Shown: positions 1-43,732 of the stretch, piece after piece | Position numbering within the stretch: position 1 is the first letter of the stretch | Layout of the letters: every line of letters begins with the position of its first letter | Position numbers and translations under genes: made by a program | Assembly: GCA_001875425.1 (NCBI GenBank) | Contig: MIYU01000020.1 | Span: forward strand, 1 to 43,732 | Source: Marine Group III euryarchaeote CG-Bathy1 | GTDB lineage: Archaea; Thermoplasmatota; Poseidoniia; MGIII; CG-Epi1 | DNA length: 43,732 nucleotides | Direction: 5' to 3' | The notes under the pieces: model-generated | Told to the model about the DNA's origin: nothing | Databases searched by the model: none | The model's input: only the letters and a program-made list of their open reading frames with translations

Positions 1-16
1 CTCTAGAGGATCCCAC
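1..16. other. Probable fosmid vector remnant
   Basis: The window opens with CTCTAGAGGATCCCAC, an XbaI-BamHI polylinker ending in CAC. This is what remains on one side of a blunt CAC/GTG cloning site such as that of pCC1FOS-type fosmids. The last five or so codons of the truncated reductase gene reading leftwards are therefore probably vector. The match to the vector is from memory and was not aligned. Confidence 0.75.
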
Positions 17-438
17 GTAAGTTCTTCTCCGTTTCTTAGCTTAGTTACTACTTTATCATCATGAACTTCAAAATTCTTAACAGCTATACCATCCATAAGA
101 GTGGCTCCCTCTGCAACCGCATATTGAACCAAGGTATTGTCAAATTTCAATCTTCGAATATTGTAAAAGAAAGGTGTTTCGCTTACGTAATCCACAGGTG
201 TAAAATCAGGCCCGTAGACTATCCCACGTAAGCATCTTGACTCGAGGAAATCATCCCAGTTTGATATAATGTGATCAAATTCTTCGATATGAACGCACAA
301 ACCCCCACCGCATGCCTTTTCACGGGGAAATTTTGCCCGATCGACCAATGCGACATTCTTACCCTGTTTTGCCAAGTAGTAAGCTGCTGTAGCGCCCGCG
401 GGCCCAGCACCCTCCACTACAACATCGAAATGACTCAA
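1..438 (-). CDS. Geranylgeranyl reductase family FAD protein, C-terminus cut off
   Basis: This is the N-terminal ~145 codons of a flavoprotein. It starts with the Rossmann dinucleotide motif GAGPAG close to the N-terminus, followed by a VDRAKFPREKACGGG segment typical of archaeal geranylgeranyl reductases, which saturate the isoprenoid chains of membrane lipids. The family is normally near 400 residues, so most of the gene lies beyond the left edge, and the final codons read into vector. The first GxGxxG glycine appears as EGAGPAG rather than the usual GAGPAG preceded by a hydrophobic residue, a small oddity. The proposed start is a TTG whose last two bases lie in the TGA stop of rps17e, so the two genes are probably co-transcribed and translationally coupled. 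Substrate specificity cannot be judged from this fragment. Confidence 0.8.
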   Translation of the reverse strand, partial: MSHFDVVVEGAGPAGATAAYYLAKQGKNVALVDRAKFPREKACGGGLCVHIEEFDHIISNWDDFLESRCLRGIVYGPDFTPVDYVSETPFFYNIRRLKFDNTLVQYAVAEGATLMDGIAVKNFEVHDDKVVTKLRNGEELTWDPLE

Positions 439-626
439 TTATGTTCCTGTTTCCGGAAACGGGTGACATACCCTGTAATTCTGTTTCGCATGGTTATACT
501 GTCCACATCTGTCAATTCATCAACAACTGCCTTGTTATGGTCAAAATCATCAGTGAACCTATCCGGATGGCTCCTTACCAATTCTATTGCCACGCGTTTG
601 ATGTAAGTTGGTCTGACCCTACCCAT
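435..626 (-). CDS. rps17e: 30S ribosomal protein S17e
   Basis: The 63-residue product matches archaeal/eukaryotic S17e in length and pattern. It begins MGRVRPTYIKRVAIELV, has the FTDDFDHNK block in the middle and ends with RNRITGYVTRFRK. S17e is a small basic protein of the small ribosomal subunit that is absent from bacteria, so it is good evidence for an archaeal source. The ATG start lies about 25 nt downstream of a TATA-like box on the same strand (651-659), which implies a leaderless transcript. Its stop codon overlaps the TTG start of the downstream reductase gene. Confidence 0.93.
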   Translation of the reverse strand: MGRVRPTYIKRVAIELVRSHPDRFTDDFDHNKAVVDELTDVDSITMRNRITGYVTRFRKQEHN

Positions 627-650
627 ACATGCGCTTCACTTTTGGGCTCT

Positions 651-659
651 ATTTATAAT
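651..659 (-). promoter_or_regulatory. TATA-like box of rps17e
   Basis: Reading leftwards the sequence is ATTATAAAT, centred about 29 nt before the rps17e ATG. The spacing fits an archaeal TATA box driving a leaderless mRNA. Confidence 0.6.
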
Positions 660-692
660 CTGTCACAAAAGACTCTCAAATAAACCACGCAA

Positions 693-701
693 ATAATTAT
701 A
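693..701 (+). promoter_or_regulatory. TATA-like box of the PRC-barrel gene
   Basis: The box TAATTATAT sits about 20 nt before the GTG start at 722. Together with the rps17e box it makes the 95-bp gap a divergent promoter region. Confidence 0.5.
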
Positions 702-721
702 TCCTGAGCCGATAACGGTTT

Positions 722-1030
722 GTGTTACACGAAGCCTCAAGACTACCTGGATTGACCGTTTACACCCGTAGCGGGAAAAGATTGGGTGTCGTACACGATG
801 TCTTATTCGATACCTCACAACGTATTGTAGCTGCACTTCTGATAACTGGAACAACTCCTAATTTGGTGAAGGGTGGTGCAAACATAATCTTACCTTACAG
901 GTGGGTCCAGAACTTGGATGACGTAGTAATTCTGAGGCATTTCCCTGATAAGTTGGAATTCACTGAAAAAGAAGAGATTGATGAATTCTCTTTCGATGAA
1001 GATGAAGATGAATTCTATGATGATAACTAG
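722..1030 (+). CDS. PRC-barrel domain protein
   Basis: This 102-residue protein is mostly a single PRC-barrel, a small beta-barrel. The N-terminal LPGLTVYTRSGKRLGVVHDV strand-turn pattern is followed by IVAALLITG and a conserved ILPYRWVQNLDDVVIL segment. Archaeal stand-alone PRC-barrel proteins have been linked to RNA metabolism and, in haloarchaea, cell division; which applies here is unknown. The C-terminal ~25 residues are very acidic (FSFDEDEDEFYDDN), an added tail that may mediate protein contacts. The GTG start is supported by a TATA-like box just upstream and by the position of the domain at the N-terminus. It is transcribed away from rps17e and towards the tRNA. Confidence 0.8.
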   Translation: MLHEASRLPGLTVYTRSGKRLGVVHDVLFDTSQRIVAALLITGTTPNLVKGGANIILPYRWVQNLDDVVILRHFPDKLEFTEKEEIDEFSFDEDEDEFYDDN

Positions 1031-1050
1031 TTTCCGATTACTAACGTCGA

Positions 1051-1059
1051 TTTTTTATG
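1051..1059 (+). promoter_or_regulatory. TATA-like box of tRNA-Gln
   Basis: TTTTTTATG lies 25-34 nt before the mature tRNA 5' end. It would place the transcription start at about 1077-1085, so the leader would be very short. Confidence 0.4.
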
Positions 1060-1084
1060 CACCTAATGGGGCTAAAGACCTACT

Positions 1085-1160
1085 AGCCCCGTAGTGTAGT
1101 GGTCCATCATTCGGGACTCTGGATCCCGAGACCCAGGTTCGAATCCTGGCGGGGCTACCA
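1085..1160 (+). tRNA. tRNA-Gln (anticodon CTG), CCA encoded
   Basis: The sequence folds as a full cloverleaf. The acceptor stem AGCCCCG/CGGGGCT is a perfect 7 bp, the anticodon stem is CGGGA/TCCCG with loop CTCTGGA, and the T arm is CCAGG-TTCGAAT-CCTGG. Anticodon CTG reads CAG (glutamine). The discriminator is A and the 3' CCA is encoded. The D stem is weak, with a G-T pair and one mismatch. There is no intron. A T-run follows at 1162-1166. A TATA-like TTTTTTATG lies at 1051-1059, about 26 nt upstream. Confidence 0.93.
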
Positions 1161-1251
1161 TTTTTTGGTCATTCTTTCAGAATTCCTATCACGTCTTCAG
1201 TCACTATTCAGGCAACATTACCCATAATTAAAGCCTGTTCAATAAGAACAT

Positions 1252-1425
1252 ATGAATTGGTGGACAATTGTCTTTGCATTCCTACTACTCGTAGCACTAT
1301 CCAGCGGGTGGCTAGTCTGGGTCTCCCGATTTGTTTGGGAAGACCAGAAACTAACCGTAAGATATGCTGCCATCAGTGGGGCTGCAACCATAGCAGTGAT
1401 GATCATCGGAATGGAGAAGTTGTGA
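1252..1425 (+). CDS. Small two-helix membrane protein
   Basis: This short ORF encodes 57 residues. It begins MNWWTIVFAFLLLVALSSGW and has a second hydrophobic stretch, AAISGAATIAVMIIGM, with a charged loop (WEDQKLTVR) between, so two transmembrane helices are likely. I do not recognise a family. Support comes from a TATA-like ATAATTAAA at 1224-1232, an ATG about 20 nt later, and a GTGA overlap in which its TGA stop shares bases with the GTG start of the PqqD-like gene. A longer reading in another frame across this stretch gives a low-quality peptide and is less likely. Confidence 0.6.
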   Translation: MNWWTIVFAFLLLVALSSGWLVWVSRFVWEDQKLTVRYAAISGAATIAVMIIGMEKL

Positions 1426-1760
1426 ACAAGAATGACATTCTAGGTCGTAAACCCTGTCGTACTGATAATGAGGAGGTAAAATGGTTCCACGAGGGCGAAA
1501 TAGTCGTTATCACCTATCCAAAAAAATTCGGGAAAATGGAGAAATGGCTCCAGAACAGAATCGGAGGACCAGAGGATATCAGGCGGCCATTGGACAAATT
1601 CTCGTCATACATCTGGGAAATATGTGACGGGGAGAACACTGTAGCTGATGTAGTACGCAAGTTCGATGGAAAATTCGGGGAGGAGGTCGCTCCTGCACCG
1701 GACAGGGTACAGATCTTTCTAGAAACGCTATTGGGCCTGAACCTGATTGAACTGAAATGA
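1422..1760 (+). CDS. PqqD-like peptide-chaperone domain protein
   Basis: The 112-residue product carries a PqqD-type winged-helix domain in its C-terminal ~75 residues: a PLDKFSSYIWEICDGENTVADVVRKF block followed by a helix ending in a hydrophobic LLGLNLIEL strand. In characterised systems such domains bind precursor peptides and deliver them to radical SAM enzymes, but similar folds also occur in proteins with no peptide partner. No radical SAM peptide-modifying enzyme or precursor peptide is visible nearby. The GTG start was chosen because it overlaps the stop of the upstream small membrane-protein gene (GTGA), which implies coupling. A position next to dph2 is the only other context. Confidence 0.65.
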   Translation: MNKNDILGRKPCRTDNEEVKWFHEGEIVVITYPKKFGKMEKWLQNRIGGPEDIRRPLDKFSSYIWEICDGENTVADVVRKFDGKFGEEVAPAPDRVQIFLETLLGLNLIELK

Positions 1761-1770
1761 TCAAACATCA

Positions 1771-1780
1771 TTATTATATC
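1771..1780 (+). promoter_or_regulatory. TATA-like box of dph2
   Basis: TTATTATATC precedes the dph2 ATG by about 28 nt. It lies just downstream of the PqqD-like stop codon. Confidence 0.5.
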
Positions 1781-1807
1781 CACCCCAAGCGGGCTTCGGA
1801 TTAACAA

Positions 1808-2812
1808 ATGACTGAAGTCAAATTCGACTGGGAATCTGGAATCGAAGAAGTTTGCCTGAAACTACAAGGCAAGAAAAGGATAGGTATTCAGGTACCTGAA
1901 GGACTGAAACCCAGAGCCCACCAGATTGTAGAGAGGGTAAGGGAACTCACAGGAGCGAAGATTGTTTTGTGGGGAGAACCGACCTACGGTGCCTGTGATC
2001 TGGCGGACCGGCCACTGGAAGAAATAGGAGCTGACGCCCTCATTCACATGGGACATTTGCCGATGCCTTATCACTCCGAATTTTATGCAGTGCCTACCTA
2101 TTTTGTGCCAGTCAGGCATACGGGTGAACTGAATCTGAGCAAAGAAGGAATAAGGAAAATCAAGGAAATACTTCCTTCAAAAATTGGAATTGTAACAACC
2201 GCACAGCATTTACACATGATTGATGAAGCCGGAAAGGAATTAGAAAAATCTGGATTCGACACAAGCGTGACCACCGGCGGACCAAGACTCGCCGCAGCCG
2301 GACAATTATTAGGCTGTAATTCTTCTGCGGCCAGAAAATTGGATGTTGACGGTTACCTATACATTGGAACTGGATTGTTTCACCCACTTACTGTAGCTCT
2401 TTCCACCGGTAAAAAAGTGGCTTGTATCGATCCACACAGTGGTGAGGTTACAGAAGCAAACGCCAAACCATTCCTCAAACAGCGTTATGCCGCCATATCT
2501 GTAGCTAAGGACGCACGGAGATGGGCCGTGCTATTCTCCAACCAGATTGGTCAGAAGAGAATAGACCTAGCTGATAAAATAGCTGATTTATTGACTTCGG
2601 ATGGAAGAGAAACCATGATGATCGGAAGTATTCACCAGTCACATGACCAGCTTCTGGGAATGGGCATAGAAGCAGCAGTCATCACCGCTTGTCCAAGATT
2701 GGCAATTGAGGATGGGCCTACCTGGCCAATACCATTGCTAACGGTTCCAGAAGTGCAAATCTTAATGGGTAAAAGAGAAGCTGAGCCCTATCCATTCGAT
2801 GAATTTGCGTGA
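1808..2812 (+). CDS. dph2: Diphthamide synthase Dph2 (2-(3-amino-3-carboxypropyl)histidine synthase)
   Basis: Dph2 catalyses the first step of diphthamide formation on archaeal translation elongation factor 2, moving the aminocarboxypropyl group of S-adenosylmethionine to a histidine through a non-canonical radical mechanism. The 334-residue length fits the archaeal homodimeric enzyme. Three cysteines that would hold the [4Fe-4S] cluster are present, one per domain: C63 in YGACD, C170 in LLGCN and C295 in TACPRL. The N-terminal GIQVPEGLKP block is also characteristic. The gene has its own TATA-like box and is followed after 38 nt by tbp on the same strand. Nothing looks truncated. Confidence 0.93.
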   Translation: MTEVKFDWESGIEEVCLKLQGKKRIGIQVPEGLKPRAHQIVERVRELTGAKIVLWGEPTYGACDLADRPLEEIGADALIHMGHLPMPYHSEFYAVPTYFVPVRHTGELNLSKEGIRKIKEILPSKIGIVTTAQHLHMIDEAGKELEKSGFDTSVTTGGPRLAAAGQLLGCNSSAARKLDVDGYLYIGTGLFHPLTVALSTGKKVACIDPHSGEVTEANAKPFLKQRYAAISVAKDARRWAVLFSNQIGQKRIDLADKIADLLTSDGRETMMIGSIHQSHDQLLGMGIEAAVITACPRLAIEDGPTWPIPLLTVPEVQILMGKREAEPYPFDEFA

Positions 2813-2814
2813 AA

Positions 2815-2836
2815 GGGTAAGCTATTAAACTTACCC
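2815..2836 (+). promoter_or_regulatory. Palindrome enclosing the TATA box of tbp
   Basis: GGGTAAG (2815-2821) and CTTACCC (2830-2836) form a perfect 7-bp inverted repeat around CTATTAAA, the likely TATA box of tbp, about 21-28 nt before the GTG start. It could be an operator for autoregulation or a terminator hairpin for dph2; the sequence alone does not decide. Confidence 0.5.
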
Positions 2837-2850
2837 GTTTTGAACTTGTC

Positions 2851-3402
2851 GTGACAGACCTGAAAATTGAGAATGTTATTGCCGCCTCTCATCTTGGAAA
2901 AAAGGTTGAATTGATACAATTAGCGACGGAGATGCCAAACGCTAGGTACTCTGGTTCTGGGGATCCATCTGTAATCGTGGAGGTTGATGCTGGTGGAAAT
3001 AAAAGGGCTGCAGGAGTCCTGTTTGGGAATGGCAAGATTCTGGTTACTGGAATCGGTTCATTAGAAGAAGGTCGTCAGGTCATGGAATCCCTGAGGAAAA
3101 TGGTTAAAACAGTTGATCCGAAAGTTAACATGAAAAGAGCCATAAAATTAGAAAATGTAGTTGCCAAAGCGAATTTAGGCCGAGTGTTTGATTTGCAGGC
3201 AATAGCTCTGGCAATACCTGGTTCGGAGTATGAACCAACCAAATTCAAAGGACTAGTCATAAGGATGAATGATCCACAATCCAGTTTTATTCTTTTCCAG
3301 TCTGGGGTCTTGATAGTCACGGATGTAATAAGCGAGGGAAAAGCCAAGAAAGCTCTGAATCAACTGGAAAAATTTCTAAACGATATCAGCGTTGACGCCT
3401 AG
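2851..3402 (+). CDS. tbp: TATA-box-binding protein (TBP)
   Basis: This is the general archaeal transcription factor that binds the TATA box and recruits TFB and RNA polymerase. The 183 residues form the expected two pseudo-repeats of about 90 residues. Each begins with an IENV(I/V)A..(H/N)LG motif (residues ~5-16 and ~99-110) and contains the P.(A/S).Y/YEP segment and an (L)F..G/F.SG...(V)T pattern. The GTG start lies about 21 nt after the TATA box inside an inverted repeat, and nothing of the domain is missing. The next gene's ATG directly follows the tbp stop codon, so the two are almost certainly co-transcribed. Confidence 0.95.
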   Translation: MTDLKIENVIAASHLGKKVELIQLATEMPNARYSGSGDPSVIVEVDAGGNKRAAGVLFGNGKILVTGIGSLEEGRQVMESLRKMVKTVDPKVNMKRAIKLENVVAKANLGRVFDLQAIALAIPGSEYEPTKFKGLVIRMNDPQSSFILFQSGVLIVTDVISEGKAKKALNQLEKFLNDISVDA

Positions 3403-4338
3403 ATGGGGGTTTCACGGCTAACAAAGCTCTGTGATTCAATCGAACTATCTGTAAAGGACTGTTGTAAAGATAGGATATCCGTTTCATTCTCTGGAGGAAT
3501 CGATTCAACCTTGATAGCCTTTCTAGCGCAGAAATATTGTGATGTTGAACTGATAGCTGTTGGAATTCCAGATGCACACGATCTGAAAGCTGCCAGAAGT
3601 GCTTCGGAATTGATTGGTATGGAATTGAAAATAATCGAAGTTGAACCTAGGGATATGATCACTGAGGGAATGGAGATGCAGAAGTGCCTGAATCTTAGCT
3701 CTATCGAGGTCGAATTCATGCTTCCCTTCTGGATTGCAGCCAAGAATTCAGATAATTCTATACTAATGTGTGGACAGGGAGCTGATGAACTATTTGGAGG
3801 GTATGCCCGTTTCAGGACTGAAGATGCAGAATATGATCTTGAGAAAGAAGTATCTGATTTAGTGAATAGGCTGCCTGATAGAGAGAATAAAATAGCGAAG
3901 AAATTTGGGTTAGAACTGGCATGCCCCTATCTCGCAGAATCAGTCATTAAGGCCGCTGGAAAATATAGTCCCAAAGAAAGAATTGGAAAAGTTGGAAAGG
4001 AACCTTTGAGAAAAGCTGCTTTGGAAATGGGGCTGCCTAAGGAAATAGCCCAGAGAAAAAAGAAGGCTGCCCAATACGGCAGTGGAAGCCAAAGAGCTAT
4101 AAAATCACTAATGAAACACAGGATCGAATTAGAATTTGAATTTGAAACCCCAGATATAGCCAATTCCATAATTGTGGCCACCGAACCTGAGAACAAGGGT
4201 TGGGTTGAGACAAATGTTCAAGGAAATATTCTATACGCAGTCATAAAAGCGCCAAATCTGGGAAGTTTGAGGGAAACAACTGAAGATTTTATGGCTTGTG
4301 TATCTGTGGCTGAAAAGGTTTCAGAGTTGGATGGATAA
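3403..4338 (+). CDS. Stand-alone asparagine-synthase-like ATP pyrophosphatase
   Basis: The 311-residue product is the synthetase half of asparagine synthase without the N-terminal glutaminase domain. The PP-loop SGGIDS at residues 30-35 binds ATP pyrophosphate, and GQGADELFGGY at ~124-134 is the second signature of the family. Short archaeal forms like this may use ammonia or another amine donor, or may act on a different acid; the true substrate is unknown. Its ATG abuts the tbp stop codon. At its 3' end the last ~120 bp overlap the convergent sialidase-like gene. The C-terminal ~100 residues are weakly family-like and carry no motif I recognise. Confidence 0.8.
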   Translation: MGVSRLTKLCDSIELSVKDCCKDRISVSFSGGIDSTLIAFLAQKYCDVELIAVGIPDAHDLKAARSASELIGMELKIIEVEPRDMITEGMEMQKCLNLSSIEVEFMLPFWIAAKNSDNSILMCGQGADELFGGYARFRTEDAEYDLEKEVSDLVNRLPDRENKIAKKFGLELACPYLAESVIKAAGKYSPKERIGKVGKEPLRKAALEMGLPKEIAQRKKKAAQYGSGSQRAIKSLMKHRIELEFEFETPDIANSIIVATEPENKGWVETNVQGNILYAVIKAPNLGSLRETTEDFMACVSVAEKVSELDG

Positions 4339-5846
4339 AATTCTGTCAACTCCCCTACAGATTCATAGAGACTTGGTCCATTTCCTAAGTAGTAAACAGA
4401 TCCCAATCTATCTCTTGAATTTGACGCAGTAGTATCATTTCCAGATGCACAGGTTCCAGTACATCCATCTGCAAAAGCAATGTAGACTCTACCTTCCAAA
4501 TCAATATGTAAATCATTAAAATCTAGAAGATTACGATTAGAACCTCCCTCATTTGAGCGACAATCACCACTGTTTAGACAGATACTTCCAACTTGGACAG
4601 GATCTGGCGAGACTTTTTGTGTATGAAATATAGGATTTTCATCCAGTGCATTAAGACTGTAAGTAACATATAGGTAGTGACTAACATTTGTGGTAGCATA
4701 GTGTGCGTTTCCATCCCATGGCTCTCCATCAATATCTGGTTGACCTAGTGCATCAGCATTTTCACTTCCAAGATATGTAATTGCAATTCTACCAGGATCT
4801 CCAGCAGAAGTATGAGGAAATGTTGCTGAAATAACCTCTATAGGGCTAATTCGTATACTTGTTTGTTCCCAAGTATTACCTGAGTCTATACTTCGTGACA
4901 TGTAGACACCTTGGTCATTACCGACCCATATATTGTAAGCGTTGGAATCAGTGTCTGTAGCAACTTCTCCATTTTTACGTATACTTGGTGTACCAACATC
5001 TTCACCCATATAGCGTTCTTCCCAACTAAATCCATTATCTTTAGAAAGAATAATTGTTGGCGTTTGTACACGAGGTGGCAAATAAACAGTACCATCTGGG
5101 GCTGTTGTAATAGCTCCATGTAATCCACCATTTGTTGTGGCTAAACCTATAATTTGTCCTCCAGCCTCAAATGTAGCACCGCCATCAAAACTAGTGAAAC
5201 AAAAAATTCCAGCCAGTTTGTTGTAACAAAAATATACTGCAGTCTCATAAATATTGGAACTAATTCCGCCTATTGAGCCGTATGGCCCTTCACCAGTCCA
5301 TGGGCCTGAGCCGAGTTTAATATGGTCATTTAGGGGAGTTGTTCCAGAATCATGGGGATTTCCTGCCCAAGTTTCACCATCATTGTCAGACCAACCAACC
5401 CAAGTAGTCTGAAGCCCCATCATGTGAATATTGAACACTCGATCTGTAATTGGATCGACCCATCCATATGGATCATTTGTAAAAGGAGCTTGTGTTATAT
5501 CTCTTGTATTTGCCCATGTTTGTCCATGGTCACATGAACGCATTGGTTTTTCGAACGCTATGAAAAAGATACAGCCACTAGAGGTAACTCCAATACTTGG
5601 TTCAGCTCCTTGTTCACCCACATTACTAAAAACAAAATCCATAGCTAAGGGTTCACCTTCTATTGCTAATCCATCAGATCCAGTGATGAAAGTTCCCTCT
5701 GGAATTGAGGGTTCCTCAATAGGTTCCTCTTTTTCAGGTTCATCTTCAAGACAACCCGTAGTACCTGTCATAATGAGCAGAAAGCAAATTCCTAATACTC
5801 TCATATCAAATTTCATTCTAATTTGCTTATTTGGAGTAAGCATCAT
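4218..5846 (-). CDS. Sialidase-like (BNR/Asp-box) secreted lipoprotein
   Basis: The 542-residue product begins with a hydrophobic signal (GICFLLIMTGTTGC) ending in a cysteine, then an acidic Pro/Glu linker, so it is probably a lipid-anchored surface protein. The body has repeated Asp-box-like turns (WSDNDGETW, FTSFDGGATFE, LSKDNGFSWEE, RSIDSGNTWEQ), each a blade turn of a sialidase-type beta-propeller. Whether it hydrolyses glycans is unknown. A TATA-like box at about 5855-5863 is too close to the ATG at 5846, so initiation at the methionine near 5816 is also plausible. The gene is visibly AT-richer than its neighbours and its last ~40 codons are antisense to the asparagine-synthase-like gene, both consistent with insertion between two older genes. 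Confidence 0.75.
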   Translation of the reverse strand: MMLTPNKQIRMKFDMRVLGICFLLIMTGTTGCLEDEPEKEEPIEEPSIPEGTFITGSDGLAIEGEPLAMDFVFSNVGEQGAEPSIGVTSSGCIFFIAFEKPMRSCDHGQTWANTRDITQAPFTNDPYGWVDPITDRVFNIHMMGLQTTWVGWSDNDGETWAGNPHDSGTTPLNDHIKLGSGPWTGEGPYGSIGGISSNIYETAVYFCYNKLAGIFCFTSFDGGATFEAGGQIIGLATTNGGLHGAITTAPDGTVYLPPRVQTPTIILSKDNGFSWEERYMGEDVGTPSIRKNGEVATDTDSNAYNIWVGNDQGVYMSRSIDSGNTWEQTSIRISPIEVISATFPHTSAGDPGRIAITYLGSENADALGQPDIDGEPWDGNAHYATTNVSHYLYVTYSLNALDENPIFHTQKVSPDPVQVGSICLNSGDCRSNEGGSNRNLLDFNDLHIDLEGRVYIAFADGCTGTCASGNDTTASNSRDRLGSVYYLGNGPSLYESVGELTEFYPSNSETFSATDTQAIKSSVVSLKLPRFGAFMTAYRIFP

Positions 5847-5924
5847 AACAGTTTCCTATAATTCTGCTATCTATCCCAAAAAATTAGCAGAAAGAGTAAC
5901 AAACTCCAGTGCCTATCGGTATCC

Positions 5925-6260
5925 ATGAATCAGACCTACTCTGAAATGTTAGCTAGAGTTCAGGAATTCCACGACAAGCATAGTTTCCATGAAAAAACGA
6001 ACAAAGGACACGATATGGCCTACCGAATTTTACTTACAGTTGAAGAACTAGGTGAATTTGCAGAGTGTTTCACTAAAGGCAAACCCGATTCTGAAAAGGC
6101 TGAAGAGTTAGCCGACCTGCTAATATTGATAATCGGACACGCCATTGCCATGAAAGTGGATCTGGAAACTGCATTCAACCAGAAAATGGAGAAAATAATG
6201 AAACGACCTGCAATAATGGGTGATTTTGGAATCCGGGTGACCGAATACAAAAATGACTGA
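5925..6260 (+). CDS. MazG-like nucleotide pyrophosphohydrolase
   Basis: The 111-residue protein fits a single-domain MazG/dUTPase-like all-alpha hydrolase. The metal-binding pattern is visible as VEELGEFAE (residues ~40-48) and EELADLLI (~60-67), the ExxE...ExxD arrangement that binds magnesium. Such enzymes remove pyrophosphate from nucleoside triphosphates and clean non-canonical nucleotides from the pool. The exact substrate cannot be read from the sequence. It is divergent from the sialidase-like gene and followed by the citrate synthase gene after 42 nt. Confidence 0.8.
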   Translation: MNQTYSEMLARVQEFHDKHSFHEKTNKGHDMAYRILLTVEELGEFAECFTKGKPDSEKAEELADLLILIIGHAIAMKVDLETAFNQKMEKIMKRPAIMGDFGIRVTEYKND

Positions 6261-6302
6261 AATTCGGCAAATACTAAATATTGCACTCCATAATGTTTTG
6301 AT

Positions 6303-7445
6303 GTGTCATTACCAAAAGATAACAAGGATTCAATTCCCGAACCAGTCAAGGGTCTAGAAGGGATTGTTGCAGCTGATACGTCACTGAGTTCAGTAAATGG
6401 TGAAAAGGGGATTTTGAGATATTGTGGCTATAACATAGATGACCTAGCTTTCAACACTACTTTTGAAGAGATCGTATGCTTGCTCTATGATACTGAATTG
6501 CCTAACCATGAACGACTGGAAAACATGACTGAGAGAATTGGAGAAGCCAGAGTTCTTCCAAAGGAGATACAGAAGGTGATTACTGAACTAGCCGGTAAAA
6601 CTTCACCAATGAGCACCTTGAGAACCGTAGTCTCTGCCCTTGGTCATTACGAGAATAATGTACCGCTCAGTGAACTGCCACCCAAGGCACTACGTTTGGT
6701 TGGACAAATCGCAACTGCAGTGGCAATGATCCACAGGTTGCGCGAAGGCTTACCACTGTTAGAAGCCGATCCTAAGAGAGGACACGCTGAAGACTTCTTG
6801 AGAATGTTACTTGGAAAAGAACCTAGTCAGACCCAGATTCAAGCTTTAGACCTCTATCTTATTCTTTTAGCAGACCACGGATTTAATGCATCAACCTTCT
6901 CAGCCAGAGTGACCGCAGGTACGTTAGCGAATCTGCACTCTGCAATTACCTCTGCAGTAGGAACCCTCAGCGGGCCTCTACATGGTGGTGCAAACGAAAA
7001 AGCAATGGAGATGATTATCAAAGTTGGAAAACCTGGAAAGGCTTCCGACTACATCGAAAATGCCTTTGCGAAAAAACAGAAGATAATGGGTTTTGGGCAT
7101 CGCGTTTACAAGGTAGATGATGCCAGAAAACCACACTTGAAGAAAATGGCAACTCAATTATGGAAAGAAAGAAATGATATGACTCTCTATGAGGTCGCTG
7201 AAGAGATTGAAAGACAGGTCAAGTCCAGAAAGCCAATAATAACCAATGTCGATTTCTATTCGGCTCCATTGCTCTATGGGCTTGAGATTCCCACCGATTT
7301 GTTTACTCCGCTCTTTGCAATGTCACGTGTAGCTGGTTGGACTGCACATGTGTTAGAACAATATGGTAATAACCGACTTATCAGACCCAGAGCCAGATAT
7401 GTGGGACCTATAGATCGAACCTTTAGACCTATAGAACAGAGATAG
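6303..7445 (+). CDS. gltA: Citrate synthase
   Basis: Citrate synthase condenses oxaloacetate with acetyl-CoA at the entry to the TCA cycle. The 380-residue length fits the short archaeal/Gram-positive type. The catalytic triad is visible: H227 in GPLHGGANEKAM, H266 in GFGHRVYK and D317 in NVDFYSAPL. The C-terminal arginine-rich end (NNRLIRPRARYVG) is also typical. The GTG start at 6303 was kept because an ATG at 6301 is out of frame. A 2-methylcitrate synthase activity cannot be excluded, as the families overlap. The acetyl-CoA it uses could come from the 2-oxoacid dehydrogenase complex encoded further along in this window. Confidence 0.93.
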   Translation: MSLPKDNKDSIPEPVKGLEGIVAADTSLSSVNGEKGILRYCGYNIDDLAFNTTFEEIVCLLYDTELPNHERLENMTERIGEARVLPKEIQKVITELAGKTSPMSTLRTVVSALGHYENNVPLSELPPKALRLVGQIATAVAMIHRLREGLPLLEADPKRGHAEDFLRMLLGKEPSQTQIQALDLYLILLADHGFNASTFSARVTAGTLANLHSAITSAVGTLSGPLHGGANEKAMEMIIKVGKPGKASDYIENAFAKKQKIMGFGHRVYKVDDARKPHLKKMATQLWKERNDMTLYEVAEEIERQVKSRKPIITNVDFYSAPLLYGLEIPTDLFTPLFAMSRVAGWTAHVLEQYGNNRLIRPRARYVGPIDRTFRPIEQR

Positions 7446-7457
7446 CGTATCCAAAAA

Positions 7458-7466
7458 CATTAAAAC
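7458..7466 (+). promoter_or_regulatory. TATA-like box of the Sua5/YrdC gene
   Basis: CATTAAAAC lies 21 nt before the ATG at 7488, in the 42-bp gap after the citrate synthase gene. Confidence 0.45.
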
Positions 7467-7487
7467 TGCTATTTCTGAGCAAGTTTA

Positions 7488-8063
7488 ATGATTTCCATCA
7501 CAGAAGCTAGAAAAGAAATCCAAAATGGTGGAATCGTAGTTTACCCCACAGATACAGTATGGGGGATGGGATGTGACCCCTTCAACCAGGCTGCCGTGGA
7601 AAAATTATTCCAAGTTAAAGGAAAAGAAGAAGACGGCCTGAGTATAATGCTGAACCACAGGAGCATAATTGGTGATTACTGTGAAGTAAATCAAGCAGCC
7701 GAGAAAATCATCAAAGAATTCCTGCCGGGCCCCATAACTTTGATTCTAAGATCAAAATGTAATTTTGCAAAAGGTGTAACCAGAGATGGCAATATTGCTG
7801 TCCGAATACCGTCGAATAGAACTGCTTTGGAACTGGCTAAAGAAAGTCCTGTCGTGACTACAAGCGCGAATAAGCACAATTCCGAGATTGCCAAGAGCAT
7901 GGATGAAGCAATTCAGACATTTGGTTCCCAGTGCGTATATTTAGACGGGGAGAAACCGATGGGGGTTGAATCTACCATAATTGACCTGACCAAAGATAAG
8001 CCCGAAATAAAGCGCATTGGTGCTTTATACTCGTCCATTCTAGAGGGAATAATTGAATTCTGA
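7488..8063 (+). CDS. L-threonylcarbamoyladenylate synthase (Sua5/YrdC family)
   Basis: This enzyme makes threonylcarbamoyl-AMP from threonine, bicarbonate and ATP for the t6A37 modification of ANN-decoding tRNAs. The 191-residue product is a single YrdC domain, without the extra C-terminal domain of full Sua5. Diagnostic blocks are VVYPTDTVWGMGCDP near the N-terminus, LFQVKGK, GPITLILRS, VAVRIP-like IAVRIPSN, and TTSANKHNS. The 3' end overlaps the start of the methionine aminopeptidase gene by 11 bp, suggesting coupled translation of two protein-synthesis-related enzymes. Confidence 0.88.
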   Translation: MISITEARKEIQNGGIVVYPTDTVWGMGCDPFNQAAVEKLFQVKGKEEDGLSIMLNHRSIIGDYCEVNQAAEKIIKEFLPGPITLILRSKCNFAKGVTRDGNIAVRIPSNRTALELAKESPVVTTSANKHNSEIAKSMDEAIQTFGSQCVYLDGEKPMGVESTIIDLTKDKPEIKRIGALYSSILEGIIEF

Positions 8064-8943
8064 AGAAATTTTAAAATGGAAAGAAGCCGGAAAGCTGGCT
8101 CGTAATGCGCTTAACTTTGGTAAGACCTTAATTCAAAACAGAGCGTCGATGCTGGATGTGACTGAAAGTATTGAAAATTTCGTGATCGAAAAAAATGGAG
8201 AATTGGCATTTCCAACTAATTTAGCGGTTAATAATGTGGGTGCACATTGGACACCATCGACCAAAAGCAAGGAGATTTTTCATACAGGTGATGTAGTGAA
8301 ACTGGATGTAGGTGTACATATTGAGGGGTATATTGGTGATAATGCCCTAACTGTTGAGATTGGAAGTGACAAATACAGTAAAATGATTGAGGCCTCGCGT
8401 GAGGCTCTGAATACAGCTATAGAAATTGCATCACCTGGTGTGAACGTTGGGATTATTGGGCAAGCTGTCCAAGATACGATTGAAGGTTATGGTTACAGGC
8501 CGATTGCCAATTTGACCGGCCATGGAATAAAAAGATACAATTTACACAGCGGTGTATCCATACCCAGTATCAGGGAAAGAGGTGGTTCGGTACTTAAAAG
8601 TGGAGACGTTGTGGCCATAGAACCATTTGTCACCGACGGAGCTGGGCGAGTAGGTGGGAAACGAAATTCCAATATTTATCATCTTAGACAAGTTCGGAAG
8701 ATTAGGGATGAGAAGGCAACGAAACTGATGATGGAGATTCAAGATAGATATCATGGTCTGCCTTTTGCAGAAAGATGGTTGCATTCAATTCAGGATGATG
8801 CTACGAAGAGCCTGCAAAAACTGATTCGATCGGGGGTGGTGTCATACTACCCCATCTTAGATGAACTGGGGAAGGGCATAGTGACCCAATCAGAACATAC
8901 CATAATGATTACCAGCAGCGGAGTAGAGGTCCTGACTGCATGA
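8053..8943 (+). CDS. map: Methionine aminopeptidase, type II
   Basis: The enzyme removes the initiator methionine from new proteins. At 296 residues it has the archaeal type II length with the helical insert near residues ~180-250. All five metal ligands are visible: D85 in KLDVGVHIEG, D96 in IGDNA, H157 in TGHGIKRY, E190 in VAIEPF and E281 in SEHTIMI. H65 of GAHW fits the conserved substrate-side histidine. The TTG start gives MNSEEILKWKEAG, the expected N-terminal helix, and overlaps the preceding gene by 11 bp. The stop overlaps the start of the ClC gene by 4 bp (ATGA). Confidence 0.93.
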   Translation: MNSEEILKWKEAGKLARNALNFGKTLIQNRASMLDVTESIENFVIEKNGELAFPTNLAVNNVGAHWTPSTKSKEIFHTGDVVKLDVGVHIEGYIGDNALTVEIGSDKYSKMIEASREALNTAIEIASPGVNVGIIGQAVQDTIEGYGYRPIANLTGHGIKRYNLHSGVSIPSIRERGGSVLKSGDVVAIEPFVTDGAGRVGGKRNSNIYHLRQVRKIRDEKATKLMMEIQDRYHGLPFAERWLHSIQDDATKSLQKLIRSGVVSYYPILDELGKGIVTQSEHTIMITSSGVEVLTA

Positions 8944-10769
8944 ATGAATTTGAAGCAGTGAAAAGATTTAAGGCAGTACTAAAATCCCCGATGCTTCAGA
9001 TGAATCTGCTAGCGGCATTAACTGGAACCTGCGCTGCAGTGTTGACATGGGTATTCATATCCATGAGCAAAGGAATCCAAGGAATATTCTATGGAGATAG
9101 TTTCATCCATAATTCATTAGTCGATTCTGAAAATGAGTGGATGATTATCTTTATTCCAGCATTAGGAGGATTAGTCGCCGGACTGATAATCGAGTACTGG
9201 TCCAAAGATGCAAAAGGTGCTGGAGTTCCACTCGTGATGGAAGCTGTTACTTTCAAACAAGCCAGATTAAGTGCGAAAAAGGCTGTGGCCAAGTGTTTTG
9301 CAGCTGCTGCCTGTATTGGAACTGGCATGTCACTAGGACGAGTAGGTCCCATGGTAGTGATATCTTCTACAGTAGGCTCCGAGATTGGTCAGAGAACTGG
9401 TAAAACAGTTGATGAAACAAGAACTCTGGTCGGTTGTGGAGCTGCAAGTGCGATAACAGCGGCCTTCAATGCTCCACTAGGTGGAGTACTATTTGCGATA
9501 GAATTAATTTTAGCTGAACTAAGAACACGTTCTTTCATTCCAATAGTAGTAGCTGCAGTTATAGCTACTACCGTAGGGCGAGGACTAACGGGGGATGTCG
9601 CCGCATTTGATAGTATACCAAAATACCCTTTGGGATCTCCCACGGAATACCCTCTCTATATCGTCCTAGGAATAGTCACTGGTTTGGCTGCAGCAGCGTT
9701 CATAAAATTATTAAACTGGGTTGAAACCAATATTGAGAAAATAGACATAATACCCGTACCGTTCAGAACCTGTCTAGGAGGATTATGTGTGGGTCTAATT
9801 GCACTATCATTTCCACAAATTCTAGGAAACGGATTTGGCGTTACATCAGATTTAATATCCCTAGATTACAATGAAGATGGCAATATGATTCCGGGAAACA
9901 GCTTCCCAGTGAATCTTGATATCGGGTCAGGAATTGCGAGTCTCCTAATTTTCATAATTTCCATCATGTTGCTAAAAATAATTGCCACCTCCGTTTCTAT
10001 TGGGAGTGGAGGATCCGGAGGAATTTTCACTCCAAGTTTGTTTATTGGGGCTGCACTCGGGGCTGCTCTAGGATTGGTCCTGAGTGATATGGGAATGGTT
10101 GACCATCCAGGGGCCTTCGCACTGGTAGGAATGGCTGCTTTCGTAGCATCTACAACCAGAGCTACACTAACTGCAATAGTTCTGCTTTTCGAAATGACTG
10201 CGACATATGAGATTATTTTGCCTTTGATGCTATCCTGTGTTGTTGCGGATGCTGTGTGTTATGTTATATCTGAGCACTCATGTTACACTGCAAAATTAGC
10301 ACGACGTGGAATAAACATTGATTTGGGAGCTGAACAAGACTTGATGAGAATGATAAAAGTGGAAGATGCCATGACCGAGAACGTGATGACCATTACACCA
10401 GAAAGACCTCTGGAAGTGGCTCTCCAGATAATCGAAGATACGGGGCACATGAGTTTGCCCGTAGTCAATGACAATGGAGAATTAATCGGAATAATAACGT
10501 GGGCAGACATTCATATTGCTGCCCTAAGACATGAAAGGCATCTAACTGTCGGTGATTATTGTGTAACAGATTTGATTACCGTCACACCTAAACAAAACTT
10601 GGCTCAGGCACTGGATTCACTAGGCTATCGTGAGATAAGCCACTTGCCTGTTGTCGATAAGACCAACCAAAAGAAACTGGTTGGAATAATCACCAAAGGA
10701 GATATAGTAAAGGCCTATAATCGACAGAGAACTCTACGTAAGCAGATGAGCTGGCAGGAAGAATTTTAG
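8940..10769 (+). CDS. ClC-family chloride channel/transporter with CBS pair
   Basis: The 609-residue protein has the ClC membrane domain (roughly residues 20-450) followed by two CBS domains (~472-525 and ~540-595) that usually bind adenine nucleotides. Selectivity-filter motifs are present: GAGVP at 93-97, GRVGP at 133-137 and GGIFTPS at 360-366. In exchangers and most channels the second motif is G(K/R)EGP; here the gating glutamate position is valine (V135). That substitution argues for uncoupled channel-like anion flux rather than proton/chloride exchange, though this is inference. The gene is in a four-base ATGA overlap with the methionine aminopeptidase gene. Confidence 0.9.
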   Translation: MNEFEAVKRFKAVLKSPMLQMNLLAALTGTCAAVLTWVFISMSKGIQGIFYGDSFIHNSLVDSENEWMIIFIPALGGLVAGLIIEYWSKDAKGAGVPLVMEAVTFKQARLSAKKAVAKCFAAAACIGTGMSLGRVGPMVVISSTVGSEIGQRTGKTVDETRTLVGCGAASAITAAFNAPLGGVLFAIELILAELRTRSFIPIVVAAVIATTVGRGLTGDVAAFDSIPKYPLGSPTEYPLYIVLGIVTGLAAAAFIKLLNWVETNIEKIDIIPVPFRTCLGGLCVGLIALSFPQILGNGFGVTSDLISLDYNEDGNMIPGNSFPVNLDIGSGIASLLIFIISIMLLKIIATSVSIGSGGSGGIFTPSLFIGAALGAALGLVLSDMGMVDHPGAFALVGMAAFVASTTRATLTAIVLLFEMTATYEIILPLMLSCVVADAVCYVISEHSCYTAKLARRGINIDLGAEQDLMRMIKVEDAMTENVMTITPERPLEVALQIIEDTGHMSLPVVNDNGELIGIITWADIHIAALRHERHLTVGDYCVTDLITVTPKQNLAQALDSLGYREISHLPVVDKTNQKKLVGIITKGDIVKAYNRQRTLRKQMSWQEEF

Positions 10770-10779
10770 TGAAACAAAC

Positions 10780-10787
10780 TTTTAATT
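10780..10787 (+). promoter_or_regulatory. TATA-like box before the 42-aa ORF
   Basis: TTTTAATT lies 21 nt before the ATG at 10809, the spacing seen at many genes in this window. Confidence 0.4.
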
Positions 10788-10808
10788 GATTACTATAAGT
10801 GCCTAAAG

Positions 10809-10937
10809 ATGTCATCCGGAAGCAACGAGTCTGAGATACGATTAAACGGCTCTCGCTCTAATGGTAGAGCAAAGAGTTCTCCATCGCTTGTCAGTCTCTT
10901 TGAAAAACTGATGACCATACTAAAAAAATACTGGTAA
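10809..10937 (+). CDS. Small basic hypothetical protein (42 aa)
   Basis: This short ORF encodes 42 residues rich in Ser, Lys and Arg, beginning MSSGSNESEIRLNGSRSNG and ending in an amphipathic LVSLFEKLMTILKKYW. I recognise no family. It is supported by a TATA-like box at a leaderless distance and by its position only 5 nt before the SAP-domain gene, with which it could be co-transcribed. It could also be leader sequence with no protein product. Confidence 0.4.
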   Translation: MSSGSNESEIRLNGSRSNGRAKSSPSLVSLFEKLMTILKKYW

Positions 10938-10942
10938 AAAAT

Positions 10943-11839
10943 ATGGCTTGGTTCGGCAGAAAAAAGAAAAAAGCAAGAAAGAAACCTCCGGTTCTAGAGC
11001 CAGTGGGTGCTCCAGTGGCGCAAGTTGCACCTGTAGCCCAACCTGGCATAGTACAACCTGCTAACGTTACGCCTGCAGTTCAAGCTGTGCCCGCTGTACA
11101 ACAACCTGTGATAGAAGTGGCACCCGTTGGTGTTGTTGCGGATGCTGATATTGTTGTTTCAACAGATGCTCCTTCAGCCCCACAGCCGACAGGATGGTCA
11201 AAGCGAAGTCAAAGGCCCATAGAGGATATTCACAAGAGACTCGACCATATGATGGATTCCAAGGGTAAAAGTCTAGAGGAAAGATATGAAGACCGATTTG
11301 GTGATTCACTACCCGATTCAGTAACTGCAGATCCAGCTCGAAAAGAGTACAATGAGAAAAAGAAGGCCGATTCTGATAAGCCAAGAATTGTCTTCAAGGA
11401 AAGGTCACAGCTCAAGTTGACGCCAAAAGCAGGAAGTGCACCTGCTGTTGAAAAAAAACCGCAGAAAAAACCGCAGAAAAAATCAGAGGTCAAAACCGAC
11501 AGTGTTGACAACGGACCAGGTATTGGAAGCAGAATTGGAAGTGGAATAAAATCTGGAGGAACAAAAACCAAGGCTGCTTTTGGCAGAGCTGGATCTGCTG
11601 TAGGGCGTGGTGCCGGAGCTGTTAAATCTGGGATCGGAAGGGGAACCTCAAGAGTGATTGGGATCTTTAGGAGAGGTGATAAGGAAGAAAAACCTAAATC
11701 GAAGAAACGGGGTAGGCCAGCTAAGAAAAAGACCGATTATAGTTCTATGAAATTAGCTGAATTGAAGGCCGAACTGAAGAAGAAAGGCCTTGCCACATCG
11801 GGTAATAAGGCTGAATTAATCAAAAGGCTCCAAAAATAG
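10943..11839 (+). CDS. SAP-domain, AT-hook-like DNA-binding protein
   Basis: The 298-residue protein looks like a chromatin- or nucleoid-type protein. It begins with a basic segment (AWFGRKKKKARKKPP), then a Pro/Ala/Val-rich low-complexity linker, a charged middle with two copies of PQKK, and a Gly/Ser/Lys stretch. Near the C-terminus are an AT-hook-like KKRGRPAKKK and a SAP motif in the last ~35 residues (MKLAELKAELKKKGLATSG). Both elements bind AT-rich DNA. Long tails and multiple DNA-binding modules suggest DNA packing or recruitment rather than sequence-specific regulation. No enzyme domain is visible. It converges on the DRG GTPase gene with a single base between the stops. Confidence 0.7.
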   Translation: MAWFGRKKKKARKKPPVLEPVGAPVAQVAPVAQPGIVQPANVTPAVQAVPAVQQPVIEVAPVGVVADADIVVSTDAPSAPQPTGWSKRSQRPIEDIHKRLDHMMDSKGKSLEERYEDRFGDSLPDSVTADPARKEYNEKKKADSDKPRIVFKERSQLKLTPKAGSAPAVEKKPQKKPQKKSEVKTDSVDNGPGIGSRIGSGIKSGGTKTKAAFGRAGSAVGRGAGAVKSGIGRGTSRVIGIFRRGDKEEKPKSKKRGRPAKKKTDYSSMKLAELKAELKKKGLATSGNKAELIKRLQK

Positions 11840-11840
11840 T

Positions 11841-12932
11841 TCAGCGGTGCGTAATGATACTGACTATATCGCCATCTTTGACTTTATGATTTAATCCAAC
11901 CGTCTGTCCTGGAAACTTAGCTGAAGGGCCCCAAACTTGTGAGTAACGGAATTTACGTCTGAAATCACGATGTAGGCGCTGACATATCTCAGCTATCGTG
12001 GTTCCCTTCCTTACTACCATCGGTTCTTCCATATCTGCCTTTTCTCCCTGGGGTTTCATGAATACGGATATGAAATCCAATGAATTATAAATCTGTTTTT
12101 TCAGTTTGGCTACACCTTTTCTGGTAGGTGCTGCAATTTCAATTATCTTTTCCCGGCCACATTTTGATTTAGCCTCTCTCAATTGATCACGGTTCACCAT
12201 ATCTACTTTGGTCAATACATTGAAAGAAGGTACGTAAACCCGAGTTTTAGCTAGTATATCAATTAAGTCATCCAAAGTGATCTTCTCTCTGAGAACAACC
12301 TGAGCATTTACCATACCATACTCTCTGACTACAGTCTTGATAGCCTCTTCCTCTATTTCCTGATTCGTAACTGAAATAACCTCTATACCTCCTATTCCTG
12401 TTTTGGATACGCTACCATTGGGAGGTCGGCTATTGAGACGAACACCAGAATCAAATAATTCTTTGAGAATAACATGAGGTGCCGGTTCCAAAGCGTCTAT
12501 GATATGGATTATCAGATCTGCCGAACGTATTACGGAAAGAACTTCCTTGCCTCTACCTGCACCCCGGGCAGCTCCCTCTATCAATCCCGGTAAATCAAGG
12601 ATTTGAATGTTGGCATCTTTATATTTTAGAACGCCAGGTACAACGTCCAATGTAGTAAAAGCATAGGAACCGGTCTCACTTTCCGCATCGGTCAGACAAT
12701 TAAGCAAGGTGGATTTTCCAACACTGGGTAGGCCTACCAAGGCTACAGTAGCATCGCCTGCCTTACGTACTCCATAGCCACTACCTTTAGGCCCTGAAGA
12801 ACTAATTACTACTTCTTCTCTTAATTGGGACAACTTGGCCTTTAATTTACCAATATGATGTTGAGTTGCCTTATTGTATTTAGTATTGGTGATTTCTTCC
12901 TCGATTTCTGCAATCTTATCAGTAAGGGACAC
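11841..12932 (-). CDS. DRG-family GTP-binding protein
   Basis: Developmentally regulated GTP-binding proteins are translation-associated GTPases found in archaea and eukaryotes. The 363-residue protein has the N-terminal helical region, a G domain with G1 GLPSVGKS at 67-74, G3 DLPG, G4 TKVD, and a C-terminal TGS domain ending DGDIVSIIT. The first ~55 residues (MSLTDKIAEIEEEI and KGSGYGVRKAGDA) match the typical DRG head. The GTG start lies about 20 nt after a TATA-like box read leftwards at 12953-12961. The precise ribosomal role in archaea is unresolved. Confidence 0.92.
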   Translation of the reverse strand: MSLTDKIAEIEEEITNTKYNKATQHHIGKLKAKLSQLREEVVISSSGPKGSGYGVRKAGDATVALVGLPSVGKSTLLNCLTDAESETGSYAFTTLDVVPGVLKYKDANIQILDLPGLIEGAARGAGRGKEVLSVIRSADLIIHIIDALEPAPHVILKELFDSGVRLNSRPPNGSVSKTGIGGIEVISVTNQEIEEEAIKTVVREYGMVNAQVVLREKITLDDLIDILAKTRVYVPSFNVLTKVDMVNRDQLREAKSKCGREKIIEIAAPTRKGVAKLKKQIYNSLDFISVFMKPQGEKADMEEPMVVRKGTTIAEICQRLHRDFRRKFRYSQVWGPSAKFPGQTVGLNHKVKDGDIVSIITHR

Positions 12933-12952
12933 GATGCTTCAGATTTAAGGGG

Positions 12953-12961
12953 GGATTAAAC
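12953..12961 (-). promoter_or_regulatory. TATA-like box of the DRG gene
   Basis: Read leftwards this is CGTTTAATC-like, about 20-29 nt before the GTG at 12932. With the box at 12980-12992 it forms a divergent promoter. Confidence 0.4.
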
Positions 12962-12979
12962 GTATTGAGTCGCCAGTAA

Positions 12980-12992
12980 CTATAAAATTATA
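12980..12992 (+). promoter_or_regulatory. TATA-like box before the coiled-coil gene
   Basis: CTATAAAATTATA lies about 18-30 nt before the GTG at 13011. Confidence 0.5.
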
Positions 12993-13010
12993 CTACTAAT
13001 TATCTACCTC

Positions 13011-13514
13011 GTGGGATATCCCTTGAGCGACTCAGAAAGACTGGAAGAAGCAAAAACAAATATTGTAAATATACTCAAAATGGAGGATTACAAACTGGAT
13101 TCTGGAGAATTATTTCAAGCCTTTAAAGAAGCCGGAGGAGAAATGAGTGACTTTTCACCGGCACTAGAAGAATTATCTGAGGAGAATCAGATTAAAACTG
13201 ATGGTGATGGAAACATAATGACCGTACAAGATTATGACCGCAAGAAGTCACAACTGAATGAAGATCAGAATGAACCAGAAGAAAAAACTACTGAAGATAT
13301 GGAAACAAAAGAAGCTGAAGGTTCTGAAAGGAATGAAGATATCGAATCAATCATTAAATTAAAGGAAGAAACTGACACATGGTTAATAGAACAACTCAAA
13401 AACAAAGGTGATAATGGTAGTGAGGGGGAGCTAAGGACTGAAGTGGCTGAATTAAGAGATAGAATTCAAAAATTGGAGAACGTAATCAAAAACCTTACGA
13501 AAGCATTTGAATAA
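13011..13514 (+). CDS. Winged-helix-like and coiled-coil protein, function unknown
   Basis: The 167-residue product has an N-terminal helical part (residues ~1-75) whose pattern of helices followed by EENQIKTDGDGNIMTV resembles a winged-helix wing. An acidic low-complexity linker (EEKTTEDMETKEAEGSE) follows, then a C-terminal coiled coil (LRTEVAELRDRIQKLENVIK). I do not recognise a named family, and DNA binding is inference only. The stop codon shares one base with the ATG of rnp2 (TAATG), so it is probably translated together with the RNase P protein. Confidence 0.6.
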   Translation: MGYPLSDSERLEEAKTNIVNILKMEDYKLDSGELFQAFKEAGGEMSDFSPALEELSEENQIKTDGDGNIMTVQDYDRKKSQLNEDQNEPEEKTTEDMETKEAEGSERNEDIESIIKLKEETDTWLIEQLKNKGDNGSEGELRTEVAELRDRIQKLENVIKNLTKAFE

Positions 13515-13795
13515 TGGTCGTTAAACAAAAAAGAGGGCGGAAAAGGTATATCTTGTTCACACATTCTGTCAGTACTACTAAGAATCAAATTAATCGATTC
13601 TTAAATGACCGATGTAAAGAACTGAATGGTAAAATAAGATTGAAACTGATGAAATATGATTCCAAAAGAGGAATTGTTCGTGTTGACCATAAATTGGCAA
13701 AACAGGCAAGAGAGTTCATGAATAGAAATGGTACGGAAATGGAAATACAGACTGTTAGAACCAGTGGAACCTTGAAGGGACTCGAGAAAGAATAG
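13514..13795 (+). CDS. rnp2: Ribonuclease P protein component 2 (Rnp2/Pop5)
   Basis: Rnp2/Pop5 is an archaeal/eukaryotic protein subunit of RNase P, which cuts the 5' leader from precursor tRNAs. The 93 residues fit the small Pop5 fold. The strongest signature is the C-terminal RTSGTLKGLEK, matching the RTSGT(I/L)(R/K)GL ending of the family. The N-terminal RKRYILFTHSV strand and the LKLMKYDSKRGIVRVDH segment also fit. Sequence conservation in this family is low, so the call rests mostly on the C-terminal motif and length. It is coupled to the upstream coiled-coil gene by a one-base TAATG overlap. Confidence 0.85.
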   Translation: MVVKQKRGRKRYILFTHSVSTTKNQINRFLNDRCKELNGKIRLKLMKYDSKRGIVRVDHKLAKQAREFMNRNGTEMEIQTVRTSGTLKGLEKE

Positions 13796-13831
13796 AGCAA
13801 CCATTATTATAGGTCGAGTATTGACTGATTG

Positions 13832-14368
13832 ATGGATGAGGATGGTGATTCCGAAGGATGGGAAGAAACACAGTATGAATCTTTAGATTGGGGTGATGAA
13901 GAGGAGAGTAGTAGTCTGGTTGCTCTATATCCAGCTACTAGCAAACCAAGTCAAGCAGCACTGGTCCTCATTATCGCAGGATTCATTCTACTAGCGACAG
14001 CCACAATGATGAATGGAATTCTCAACGATGAAGAAAAAATACAGGGTGTGACGGTAAAGTACAATGATGTTATGGGTGAAATGGGAATTGAGATAGAACA
14101 GGAAGAAGAAGAGATTGACGAAGACTTTGTTCGCACGATCCTCAAATTCGGGATGATCTGGGAACTCATCTGCGCTATTCTGGCATTCGTTGGAGGGGCT
14201 CTCCTGATGATGAGGCAGAATTACAATATGGTCCTTATCGGCTGTTCCGCTGCCATAGTTGGATTAGGAGGATTGTTGTTATCAACCCTTCTTGGGGCAA
14301 TAGCACTTTATTTGACGTTTCAAAGCCGACCCGAATTTGGTATAGCAGAGCAGGATGAGAGCTGGTAA
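13832..14368 (+). CDS. Membrane protein of unknown function
   Basis: The product of about 178 residues has an acidic N-terminal ~30 residues, a transmembrane helix (ALVLIIAGFILLATATMM), a charged acidic loop (IEIEQEEEEIDEDF), then two or three further helices (IWELICAILAFVGGALLMM, MVLIGCSAAIVGLGGLLL and LLGAIALYLTF). I recognise no family. The ATG at 13832 was preferred over the TTG one codon earlier because it lies about 21 nt after a TATA-like ATTATTATAG (13802-13811). The hel308 gene begins two bases after its stop. Confidence 0.6.
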   Translation: MDEDGDSEGWEETQYESLDWGDEEESSSLVALYPATSKPSQAALVLIIAGFILLATATMMNGILNDEEKIQGVTVKYNDVMGEMGIEIEQEEEEIDEDFVRTILKFGMIWELICAILAFVGGALLMMRQNYNMVLIGCSAAIVGLGGLLLSTLLGAIALYLTFQSRPEFGIAEQDESW

Positions 14369-14370
14369 GG

Positions 14371-16521
14371 TTGTTACCTGAACTGCTAAAGTATCTGAAC
14401 ATCAAAGAATTATATCCTCCCCAAAAAGAAGCAATCAAGATTGTTGAAAAAGGGGATTCGGTACTCATGTCCGTGCCTACTGCTGCCGGCAAGACTTTGG
14501 TCGCCTATGCTGCGCTGATGAGAGCTGTGAGATCAAAGAAAAAAGGAATCTATCTGGTTCCCCTGAGGGCACTGGCCTGGGAAAAGGTAAATGAATTAAG
14601 GGATATTTGTAAAAATATCCTGAATGGAGCCAAGATAGGGGTTTCTGTAGGGGATTTTGACAAGGCCAGAGGTTTGTCAAAGTATGACATTATAATTGCC
14701 ACTTCGGAAAGAGCTGATTCATTAATCCGACATAACCCCACCTGGTTGACAGAAGTAGAATGTCTAGTGGCCGATGAAATACATCTGATCAATGATTCGG
14801 GAAGAGGTCCAACTCTGGAAGTGACACTTTCCAAATTCAGAGAAATTAATCCAACAATCCAAATCATCGGCCTTTCAGCCACCGTATCCAATTCAAGAGA
14901 GATTGCTGAATGGCTGGATGCGACCCTGGTCCAAAGCGATTTTAGACCAGTCCCTCTTAGAAGAGGGATTGCCCTAGACAAAGAAATAGAATGGGAAGAT
15001 GGCGAAAAAAAAGGCATTGGACTAAGTGGTGTGGAGGGGATTGCCATGGACAACCTACCTGAACAATGCCTAGTGTTCGTAGGAACTCGAAGATCCGCTG
15101 AGGCACAGGCCCGAAATTTGGGTAGGATTTTCGGGAAAAAACTGAATTCTGAAGATATGGAGAAGCTAAAATTGTACTCAGATAGAATAAAGCAGGGTGC
15201 TGACGAAGTAACATCAGTAGATTCAAACCTTTCGAAACTGATTACCAAGGGTGTTGCCTACCATCATGCTGGCCTTACAAATCGCCACAGACAGATAATT
15301 GAATCCGCTTTCAGGGACAAGACGTTGAAGGCTCTATGCGCTACTCCAACTCTCGCAGCTGGAGTAAACCTACCAGCAAAGAGAGTCATAATCAGGGATC
15401 TTAGTCGTTGGGAATCCTCATTTCAGTCAAACCAGCCTTTACCAGTATTGGAAGTTCAACAAATGCTAGGAAGAGCTGGAAGGCCTGGCTTTGATGTAGA
15501 TGGAGAAGGTATACTTATTGCAAAGAACAATGAACAAATTGATTATTTTACGGAGAATTATTTCGAGGGAGAAACTGAACCTGTCAATTCTAGACTAGGT
15601 AGTGAACCAGCGCTCAGAACTCATCTTCTCTCACTGATAACCTCAGGTACAATAAATACAAAGAAAAGATTGCACGAATTTCTTGGAAAGACCCTCTTTG
15701 GGGTTCAAGGAGAACTCTGGAGGACACAACACCGTTTGAACAAGGTACTCGATTTCCTGGACAAGGAAAACCTGATAGAAATTGAGGGGCGGCAGGATGG
15801 GGAATTTGTATCTGCAAATAACCAATTAAAAGAGAAATTTAGACCGACGGCCTTTGGAAGAAAGGTTTCGCAGTTGTATATCGATCCCTTATCAGGAGTT
15901 ATCATCCGCAATGCTTTGGAATCTGAAGTTGATGCGAATCCTCTCGGGATTTTGCATACTATCACCAGAACTCCTGATGTATACTCATTATACGTCCGGA
16001 AAAATGAAATGGAAACATATCTTACACATCTGATGCAGATGGAAGGGGACCTCATGCTTCCTCCTCCGGTTGAGCATGTCGAATTGGAGTTCTATTTATG
16101 GGATCTGAAGACAGCCTTGCTATTAATGGACTGGATCGAAGAAACACCTGAAGAACATCTTCTGAAGAGATATTCAACAACTCCTGGAGACATCAGGGCA
16201 AAGGTTGAGACTGCTAAATGGATCCTTTATGCTATGGGAGAACTATCGGAATTGGTTTCTCCAGAATCAACTAAGATGATAACCGAACTACAGATACGTG
16301 TGAACAGCGGGGTTCGTAAGGAACTTCTACCACTGCTGGAGATAGAATCAATAGGAAGAGTAAGAGCCAGAGCACTTTTTAATTCTGGTTTCACAAGTCA
16401 AGGCTCAATAAGAGATGCAAGGCCATCAGAACTAGCTGAAATCCCAGGAATAGGCCCCAAACTGGGTGGAAAACTTTCAGGTAAGAAAGAACCTGAGCAA
16501 ACCCGTTTTGAGTTAGGCTAA
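14371..16521 (+). CDS. hel308: Ski2-type DNA helicase Hel308
   Basis: Hel308 (HelQ family) is a 3'-5' ATP-dependent helicase that acts at stalled replication forks. The 716-residue length is typical. Motifs in order are Walker A SVPTAAGKT (~34-42), PLRALA (motif Ia), DEIH (~135-138), GLSATVSN (motif III, ~168), a VFVGTRRSAE segment, FCATPTLAAGVNLPA-like CATPTLAAGVNLPA, and QMLGRAGRPGFD (motif VI). The C-terminus carries helix-hairpin-helix repeats (LAEIPGIGPKLGG). The start is TTG, two bases after the preceding stop. It is near rfcL and a Y-family polymerase, giving a replication-repair neighbourhood. Confidence 0.92.
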   Translation: MLPELLKYLNIKELYPPQKEAIKIVEKGDSVLMSVPTAAGKTLVAYAALMRAVRSKKKGIYLVPLRALAWEKVNELRDICKNILNGAKIGVSVGDFDKARGLSKYDIIIATSERADSLIRHNPTWLTEVECLVADEIHLINDSGRGPTLEVTLSKFREINPTIQIIGLSATVSNSREIAEWLDATLVQSDFRPVPLRRGIALDKEIEWEDGEKKGIGLSGVEGIAMDNLPEQCLVFVGTRRSAEAQARNLGRIFGKKLNSEDMEKLKLYSDRIKQGADEVTSVDSNLSKLITKGVAYHHAGLTNRHRQIIESAFRDKTLKALCATPTLAAGVNLPAKRVIIRDLSRWESSFQSNQPLPVLEVQQMLGRAGRPGFDVDGEGILIAKNNEQIDYFTENYFEGETEPVNSRLGSEPALRTHLLSLITSGTINTKKRLHEFLGKTLFGVQGELWRTQHRLNKVLDFLDKENLIEIEGRQDGEFVSANNQLKEKFRPTAFGRKVSQLYIDPLSGVIIRNALESEVDANPLGILHTITRTPDVYSLYVRKNEMETYLTHLMQMEGDLMLPPPVEHVELEFYLWDLKTALLLMDWIEETPEEHLLKRYSTTPGDIRAKVETAKWILYAMGELSELVSPESTKMITELQIRVNSGVRKELLPLLEIESIGRVRARALFNSGFTSQGSIRDARPSELAEIPGIGPKLGGKLSGKKEPEQTRFELG

Positions 16522-16546
16522 TTAATAGCGCTCCTGTGGTAGAACT

Positions 16547-17338
16547 GTGGTACGTTTTATTCGGGACCAGCCTGACGCCTACATCTACAGTAGTTTTGGA
16601 ACTCGGATTTTCATAGCCGGGTTCTTGTTGGCCCTACTCTACGTAGGTCAAGGAATTCTGGTTTACACCAGTACCGACAAAGTACTGTCATTATCATCAT
16701 TGCTAGGCAAGGATTCTGGTGCAGACCTTATGGGTCAACTGGTAGGAGGTTTAATTTTAGTCACTGCCGTCTTTGTTCCTCTGGCCTCTAGCACCATGGC
16801 CATTTCCAGATGGGTCCTGAAGAGAACATACAAGAAATTGGAGAAAATGGAAATAGATAGTAAAAGATCACAGTTTCTACTCCTTATGGCCAGATTCTTC
16901 TTTCTGGGATGTATTGTTGCAGCCTATGCGCCTCTACCAATGATTGCCGAGAGTGTGATGTCCGGTGGTTTTCCATCCTCATCCGTGAATTATTATCAGA
17001 CCAAATTCATGAGACTATTTTTCACCCTATTTGGAATTGCACTATTTTTAACGATTATCTCCCCTGTTCTTCAACTATACCGTAGGACAGAGAGTAGGTC
17101 TCTGATTCTAGCCGGTTTGTTAGCATCAGCTGTATCCGGAATTATGATCTATATGGGAAACGGAGATTGGGATCTGTCTGTCTTTAAACTAGATAGTACA
17201 GAATTCAAATCCTCTTTTGGAACGATAATGATTATTTGTGGAATTTGTATATTCTTCTGCTTCTGGATAGTTTCCAGAAATGCAAAGTCGATTCTGAAAT
17301 ATCAACGTTTACACTTTGCAATGAAACTGGGTGATTGA
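16547..17338 (+). CDS. Six-helix membrane protein of unknown function
   Basis: The 263-residue protein has about six hydrophobic segments: IFIAGFLLALLYVGQGILV, LILVTAVFVPLASST, FFFLGCIVAAYAPLPMI, LFFTLFGIALFLTIISPVL, LILAGLLASAVSGIMIYM and IMIICGICIFFCFWIV. I recognise no family. A GTG start is used. The TGA stop overlaps the ATG of rfcL (TGATG), so the two are probably one transcription unit with hel308, but this does not show a shared function. Confidence 0.6.
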   Translation: MVRFIRDQPDAYIYSSFGTRIFIAGFLLALLYVGQGILVYTSTDKVLSLSSLLGKDSGADLMGQLVGGLILVTAVFVPLASSTMAISRWVLKRTYKKLEKMEIDSKRSQFLLLMARFFFLGCIVAAYAPLPMIAESVMSGGFPSSSVNYYQTKFMRLFFTLFGIALFLTIISPVLQLYRRTESRSLILAGLLASAVSGIMIYMGNGDWDLSVFKLDSTEFKSSFGTIMIICGICIFFCFWIVSRNAKSILKYQRLHFAMKLGD

Positions 17339-18771
17339 TGGAATCTTGGGCTGAGAAATATAGGCCCGAAAGTCTTTCGGACCTGATTGGGAATACTAAG
17401 ACGATAAATGATCTGAAGAACTGGGCGAATTCATGGGGAAATAAGACTACAAAGAAAGGTGTTATTCTATCTGGTCCACCTGGGTGTGGAAAGACCTCTG
17501 CAGCCATTGGATTAGCAAACGATATGGGGTGGGAAGTTATTGAACTCAATGCCTCTGATACCCGATCTGGGGCTGTAATCGAAGGTATAGCACTACGGGC
17601 TGGACTATTCCAGACATTTGGAAATGAGGGTGTGTCTAGCAGGAACCTGATTCTGCTTGATGAAGCTGATAATTTATACGAAAGAGCCAAACAATCAAAG
17701 AAAAAGGTGAAAAACTATAGTGATAGAGGTGGGAAGAAGGCTATAGCCAAGACTTTGGAACAGACCAAACAACCTGTAGTGATTACAGTCAATGATCTTT
17801 ACAATCTTACCAAAGGCACTGGTTCAAAGATAAAAAGACTGGCCTTGACACTGAAATTCCAGAGACCATCAGCAGTTTCCGTAGCGATGGTACTGAACAA
17901 GGTATGTGATAGTGAGAAACTTGAGATAAGTCAGGATACAATCAGAGCCATGGCCGAGGCTGCTAAAGGCGATCTAAGAGCTGCAATCAATGATCTCCAA
18001 TCTCTTGCGGAAGGTAATAAGAAAATATTGGTGGAAGACGTGGAGAAACTGGGCTCGCGGGACCGTGAAATCGAAATGTTTGACACGCTAAACGTGATAT
18101 TCAACAGTGATAATTACGATGACCCCCGAACTGCTATATTCGATTTGAATGAACAACCAAGAGATGTGGCAACCTGGGTAAGTGACAATATTCCGATTAT
18201 GTACAAGCACCCCAGTGACATTGAGCGTGCCTACGATAAAGTGGCATATGCTGATTTGCTACTCGCTCGTGTAATAAATAACCAGAACTACGGACTTTGG
18301 GGATACGCTTCGGAATTGATGTCAAGCGGCGTTGCCTTGTCCAAGAATCATCCAACCACCGGACGACGGCTACAATTTCCTTCATGGATAAGAAAAATGG
18401 GGGCCAGCCGATTTCAAAGAGGATATAGGGATTCACTAGCCAAAAAGATTGGAAGGGCAACACACCTATCAATAAAGGAATCGAAAATGGAACAACTGGC
18501 AGTCATATCCCTAGTATGTCAAAGTGACCATGGCAAGGCCGCCCGTATTGCTGGAAAATTGGATTTGAACGTGAATGAACTAGCTACTTTGATGGGAATA
18601 GACAAGAAAGACAAGAGAATAACTGATATTATGGAAAAATCAAATGATTTCAGGCAAGAAAGAGAAGTAGTTACTCTGGATTATCCCATTATCCACGAAA
18701 AGGAAGACGAAGAACCAAAGAGAATCACACCCAAGGCAGACGACAAACAAAAGAGTTTATTCGAATTCTAA
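17338..18771 (+). CDS. rfcL: Replication factor C large subunit
   Basis: RfcL is part of the clamp loader that places PCNA on DNA. The product, about 477 residues, starts MESWAEKYRPESLSDLIGN, the standard RFC box II. The AAA+ Walker A GPPGCGKT is at ~46-53, Walker B is LLDEADN, and the sensor and arginine regions follow. The C-terminal tail is charged and ends with the PCNA-binding PIP box QKSLFEF. The ATG at 17338 overlaps the upstream TGA (TGATG) and is preferred over a TTG one codon earlier. The 3' end overlaps the polymerase gene by 15 bp on the opposite strand, and the overlap includes the end of the PIP boxes of both proteins. Confidence 0.93.
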   Translation: MESWAEKYRPESLSDLIGNTKTINDLKNWANSWGNKTTKKGVILSGPPGCGKTSAAIGLANDMGWEVIELNASDTRSGAVIEGIALRAGLFQTFGNEGVSSRNLILLDEADNLYERAKQSKKKVKNYSDRGGKKAIAKTLEQTKQPVVITVNDLYNLTKGTGSKIKRLALTLKFQRPSAVSVAMVLNKVCDSEKLEISQDTIRAMAEAAKGDLRAAINDLQSLAEGNKKILVEDVEKLGSRDREIEMFDTLNVIFNSDNYDDPRTAIFDLNEQPRDVATWVSDNIPIMYKHPSDIERAYDKVAYADLLLARVINNQNYGLWGYASELMSSGVALSKNHPTTGRRLQFPSWIRKMGASRFQRGYRDSLAKKIGRATHLSIKESKMEQLAVISLVCQSDHGKAARIAGKLDLNVNELATLMGIDKKDKRITDIMEKSNDFRQEREVVTLDYPIIHEKEDEEPKRITPKADDKQKSLFEF

Positions 18772-19824
18772 CGGTAGCTTCTGTTGATCTGAAACACCCA
18801 GCCGACTAGCTGAAACACCCATCAACCGAATTGGTTTTCCTGGTTTCCAGTTGTCGTAAAGCAGAGCCTTGGCGACCTTGTAAATATCTACGGCCTGATG
18901 AATCTCACCCGGTACTGTTCTCTGTCTGGTAATAGTATCAAAATTGGACCATCGCAATTTGAGAGTTACAGTACGGGCTGAACGCCCCATACGACCAATG
19001 CTTTGCGAGACCTCTGTACAAAGTTCCAGAAGCGCATCCTCTACAATGGTCGAATCACTTACATCCTTCTCAAATGTTCTTTCGGTTCCCTGCTGCTTGG
19101 CAATCCAAGGTGATGAATCAACTGGCCTGTCATCTATTCCCTTGGCCTTATTTTTCAAACGAACCGAGTATTGGCCAAAAACAGGTAACAACTTCTGGAT
19201 ATCTATCGATACCAGATCCGAGCATATCTTCACTCCCAATTTGTTAAGCAAGGATGCCGTTTTAGGGCCGATTCCATAAATCTTCCGAATTTCCAGAGGT
19301 GCTAGGAATTTGCTTTCAGTCCCAGGTAAAACCACCGTGAAACCCTCTGGTTTTTCAAAATCAGAGGCAATCTTGGACACCAATTTCGAAGTGGATAAAC
19401 CACCTGAGGCCGGCAACTTTGTTTCATCCTTTATACGTTCCAGAATAGTCTTTGCCAGAGCAGGTGGATTCTTCTGGGACGAGATGTCTACAAAGGCCTC
19501 GTCAACACTCATTCTTTCAAGTGTACCGTAACGTGACAGGATGTCCATGACCTGAGCTGAACAGGAACGGATCATTGGTCGATTTGAAGAAACCAGCTTC
19601 AACTCTGGACACCGTTGGAGGGCCCTGCTGGAAGCCATAGCTGACCTGATACCTAATTCACGAGCCTCATAGGAGGCCGAAGCGATTACACCTCTCTGTC
19701 CGGGTTTACCCCCTACTGCTAGAGGTACACCCTCGTCCTCTGGATTTTCCAACAAGTGGACGTTAACGAAGAAGGCATCCATGTCCACATGAAGGATTGC
19801 TCTCGGCCACTCTACTCTTTCCAC
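18757..19824 (-). CDS. dinB: Y-family translesion DNA polymerase IV
   Basis: This 355-residue polymerase (DinB/Dpo4 type) copies past DNA damage. Catalytic acidic residues are visible in HVDMDAFF (D14, D16) and MSVDEAFVDIS (D108, E109). The palm is followed by a helix-hairpin-helix-like IYGIGPKTASLL and a little-finger region. The C-terminus carries a PIP box, QKLPLEF, for binding PCNA. The GTG start lies in a region sharing the CTTTAAG element with the divergent DUF805 gene. It faces rfcL and overlaps it by 15 bp, so the polymerase and the clamp loader share their terminal sequence on opposite strands. Confidence 0.92.
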   Translation of the reverse strand: MERVEWPRAILHVDMDAFFVNVHLLENPEDEGVPLAVGGKPGQRGVIASASYEARELGIRSAMASSRALQRCPELKLVSSNRPMIRSCSAQVMDILSRYGTLERMSVDEAFVDISSQKNPPALAKTILERIKDETKLPASGGLSTSKLVSKIASDFEKPEGFTVVLPGTESKFLAPLEIRKIYGIGPKTASLLNKLGVKICSDLVSIDIQKLLPVFGQYSVRLKNKAKGIDDRPVDSSPWIAKQQGTERTFEKDVSDSTIVEDALLELCTEVSQSIGRMGRSARTVTLKLRWSNFDTITRQRTVPGEIHQAVDIYKVAKALLYDNWKPGKPIRLMGVSASRLGVSDQQKLPLEFE

Positions 19825-19846
19825 AGTCTGCTAACAGAAGCCTACC

Positions 19847-19864
19847 TTACCTTTAAGCCCCTAA
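19847..19864 (+). promoter_or_regulatory. Promoter element, copy 1 of an 18-bp exact duplication
   Basis: TTACCTTTAAGCCCCTAA occurs here and again at 20434-20451. It holds a TATA-like CTTTAAG and ends 13 nt before the DUF805 ATG at 19878. Because CTTTAAG is near-palindromic, it could also serve the dinB gene on the other strand, whose start is about 27 nt away. Confidence 0.6.
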
Positions 19865-19877
19865 CTAATCCCTCTAT

Positions 19878-20426
19878 ATGGACGCCGACGCAGAACGAAC
19901 CGAGGAATATAGAAAATGGAAGGAAGGCGATACTAAGTCAGAAGAAAGAGAAACCTACACTGAACAAACAATACCGTACAACGCCAACGGTGGTCGACCT
20001 GCTCACATTATGTCTTTTACCGATGCAGTCACGAATGTCTTGATTAACAACTATGTAGGTTTCAAAGGAAGGGCGTCACGCTCAGAATACTGGTGGTTCC
20101 TCCTTTTTGCTTTGCTTATTTCATTTATTACAATAATAATAGACATCGTCCTTTTTGGTCCAGAATTTGTTGAGGAATTCGGATATGGAGGTGTCTCTAT
20201 AGTTGCAACATTAGCTATGACTTTGCCTAGCATAGCCCTGACAGTTAGAAGAATACACGACTTTGGTCAGAGTGGATGGTTATTCTTGGTTACCATAATT
20301 CCTATACTAGGTTCTGTTGCCCTTTTCGTTTTCGGAATCTTGGAGGGGCAAGACCATCCCAACCAGTATGGTAATGTTCCCACAAACACACTTGAACATG
20401 ACGGAAATATGCACACTAATTACTAG
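19878..20426 (+). CDS. DUF805 membrane protein
   Basis: The 182-residue protein has a charged N-terminal ~45 residues and then a DUF805 domain. The family signatures are GFKGRASRSEYWWFLL, before the first helix, and ALTVRRIHDFGQSGWLFL, between the second and third helices. It has about four transmembrane segments. DUF805 proteins are of unknown function and widespread in bacteria, and some are phage-linked. The ATG start is supported by the promoter element 13 nt upstream. The stop is only 39 nt from the trpS ATG. Confidence 0.8.
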   Translation: MDADAERTEEYRKWKEGDTKSEERETYTEQTIPYNANGGRPAHIMSFTDAVTNVLINNYVGFKGRASRSEYWWFLLFALLISFITIIIDIVLFGPEFVEEFGYGGVSIVATLAMTLPSIALTVRRIHDFGQSGWLFLVTIIPILGSVALFVFGILEGQDHPNQYGNVPTNTLEHDGNMHTNY

Positions 20427-20433
20427 GTGGGAA

Positions 20434-20451
20434 TTACCTTTAAGCCCCTAA
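20434..20451 (+). promoter_or_regulatory. Promoter element, copy 2, of trpS
   Basis: This is an exact 18-bp copy of the element at 19847-19864. It ends 14 nt before the ATG at 20466 (13 nt in copy 1), which argues that trpS has its own leaderless-type promoter and starts at 20466 rather than at the upstream in-frame GTG. Confidence 0.65.
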
Positions 20452-20465
20452 GCTCTAAGCTAGTA

Positions 20466-21824
20466 ATGAAAATTGACCCTTGGGCTAACGAAGGAGTCCA
20501 AAACTACAAAGAAATATGCGATAAATTTGGACTGGAGATAGTAGATTATACTAAATTGCCAAATCCAACACATCTTCATCGTCGTGGAATTATCTTTGCC
20601 CACAGGGATCTGGATAACGTATTAGAAGCAAAAAAAGCTGGAAGGCCTTTCGGGGTGCTATCTGGTCTGATGCCGTCTGGACAAATCCACCTTGGTCATA
20701 AAATGGTAATTGACCAAGCCCGCTGGTATCAGGAACTTGGCGGAGATGTGACTATTACGGTTGCAGACCTAGAGGCACATGCCACGCGTGGGCTGAGTCT
20801 GAAAGCTTGTAGGAAATACGCAATTGAGGAATACGTGACTAATTATGCCGGAATGGGTCTGGATCCGGATAAGACCTCAATTTATTTCCAATCAGAAAGG
20901 CCTATTGTCCAGAAATTAGGTTTCACACTGGGCAAGAAAACAAATCTATCCGAAATGGAAGCTATCTATGGTTTTTCGGGGGAAACAACTCTGGCCCATG
21001 TACAATCACCTCTGGTTCAGGCAGGAGACATTGTGCATCCCCAAATGGACGAATATGGGGGATTGAGGCCGATCGTGGTCCCAGTTGGTATCGACCAGGA
21101 TCCACACATCCGGCTTACGAGGGGGATGGTATCCAAGACAAACTGGTTCAATGTCAATGCAAACAAATCCGGAGGTATGACCATCGGATTGTCAATCCAG
21201 GACAATAATCTGGAGGTAATGGGTATTCAGGCTAACGGTGAAATTGATGATAAACAAAGAAACAAGGTCATTGACAAAGTTGTTGGGGCCATAAACAAGG
21301 CTGGATTCAGCCAAGTGAGTTCTAATCCTAAGCATGGTAAGATCGATATCAAGGATGCATCTGTAAGTGACCGTAACGAATTGAGATACCAGTTATTGAG
21401 TCTGGAACGGAAGCTGGGAGGTCTGGGATTCATGCAACCATCATCGACCTATCACCAGTTTGCTATTGGGATGACTGGAGGCAAGATGAGCTCAAGTCAA
21501 CCTGAGACTACCATGTTCCTGAATGATTCAATGAAAACCATTGAAAAGAAGATAAAGTCATCATTCTCCGGAGGACAAGCCACGGCTGAGGAACATCGAA
21601 AGAAGGGTGGAAACCCAGACGTTGATGTGGCCTATCAATACCTCCGTTATTTCTTTGAAGAGGATGATAAAGAACTGGAAAAGGTACGGAATGAATACGT
21701 CTCTGGAGAACTACTAACTGGTGAAATGAAAGCAATCTGTATTGAAAAGGCCTCAGAGTGGATGAAAAATCATCATGAACTAAAGGATCAGAACCAGCAT
21801 CTGGTCAAGAAGTTTCTAAAGTAG
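20466..21824 (+). CDS. trpS: Tryptophanyl-tRNA synthetase
   Basis: This class I synthetase attaches tryptophan to its tRNA. The product of about 452 residues has the archaeal/eukaryotic-type HIGH-like signature GQIHLGHKMV and a KMSSS loop at GGKMSSSQPET, with the Rossmann fold between. An in-frame GTG at 20427 would add 13 residues, but that extension reads straight through the duplicated promoter element, so ATG at 20466 (MKIDPWANEGVQNYKE) is preferred. The last 20 bp overlap the convergent lipB gene. Confidence 0.93.
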   Translation: MKIDPWANEGVQNYKEICDKFGLEIVDYTKLPNPTHLHRRGIIFAHRDLDNVLEAKKAGRPFGVLSGLMPSGQIHLGHKMVIDQARWYQELGGDVTITVADLEAHATRGLSLKACRKYAIEEYVTNYAGMGLDPDKTSIYFQSERPIVQKLGFTLGKKTNLSEMEAIYGFSGETTLAHVQSPLVQAGDIVHPQMDEYGGLRPIVVPVGIDQDPHIRLTRGMVSKTNWFNVNANKSGGMTIGLSIQDNNLEVMGIQANGEIDDKQRNKVIDKVVGAINKAGFSQVSSNPKHGKIDIKDASVSDRNELRYQLLSLERKLGGLGFMQPSSTYHQFAIGMTGGKMSSSQPETTMFLNDSMKTIEKKIKSSFSGGQATAEEHRKKGGNPDVDVAYQYLRYFFEEDDKELEKVRNEYVSGELLTGEMKAICIEKASEWMKNHHELKDQNQHLVKKFLK

Positions 21825-22446
21825 ATTTTTCCACAACATTTCTTCCAAGGACTTGTGGCATGGTCTCAATGAGTATATCTTGCATTTGTTTAATAGATAT
21901 ATCAAAACCAAATTGCGAGAGAGAAGTATGCTTACCAACAGGTAAACCGCATCCTTCCACGGACTCTATACGACCTGGTGGTGTTGCCAGATTAATGTCA
22001 AAACCATGTCGTGAAACCCACTTGCTAAACGCTAATCCGATACTGGCAATCTTCTGATCCTCATACCATACGCCTTGCATGGCTTCGTTCCTTACTGCCT
22101 TAATTCCTAATTTGTCAAGAGATATGATTATCCATTCCTCTATCGTCGTAATCACCTTTCTAATTGATTCCTCTTGCCACTTGAACACCGGATAACCCAC
22201 TAACTGTCCGGGCCCATGCCAAGTAATCCCACCACCGCGATCAACATTGGATGATGCAAAGCCATCAGGTGCTTCCAGACCATCCAGCATTCCCCTTCTT
22301 CCAATCGTAACTATCTCCGGGTGTTCCACGAATATCAAAGTGTCCGGTATCTTGTCATCAATGCGTTTCTCTTGCAAGTCAACCATTAAGTGGTCAACAT
22401 CAGAATGAGATGCATTTCCGGCCTCAATAAGATCGACCGAGATCAC
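21805..22446 (-). CDS. lipB: Octanoyltransferase LipB
   Basis: LipB moves an octanoyl group, normally from octanoyl-acyl carrier protein, to the lipoyl domains of 2-oxoacid dehydrogenase and glycine-cleavage proteins. The 213-residue product has the defining RGGGITWHGPGQLVGYP block (~70-86), a lysine in the QKIASIGLAF segment (K132) and the catalytic cysteine in GCGLPV (C166). It is the last gene of the operon, coupled to the E3 gene by a GTGA overlap. LipB is notable in an archaeon because archaea generally lack acyl carrier protein and fatty-acid synthase, so the acyl donor here is unclear. The 3' end overlaps trpS by 20 bp. Confidence 0.88.
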   Translation of the reverse strand: MISVDLIEAGNASHSDVDHLMVDLQEKRIDDKIPDTLIFVEHPEIVTIGRRGMLDGLEAPDGFASSNVDRGGGITWHGPGQLVGYPVFKWQEESIRKVITTIEEWIIISLDKLGIKAVRNEAMQGVWYEDQKIASIGLAFSKWVSRHGFDINLATPPGRIESVEGCGLPVGKHTSLSQFGFDISIKQMQDILIETMPQVLGRNVVEKSTLETS

Positions 22447-23861
22447 TTGGAAATGTGGATAGCTTGGCCTAGGCCTGCTAGTGCTGATTCAGCAAAGGCC
22501 TCAGTCAGAGTTGGATGCACATGAATTGTGCCTGCCACATCTTCCAATCTGGAACCCATCTCGATTGCATGTGCAAACTCACCTGACAATTCAGAAACGT
22601 GTGAACCGACTGCATGAATTCCCAGAATAACGTGATCAGATGCTCGAGCCGTAATCCTCACAAATCCACCGTCAGAACCCGCATCCATAGCTAGTGCCCG
22701 ACCGCTGGCTGCAAATGGGAATTTACCTATCACTGTCTCAATACCTCGTTCTTTTGCTTCATCAGGTGTCAAACCGACACCGACTATTTCCGGGTCCGTG
22801 AAACAGACTGCCGCAATTGAAACCGGGTCAAAGGCTCTTCGATGTCCGGCAATTATCTCAGCCACCATTTCGCCTTGAGCAGATGCCTTGTGGGCCAGCA
22901 TAGGTTCACCAACAATATCCCCAATAGCCCACACATTCTTCATGGAAGTACGACACTGGTCATCAACTTTAACAAAAGGACCATCCATATCGACAGCCAT
23001 CTTCTCCAGACCCCATCCCTGAGTGTTAGGTCTGCGGCCGACTGTGACAAGAACCTTGTCCGCCTTTATTTTGTGGTCTTGACCCTTAGAATCTGTATAC
23101 TCAACCGTAGTCACCTTACCTCTGGTAGAAACTCCCTTAGCCTTAGCCCCAAGATTGATCGTAACCTTGTGCTTACGAAGCCACATGGAGATAGGACGTG
23201 TCATTTCAGTATCATAAATTGGTAATATGGTATCCAAAGCTTCGATGAAGGTTACTTCGGAACCCAGTTTTCGGTAAGCAATACCCAATTCAAGCCCGAT
23301 ATACCCCGCGCCAATCACTACCAGTCGTTTTGGGAGTTCTTGCAACTCAAGGCCTTCTGTAGAGGATATTACATTGTCACCATAAGGCATGAAAGGCAGT
23401 TCAATTGATTTGGAACCATTGGCCAGAATAACGTGTTCGGCATTGATTATCCACTCCTTTTCTCCACCACTAACCTCACAAGTCTTGGCATTCCTGAATT
23501 TAGCCCAACCCGAGATTAACTCAACCTTAGCAGCTTTGAGAAGGGTTTCAACCCCTTTGTTCAATTTGTCTACTATAGATTCCTTCCAGGAAACCAGATC
23601 CTGCATGTTGACTTTGGGTTTGCCAGTAACACTGATCCCCATTTTACCAGCCCCTGAATGTTGCCCCAATTCCTCAAAGGACGAAGCCGCATGAATCATT
23701 GCCTTGGAAGGTATACATCCTCGAATCAGACAAGTTCCTCCAGCTCTTGACCCTTCAACTATAATCGTATCCAGACCAAGTTGGCCAGCTCGTATAGCAG
23801 CCACATATCCTCCCGGGCCAGCACCCACTATCAGAACTTTACAATTACGGACTTCAGCCAT
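22443..23861 (-). CDS. lpdA: Dihydrolipoamide dehydrogenase (E3)
   Basis: E3 re-oxidises dihydrolipoamide of the E2 arm and passes electrons to NAD+. The 472-residue flavoprotein has the FAD motif GAGPGGYVAAIRAG near residue 13, the redox-active disulfide in GTCLIRGC (C44, C49), the NAD-binding VIGAGYIGLELG, and the C-terminal HVHPTLTEAFAE containing the catalytic His-Glu pair. It lies 6 nt after E2 and before lipB in the operon. No truncation is evident. Confidence 0.95.
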   Translation of the reverse strand: MAEVRNCKVLIVGAGPGGYVAAIRAGQLGLDTIIVEGSRAGGTCLIRGCIPSKAMIHAASSFEELGQHSGAGKMGISVTGKPKVNMQDLVSWKESIVDKLNKGVETLLKAAKVELISGWAKFRNAKTCEVSGGEKEWIINAEHVILANGSKSIELPFMPYGDNVISSTEGLELQELPKRLVVIGAGYIGLELGIAYRKLGSEVTFIEALDTILPIYDTEMTRPISMWLRKHKVTINLGAKAKGVSTRGKVTTVEYTDSKGQDHKIKADKVLVTVGRRPNTQGWGLEKMAVDMDGPFVKVDDQCRTSMKNVWAIGDIVGEPMLAHKASAQGEMVAEIIAGHRRAFDPVSIAAVCFTDPEIVGVGLTPDEAKERGIETVIGKFPFAASGRALAMDAGSDGGFVRITARASDHVILGIHAVGSHVSELSGEFAHAIEMGSRLEDVAGTIHVHPTLTEAFAESALAGLGQAIHISK

Positions 23862-23867
23862 AGAACC

Positions 23868-25133
23868 TCACATGAAAATTGTTGCTGGATATTCGAGCAT
23901 GGATTTCAATTCCTGAATCAGAAGTGCACCATCATAGCCATCAATTATCCGGTGATCGAAAGATGAGGTCAAGTTCATCATCTTACGAACTACAATTTCC
24001 CCCTCCCTAACAACTGCTCGATCACGAGCTGCATGAATACTGACAATGGAAACCTCAGGATGATTGATTATCGGAGTTGCCCCTAATCCACCCATAGCTC
24101 CCAAACTGGTTATGGTTATCGTGGAACCTGTCAATTCATCTACCGTTGCAGTTTTTTCCCGTGCCGATGTAGTAACGCGGACCAGTTCATTCGCCGTATC
24201 CCAGACATCCCGGGCTTCAGCATGCTTGATAACCGGGACCATCAGACCATCCTCGGTCTGTGTCGATATTCCTACATGAACTGCCTGGTGTCTGAACACA
24301 ATTCCTTTTTCTTCATCATACAATGCATTGCACTGCGGGAATTTCCTGACTGCTCTGATTAAGCCTTGAATAATGAATGGAAGATAGGTCAATTTGGGCT
24401 GATTCTCTGCCCTCGTAGAATTAAGATGCTGACGGAGACTCTCGAGTGCTGTAATATCTACCTCCTCAAAATAGGAAAAGTGAGCTGCACTGCGTTTACT
24501 GGTAGCCATCTTCTCAGCAATCTTCCTGCGAAGCCCGATAACTGGCACCTCTTCCACGCCCGTCATCTTGACACCAGATTGAACTGCAGCCAATCTACCA
24601 CCTCCAGAAATGAAGGTGTCCATATCATCATGAGAAATACGACCTGCAGGTCCAGTTCCACTGACTTGGGAAAGATCAATACCTGCCTCTCTAGCCCTGC
24701 GACGAACTGCTGGCGAGGCTAAAGGTTTGGTACCTGTGGAAGCTACTGGTGCAGGAGCAGATACTGGAGAAGGGGCTGCAACTGGTTCAGGTTTTGGTTC
24801 AGGTTTTGGTTCAGGTTTTGGTTCAGGTTTTGGTTCAGGCTCGACCACAGGTTCAGGTTTGGGTTTCGACTTTGGTTTGGGACTGCCATCCCCTTTGACC
24901 TCGAAAACAATCAATTCAGCTCCAACGGGAACCATATCTCCTGGTTTTCCCGTGGTGGAGACGACCTTGCCATTGACACTGGAAGGTATGGAAACCGTTG
25001 CCTTGTCCGTCATCAATTCTACCAGAGGTTCATCTTCCTTGACTGTATCACCAGGTTTGACGTTCCATTTCACAATCTCCCCCTCAACGACGCCCTCACC
25101 GACATCCGGCAGATTGAACACGTATTTCGCCAT
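23868..25133 (-). CDS. 2-oxoacid dehydrogenase E2 (dihydrolipoyl acyltransferase)
   Basis: E2 is the core of the complex and carries the swinging lipoyl arm. The 421-residue protein has one lipoyl domain with the modified lysine in MTDKATVSIP (K44), then a Pro-Lys-Pro-Glu repetitive linker, an E3-binding domain (ASPAVRRRAREAGIDLSQV), a further linker and the catalytic domain ending SSFDHRIIDGYDG (the HxxxDG motif). One lipoyl domain and this layout resemble branched-chain or acetoin-type complexes, but the substrate (pyruvate, branched-chain or other) cannot be fixed from sequence. The linker is encoded by a 12-bp tandem repeat. It is one base downstream of E1 beta. Confidence 0.93.
   Translation of the reverse strand: MAKYVFNLPDVGEGVVEGEIVKWNVKPGDTVKEDEPLVELMTDKATVSIPSSVNGKVVSTTGKPGDMVPVGAELIVFEVKGDGSPKPKSKPKPEPVVEPEPKPEPKPEPKPEPKPEPVAAPSPVSAPAPVASTGTKPLASPAVRRRAREAGIDLSQVSGTGPAGRISHDDMDTFISGGGRLAAVQSGVKMTGVEEVPVIGLRRKIAEKMATSKRSAAHFSYFEEVDITALESLRQHLNSTRAENQPKLTYLPFIIQGLIRAVRKFPQCNALYDEEKGIVFRHQAVHVGISTQTEDGLMVPVIKHAEARDVWDTANELVRVTTSAREKTATVDELTGSTITITSLGAMGGLGATPIINHPEVSIVSIHAARDRAVVREGEIVVRKMMNLTSSFDHRIIDGYDGALLIQELKSMLEYPATIFM
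24784..24839. repeat. 12-bp tandem repeat coding the E2 linker
   Basis: The unit GGTTCAGGTTTT occurs about 4.7 times in a row without change. Read leftwards it encodes a Lys-Pro-Glu-Pro repeat in the flexible E2 linker. Exact copies suggest recent slippage, so copy number may vary between strains. Confidence 0.85.
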
Positions 25134-25134
25134 C

Positions 25135-26148
25135 TTAGCTCCCCAACACCTTCTTCATAGACTCTATAACCCTTTCCTGACTAGGGAAATATTCCCACTC
25201 CAATGAATGAGGGAAGGGAGTATCCCATCCAGTAACCCTTGCAATTGGCGCTTCCAGATGATAAAAACATTCTTCTTGAATTTGTGCAGATAATTCTCCA
25301 CCAAAACCACTGGTCCTAGGAGCTTCATGGACAATAATACATCTTCCCGTCTTTCTGACGGATTCGGTTATGGTATCTATGTCAAGTGGAACCAGACTTC
25401 GCAGATCTATGACCTCAGCATCAATCCCACTAGATTCAGCCGCTTCTCTAGCAACATGGACCATCGTACCATAAGCCAAGACCGTGACTTGATTGCCGGG
25501 TCGTTCGATTGCTGCCTTTCCAAGAGGTATTGAATAATAATCCTCCGGAACCTCGCCCTTAGGATGTATATCCCATTTGAGTGCCGCTTTCTTATGGTCT
25601 CCATCAAAAGGACCATTGTACAATCTTTTAGGCTCAAAGAAAATCACTGGATCATCATCTTCAATTGAGGTTATCAATAGGCCTTTAGTGTCATGAGGGT
25701 TAGAGGGAATCACAACTTTCAGACCTGGTGTATGTGTAAAATATGCTTCGGGGCTCTGAGAATGATAGTGGCCACCCCTAATGCCTCCGCCACAAGGTGT
25801 TCGAACCGTAACAGGGGCCCAATACTCACCACCACTTCGGTAACGGAGCTTGGCCAGTTCATTAGTAATCTGATCAAAAGCAGGAAAAATATAGTCCGAG
25901 AATTGAATCTCAGCAACCGGTCTGAGTCCATTGATACCCATACCTATGGCGGTCGAAAGAATGCCTCCTTCTGAAAGTGGAGTGTCAAAAACCCTATGTT
26001 TTCCATACTTCTTCTGAAGACCATCAGTACATCTGAAAACGCCACCAAAATAGCCTACATCCTCTCCAAAAATGCATACATTAGGATCTTTTTCCAGTAT
26101 AATGTCAAGAGCTGAATTCACTGACTGAATTATATTCATCTGTGACAT
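25135..26148 (-). CDS. 2-oxoacid dehydrogenase E1 component, beta subunit
   Basis: The 337-residue product is the pyrimidine-binding half of the thiamine-diphosphate-dependent decarboxylase that starts the reaction. Recognisable blocks are VCIFGEDVGYFGGVFR, FDTPLSEGGILSTAIGMGINGLRPVAEIQFSDY-type sequence (residues ~54-86), GGIRGGHYHSQSPEAYF and VIDLRSLVPLD. It is contiguous with E1 alpha, its ATG following the alpha stop directly, as expected for subunits made in equal amounts. Confidence 0.94.
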   Translation of the reverse strand: MSQMNIIQSVNSALDIILEKDPNVCIFGEDVGYFGGVFRCTDGLQKKYGKHRVFDTPLSEGGILSTAIGMGINGLRPVAEIQFSDYIFPAFDQITNELAKLRYRSGGEYWAPVTVRTPCGGGIRGGHYHSQSPEAYFTHTPGLKVVIPSNPHDTKGLLITSIEDDDPVIFFEPKRLYNGPFDGDHKKAALKWDIHPKGEVPEDYYSIPLGKAAIERPGNQVTVLAYGTMVHVAREAAESSGIDAEVIDLRSLVPLDIDTITESVRKTGRCIIVHEAPRTSGFGGELSAQIQEECFYHLEAPIARVTGWDTPFPHSLEWEYFPSQERVIESMKKVLGS

Positions 26149-27372
26149 CTAAAATCCAAACTCCTGCCTCTGTTTCCTAAGGTGACGTGGAGGTTTCTTG
26201 TAAACGTCCTCGAACAGTGTGTCCTCGGAAGCCCAGGGACCTTCTGATAAGGTACCATGCTTTTCCGCTGCCTTGTAGGACTTGATAACCAGAGCATCTA
26301 ATTCCTTCTCAAGTTTGTTATGCTCTTTCTCTGACCATGCTTTCAGCCCTATCAAATGGGCTTTGAGGCGCTCAATAGGATCGCCTAACGGCCAGGATTC
26401 CCATTCATCCTTGGGCCTGTATCGGGTTGGATCATCACTGGTTGAATGGGCTTCTCCTCTGTAAGTAAATACCTCAATGAAGGTTGGTCCACCACCCTTA
26501 CGAGCTCTCTCGGCAGCCCAACTTGTCACTGAATAAAGCGCCAGAAAGTCATTACCATCAACACGAATGCTGGGAACGTCATACGCAATTCCCCGAGCTG
26601 CAAAAGTAGCTCCTCCACTGGAAATATTCTTATGAGTTGAGATTGCCCACTGGTTATTGACCACATTCAACAAAACTGGAGCCTTGTAGACAGAAGCAAA
26701 ATTTAGCGCATAATGAAAATCACCCTCGGCTGCAGTTCCGTCACCAACCCAAGAGATTGATACGTTGTCCTCACCCTTGTAGGCAGATGCCATTGCGCAA
26801 CCTACTGCCTGAGGGAATTGGGTACCAACCGGACTTGAAATCGAAACGAAATTACCTTCCTTCCAAGAATAATGGACTGGCATTTGCCGACCCTTGACAT
26901 TATCCTTGACATTCGTGATGCAGTGACATATCATGTCGACTAAGTCCCGGCCTCTGACAAATTGCAGACCTGGTTGCCGATAGGATGGGAAAAGAATGTC
27001 GTCTGGCCTGAGGGCCATCCCCTGAGCTATAGCAACCGCTTCCTCGCCCAATGATTTCATGTAAAATGACAATTTACCCTGCCGTTGCATGGTCAACATA
27101 CGATCATCAAATATTCTCAGAAGGCACATATGCCTCAATCCTTCCTTGAGAACCGAAGTATCAAGCTTAGGATCCCACGGACCTACTGCCTCGTGCTTGT
27201 CATCCAGAACTCTAACTAAACTAAAGGCTAAATCACGAATCTCAGATGGTTCGACCATGACCTTCGGTCTCTTGGCGTCACCAGCCTTTGGCAATTCCAA
27301 ATTACTGAAGTCCGGTTTCTCACCAGGTCTGAAAGGGGCATCCGGTACGTGTAACGTCTTCTTTTTGCTCAT
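26149..27372 (-). CDS. 2-oxoacid dehydrogenase E1 component, alpha subunit
   Basis: The alpha subunit binds the diphosphate of thiamine diphosphate through the motif GDGTAAEGDFHYALNFA...NN (about residues 209-240). The phosphorylation-loop-like RYRPKDEWESW region and the FPSYRQPGLQFVRG segment also fit the branched-chain/pyruvate alpha family. At 407 residues it is slightly long, with an N-terminal ~60-residue extension. It overlaps lipA by four bases (ATGA) and abuts E1 beta. Confidence 0.93.
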   Translation of the reverse strand: MSKKKTLHVPDAPFRPGEKPDFSNLELPKAGDAKRPKVMVEPSEIRDLAFSLVRVLDDKHEAVGPWDPKLDTSVLKEGLRHMCLLRIFDDRMLTMQRQGKLSFYMKSLGEEAVAIAQGMALRPDDILFPSYRQPGLQFVRGRDLVDMICHCITNVKDNVKGRQMPVHYSWKEGNFVSISSPVGTQFPQAVGCAMASAYKGEDNVSISWVGDGTAAEGDFHYALNFASVYKAPVLLNVVNNQWAISTHKNISSGGATFAARGIAYDVPSIRVDGNDFLALYSVTSWAAERARKGGGPTFIEVFTYRGEAHSTSDDPTRYRPKDEWESWPLGDPIERLKAHLIGLKAWSEKEHNKLEKELDALVIKSYKAAEKHGTLSEGPWASEDTLFEDVYKKPPRHLRKQRQEFGF

Positions 27373-28295
27373 GCGACCACCTTTAACTCGGAATCAAATA
27401 TCTGGCCATTGGCTGCAGCAACCAGAGATTCGGCGCGATATGATGAACGGACCATTGGTCCAGAGGCAATCGCCCTGAAACCCATCTCCTTGGCAATATT
27501 AGCCAAATTATCGAAACTTTCCGGCTTGGGAAAGGAGACTACTGGAAGATAACCTGGGCCCGGTGCCAGATATTGTCCTAAGGTCAGGAGATCAACCTTA
27601 GCATTTCTCAGTTCACTAAATGTCTCGATAATATCATCTTCAGTCTCACCCAAACCCAGCATAATACTGGATTTCGTCATTATATCTGGTCTAAGTTCCT
27701 TGGCTTTTTGCAGAATCAGTATACTCTGCTCGAAAGTTGCTCTTGGATCACGGACTCTAGGGGTCAGTCTTCTGACCGTCTCGACATTGTGGGCAAAGAC
27801 CTGAAGAGGTGCATTATCCAAAAGAGATTTCAAAGCTTTGAGATTACCGCTCAGATCACTACACAAAAGTTCCAATCCAACTCCAGGAAGTCTTTGATGA
27901 ACGGCATCCAGACACTGCCTGTAGTGGGACGCTCCACCATCTTGCATGTCATCACGATTGACCACCGTGATAACTGCATAGGTGAGGCCCATGGATTCTA
28001 TAGCATCTGCCAGATTTTCCGGTTCATCCTGATCCGGAGGAGGGGGATTGCGAATAGTATCCACTGCACAAAAACGGCAGCCACGGGTACAGGCCTTGCC
28101 TGCAATCATGAAAGTGGCAGTTCCACGGCTCCAGCAATCATGTATATTGGGACAGTGGGCTTCTTCACAAACAGTGTGTAATTGATTGCCTTTTACAGAA
28201 GCTGTAGTGGACTTGTAGCGCTCCATGTCATCGCCAGACGGCAAGGTTACTCTGAACCATTCCGGCAAGCGATCAGGTCTATCGTTTGCGAGCAC
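27369..28295 (-). CDS. lipA: Lipoyl synthase LipA
   Basis: LipA is a radical SAM enzyme that inserts two sulfur atoms into protein-bound octanoyl to make lipoyl. Both [4Fe-4S] clusters can be assigned: the auxiliary cluster cysteines C43, C48 and C54 (CX4CX5C) and the radical SAM cysteines C69, C73 and C76 (CX3CX2C). The 308-residue length is usual. The conserved RSSY motif near the C-terminus is present as VRSSYRAES. It is the first gene of the operon, with a GTG start about 22-32 nt from a TATA-like box read leftwards at 28317-28327. Confidence 0.94.
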   Translation of the reverse strand: MLANDRPDRLPEWFRVTLPSGDDMERYKSTTASVKGNQLHTVCEEAHCPNIHDCWSRGTATFMIAGKACTRGCRFCAVDTIRNPPPPDQDEPENLADAIESMGLTYAVITVVNRDDMQDGGASHYRQCLDAVHQRLPGVGLELLCSDLSGNLKALKSLLDNAPLQVFAHNVETVRRLTPRVRDPRATFEQSILILQKAKELRPDIMTKSSIMLGLGETEDDIIETFSELRNAKVDLLTLGQYLAPGPGYLPVVSFPKPESFDNLANIAKEMGFRAIASGPMVRSSYRAESLVAAANGQIFDSELKVVA

Positions 28296-28316
28296 TTATT
28301 TTTCAGATTGAACGCT

Positions 28317-28327
28317 CCTATTAATGT
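28317..28327 (-). promoter_or_regulatory. TATA-like box of the lipA operon
   Basis: Read leftwards this is AACATTAATAG, 22-32 nt before the lipA GTG at 28295. It would drive the whole lipA-E1-E2-E3-lipB unit. Confidence 0.45.
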
Positions 28328-28337
28328 TAACTATTAC

Positions 28338-28348
28338 GAAATTATTTT
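28338..28348 (+). promoter_or_regulatory. TATA-like box before the candidate sRNA
   Basis: GAAATTATTTT lies about 22-32 nt before the terminal stem of the candidate C/D-box RNA at 28370. It is divergent from the lipA promoter. Confidence 0.35.
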
Positions 28349-28369
28349 TCCACCACCCGATAGGGGTCC

Positions 28370-28433
28370 GCCCCTGTGATGTAATATGTGGCTGAGCTTT
28401 ACGCGTTGAAGAGCCCTATGAGTGCTGAGGGGC
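28370..28433 (+). ncRNA. Candidate C/D-box guide sRNA
   Basis: Elements occur in the right order for an archaeal C/D-box RNA that guides 2'-O-methylation. There is a terminal stem GCCCC (28370-28374), box C GTGATGT (28376-28382, consensus RTGATGA), box D' CTGA (28392-28395), a weak box C' TTGAAGA (28406-28412), a 12-nt guide GCCCTATGAGTG (28413-28424), box D CTGA (28425-28428) and stem GGGGC (28429-28433). The 64-nt length and 12-nt C'-D spacing are typical. The last base of C and two of C' deviate. CCCC can alternatively pair with AGGGG at 28362-28366. No target was identified. It lies in a 191-bp gap with no protein gene. Confidence 0.5.
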
Positions 28434-28458
28434 ATTTGTGATTTAATCAGCATAAGGT

Positions 28459-28466
28459 GTATATAA
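28459..28466 (+). promoter_or_regulatory. TATA box of the NUDIX-like gene
   Basis: TATATAAT is the strongest TATA-like sequence in this gap and ends 20 nt before the ATG at 28487, a leaderless spacing. Confidence 0.6.
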
Positions 28467-28486
28467 TCAGATATCAGACCAAGTTT

Positions 28487-28978
28487 ATGTCCACTCTAAA
28501 TCACAAAGCTTATGCTGTTAGGCAGAAAGAAATTGATTACAAAACAACTGATCTGGTTATGATGCAAGCTCAATTGATCAACCGAAATCCAGAAGGAAAT
28601 GTAATGGTTGAAAAAGTTTCCAAAGATGCAGGGACATATTCGGCTGGAAAATACTATATTCCTGGAGTAGCAATGAAATTTGGTGAGCATCCTGAAGAGG
28701 CTGGTCATCGCGTTCTTACGGAAGAATTAGAAATTGCTGATAGGGAGATAGTTCTAGTAGGTACACAGTCTCACTGGAATGACGAAAAGAATCATTGGTA
28801 TCTATTATATCTTTTTGAAACCGTTGAACCTATCAGCCAAGAAGAAATGGATAATCCCTGTGAAGGAATTGATGAATTGCTTTACTTGAATTTGGAAGAT
28901 GCTACAGCTGAAAATTCAACACAAGGTCTTCGAGATATCCGGGAAGCTATGAAAGTTCCTGGTAAAACATACATTTAG
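28487..28978 (+). CDS. NUDIX-like hydrolase
   Basis: The 163-residue protein has the size and strand pattern of a NUDIX hydrolase, which cleaves nucleoside diphosphates linked to another group. A degenerate NUDIX box is visible around KFGEHPEEAGHRVLTEELEI: the E-x7-R spacing and the EEL end are kept, but the REUxEE core reads RVLTEE and the leading glycine is shifted. Activity is therefore uncertain. The ATG at 28487 is preferred over an in-frame GTG at 28457, because that codon lies directly before a strong TATATAAT box. The gene begins an AT-richer accessory stretch running to about 31.8 kb. Confidence 0.6.
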   Translation: MSTLNHKAYAVRQKEIDYKTTDLVMMQAQLINRNPEGNVMVEKVSKDAGTYSAGKYYIPGVAMKFGEHPEEAGHRVLTEELEIADREIVLVGTQSHWNDEKNHWYLLYLFETVEPISQEEMDNPCEGIDELLYLNLEDATAENSTQGLRDIREAMKVPGKTYI

Positions 28979-29004
28979 ACTCAGGCTTCCTCATCCGGCT
29001 TGTC

Positions 29005-29786
29005 TTACTTTCCTAAGATTTCCATCTTCATCTGCTTGAACTCGTCGTCGTCGATGATTCCTTTCTCTTTCATTTCTGCGAGTTTCTCTAGTTTAGTTAT
29101 TTTGTCATCTCCACCACCACCGACGTTAGAACGATTGAGAACACTATCTTTGACAATCGTATCACGGTCATCGACATAATCACCGTGAACGACGGTCTGG
29201 TCGACCTTGACTTTCCCTTCTTCCCGCATTTTCTGGCGAATACGTTTTGCATCTTGGTGCATCTCAAGTTCTTCAAAAATTGAAAGAGCTCCTTTAAAAT
29301 CTAAAAGTTTTTCTTTTTCCCTTGCTATTTCTTCTCTAATCTCTCGGGGTGTGCTCAGAGACAAATTAGTGTAAATATATGATGCTTGTTGGAGGTTAGT
29401 AAGTCCACCTTCTTGGAAATAAGCGTTGGCTTCTTTTAATGCATTTTCTTTCCTCTTCTGCCTCTTTTCCTCTGCTAGTTCGTAATCCCTCTGCCTCTTT
29501 TCCTCTGTTTCTTTTTCAGCTAACCGTGTAGTTCTATCATAAAAAACAAAACCTCCAAAAAATAGACCGAAACCTACAAACAACACAAACAATTGTATCC
29601 TCCCGTAACGCGCTCTATCTTGTTCACACCATTCTGCATCACCCGATATCTCATATGGAGTGCCAACTCCTAATCTCTCTTTACATTCGCCTACAGTTTC
29701 TACATCTTCAACAACAGTTATCAAAATTAAAAAAAACCTACAACGACAAGTCCTAATCCAACAGCTTGCCTTTCACCACTTTCCAT
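29005..29786 (-). CDS. SHOCT-domain membrane protein, apparently frameshifted in an 8-T run
   Basis: In one frame, 29724-29005 encodes 239 residues: a transmembrane helix (IQLFVLFVGFGLFFGGFVFY), a long Lys/Glu/Arg coiled coil and a C-terminal SHOCT domain (ITKLEKLAEMKEKGIIDDDE). Upstream, an ATG at 29786 opens MESGERQAVGLGLVVVGFF and stops within a run of eight T (29736-29729 read leftwards). Adding one T joins the two frames and gives a continuous N-terminal helix GLGLVVVGFFLILITVV. The ATG at 29786 has an AGGAG 7 nt before it and lies 24 nt from a promoter element shared with the next gene. The break may be a sequencing error or true slippage. SHOCT proteins are mostly of unknown function. 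Confidence 0.65.
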
Positions 29787-29810
29787 AATCTCCTATTTCA
29801 GCCTAAATTT

Positions 29811-29832
29811 AATACTGTGGTTGTTTTGTTCT
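29811..29832 (-). promoter_or_regulatory. 22-bp shared upstream element, copy 1
   Basis: Read leftwards it starts AGAACAAAACAACCACAG and runs into a TATA-like TATTAAAT. It ends 24 nt before the ATG at 29786. An identical 22-bp copy precedes the beta-propeller gene. Confidence 0.6.
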
Positions 29833-29901
29833 GGTCACAGCTTTTTTCTAGTTTTAATCCAACCTCGTAAATGTAAGATTTGGTCAAGCAGACCGTGGTT
29901 T

Positions 29902-31770
29902 TTACCTACGATATCTCGCTATTAATCCAATCGAAATTAAAGCAGGAATCATAGATACTGAAGGTAACGGCGATTCATCGCCGCCATCACTACAAAGACA
30001 TCCGTCATCAACGCCATCATCGTCAGCTGGACCTACCATTTGGCCTTTACTTCCATCTGGACAGGTGCATTGCCCTGCAAGTGTCCCTTCATCATCGGTT
30101 TTATCCTCCTTTTCCACTTCTTCTGGTTCTGCATCAAAGGTACAAGAACCATCGTCCTCGTTTGCATCAGCATTGAAATTATTAGCTGTACTATCCATAC
30201 ATCCTGGGACTGCTGCTGGAGCTGGCTTGATGTTATAAGAAATAATATCCAGATTACCTGCTGAATCAGTGACTGTTAAAACAACATCGAATCCGTTGTC
30301 TTGGAAATTATTGAAAGTGTGATTTACCATAACCCCAGTTCCATTGGTTCCATCACCAAAGTCCCAGAAATAGGTCAAAGAATCACCAGAATTGTCATAT
30401 GAGGAACTAGCATTGAAATGTGTTGGGCTGCCCACAATTGAGACTCCTGCAATATTTTCACCCTCCTCATACCAGTGGGTCACATTGTCATAATTTGTAT
30501 AAGACCAAGAAAATGAGGCTATAGGAGGAATACGATCCTTATCTCTATCAAAGAGATATAGTTTGCCATTACTATACTCGAAAAAACCGGTCTCATCGAA
30601 ACCAGCTACAACTATATATTTGCCGTCTGCAGAGATGGCGATTTCAGTACAACAACTGCTGGTAGTATAGTTCCAGAGTGGCGTGGAACTGTAATTGTTG
30701 AAGAGGTAGACCTCGCCGGTATCACCACTATTTGCCCCAGAACCAACAGTGATGTACTCGCCGTCGGCCGAGATTGATATTGCCCTAAAATTTTCCCAGA
30801 TGGTATAGTTCCAGAGAGGAGTACTATTGCTCTTGTGAAAGAGGTAGACCTCCCCTTCATCAGTTTCCCACTCTGTAGAAACAGCCGCGATATATTCACC
30901 ATCGGCCGATATAGCTACACCTACACTTCCTTCGAGAGTAGAGTTCCTCCAGAGAGGAGTACTACTGTCTTTGTGAAAGAGATAGACGTCAGAACAGTCT
31001 TCACAGTAACTTTGTGAATTACCTCTAGTAGTACCAACTGCGATGTACTCTCCGTCTGCCGATATTGCTACTCCTAATACTGCTGTTGTATACGAATCCG
31101 TTCCTCCTACAGCGTAGCTCCAGAGTGGGTCATTACTACTTTTGTGGAATAAGTAGATCTGGTAGTCTCCATCTCCAGAACCGGCTGCTATGTACTCGCC
31201 ATCTTCTGATATGGCTACTGCATACACTGTTGCAGCTGATGCTGAATCATAGTCTTTTGCAATAAAGCAACTCCAGAGTGGGTAACCGCTGTCCTTGTGA
31301 AAGAGATAGACTCCGGCGTTCCCATTTTCTGCAAGCCAAGACATACCAGAACCGGCGACGATGTATTCACCATCGGCCGATATAGCTACACTCACCGAAC
31401 TGCTAAGTTCATAGCTCCAGAGAGGAGTACTACTGTCCTTGTGAAAGAGGTAAACCTTGCGCTCATAGGAGCTTGTACCAACTGCGATGTACTCACCATC
31501 TGCTGATATTGATATTGCAGACACCCTATCTCCAGTTGTGTAGTTCCAAAGGGGAGTACTGCTATCTTTATGAAAAAGGTAGACGTGCCCAACTTCGGAG
31601 CCATCTCTAGAACCTGCTGCGATATACTCACCATCTGCTGAAACGGCAACCTTCAGTGCCCCACCTCCAGTAGAGTAGTTCCACTCCAATTCAGTCTCCG
31701 CTTCAACCTCTCCATTGCCAAAAACAACGAAAATCAGCGCAGCTAACAGAAATATTCTCAGTGAGTTCAT
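29902..31770 (-). CDS. Secreted beta-propeller and PKD-domain surface protein
   Basis: The 622-residue protein starts with a signal peptide (FLLAALIFVVFGNGEVEA). Eight repeats follow, each with a SADGEYIA(A/V)GS strand and a VYLFHKDSSTPLW turn, giving an eight-bladed WD40/PQQ-like propeller (~25-415). Then come a PKD domain (WDFGDGTNGTG, ~ residues 440-520), a short Cys motif starting GCMDSTANNFN, an acidic linker, Cys-rich CTCPDGSKG and CLCSDGG segments, and a C-terminal hydrophobic helix ending in RYRR. The end resembles archaeal C-terminal sorting signals. Its ligand is unknown. The repeats are similar at DNA level. The ATG has GGAGG upstream and the shared 22-bp element ends 27 nt before it. 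Confidence 0.8.
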   Translation of the reverse strand: MNSLRIFLLAALIFVVFGNGEVEAETELEWNYSTGGGALKVAVSADGEYIAAGSRDGSEVGHVYLFHKDSSTPLWNYTTGDRVSAISISADGEYIAVGTSSYERKVYLFHKDSSTPLWSYELSSSVSVAISADGEYIVAGSGMSWLAENGNAGVYLFHKDSGYPLWSCFIAKDYDSASAATVYAVAISEDGEYIAAGSGDGDYQIYLFHKSSNDPLWSYAVGGTDSYTTAVLGVAISADGEYIAVGTTRGNSQSYCEDCSDVYLFHKDSSTPLWRNSTLEGSVGVAISADGEYIAAVSTEWETDEGEVYLFHKSNSTPLWNYTIWENFRAISISADGEYITVGSGANSGDTGEVYLFNNYSSTPLWNYTTSSCCTEIAISADGKYIVVAGFDETGFFEYSNGKLYLFDRDKDRIPPIASFSWSYTNYDNVTHWYEEGENIAGVSIVGSPTHFNASSSYDNSGDSLTYFWDFGDGTNGTGVMVNHTFNNFQDNGFDVVLTVTDSAGNLDIISYNIKPAPAAVPGCMDSTANNFNADANEDDGSCTFDAEPEEVEKEDKTDDEGTLAGQCTCPDGSKGQMVGPADDDGVDDGCLCSDGGDESPLPSVSMIPALISIGLIARYRR

Positions 31771-31797
31771 ACACCCCCTGACGCCTCCTGAGATTAA

Positions 31798-31819
31798 AAT
31801 ACTGTGGTTGTTTTGTTCT
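31798..31819 (-). promoter_or_regulatory. 22-bp shared upstream element, copy 2
   Basis: This is identical to 29811-29832 and likewise continues into an AT-rich TATTTTAA. It ends 27 nt before the ATG of the beta-propeller gene. Confidence 0.6.
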
Positions 31820-31862
31820 TTGGTGGGTCTACTATAGATCCTATAACAGCGCCTTATGGCTA

Positions 31863-33722
31863 CTATTCAATCAGATTGATATACGGTTTGGTGAACAATT
31901 CCCACTCATTACTCTCAGAGTCGAAACGGGAGTTAACGAATACTCGCCATTTGGAATCATCCAAATCTGGGAAATCACTGCGATAATAGTATCCTGGCCA
32001 ACGCGTTTCCTCCCGATGCAGCAAGTGCCGCATGTGAGATTCACCAACCCAAGTACGGTGGACAACTTCCCAGCATCTCATCAGTTCATGGCGGTCCCGT
32101 GCTGCCAATTTATTCAAATCCTCACGTAATAGTTCAATCAGCTGGATACCTCGCTCCAGAGTCGGTTTATTGGTAGTGTACCAGGCTGAGGTCCCTCCAG
32201 CATACTCGTCCATTATCTTCTGCAAACGTACCAGTCCCTGATAAGGGGTCAAATAATGAGGATTTACCTCTTCAGCGGTCGAAGCTCCCTTATGTTTTTC
32301 AAATCTTTCCAGTGGTGCCCATATCTTATCACGAAGGGAGGCGACCTGCCCGTCATTGAGGGTTGAGTCCTCAGGATTATCATTCAGGAAATTAACGGCT
32401 GCTTTGGCCGCCAGACGGCCTTCAGTGAATGAACCAGATGAAAACTTGTGAGGAGCTGCTCCAACTCCGTCACCAGCTGCAAAAAGGCCTTTGATGGTGG
32501 TCATCTTGTTGTAGCCCCAGAAGTAGTCGGAAGGTGCCAAATCTTCCGGTCCACTGACCCAGGCTCCGGATTCACCAGAGTGAGAACCCATGATGTAGGG
32601 CTCAGCCAATACGACCTCGGAAGGTGTCAATTCAGGCCGGATATCTTGGGAGGCCCACGTAAGTGCCTGAGATATTGTCATGTCAAGGAAATCCTCCCAT
32701 GCTTCCTCTTGGACTTTTCTCATCTTTTTGGGATCGCCCCCTGCAATCTTCTGCATTGCCTTGTCAGTTCCCATATACATTGGCCCAAGACCATCCTTGA
32801 TGTCCAGAAACATCTGGTGATTGCGGAGAGGTGTGGGTGTCGGCACAACTAGACCATAGGGTTTGTACTTGTGCAATTCAGCCTCCCTAGTAACTGTGTA
32901 GTCTTCTCCTTTAGAATTCGTAATTTTGGCACCAAAATACTGGAACCACATGCCTACCGGGCCATAACCATCCTTGAAACGGGTCGGGACAAAACGATGT
33001 TCCATCTGGGTCATTTCGGTCCCGATTGGAATCATAAGCCCATAAGCGGCCCCGGTAGCAAACACGGAGTACCAAGTGCGTCCCATTCCCTCATTAATCG
33101 AACGTGGCCGGAAAACATTGGATGCTCCGCCACAAGTAATCAAAACCGCCTTGGCCTTGAAAACGTAAAATTTATTCTCCCTTACGCCAAACCCAATCGC
33201 TCCTGCAATACGTTGTGGATCATTAGCATCGGTCAGTAAATGAGTGATATTGACCCGCTCATAGATGTTCTCCTGTCCTATAGCTTTCCGGGCAGGTTCG
33301 GCAGTGATAGGTTTAATCGACTCTCCATGGATCGGAATCTGCCAACGACCGATACGTTCGTAGTCACCGTTGTCCTTCTTCCAGATTGGAAGGCCCCATT
33401 CTTCCAGTAAATGTACTGAGGAGTCGACATGACGGCCCACATCATAGACCAAGTCCTCCCGGGCCAGACCCATCATATCATTGACAACATACTTGACAAA
33501 GTCCTCGGGTGTATTCCATCCATATCGCTGGCCCATGTAGCAATTGATAGCGGAAAGACCCTCTCCAGTAGCTCCACTCCTCTCAATCACAGCCTTCTCG
33601 ACCATAACCACATTCATGTCACCACTCCAGTATTTTGATTCGAAAGCGGCTCCACAGCCGGACATTCCTCCTCCAATAATCAGGAGGTCACATTCTATGG
33701 TTTCAGTGTTTGGTAATGACAT
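31863..33722 (-). CDS. aprA: Adenylylsulfate reductase alpha subunit (AprA)
   Basis: AprA is the FAD subunit that interconverts adenosine phosphosulfate with sulfite plus AMP. The 619-residue length is typical. Signatures are the FAD motif GGGMSGCGAA (~17-26), the EMTQMEHRFVPTRFKDGYG block that includes the substrate-side Arg region, GGASNVFRP, and PHKFSSGSFTEGR with the active-site histidine. It follows aprB after 11 nt on the same strand. No sat, dsr, qmo or aprM gene is visible in the window, so the direction of the reaction and the electron partner are unknown. Confidence 0.92.
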   Translation of the reverse strand: MSLPNTETIECDLLIIGGGMSGCGAAFESKYWSGDMNVVMVEKAVIERSGATGEGLSAINCYMGQRYGWNTPEDFVKYVVNDMMGLAREDLVYDVGRHVDSSVHLLEEWGLPIWKKDNGDYERIGRWQIPIHGESIKPITAEPARKAIGQENIYERVNITHLLTDANDPQRIAGAIGFGVRENKFYVFKAKAVLITCGGASNVFRPRSINEGMGRTWYSVFATGAAYGLMIPIGTEMTQMEHRFVPTRFKDGYGPVGMWFQYFGAKITNSKGEDYTVTREAELHKYKPYGLVVPTPTPLRNHQMFLDIKDGLGPMYMGTDKAMQKIAGGDPKKMRKVQEEAWEDFLDMTISQALTWASQDIRPELTPSEVVLAEPYIMGSHSGESGAWVSGPEDLAPSDYFWGYNKMTTIKGLFAAGDGVGAAPHKFSSGSFTEGRLAAKAAVNFLNDNPEDSTLNDGQVASLRDKIWAPLERFEKHKGASTAEEVNPHYLTPYQGLVRLQKIMDEYAGGTSAWYTTNKPTLERGIQLIELLREDLNKLAARDRHELMRCWEVVHRTWVGESHMRHLLHREETRWPGYYYRSDFPDLDDSKWRVFVNSRFDSESNEWELFTKPYINLIE

Positions 33723-33733
33723 GATTTTCCGAT

Positions 33734-34183
33734 TTAAACGTTAGAAGCAAAAGTTGGCAAATTGTCGACGCCCAACCAAACCGATTCACCTGCCAGTGTC
33801 TGACCTCTCAGATCTGCAATGGGATCTTCTGTAAATCCCTCGTAAGGTATGCTAGAACCTACGGGTTTGGTACGGGAAGGATAAGTGAACTCTAGCACTT
33901 CGCCATCACGGAACTTGACTGTCCAAGTCAATCCCAATTCTACGCGACGGGGCTGAACCTCAGCTCCCAACGGTATGAAATCTGCGTAACCGCGGACACG
34001 AATCGCCTCTGTAGGACATAATTTCACACATGCATAGCACTCAGAGCACAGATTAGGCTCCTGATTGAATCCCTTATCTCCCTTAAGTTTCATAAGGTCA
34101 TTCGGACAGATATAGACGCACAACGGGCCCTTGTCCTCACCTTCACAAGTATTACAAGCATTGGGGTCAACGAAAGTTGGCAT
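33734..34183 (-). CDS. aprB: Adenylylsulfate reductase beta subunit (AprB)
   Basis: AprB is the ferredoxin-like partner of AprA. In 149 residues it has eight cluster cysteines (C10, C13, C22, C26 and C46, C49, C52, C56) for two [4Fe-4S] centres, followed by VRGYADFIPLGAEVQP, a diagnostic AprB segment, and a C-terminal tail that wraps the alpha subunit. The tail ends ASNV. A TATA-like box read leftwards at 34211-34223 precedes its ATG by about 27 nt, so aprBA probably forms its own operon. Confidence 0.92.
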   Translation of the reverse strand: MPTFVDPNACNTCEGEDKGPLCVYICPNDLMKLKGDKGFNQEPNLCSECYACVKLCPTEAIRVRGYADFIPLGAEVQPRRVELGLTWTVKFRDGEVLEFTYPSRTKPVGSSIPYEGFTEDPIADLRGQTLAGESVWLGVDNLPTFASNV

Positions 34184-34210
34184 AACACGTCCTGCCTTTT
34201 CATGGAAACC

Positions 34211-34223
34211 GGATTATATTAAG
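34211..34223 (-). promoter_or_regulatory. TATA-like box of aprBA
   Basis: Read leftwards the sequence is CTTAATATAATCC, 27-40 nt before the aprB ATG at 34183, separating aprBA from the thioesterase gene upstream. Confidence 0.5.
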
Positions 34224-34234
34224 ATATTTTCTTT

Positions 34235-34630
34235 TCACTTCTTATTCATGGCAATTGGCTGATTGTTCTCATCAACAGCCACCATCACTGCACGTGCCTC
34301 TGTGACTGGTAGAAAGTCACCATCTTCAGCAAATTGGCGTTGAGCATAAACATGGACATCAATCGTTACCGAAGTTCTACCTAATTTATGGGTCTGTGTG
34401 TAATATGAAATCACATCTCCAACAAACACTGGTTGTTTGAACTCTATCTCATCCATAGCCACCGTGACAACGGCACCCTTGTGATATTTGTGGGCCTCAA
34501 TCGCAGCTGCTTGATCAATCTGACTAAGAATCACACCTCCAAAAATAGTACCCAATGCATTCGTATCCTTTGGCATTGCCAACTGCCTGAGGGTTGGTAT
34601 CGATGTAAGTGGTGAGATTTCATCTGCCAT
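34235..34630 (-). CDS. Hotdog-fold acyl-CoA thioesterase
   Basis: The 131-residue protein fits the YciA/BFIT-type hotdog family that hydrolyses acyl-CoA thioesters. The conserved N-terminal block is TNALGTIFGGVILSQIDQAA, with the catalytic aspartate in the SQIDQAA segment, and a second strand pattern is VFVGDVISYYTQTHKLGRTSVTI. Chain-length preference is unknown. It is divergent from the asparaginase gene and shares a short promoter region with it. Any functional link with aprBA, which follows on the same strand, is not evident. Confidence 0.85.
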   Translation of the reverse strand: MADEISPLTSIPTLRQLAMPKDTNALGTIFGGVILSQIDQAAAIEAHKYHKGAVVTVAMDEIEFKQPVFVGDVISYYTQTHKLGRTSVTIDVHVYAQRQFAEDGDFLPVTEARAVMVAVDENNQPIAMNKK

Positions 34631-34650
34631 GCTCTTGGAAAGGAAACCCG

Positions 34651-34657
34651 TATTAAG
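34651..34657 (+). promoter_or_regulatory. TATA-like box between thioesterase and asparaginase genes
   Basis: TATTAAG lies 21 nt before the ATG at 34679. Read leftwards it is CTTAATA, about 20 nt from the thioesterase ATG, so it may serve both directions. Confidence 0.4.
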
Positions 34658-34678
34658 TCAAACGCGTCGGACAGACGA

Positions 34679-35437
34679 ATGAAAATAATCTGCCATGGTG
34701 GCGCAGGTCACACACCCAAAGTCCAAGATGGGGTCGATAAGGCAGCTGAGAAAGGATGGAGCGTTCTGAAAGAGACCGATAACGCTCTGGAAGCTGCAAT
34801 CACAGCGGTTATAATCATGGAGGACGACTTCAGGTTCAATGCTGGTACTGGAAGTTGTTTGCGGGAAGACGGTAGTGTCCAGAACGATTCGTCAGTGGCG
34901 ACCAGTGATGGGAGAATGGGGGCCATAGCAAATCTTCGGAATTTCAAGAACCCAGTACTGATTGCCAAGGAATTATTGGATGAATTCCCAGTCATGCTAG
35001 CAGGTAAAGGGGCTATTGAGTTTGCTTTGAAGAAAGGGTACAAACAGACCAAGGTCAAGGGCTCCGAAAAGGGATGGACCGGTGATACAGTAGGAGCCGT
35101 AGTCCAATCCTCAAAAGGTGATATTGTAGTGGCTTCATCCACCGGTGGGGTTAGAGGAAGACCTGTAGGAAGAGTCGGAGATACGCCACTATGGGGATCT
35201 GGATTCTATTGTGACGAGAAAATCGGTATTGTTGCTACGGGTGTCGGTGAGGCGATAACCGAGCAACTTCTCTGTTACAGGGTAGCTCAACATAGTGAGA
35301 ATCTCGAAGAGGCGATGGAATGGGGGGTGCGACTATTGCCCAAAGATACAGGAGTAGGAGTCATTGGAATAAACAATAATGGCCAGATTTGCGGAAGTTC
35401 CAATACAAGCATGCCATTTAGTATAATTGAGCGATAA
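34679..35437 (+). CDS. Plant-type L-asparaginase / isoaspartyl peptidase (Ntn hydrolase)
   Basis: The family is made as a precursor that cuts itself before a threonine, which then becomes the catalytic nucleophile. The 252-residue protein has the N-terminal IICHGGAGHTPK, the NALEAAITAVIIMED block, FNAGTGSCLREDGSVQ, and the cleavage site GDTVGAVV with nucleophile T137, followed by STGG and GRVGDTPLWGSGFY. It is shorter than bacterial IaaA (~310). It could hydrolyse asparagine or isoaspartyl dipeptides. Its product aspartate is the reverse of the reaction proposed for the asparagine-synthase-like gene elsewhere in this window. Confidence 0.87.
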   Translation: MKIICHGGAGHTPKVQDGVDKAAEKGWSVLKETDNALEAAITAVIIMEDDFRFNAGTGSCLREDGSVQNDSSVATSDGRMGAIANLRNFKNPVLIAKELLDEFPVMLAGKGAIEFALKKGYKQTKVKGSEKGWTGDTVGAVVQSSKGDIVVASSTGGVRGRPVGRVGDTPLWGSGFYCDEKIGIVATGVGEAITEQLLCYRVAQHSENLEEAMEWGVRLLPKDTGVGVIGINNNGQICGSSNTSMPFSIIER

Positions 35438-35442
35438 ACAAA

Positions 35443-35451
35443 CTATATAAT
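35443..35451 (+). promoter_or_regulatory. TATA box of the LVIVD-like gene
   Basis: CTATATAAT lies 30 nt before the GTG at 35482. Confidence 0.5.
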
Positions 35452-35481
35452 CCCGCTAATATCCGCAGAATAGGTGTATAA

Positions 35482-37440
35482 GTGGACCTCAGTCAAGAAA
35501 AACTGTTGAGTATAGGGATTGTTGTCCTTCTGGCAGTTTCTGGAATCACGGTAATTGCGTACTATAATAGTGATAACGGAAGTTCAGATTCAGACAATGT
35601 CGCATGGTTGGACCCAATTACTGAAGTTGAAAACTGTGAGAACTGTACTGGGCAAGATGCAAATCACCAACATACTGATATCATGCAGCATTTTCTACAA
35701 ACTCACAATGTTACCTTGATAGATTATCACAACCTGAATTGTGATGGAAATGAAAGGCCTGATGATGATGCTTTAGATGACTCTGCAGGGAGACCTTGCA
35801 AACCTGAATACAAAAATCTGGCACCTACTCCTGGAGACAATTCTGAAATAGCTATTGAGGGGAATTTTCTTGAAGATTGTGAAATTTATGGTGATGGAAG
35901 TGGTGGATGTTTTGCATATGTTTCTAGCTATAACCAATTCGAAATTCTGGACATAAGTGAACCAAACAATATAGTGTTACTCTCGACTTACTATGCTGAA
36001 ATTGCTAGAATCATCGACATCAAAGTAACTCCTGACAACAATTGGGCTCTAATTAATCACGAATTGACAAATTCTGAATTAGATCCTAACCCACAAGGCA
36101 GCGATCTAAACAATGGAGTTGATAGATTAGATTTAATAGATGTGAGCGATAAATCACATCCCGTTAAGAGAGCTCAATGGAACAACCCGCCTGCTGGTTT
36201 TCACAACCAAGATATTCATGTTTATTGTGACGTGAATATGCCTGGATCCAATAATGATTGTGAAGTTTTCTTATTTGGAGCTGACCCCTATCCTGAGATT
36301 AATGGAGCTGGACTATACAAAGGAACGCAGATTTTCTATGCTCCAGACGGCTTAGAATCATTCATACCTGGTGAAGGTGAAAATAATGAGTCCAAAGAGA
36401 TAGCAAGATGGGGTGGATATTCTCCTGACCCTGGCACAACTTGCGGTGGAACTGTTTTCAACCACGACCATGTGATTCACAGACATCCAATTACTAATCA
36501 AATTTTACTCTACGCTTCATATTGGGACGCTGGACTTCGGATAATTGATGTGTCAAATCCACCTCCTATCCCTGATCCAAATGGACTTGTATGGCCTCAA
36601 AACAACGAGGTTGGAAGATGGATGGGATGCCCTACTGCTGATTCTGGATGGTATGGACCAGAAGGTGGTGGACATGCAGGTATGACTCCAGATGAATGGA
36701 CCTCTAAATTAGAAGGGAATGGATGGATTCACTATGCTGTCCCTTATGATCATTTAATATGTAATGGAATATCTGAATACGTAGATGAATCAAAATGGCC
36801 TGCTTCTTGCGGTACTGGACCAGACGACCTTGAATACGGAGTCAATTGGAGACATTACACATTGATAGCACCCGAATATGGTTCTAACAATAATCACACT
36901 GGATATGTAAGAACAATAGACACTACCAATCCAGAAGAACCATTTCTGGTATCTGAATGGAAATTACCTGGAAAGGGCGTAAGAGATGATGGTAGTGAGC
37001 ATGAACATCATTACATACCAAACATCTATATTTATTCACCACATAACGGAGATACTGGTACAAATGGTAATGTTTACTGGACACACTATCATGCAGGTGC
37101 TTGGATAACTGGCCATGATAGAATATGGGAGACCATTGAATGGAAAGATGGAATTGTGGCACCTGATCAAGGATGGCAAGCTATAGAAAAATTAGGAACA
37201 ACAGATACATTAGGTTACTATTTGCCACATGGTCCTGATTGGGTTACTAATGCAACTGAGGAATTGGGATATGATATGGCTGACTGTTGGGCCTCTTGTA
37301 TGATTCCTTTTGATTGGGGATTGCAATATGATCCACGAGGATATGTTTACATATCTGAAATGGTAAGTGGAATTTATGTTGTTCAATACGATGGAGATAA
37401 AGACCCAAGGTACGATTATCCACCATTGTATGAAACGTGA
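35482..37440 (+). CDS. Large membrane-anchored LVIVD-like beta-propeller protein
   Basis: The 652-residue protein has an N-terminal membrane anchor (IGIVVLLAVSGITVIAYY) and an otherwise extracellular-looking body rich in Asn, Asp, Gly and Trp. Several LVIVD-type blade motifs can be seen (FEILDISEPNNIVLLSTY, LIDVSDKSHPV, RIIDVSNPPP, RTIDTTNPEEPFLVSEW). Histidine clusters occur at HQH, FNHDHVIHRH, EHEHHY and THYHAG, and Cys pairs at ENCENC, so metal binding is possible but unproven. I do not recognise the function. The codon choice is AT-rich relative to the flanking metabolic genes. The TGA stop overlaps the GTG start of the FMN reductase gene. Confidence 0.65.
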   Translation: MDLSQEKLLSIGIVVLLAVSGITVIAYYNSDNGSSDSDNVAWLDPITEVENCENCTGQDANHQHTDIMQHFLQTHNVTLIDYHNLNCDGNERPDDDALDDSAGRPCKPEYKNLAPTPGDNSEIAIEGNFLEDCEIYGDGSGGCFAYVSSYNQFEILDISEPNNIVLLSTYYAEIARIIDIKVTPDNNWALINHELTNSELDPNPQGSDLNNGVDRLDLIDVSDKSHPVKRAQWNNPPAGFHNQDIHVYCDVNMPGSNNDCEVFLFGADPYPEINGAGLYKGTQIFYAPDGLESFIPGEGENNESKEIARWGGYSPDPGTTCGGTVFNHDHVIHRHPITNQILLYASYWDAGLRIIDVSNPPPIPDPNGLVWPQNNEVGRWMGCPTADSGWYGPEGGGHAGMTPDEWTSKLEGNGWIHYAVPYDHLICNGISEYVDESKWPASCGTGPDDLEYGVNWRHYTLIAPEYGSNNNHTGYVRTIDTTNPEEPFLVSEWKLPGKGVRDDGSEHEHHYIPNIYIYSPHNGDTGTNGNVYWTHYHAGAWITGHDRIWETIEWKDGIVAPDQGWQAIEKLGTTDTLGYYLPHGPDWVTNATEELGYDMADCWASCMIPFDWGLQYDPRGYVYISEMVSGIYVVQYDGDKDPRYDYPPLYET

Positions 37441-37958
37441 CGTATCTCATCATTAGTACTAGTCTACGCTCAGGAAGTCGAAGCCAGATAATGGCGAAAC
37501 ATCTTGAAAAATCATTTGGTAAAGAAGAGGTAGAACTCTTTGATCTACAGGAGAATCCATTACCAATGTGTGACGGTGACAAATGCTATGATTTACCAGA
37601 AGTTCTTGATTTCCGAGAAAAAATTAAGGAAGCCGATGGAATCATAATGGCAACACCAGTCTACAACTTTAATGTTAGTTCAGGTGCTAAAAATATAGTT
37701 GAATTAGGGGGAAGAATGCTTTATGACAAAACATTTGGATTTATGTGTGCTGCCGGTGGGAAAAACAGCTACATGTCCGTAATGTCTCTCGCAAATTCAC
37801 TGATGCTGGATTTCAGGTGCTATATCATCCCCAAATTCGTTTATGCCACTAAAAATGACTTTGAAGAAGATAAACTTGTCAATTCAGATATAAAAAGTAG
37901 AATCAAAGAGCTTGGTTCTGAATTGATAAGGGTCTCTAGTGCTTTAAGTAAGGATTAA
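37437..37958 (+). CDS. NADPH-dependent FMN reductase-like flavoprotein
   Basis: The 173-residue protein has the flavodoxin-like fold of the NADPH-dependent FMN reductase family. The FMN phosphate loop is STSLRSGSRSQIMA near residue 8, and ATPVYNFNVSSGAKNIVEL contains the conserved PxYN segment. Members reduce free flavins, quinones, chromate or azo dyes; the partner here is unknown. Its GTG start overlaps the stop of the LVIVD-like gene by four bases (GTGA), so the two proteins are probably made together despite different cell locations. A CDGDKC segment near residue 45 could be redox-active. Confidence 0.8.
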   Translation: MTYLIISTSLRSGSRSQIMAKHLEKSFGKEEVELFDLQENPLPMCDGDKCYDLPEVLDFREKIKEADGIIMATPVYNFNVSSGAKNIVELGGRMLYDKTFGFMCAAGGKNSYMSVMSLANSLMLDFRCYIIPKFVYATKNDFEEDKLVNSDIKSRIKELGSELIRVSSALSKD

Positions 37959-37981
37959 ATCACCGTCCTCTCTACAAAATC

Positions 37982-39079
37982 GTGAATCCCATAATTCTAG
38001 TTGTTGGTGCACGCCCGAATTTCATGAAGATAGCACCGCTGTATGACGAACTAAAATCAAGAGAATTACCAGTTCTCCTGCTCCACACGGGACAGCATTA
38101 TGATGAGAATATGAGTAAAATATTCTTTGATGAACTGGAAATGCCAAAACCGGATGTTTATCTGGGGGTTGGGTCAGGCACTAATGCTGGACAAACTGCA
38201 AGAATAATGCTCGATTTTGAGAAAGTGTGTAATGAAAAAAATCCCTCCATGGTAATCGTAGCGGGTGATGTCAATTCGACTATTGCTTGCGCTTTAGTTG
38301 CGGCCAAACTTTTGATTCCTGTGGCTCACGTTGAAGCTGGGCTGAGATCGTTCGATATGACCATGCCAGAGGAGATCAACCGTATCCTGACTGACAGGAT
38401 ATCGGACTTGCTTTTCACGCCATCTTCGGATGCAGACCAGAATCTCGCTAATGAAGGTGTAAATGCCGAAAACATCAAACTGGTGGGAAATATCATGATT
38501 GATAGTTTATTGAATCACTCCAAAAAGTCTGAGAAGAGTGATATACATAACAAGCTGAAAATTTCCAAGGGGAATTATGCCCTAATTACCTTGCACCGGC
38601 CTTCAAATGTAGATGATGAGAATACCTTTTCAGGAATTATGGAAGCCCTGGAAACGATTGGTAAAGATATTCCAATCGTCTTTCCAGCTCATCCAAGAAC
38701 CTCGAAGATGATAAACAAATTTGGTTTTGATAGTAGAATAAAACAGATTCCGAATTTTGTAGTAACTGAACCATTGGGATATCTGGATTTCCTAGCCCTG
38801 GTGAAACATGCCAAAGTAGTACTCACTGATTCCGGAGGGCTTCAGGAAGAAACGACGGCACTAGGAATCCCCTGCTTAACCATAAGAGAGAATACAGAGA
38901 GACCGATAACCGTTGATCAAGGCACGAATACAGTGGTTGGAAATTCTACTGAAAATATAGTCAAAGAATGGAAGAATATTGTTAATACAGGTGGAAAGAA
39001 AGGTAGAATTCCCGAATTGTGGGACGGGAAAACAGCAGAAAGAATTGGAAAAGCTATAGTCGAATATTTTGATAATTAA
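37982..39079 (+). CDS. wecB: UDP-N-acetylglucosamine 2-epimerase
   Basis: The enzyme makes UDP-N-acetylmannosamine for surface glycans. At 365 residues it matches the non-hydrolysing epimerase family. Blocks in order are GARPNFMKIAPL, LLHTGQHYDENMS, AHVEAGLRSFDMTMPEEINR, ITLHRPSNVDD, LTDSGGLQEE and IRENTERPITVDQGTN. The GTG start lies downstream of a TATA-like GGATTAAAT (37952-37960). Its last four bases overlap the convergent yggS-like gene. No other glycan genes are adjacent, though several surface proteins in the window could be glycosylated. Confidence 0.92.
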   Translation: MNPIILVVGARPNFMKIAPLYDELKSRELPVLLLHTGQHYDENMSKIFFDELEMPKPDVYLGVGSGTNAGQTARIMLDFEKVCNEKNPSMVIVAGDVNSTIACALVAAKLLIPVAHVEAGLRSFDMTMPEEINRILTDRISDLLFTPSSDADQNLANEGVNAENIKLVGNIMIDSLLNHSKKSEKSDIHNKLKISKGNYALITLHRPSNVDDENTFSGIMEALETIGKDIPIVFPAHPRTSKMINKFGFDSRIKQIPNFVVTEPLGYLDFLALVKHAKVVLTDSGGLQEETTALGIPCLTIRENTERPITVDQGTNTVVGNSTENIVKEWKNIVNTGGKKGRIPELWDGKTAERIGKAIVEYFDN

Positions 39080-39744
39080 CGGGAACCAAATATCGCAGTT
39101 CCCACACGTATGTGTGTAGCGCCTTCAGAAATAGCTTCAACAAAGTCACCAGACATCCCCATTGATAAACATGGTAATTCAGTCCCTGTCTTCTCCTGTA
39201 AATTATCTCGGAAATGCCTGAGTTGGGTGAAATAAGGCTTGGCTGGCTCATGAAAAGGAGGTATGGACATCAAACCCCGGATTTTGATATTAAGTAATGT
39301 TGAGACTTCCTTCACCAATGCTTCGAGATTGTCAGGTTCTACACCTGACTTGGATAATTCACCACCCTGATTGACTTGAATCAGGATATCTTGACAAACT
39401 TTTTCCTCGGAAGAGACGAAGTCTATTTTTTTGGCCAGTTTCACGGAACCAACAGAATGAATCAGGTGGGCCTTACCTACTATCTTCCGGACCTTTTTGG
39501 TAGGTAATCTTCCTATGAAATGATAATTCAATCCGGAAGGATGATAGCTAGTTTGCTTATCCGAGAAATCCTCGACATAATTCTCCCCAACATCAGTCAA
39601 TCCTGCCTCGAATGCCTTCTTTATCATTTCCAGAGGTTTGGTCTTGGTAACACCAATCAGAGTTATCTCAGATACATCACGGCCAGCGGCAATCGTAGCT
39701 TCTCCAATCTTCTTGGAAATCGCATCCAGATTCTGTGCTATCAT
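39076..39744 (-). CDS. Pyridoxal-phosphate homeostasis protein (YggS/PLPBP family)
   Basis: These small single-barrel proteins bind PLP and keep vitamin B6 and amino-acid pools in balance; they have no clear enzymatic activity. The product has about 222 residues. The PLP lysine is in GVTKTKP (K34), followed by GENYVEDFSDK, the HFIGRLPTKK block and the C-terminal LSMGMSGDF and RVGTAIFGSR that hold the phosphate. The ATG at 39744 is chosen because it overlaps the stop of the upstream membrane protein (ATGA). A longer reading would add 35 unrelated residues. Confidence 0.88.
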   Translation of the reverse strand: MIAQNLDAISKKIGEATIAAGRDVSEITLIGVTKTKPLEMIKKAFEAGLTDVGENYVEDFSDKQTSYHPSGLNYHFIGRLPTKKVRKIVGKAHLIHSVGSVKLAKKIDFVSSEEKVCQDILIQVNQGGELSKSGVEPDNLEALVKEVSTLLNIKIRGLMSIPPFHEPAKPYFTQLRHFRDNLQEKTGTELPCLSMGMSGDFVEAISEGATHIRVGTAIFGSR

Positions 39745-40421
39745 AGAATAGCCTCCAACGGGACCTGTCCTGTCAGAACCAGTAATCCTATCAAGATTGG
39801 CTGATGTATGACATATATTGTCAGAGTATTGCGGCCAAACCACAGCCACTTCTCAGGCCATTGAATTTCGGTCAATGGCTTGCCTTCGGGATAAATCCTG
39901 CTTGCAAGCGCCAAACCGATGAAAAATATGCCCAACCAAGGATTCAAGGGAAAATAATCTACCGCAATGACGGTTTCGCTCAAACCAAACCAGACCAGAT
40001 TGGAATTTGATGACAATGGAATTATAAGAAGAATTAGACCTATTCCAAGCGCAAATTCAGGTTTACGTGCAACAGGAAAAGCTACGATACTAGCCAATGC
40101 CAGCAAATGTAGGACACCAAAACGAACATACACTGATGGCTCAAATATATAGGTTATAATCGTAATCACGAATGCCCAGAATATCAAACGCTTGGTCCTT
40201 CCAGAGGTCTTCGTGAAATCATATTCCAGTCGGTGCGCTAGAAAATATGAGACACCAGATATTCCAACAAATAATGAAGCTGTGATCCTGGCCAGCCACC
40301 ACCACATATCACCCGTCTCGGTGTTCATTAGCCCGAAATGGTTGAGATCGGTCACAAAATTCAAGACCAGCATCAGGACCAGAGCTGTGGCCCGTAGTGA
40401 ATCCAATTCGTCTACTCTCAA
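39741..40421 (-). CDS. DUF1624 (heparan-alpha-glucosaminide acetyltransferase-like) membrane protein
   Basis: The 226-residue protein has about seven hydrophobic segments and the family pattern near its start: LDSLRATALVLMLVLNFVTDLNHFGL, WWWLARITASLFVGISGVSY, and later LGIFFIGLALA and IYVIHQPILIGLLVL. Prokaryotic members may acylate glycans or lipids, but their reaction is not established, and the protein is shorter than most. It sits between the YchF gene and the PLP protein gene with ATGA-type overlap at its end. Confidence 0.7.
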   Translation of the reverse strand: MRVDELDSLRATALVLMLVLNFVTDLNHFGLMNTETGDMWWWLARITASLFVGISGVSYFLAHRLEYDFTKTSGRTKRLIFWAFVITIITYIFEPSVYVRFGVLHLLALASIVAFPVARKPEFALGIGLILLIIPLSSNSNLVWFGLSETVIAVDYFPLNPWLGIFFIGLALASRIYPEGKPLTEIQWPEKWLWFGRNTLTIYVIHQPILIGLLVLTGQVPLEAIL

Positions 40422-41594
40422 TTAAGATCCTGCCACAATCTTGATTATATCACCGTCTTGTAGTTCATAATCCTTACCAATTATCCGCTTGCTGCGACAA
40501 TCTATGGCACGTATGAAACTGTCCCCTATGTCTGTATGGACCTTATAGGCCAGATCATGAGCCGTAGATTCACGAGGAACAAGGTAGGCATCTGGTAGAA
40601 CACGGCCCTGACTATCTGTAAAATGGGTCTCATCCTCGACTGGATAAACTGCAATTAGGTCCAATTTTTCCAAGACTGCAGTTTCAATACAATCCTGAAC
40701 ACCTGTTGAACCATTGTTCTTCAAAAACTGCCGGATAGTCTCAAGTGCCTTCTTCTGCCCATCATTCAGTTGGCCTTCATCATTTAAACTGAAATCAGAA
40801 TCACCAGAATTATATGTGATTAAACCTGCCTTCGTGGCATTCTTTAATGCTAATTCGTAGTCAGCAGCGGTTATTATCGCAGACGCTTTGTCCAGTTTTT
40901 CAATATTGTCCTTTGAAGATATATCTGCTTTATTCGCTGCAATCACAATCGGTTTTCCAATCTCCTGAAGATATCCTGCTAAGGCTAACCCTTCTTCGGC
41001 CCCCCAATGCATAACTGGTTTGGAAATCTTGGCTTTCCTCAAAGATAGAATAACTTGCTCTCTGGTAAACTTCAAGCCTGCCAATCTTTCGGAAAGGAAA
41101 TTCTCAATCTTCTCACCAGATTCAACGGCTCGAGCGCTACGCGACCAATTACGAACTACAATCTCGCCGATCCAATGGTGTAATTCATCTTCCAGAAATT
41201 TGATCTCATTCAAGGGGTCTACGCCTTCAACTGTATTTCCTTCCAGATCTGTCGTTCCGGAACAATCAACAATCTGGATTAGGACATCTGCCTGCCGTAG
41301 ATCATCAAGGAACTTGTTACCCATTCCTTTTCCCTCATGTGCACCAGGGACCAAACCTGCAACATCGATAACCTCAATCGGAATGAAACGAATCCCATCA
41401 ACGGAAAGTGAATTGTTGGGATTGGGCTCCAGTCCCAATTCCTTACTAGGACATGGTTTTCGAACATAGGCTATACCCACATTCTTGTCTATTGTGGTAA
41501 ATGGATAGTCGCCAATCTGGGCTGTGGCTGAGGTAGCTGCTGTAAAAAACGTTGATTTACCGGCGTTCGGTTTTCCGACTAAACCTATCTTCAT
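40422..41594 (-). CDS. ychF: YchF/OLA1-family GTP/ATP-binding protein with TGS domain
   Basis: This is a translation-associated P-loop NTPase of the Obg-HflX superfamily. The 390-residue protein has G1 GKPNAGKS (~7-14), G3 DVAGLVPGAHEGKG, NKAD as G4, and the C-terminal TGS domain with DGDIIKIVAGS. The family form is 360-400 residues. Archaeal YchF may favour GTP or ATP depending on the fourth motif. Its ATG shares one base with the stop of the upstream surface-protein gene (TGATG), and its stop directly precedes the DUF1624 ATG. Confidence 0.92.
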   Translation of the reverse strand: MKIGLVGKPNAGKSTFFTAATSATAQIGDYPFTTIDKNVGIAYVRKPCPSKELGLEPNPNNSLSVDGIRFIPIEVIDVAGLVPGAHEGKGMGNKFLDDLRQADVLIQIVDCSGTTDLEGNTVEGVDPLNEIKFLEDELHHWIGEIVVRNWSRSARAVESGEKIENFLSERLAGLKFTREQVILSLRKAKISKPVMHWGAEEGLALAGYLQEIGKPIVIAANKADISSKDNIEKLDKASAIITAADYELALKNATKAGLITYNSGDSDFSLNDEGQLNDGQKKALETIRQFLKNNGSTGVQDCIETAVLEKLDLIAVYPVEDETHFTDSQGRVLPDAYLVPRESTAHDLAYKVHTDIGDSFIRAIDCRSKRIIGKDYELQDGDIIKIVAGS

Positions 41595-43732
41595 CAGAAT
41601 CCGCCGACGGTTGGACCAAAACTTCCGCCCTTCGGTGGACCTCTACGCTTTCTTGTTTTTTTTTCCTTCTTTGGGGGATCAGGCTCTGGTTCTGGTTCTT
41701 CCTCAACAATTTCAGGAGCTCGAGAAGCCTCCTCCTGTCTAAACAATTTCAATTTCTCAGATGCTGAAAGTTCAGAAGGCTCGCTCTCCTCATCTTCTGG
41801 CTCTTCAGGTACTTCTGGTACATCTTCGGAAAGAACCTCTTCCATACGAAGTCTGCGTTCAGTGGATGAAGGTGGTCGTTCTGGAGGCTCGGAAGACTTG
41901 TCTGATGATTTCTCCTTAACGGAACCGATTTCACCATTACTATTCACACCTGCAACCGTCTTGCAAGAAGGACAACGGAAGGCTCCTGGTCTGGCAACCC
42001 TGACGCGGGAACCACACTGAATACAATTCAGGACCAGGGGGAAGGTAACGCTAGACTCAGTGACAACTGGTTCCATTTTAGTTTCAACTGAAGGTCGGTT
42101 ATCCCGAGTTGAATAACGATAAAGCACCGCTCCGCCAACCAGAACTATCGCAACTACTGCCAGATATATCGGTAGATTGCTGACACCGGACTTCTCAACT
42201 ATAATGGACTGCTGAATTTCATTGTTAGTGGTATCTGTTTCCTCGAGCTCACCATCTACATCCAGTCGTACCATGAAAGTATGGCTACCTTCTGTGGCCT
42301 CAAAGGAGTACGAAATCAACTTGCTGCCTCCAGCTTCTATAGAATAGGCTCTATCTCCACCAATTATAGTTCCATCCAAGTATACTGTATAGTATATTGA
42401 TTCAATAGGTGCATTAGCTGCAGTTATGGTAAAACGAGCCATAACATTGTCTCCTGGTTTGGGATCCGAAGGCGTCAGAATCAAATCCCGGATTCCCGCA
42501 TCAGGAAGTGTTACTCCAAACAACTTGAATTGAAGAGTGGATATCTGTGAGGGATCTCCCTCGGATGCCACCGTGACGATTGCGGTCCAAGGACCATCAT
42601 TACTCATAGGTACGGTCGCCTTGAGCCAATTACTTCCAGTTTCTGATATTGAAAGGGATTTAGTGCTCCAGCCAAAATCAGTAGGAGTGGCCTGGGACAT
42701 CATGGTACCGGTGGCCGTTACAGAGACCGTATCATTGGTATTCCCAATATTGGTCACGTCAAATTGAAAATAGACGGTTTCCCCCGGTTGACCAGTAAGC
42801 TCTATCTCGGAAGTAACAGATGCTGAGACTCTATGAACCGAACTAACGGTTATATTCAAGGGTACGGAAACCGAGGTACCTAATGATTGAGTATCAATTG
42901 AAAGGAAATACTCTCCAGAACTGGTCCCCTCTGGAATATCGAGAGTGAAGACTATTATCTTGTTACGATCCGACAACAGTTCCACAACTGAATCAGAGAA
43001 TGTGAAAGGCCAGCTTTCTGGAGCATCCGTACTGTTCATCGTTATTGAATCAATACCATTACCATTGTTGGTCAGATCCAACAACCATTCAGCACTATAA
43101 CCTGGATTAACTGAAGGTGGCGTGCTTATTATTTCGACCGTTATGTTGAAATCCTGAATAACATTGACTGTAAACCACAAAGTTGACACATGACTATTAT
43201 CATTATAATCGGTCACGGTCAAACTGAATAGATAATTACCTGCGGCAGTAACCTCTGGAACATTTACAGTAACTGAAAAAAGATCTGGCTCACCAACCGG
43301 GACGACCAACGTATCCTCACCTTCATATTCCTCTATGTTATCGAAGGAGACCCAGGTCTCCGCACTACCACCAATTTCGGTTATTACTCGAGAAGTAGGT
43401 ACACCTGAATCAAAAAGGGACAGGATAGCAACATCGAATGAACGTGTTTCACCTTGATTCAGACCGACAGGTCCAGAACCCCATTCACTATAGGTTATCA
43501 TTCCAGTAACTATGAATGATAACGTGGTTGTATCTGAGACCTCATTTCCTGCAATCCGGCTCTTGGTTGAATTTACCTGTACCAAAACCGTGCTTTCACT
43601 TCCTGGAGCGACCATCCCCGAGTTGACGAGGATCGTAATCTCTCTGGTTTCAAATCCCTCAAATGCAAATGTATCCATTTCATTCTGAATCCAGAGGCCT
43701 GAATAAGCAACCTCAAACGTGTCCGGTCCATT
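41594..43732 (-). CDS. Surface protein with CARDB repeats, N-terminus cut off
   Basis: The reading frame is open to the right edge with no start in sight, so only the C-terminal ~712 codons are present. The extracellular part holds repeated Ig-like modules of the NEW3/alpha-galactosidase-associated type (WLLDLTNNGNGIDSIT, FQFDVTNIGNTNDTVSV) and a CARDB domain (DAGIRDLILTPSDPKPGDN, about 400-500 residues into the fragment). A transmembrane helix (IYLAVVAIVLVGGAVLYRY) follows, then a cytoplasmic zinc-ribbon-like CIQCG...FRCPSC and an acidic then basic low-complexity tail ending GGSFGPTVGGF. Such a protein may sense or scaffold across the membrane, but no enzymatic domain is visible. Confidence 0.75.
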   Translation of the reverse strand, partial: NGPDTFEVAYSGLWIQNEMDTFAFEGFETREITILVNSGMVAPGSESTVLVQVNSTKSRIAGNEVSDTTTLSFIVTGMITYSEWGSGPVGLNQGETRSFDVAILSLFDSGVPTSRVITEIGGSAETWVSFDNIEEYEGEDTLVVPVGEPDLFSVTVNVPEVTAAGNYLFSLTVTDYNDNSHVSTLWFTVNVIQDFNITVEIISTPPSVNPGYSAEWLLDLTNNGNGIDSITMNSTDAPESWPFTFSDSVVELLSDRNKIIVFTLDIPEGTSSGEYFLSIDTQSLGTSVSVPLNITVSSVHRVSASVTSEIELTGQPGETVYFQFDVTNIGNTNDTVSVTATGTMMSQATPTDFGWSTKSLSISETGSNWLKATVPMSNDGPWTAIVTVASEGDPSQISTLQFKLFGVTLPDAGIRDLILTPSDPKPGDNVMARFTITAANAPIESIYYTVYLDGTIIGGDRAYSIEAGGSKLISYSFEATEGSHTFMVRLDVDGELEETDTTNNEIQQSIIVEKSGVSNLPIYLAVVAIVLVGGAVLYRYSTRDNRPSVETKMEPVVTESSVTFPLVLNCIQCGSRVRVARPGAFRCPSCKTVAGVNSNGEIGSVKEKSSDKSSEPPERPPSSTERRLRMEEVLSEDVPEVPEEPEDEESEPSELSASEKLKLFRQEEASRAPEIVEEEPEPEPDPPKKEKKTRKRRGPPKGGSFGPTVGGF

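Follow-up and report, generated by a model that had tools for sequence, protein, structure and literature searches.

A candidate sR-tMet-type C/D-box guide RNA in marine archaea, with complementarity to the elongator tRNA-Met precursor

The 2′-O-methylation of C34 in tRNA-Met (Cm34) is carried out by C/D RNPs in Archaea (PMC6601510) and, in Haloarchaea, has been attributed to the guide RNA sR-tMet (PMC4033218), which was described from Haloferax volcanii (Joardar et al. 2011, as cited in PMC4033218 and PMC6601510). From Pyrococcus, too, a C/D sRNA directed at tRNA-Met has been reported (PMC7994747). Here, a 64-nt C/D-box-like element was analyzed in a contig of the Marine Group III euryarchaeote CG-Bathy1, the window being the entire stretch of 43,732 nucleotides. 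At curated cut-offs, Rfam recognized only a tRNA in the window. At a looser threshold, the top two matches were both archaeal C/D RNAs, each scoring below its cut-off: sR41 (RF01126; E 4e-7, 34.6 bits, cut-off 54) and sR-tMet (RF02163; E 0.0013, 27.4 bits, cut-off 50), the latter match being identical over GAGCCCUAUGAGUGC.

The features of the element, as read directly from the sequence, are collected in the table. Boxes C, D′, C′, and D follow one another in the order of an archaeal C/D-box sRNA and are enclosed by a terminal stem. The boxes, the stem, the 12-nt spacing, the total length, and the TATA-like box were all found as the initial annotation had described them, as was the position of the element between lipA (minus strand, start at 28295) and a NUDIX-like ORF (plus strand, ATG at 28487). 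The reported irregularities of boxes C and C′ are likewise present in the window copy, namely departures from consensus by one or two letters, with box C ending in T rather than A. The TATA-like motif occupies the same position in same-family copies. An alternative fold, in which an upstream AGGGG would pair with the CCCC of the stem, is possible in the window; however, some same-family copies, such as L007 and L009, have no upstream AGGGG, and this motif also lies 5′ of the expected transcript start. A reading of the element as the leader of the NUDIX-like gene was rejected, since in relatives the NUDIX neighbor does not stay beside the RNA. Elsewhere in the window, a long minus-strand ORF (31863-33722) encodes a translation that, by eye, resembles the alpha subunit of adenylylsulfate reductase or a similar flavoprotein.

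Coordinates of the C/D-box element and associated features in the window
Feature	Position	Strand	Basis or remark
C/D-box guide RNA, sR-tMet type (most likely)	28370..28433	+	sequence, conservation, covariance model, Rfam matches
TATA-like promoter element (putative), AAATTATTTTT	28339..28349	+	~20-30 nt 5′ of the RNA
Terminal stem, 5′ side, GCCCC	28370..28374	+	covariation
Box C, GTGATGT	28376..28382	+	sequence, alignment
Box D′, CTGA	28392..28395	+	sequence, alignment
Box C′, TTGAAGA	28406..28412	+	sequence, alignment
12-nt D guide, GCCCTATGAGTG	28413..28424	+	complementary to ACTCATA|GGG of pre-tRNA-Met
Box D, CTGA	28425..28428	+	sequence, alignment
Terminal stem, 3′ side, GGGGC	28429..28433	+	covariation

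Conservation of the element extends well beyond the family of the source organism. In BLAST comparisons with 99 relatives, the whole stretch aligned at 75-83% in seven same-family genomes, and its 3′ part aligned in other families. A covariance model (R1), built from 19 copies in relatives and run on 244 genomes of the class, found matches at E <= 0.1 in 197 of them, most at far lower E values and a few too weak to be taken as confident (G031, G034, and G189). These matches span 24 of 25 genera, nearly always with one copy per genome. Given the same-family alignments and the breadth of the R1 matches, the element is more than a chance arrangement of boxes: it is a real small RNA gene common to most relatives. 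The terminal stem covaries as well. In the 19-copy alignment, three of the five pairs show changes on both sides, and all cells are paired; in a 54-copy alignment, which was fitted to the model and therefore leans towards its structure, four of the five pairs change on both sides, with 41 both-sides-changed cells compared with 12.9 on average after shuffling, and slid controls leave 30-49% of cells paired. The stem covariation for which the initial annotation had suggested looking is present in relatives. Some copies (L010, L012, and L014-L016), read by eye, combine an ATGACGA box C with a CCGA box D, as though C-C had taken the place of the kink-turn U-U pair.

The predicted target was read from relatives, since the genome of the source organism has no assembled elongator tRNA-Met: the searches made here did not find this gene in its ~79% complete assembly. 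The best guide-target pattern matches in that genome are not tRNAs, and the one tRNA-Met-like BLAST match above noise proved to cover the 3′ end of a different tRNA, located at the edge of a contig. In relatives, the ~12-nt guide beside box D shows 10 bp of complementarity to the precursor of elongator tRNA-Met, spanning its exon-intron border (ACTCATA|GGG). Guide positions 2-11 from box D correspond to A31-A37 and the first three bases of the intron, which places C34 fifth from box D, the position expected for Cm34 and the target known for sR-tMet. A pattern search identified intron-containing tRNA-Met(CAT) genes with this sequence in six same-family genomes, and the same ten letters occur in 27 further genomes from other families; the intron begins with GGG in all 33 sRNA-bearing genomes in which that tRNA was read. 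Guide position 1 is mismatched to G30 in every tRNA read, and two copies (L021 and L124) have further mismatches adjoining box D. Methylation of Cm56 in the T loop was also considered as a target and dropped, because it is not compatible with the guide's invariant CCC.

Together, these results support the C/D guide RNA reading of the initial annotation, and they add a predicted tRNA-Met target that it had not named. The element is very probably a C/D-box sRNA of the sR-tMet/sR41 type that is present in a single copy and whose D guide would direct 2′-O-methylation of C34 in elongator tRNA-Met before splicing. In the proposed mechanism, the sRNA would be transcribed and would assemble with the archaeal C/D proteins, the D guide would pair with A31-A37 and the adjoining three intron bases, and the wobble base C34, held fifth from box D, would be 2′-O-methylated; this modification would precede splicing of tRNA-Met.

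It is improbable that rRNA or another RNA is the main target, with the tRNA-Met match being secondary. While rRNA is the target of most archaeal C/D sRNAs (PMC7994747), and the D′ guide of the element varies among copies, the initial annotation's proposal to look for CACTCATAGGGC in rRNAs and tRNAs yielded the 10-bp match in pre-tRNA-Met of relatives but no convincing conserved site in the 16S and 23S sequences or in the tRNAs of the source genome that were scanned, and the conserved guide matches tRNA-Met where the known sR-tMet does. Still less probable is a role in splicing control instead of methylation guidance, with the conserved RNA either binding L7Ae or pairing with pre-tRNA-Met: by the authors' reading of the sequence, the nucleotides covered by the guide are those of the prospective splice-site helix, which should make pairing and splicing mutually exclusive, but the box order, the 12-nt guide, and the placement of C34 at the fifth position are requirements of methylation guides.

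For the methylation guide favored here, the distribution of the sRNA can be compared with the start of the tRNA-Met intron. A laxer model search detected no sRNA in the 23 genomes lacking a confident one, and tRNA-Met of this type was read by ARAGORN in 16 of these. Four, all from one genus, have no intron; seven, from two genera (G031 and G046; G032, G041, G065, G095, and G189), have an intron starting with GGA; and five have an intron starting with GGG and no detected sRNA. The absence of the sRNA from the latter five likely reflects gaps, since their congeners carry it. In two genera of different families, both without a confident sRNA, the tRNA-Met introns begin with GGAC. The lineages with a changed intron account for no more than three independent events, and their assemblies are incomplete; the link between loss of the guide and loss of the intron or a GGA start is therefore suggestive. 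By the authors' own reading, GGA would pair better with the 3′ end of the intron in the splice motif. A tentative hypothesis, held at somewhat less than even confidence, is that the guide RNA holds the intron start at GGG and that, after loss of the sRNA, either the intron disappears or G at its third position gives way to A, a change that would favor the splice-site helix; guide pairing and splicing would thus make opposing demands on the same bases.

This guide type is already known from other archaea, and the present RNA is most likely an sR-tMet-type guide; no earlier description of such a guide in this class was found in the literature searched. The results add an abundant class of marine archaea to the range of the sR-tMet guide type; within that class, lineages that have the guide and lineages that lack it offer a natural comparison for why tRNA-Met introns persist. 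The element resembles the sR-tMet of Haloferax volcanii (RF02163) in its guide letters, its box order, and its predicted target and position, namely Cm34 of an intron-containing elongator tRNA-Met, but it has a shorter D′-C′ part and belongs to a different class of archaea. It shares with sR41 (RF01126) a near-identical C′-guide-D stretch (UGAAGAGCCCUAUGAG..CUGA), although in one of two scans the match was limited to this C′-guide-D half. Human SNORD97 and SCARNA97 likewise guide Cm34 of elongator tRNA-Met (PMC6601510), but these are eukaryotic RNAs whose target has no intron.
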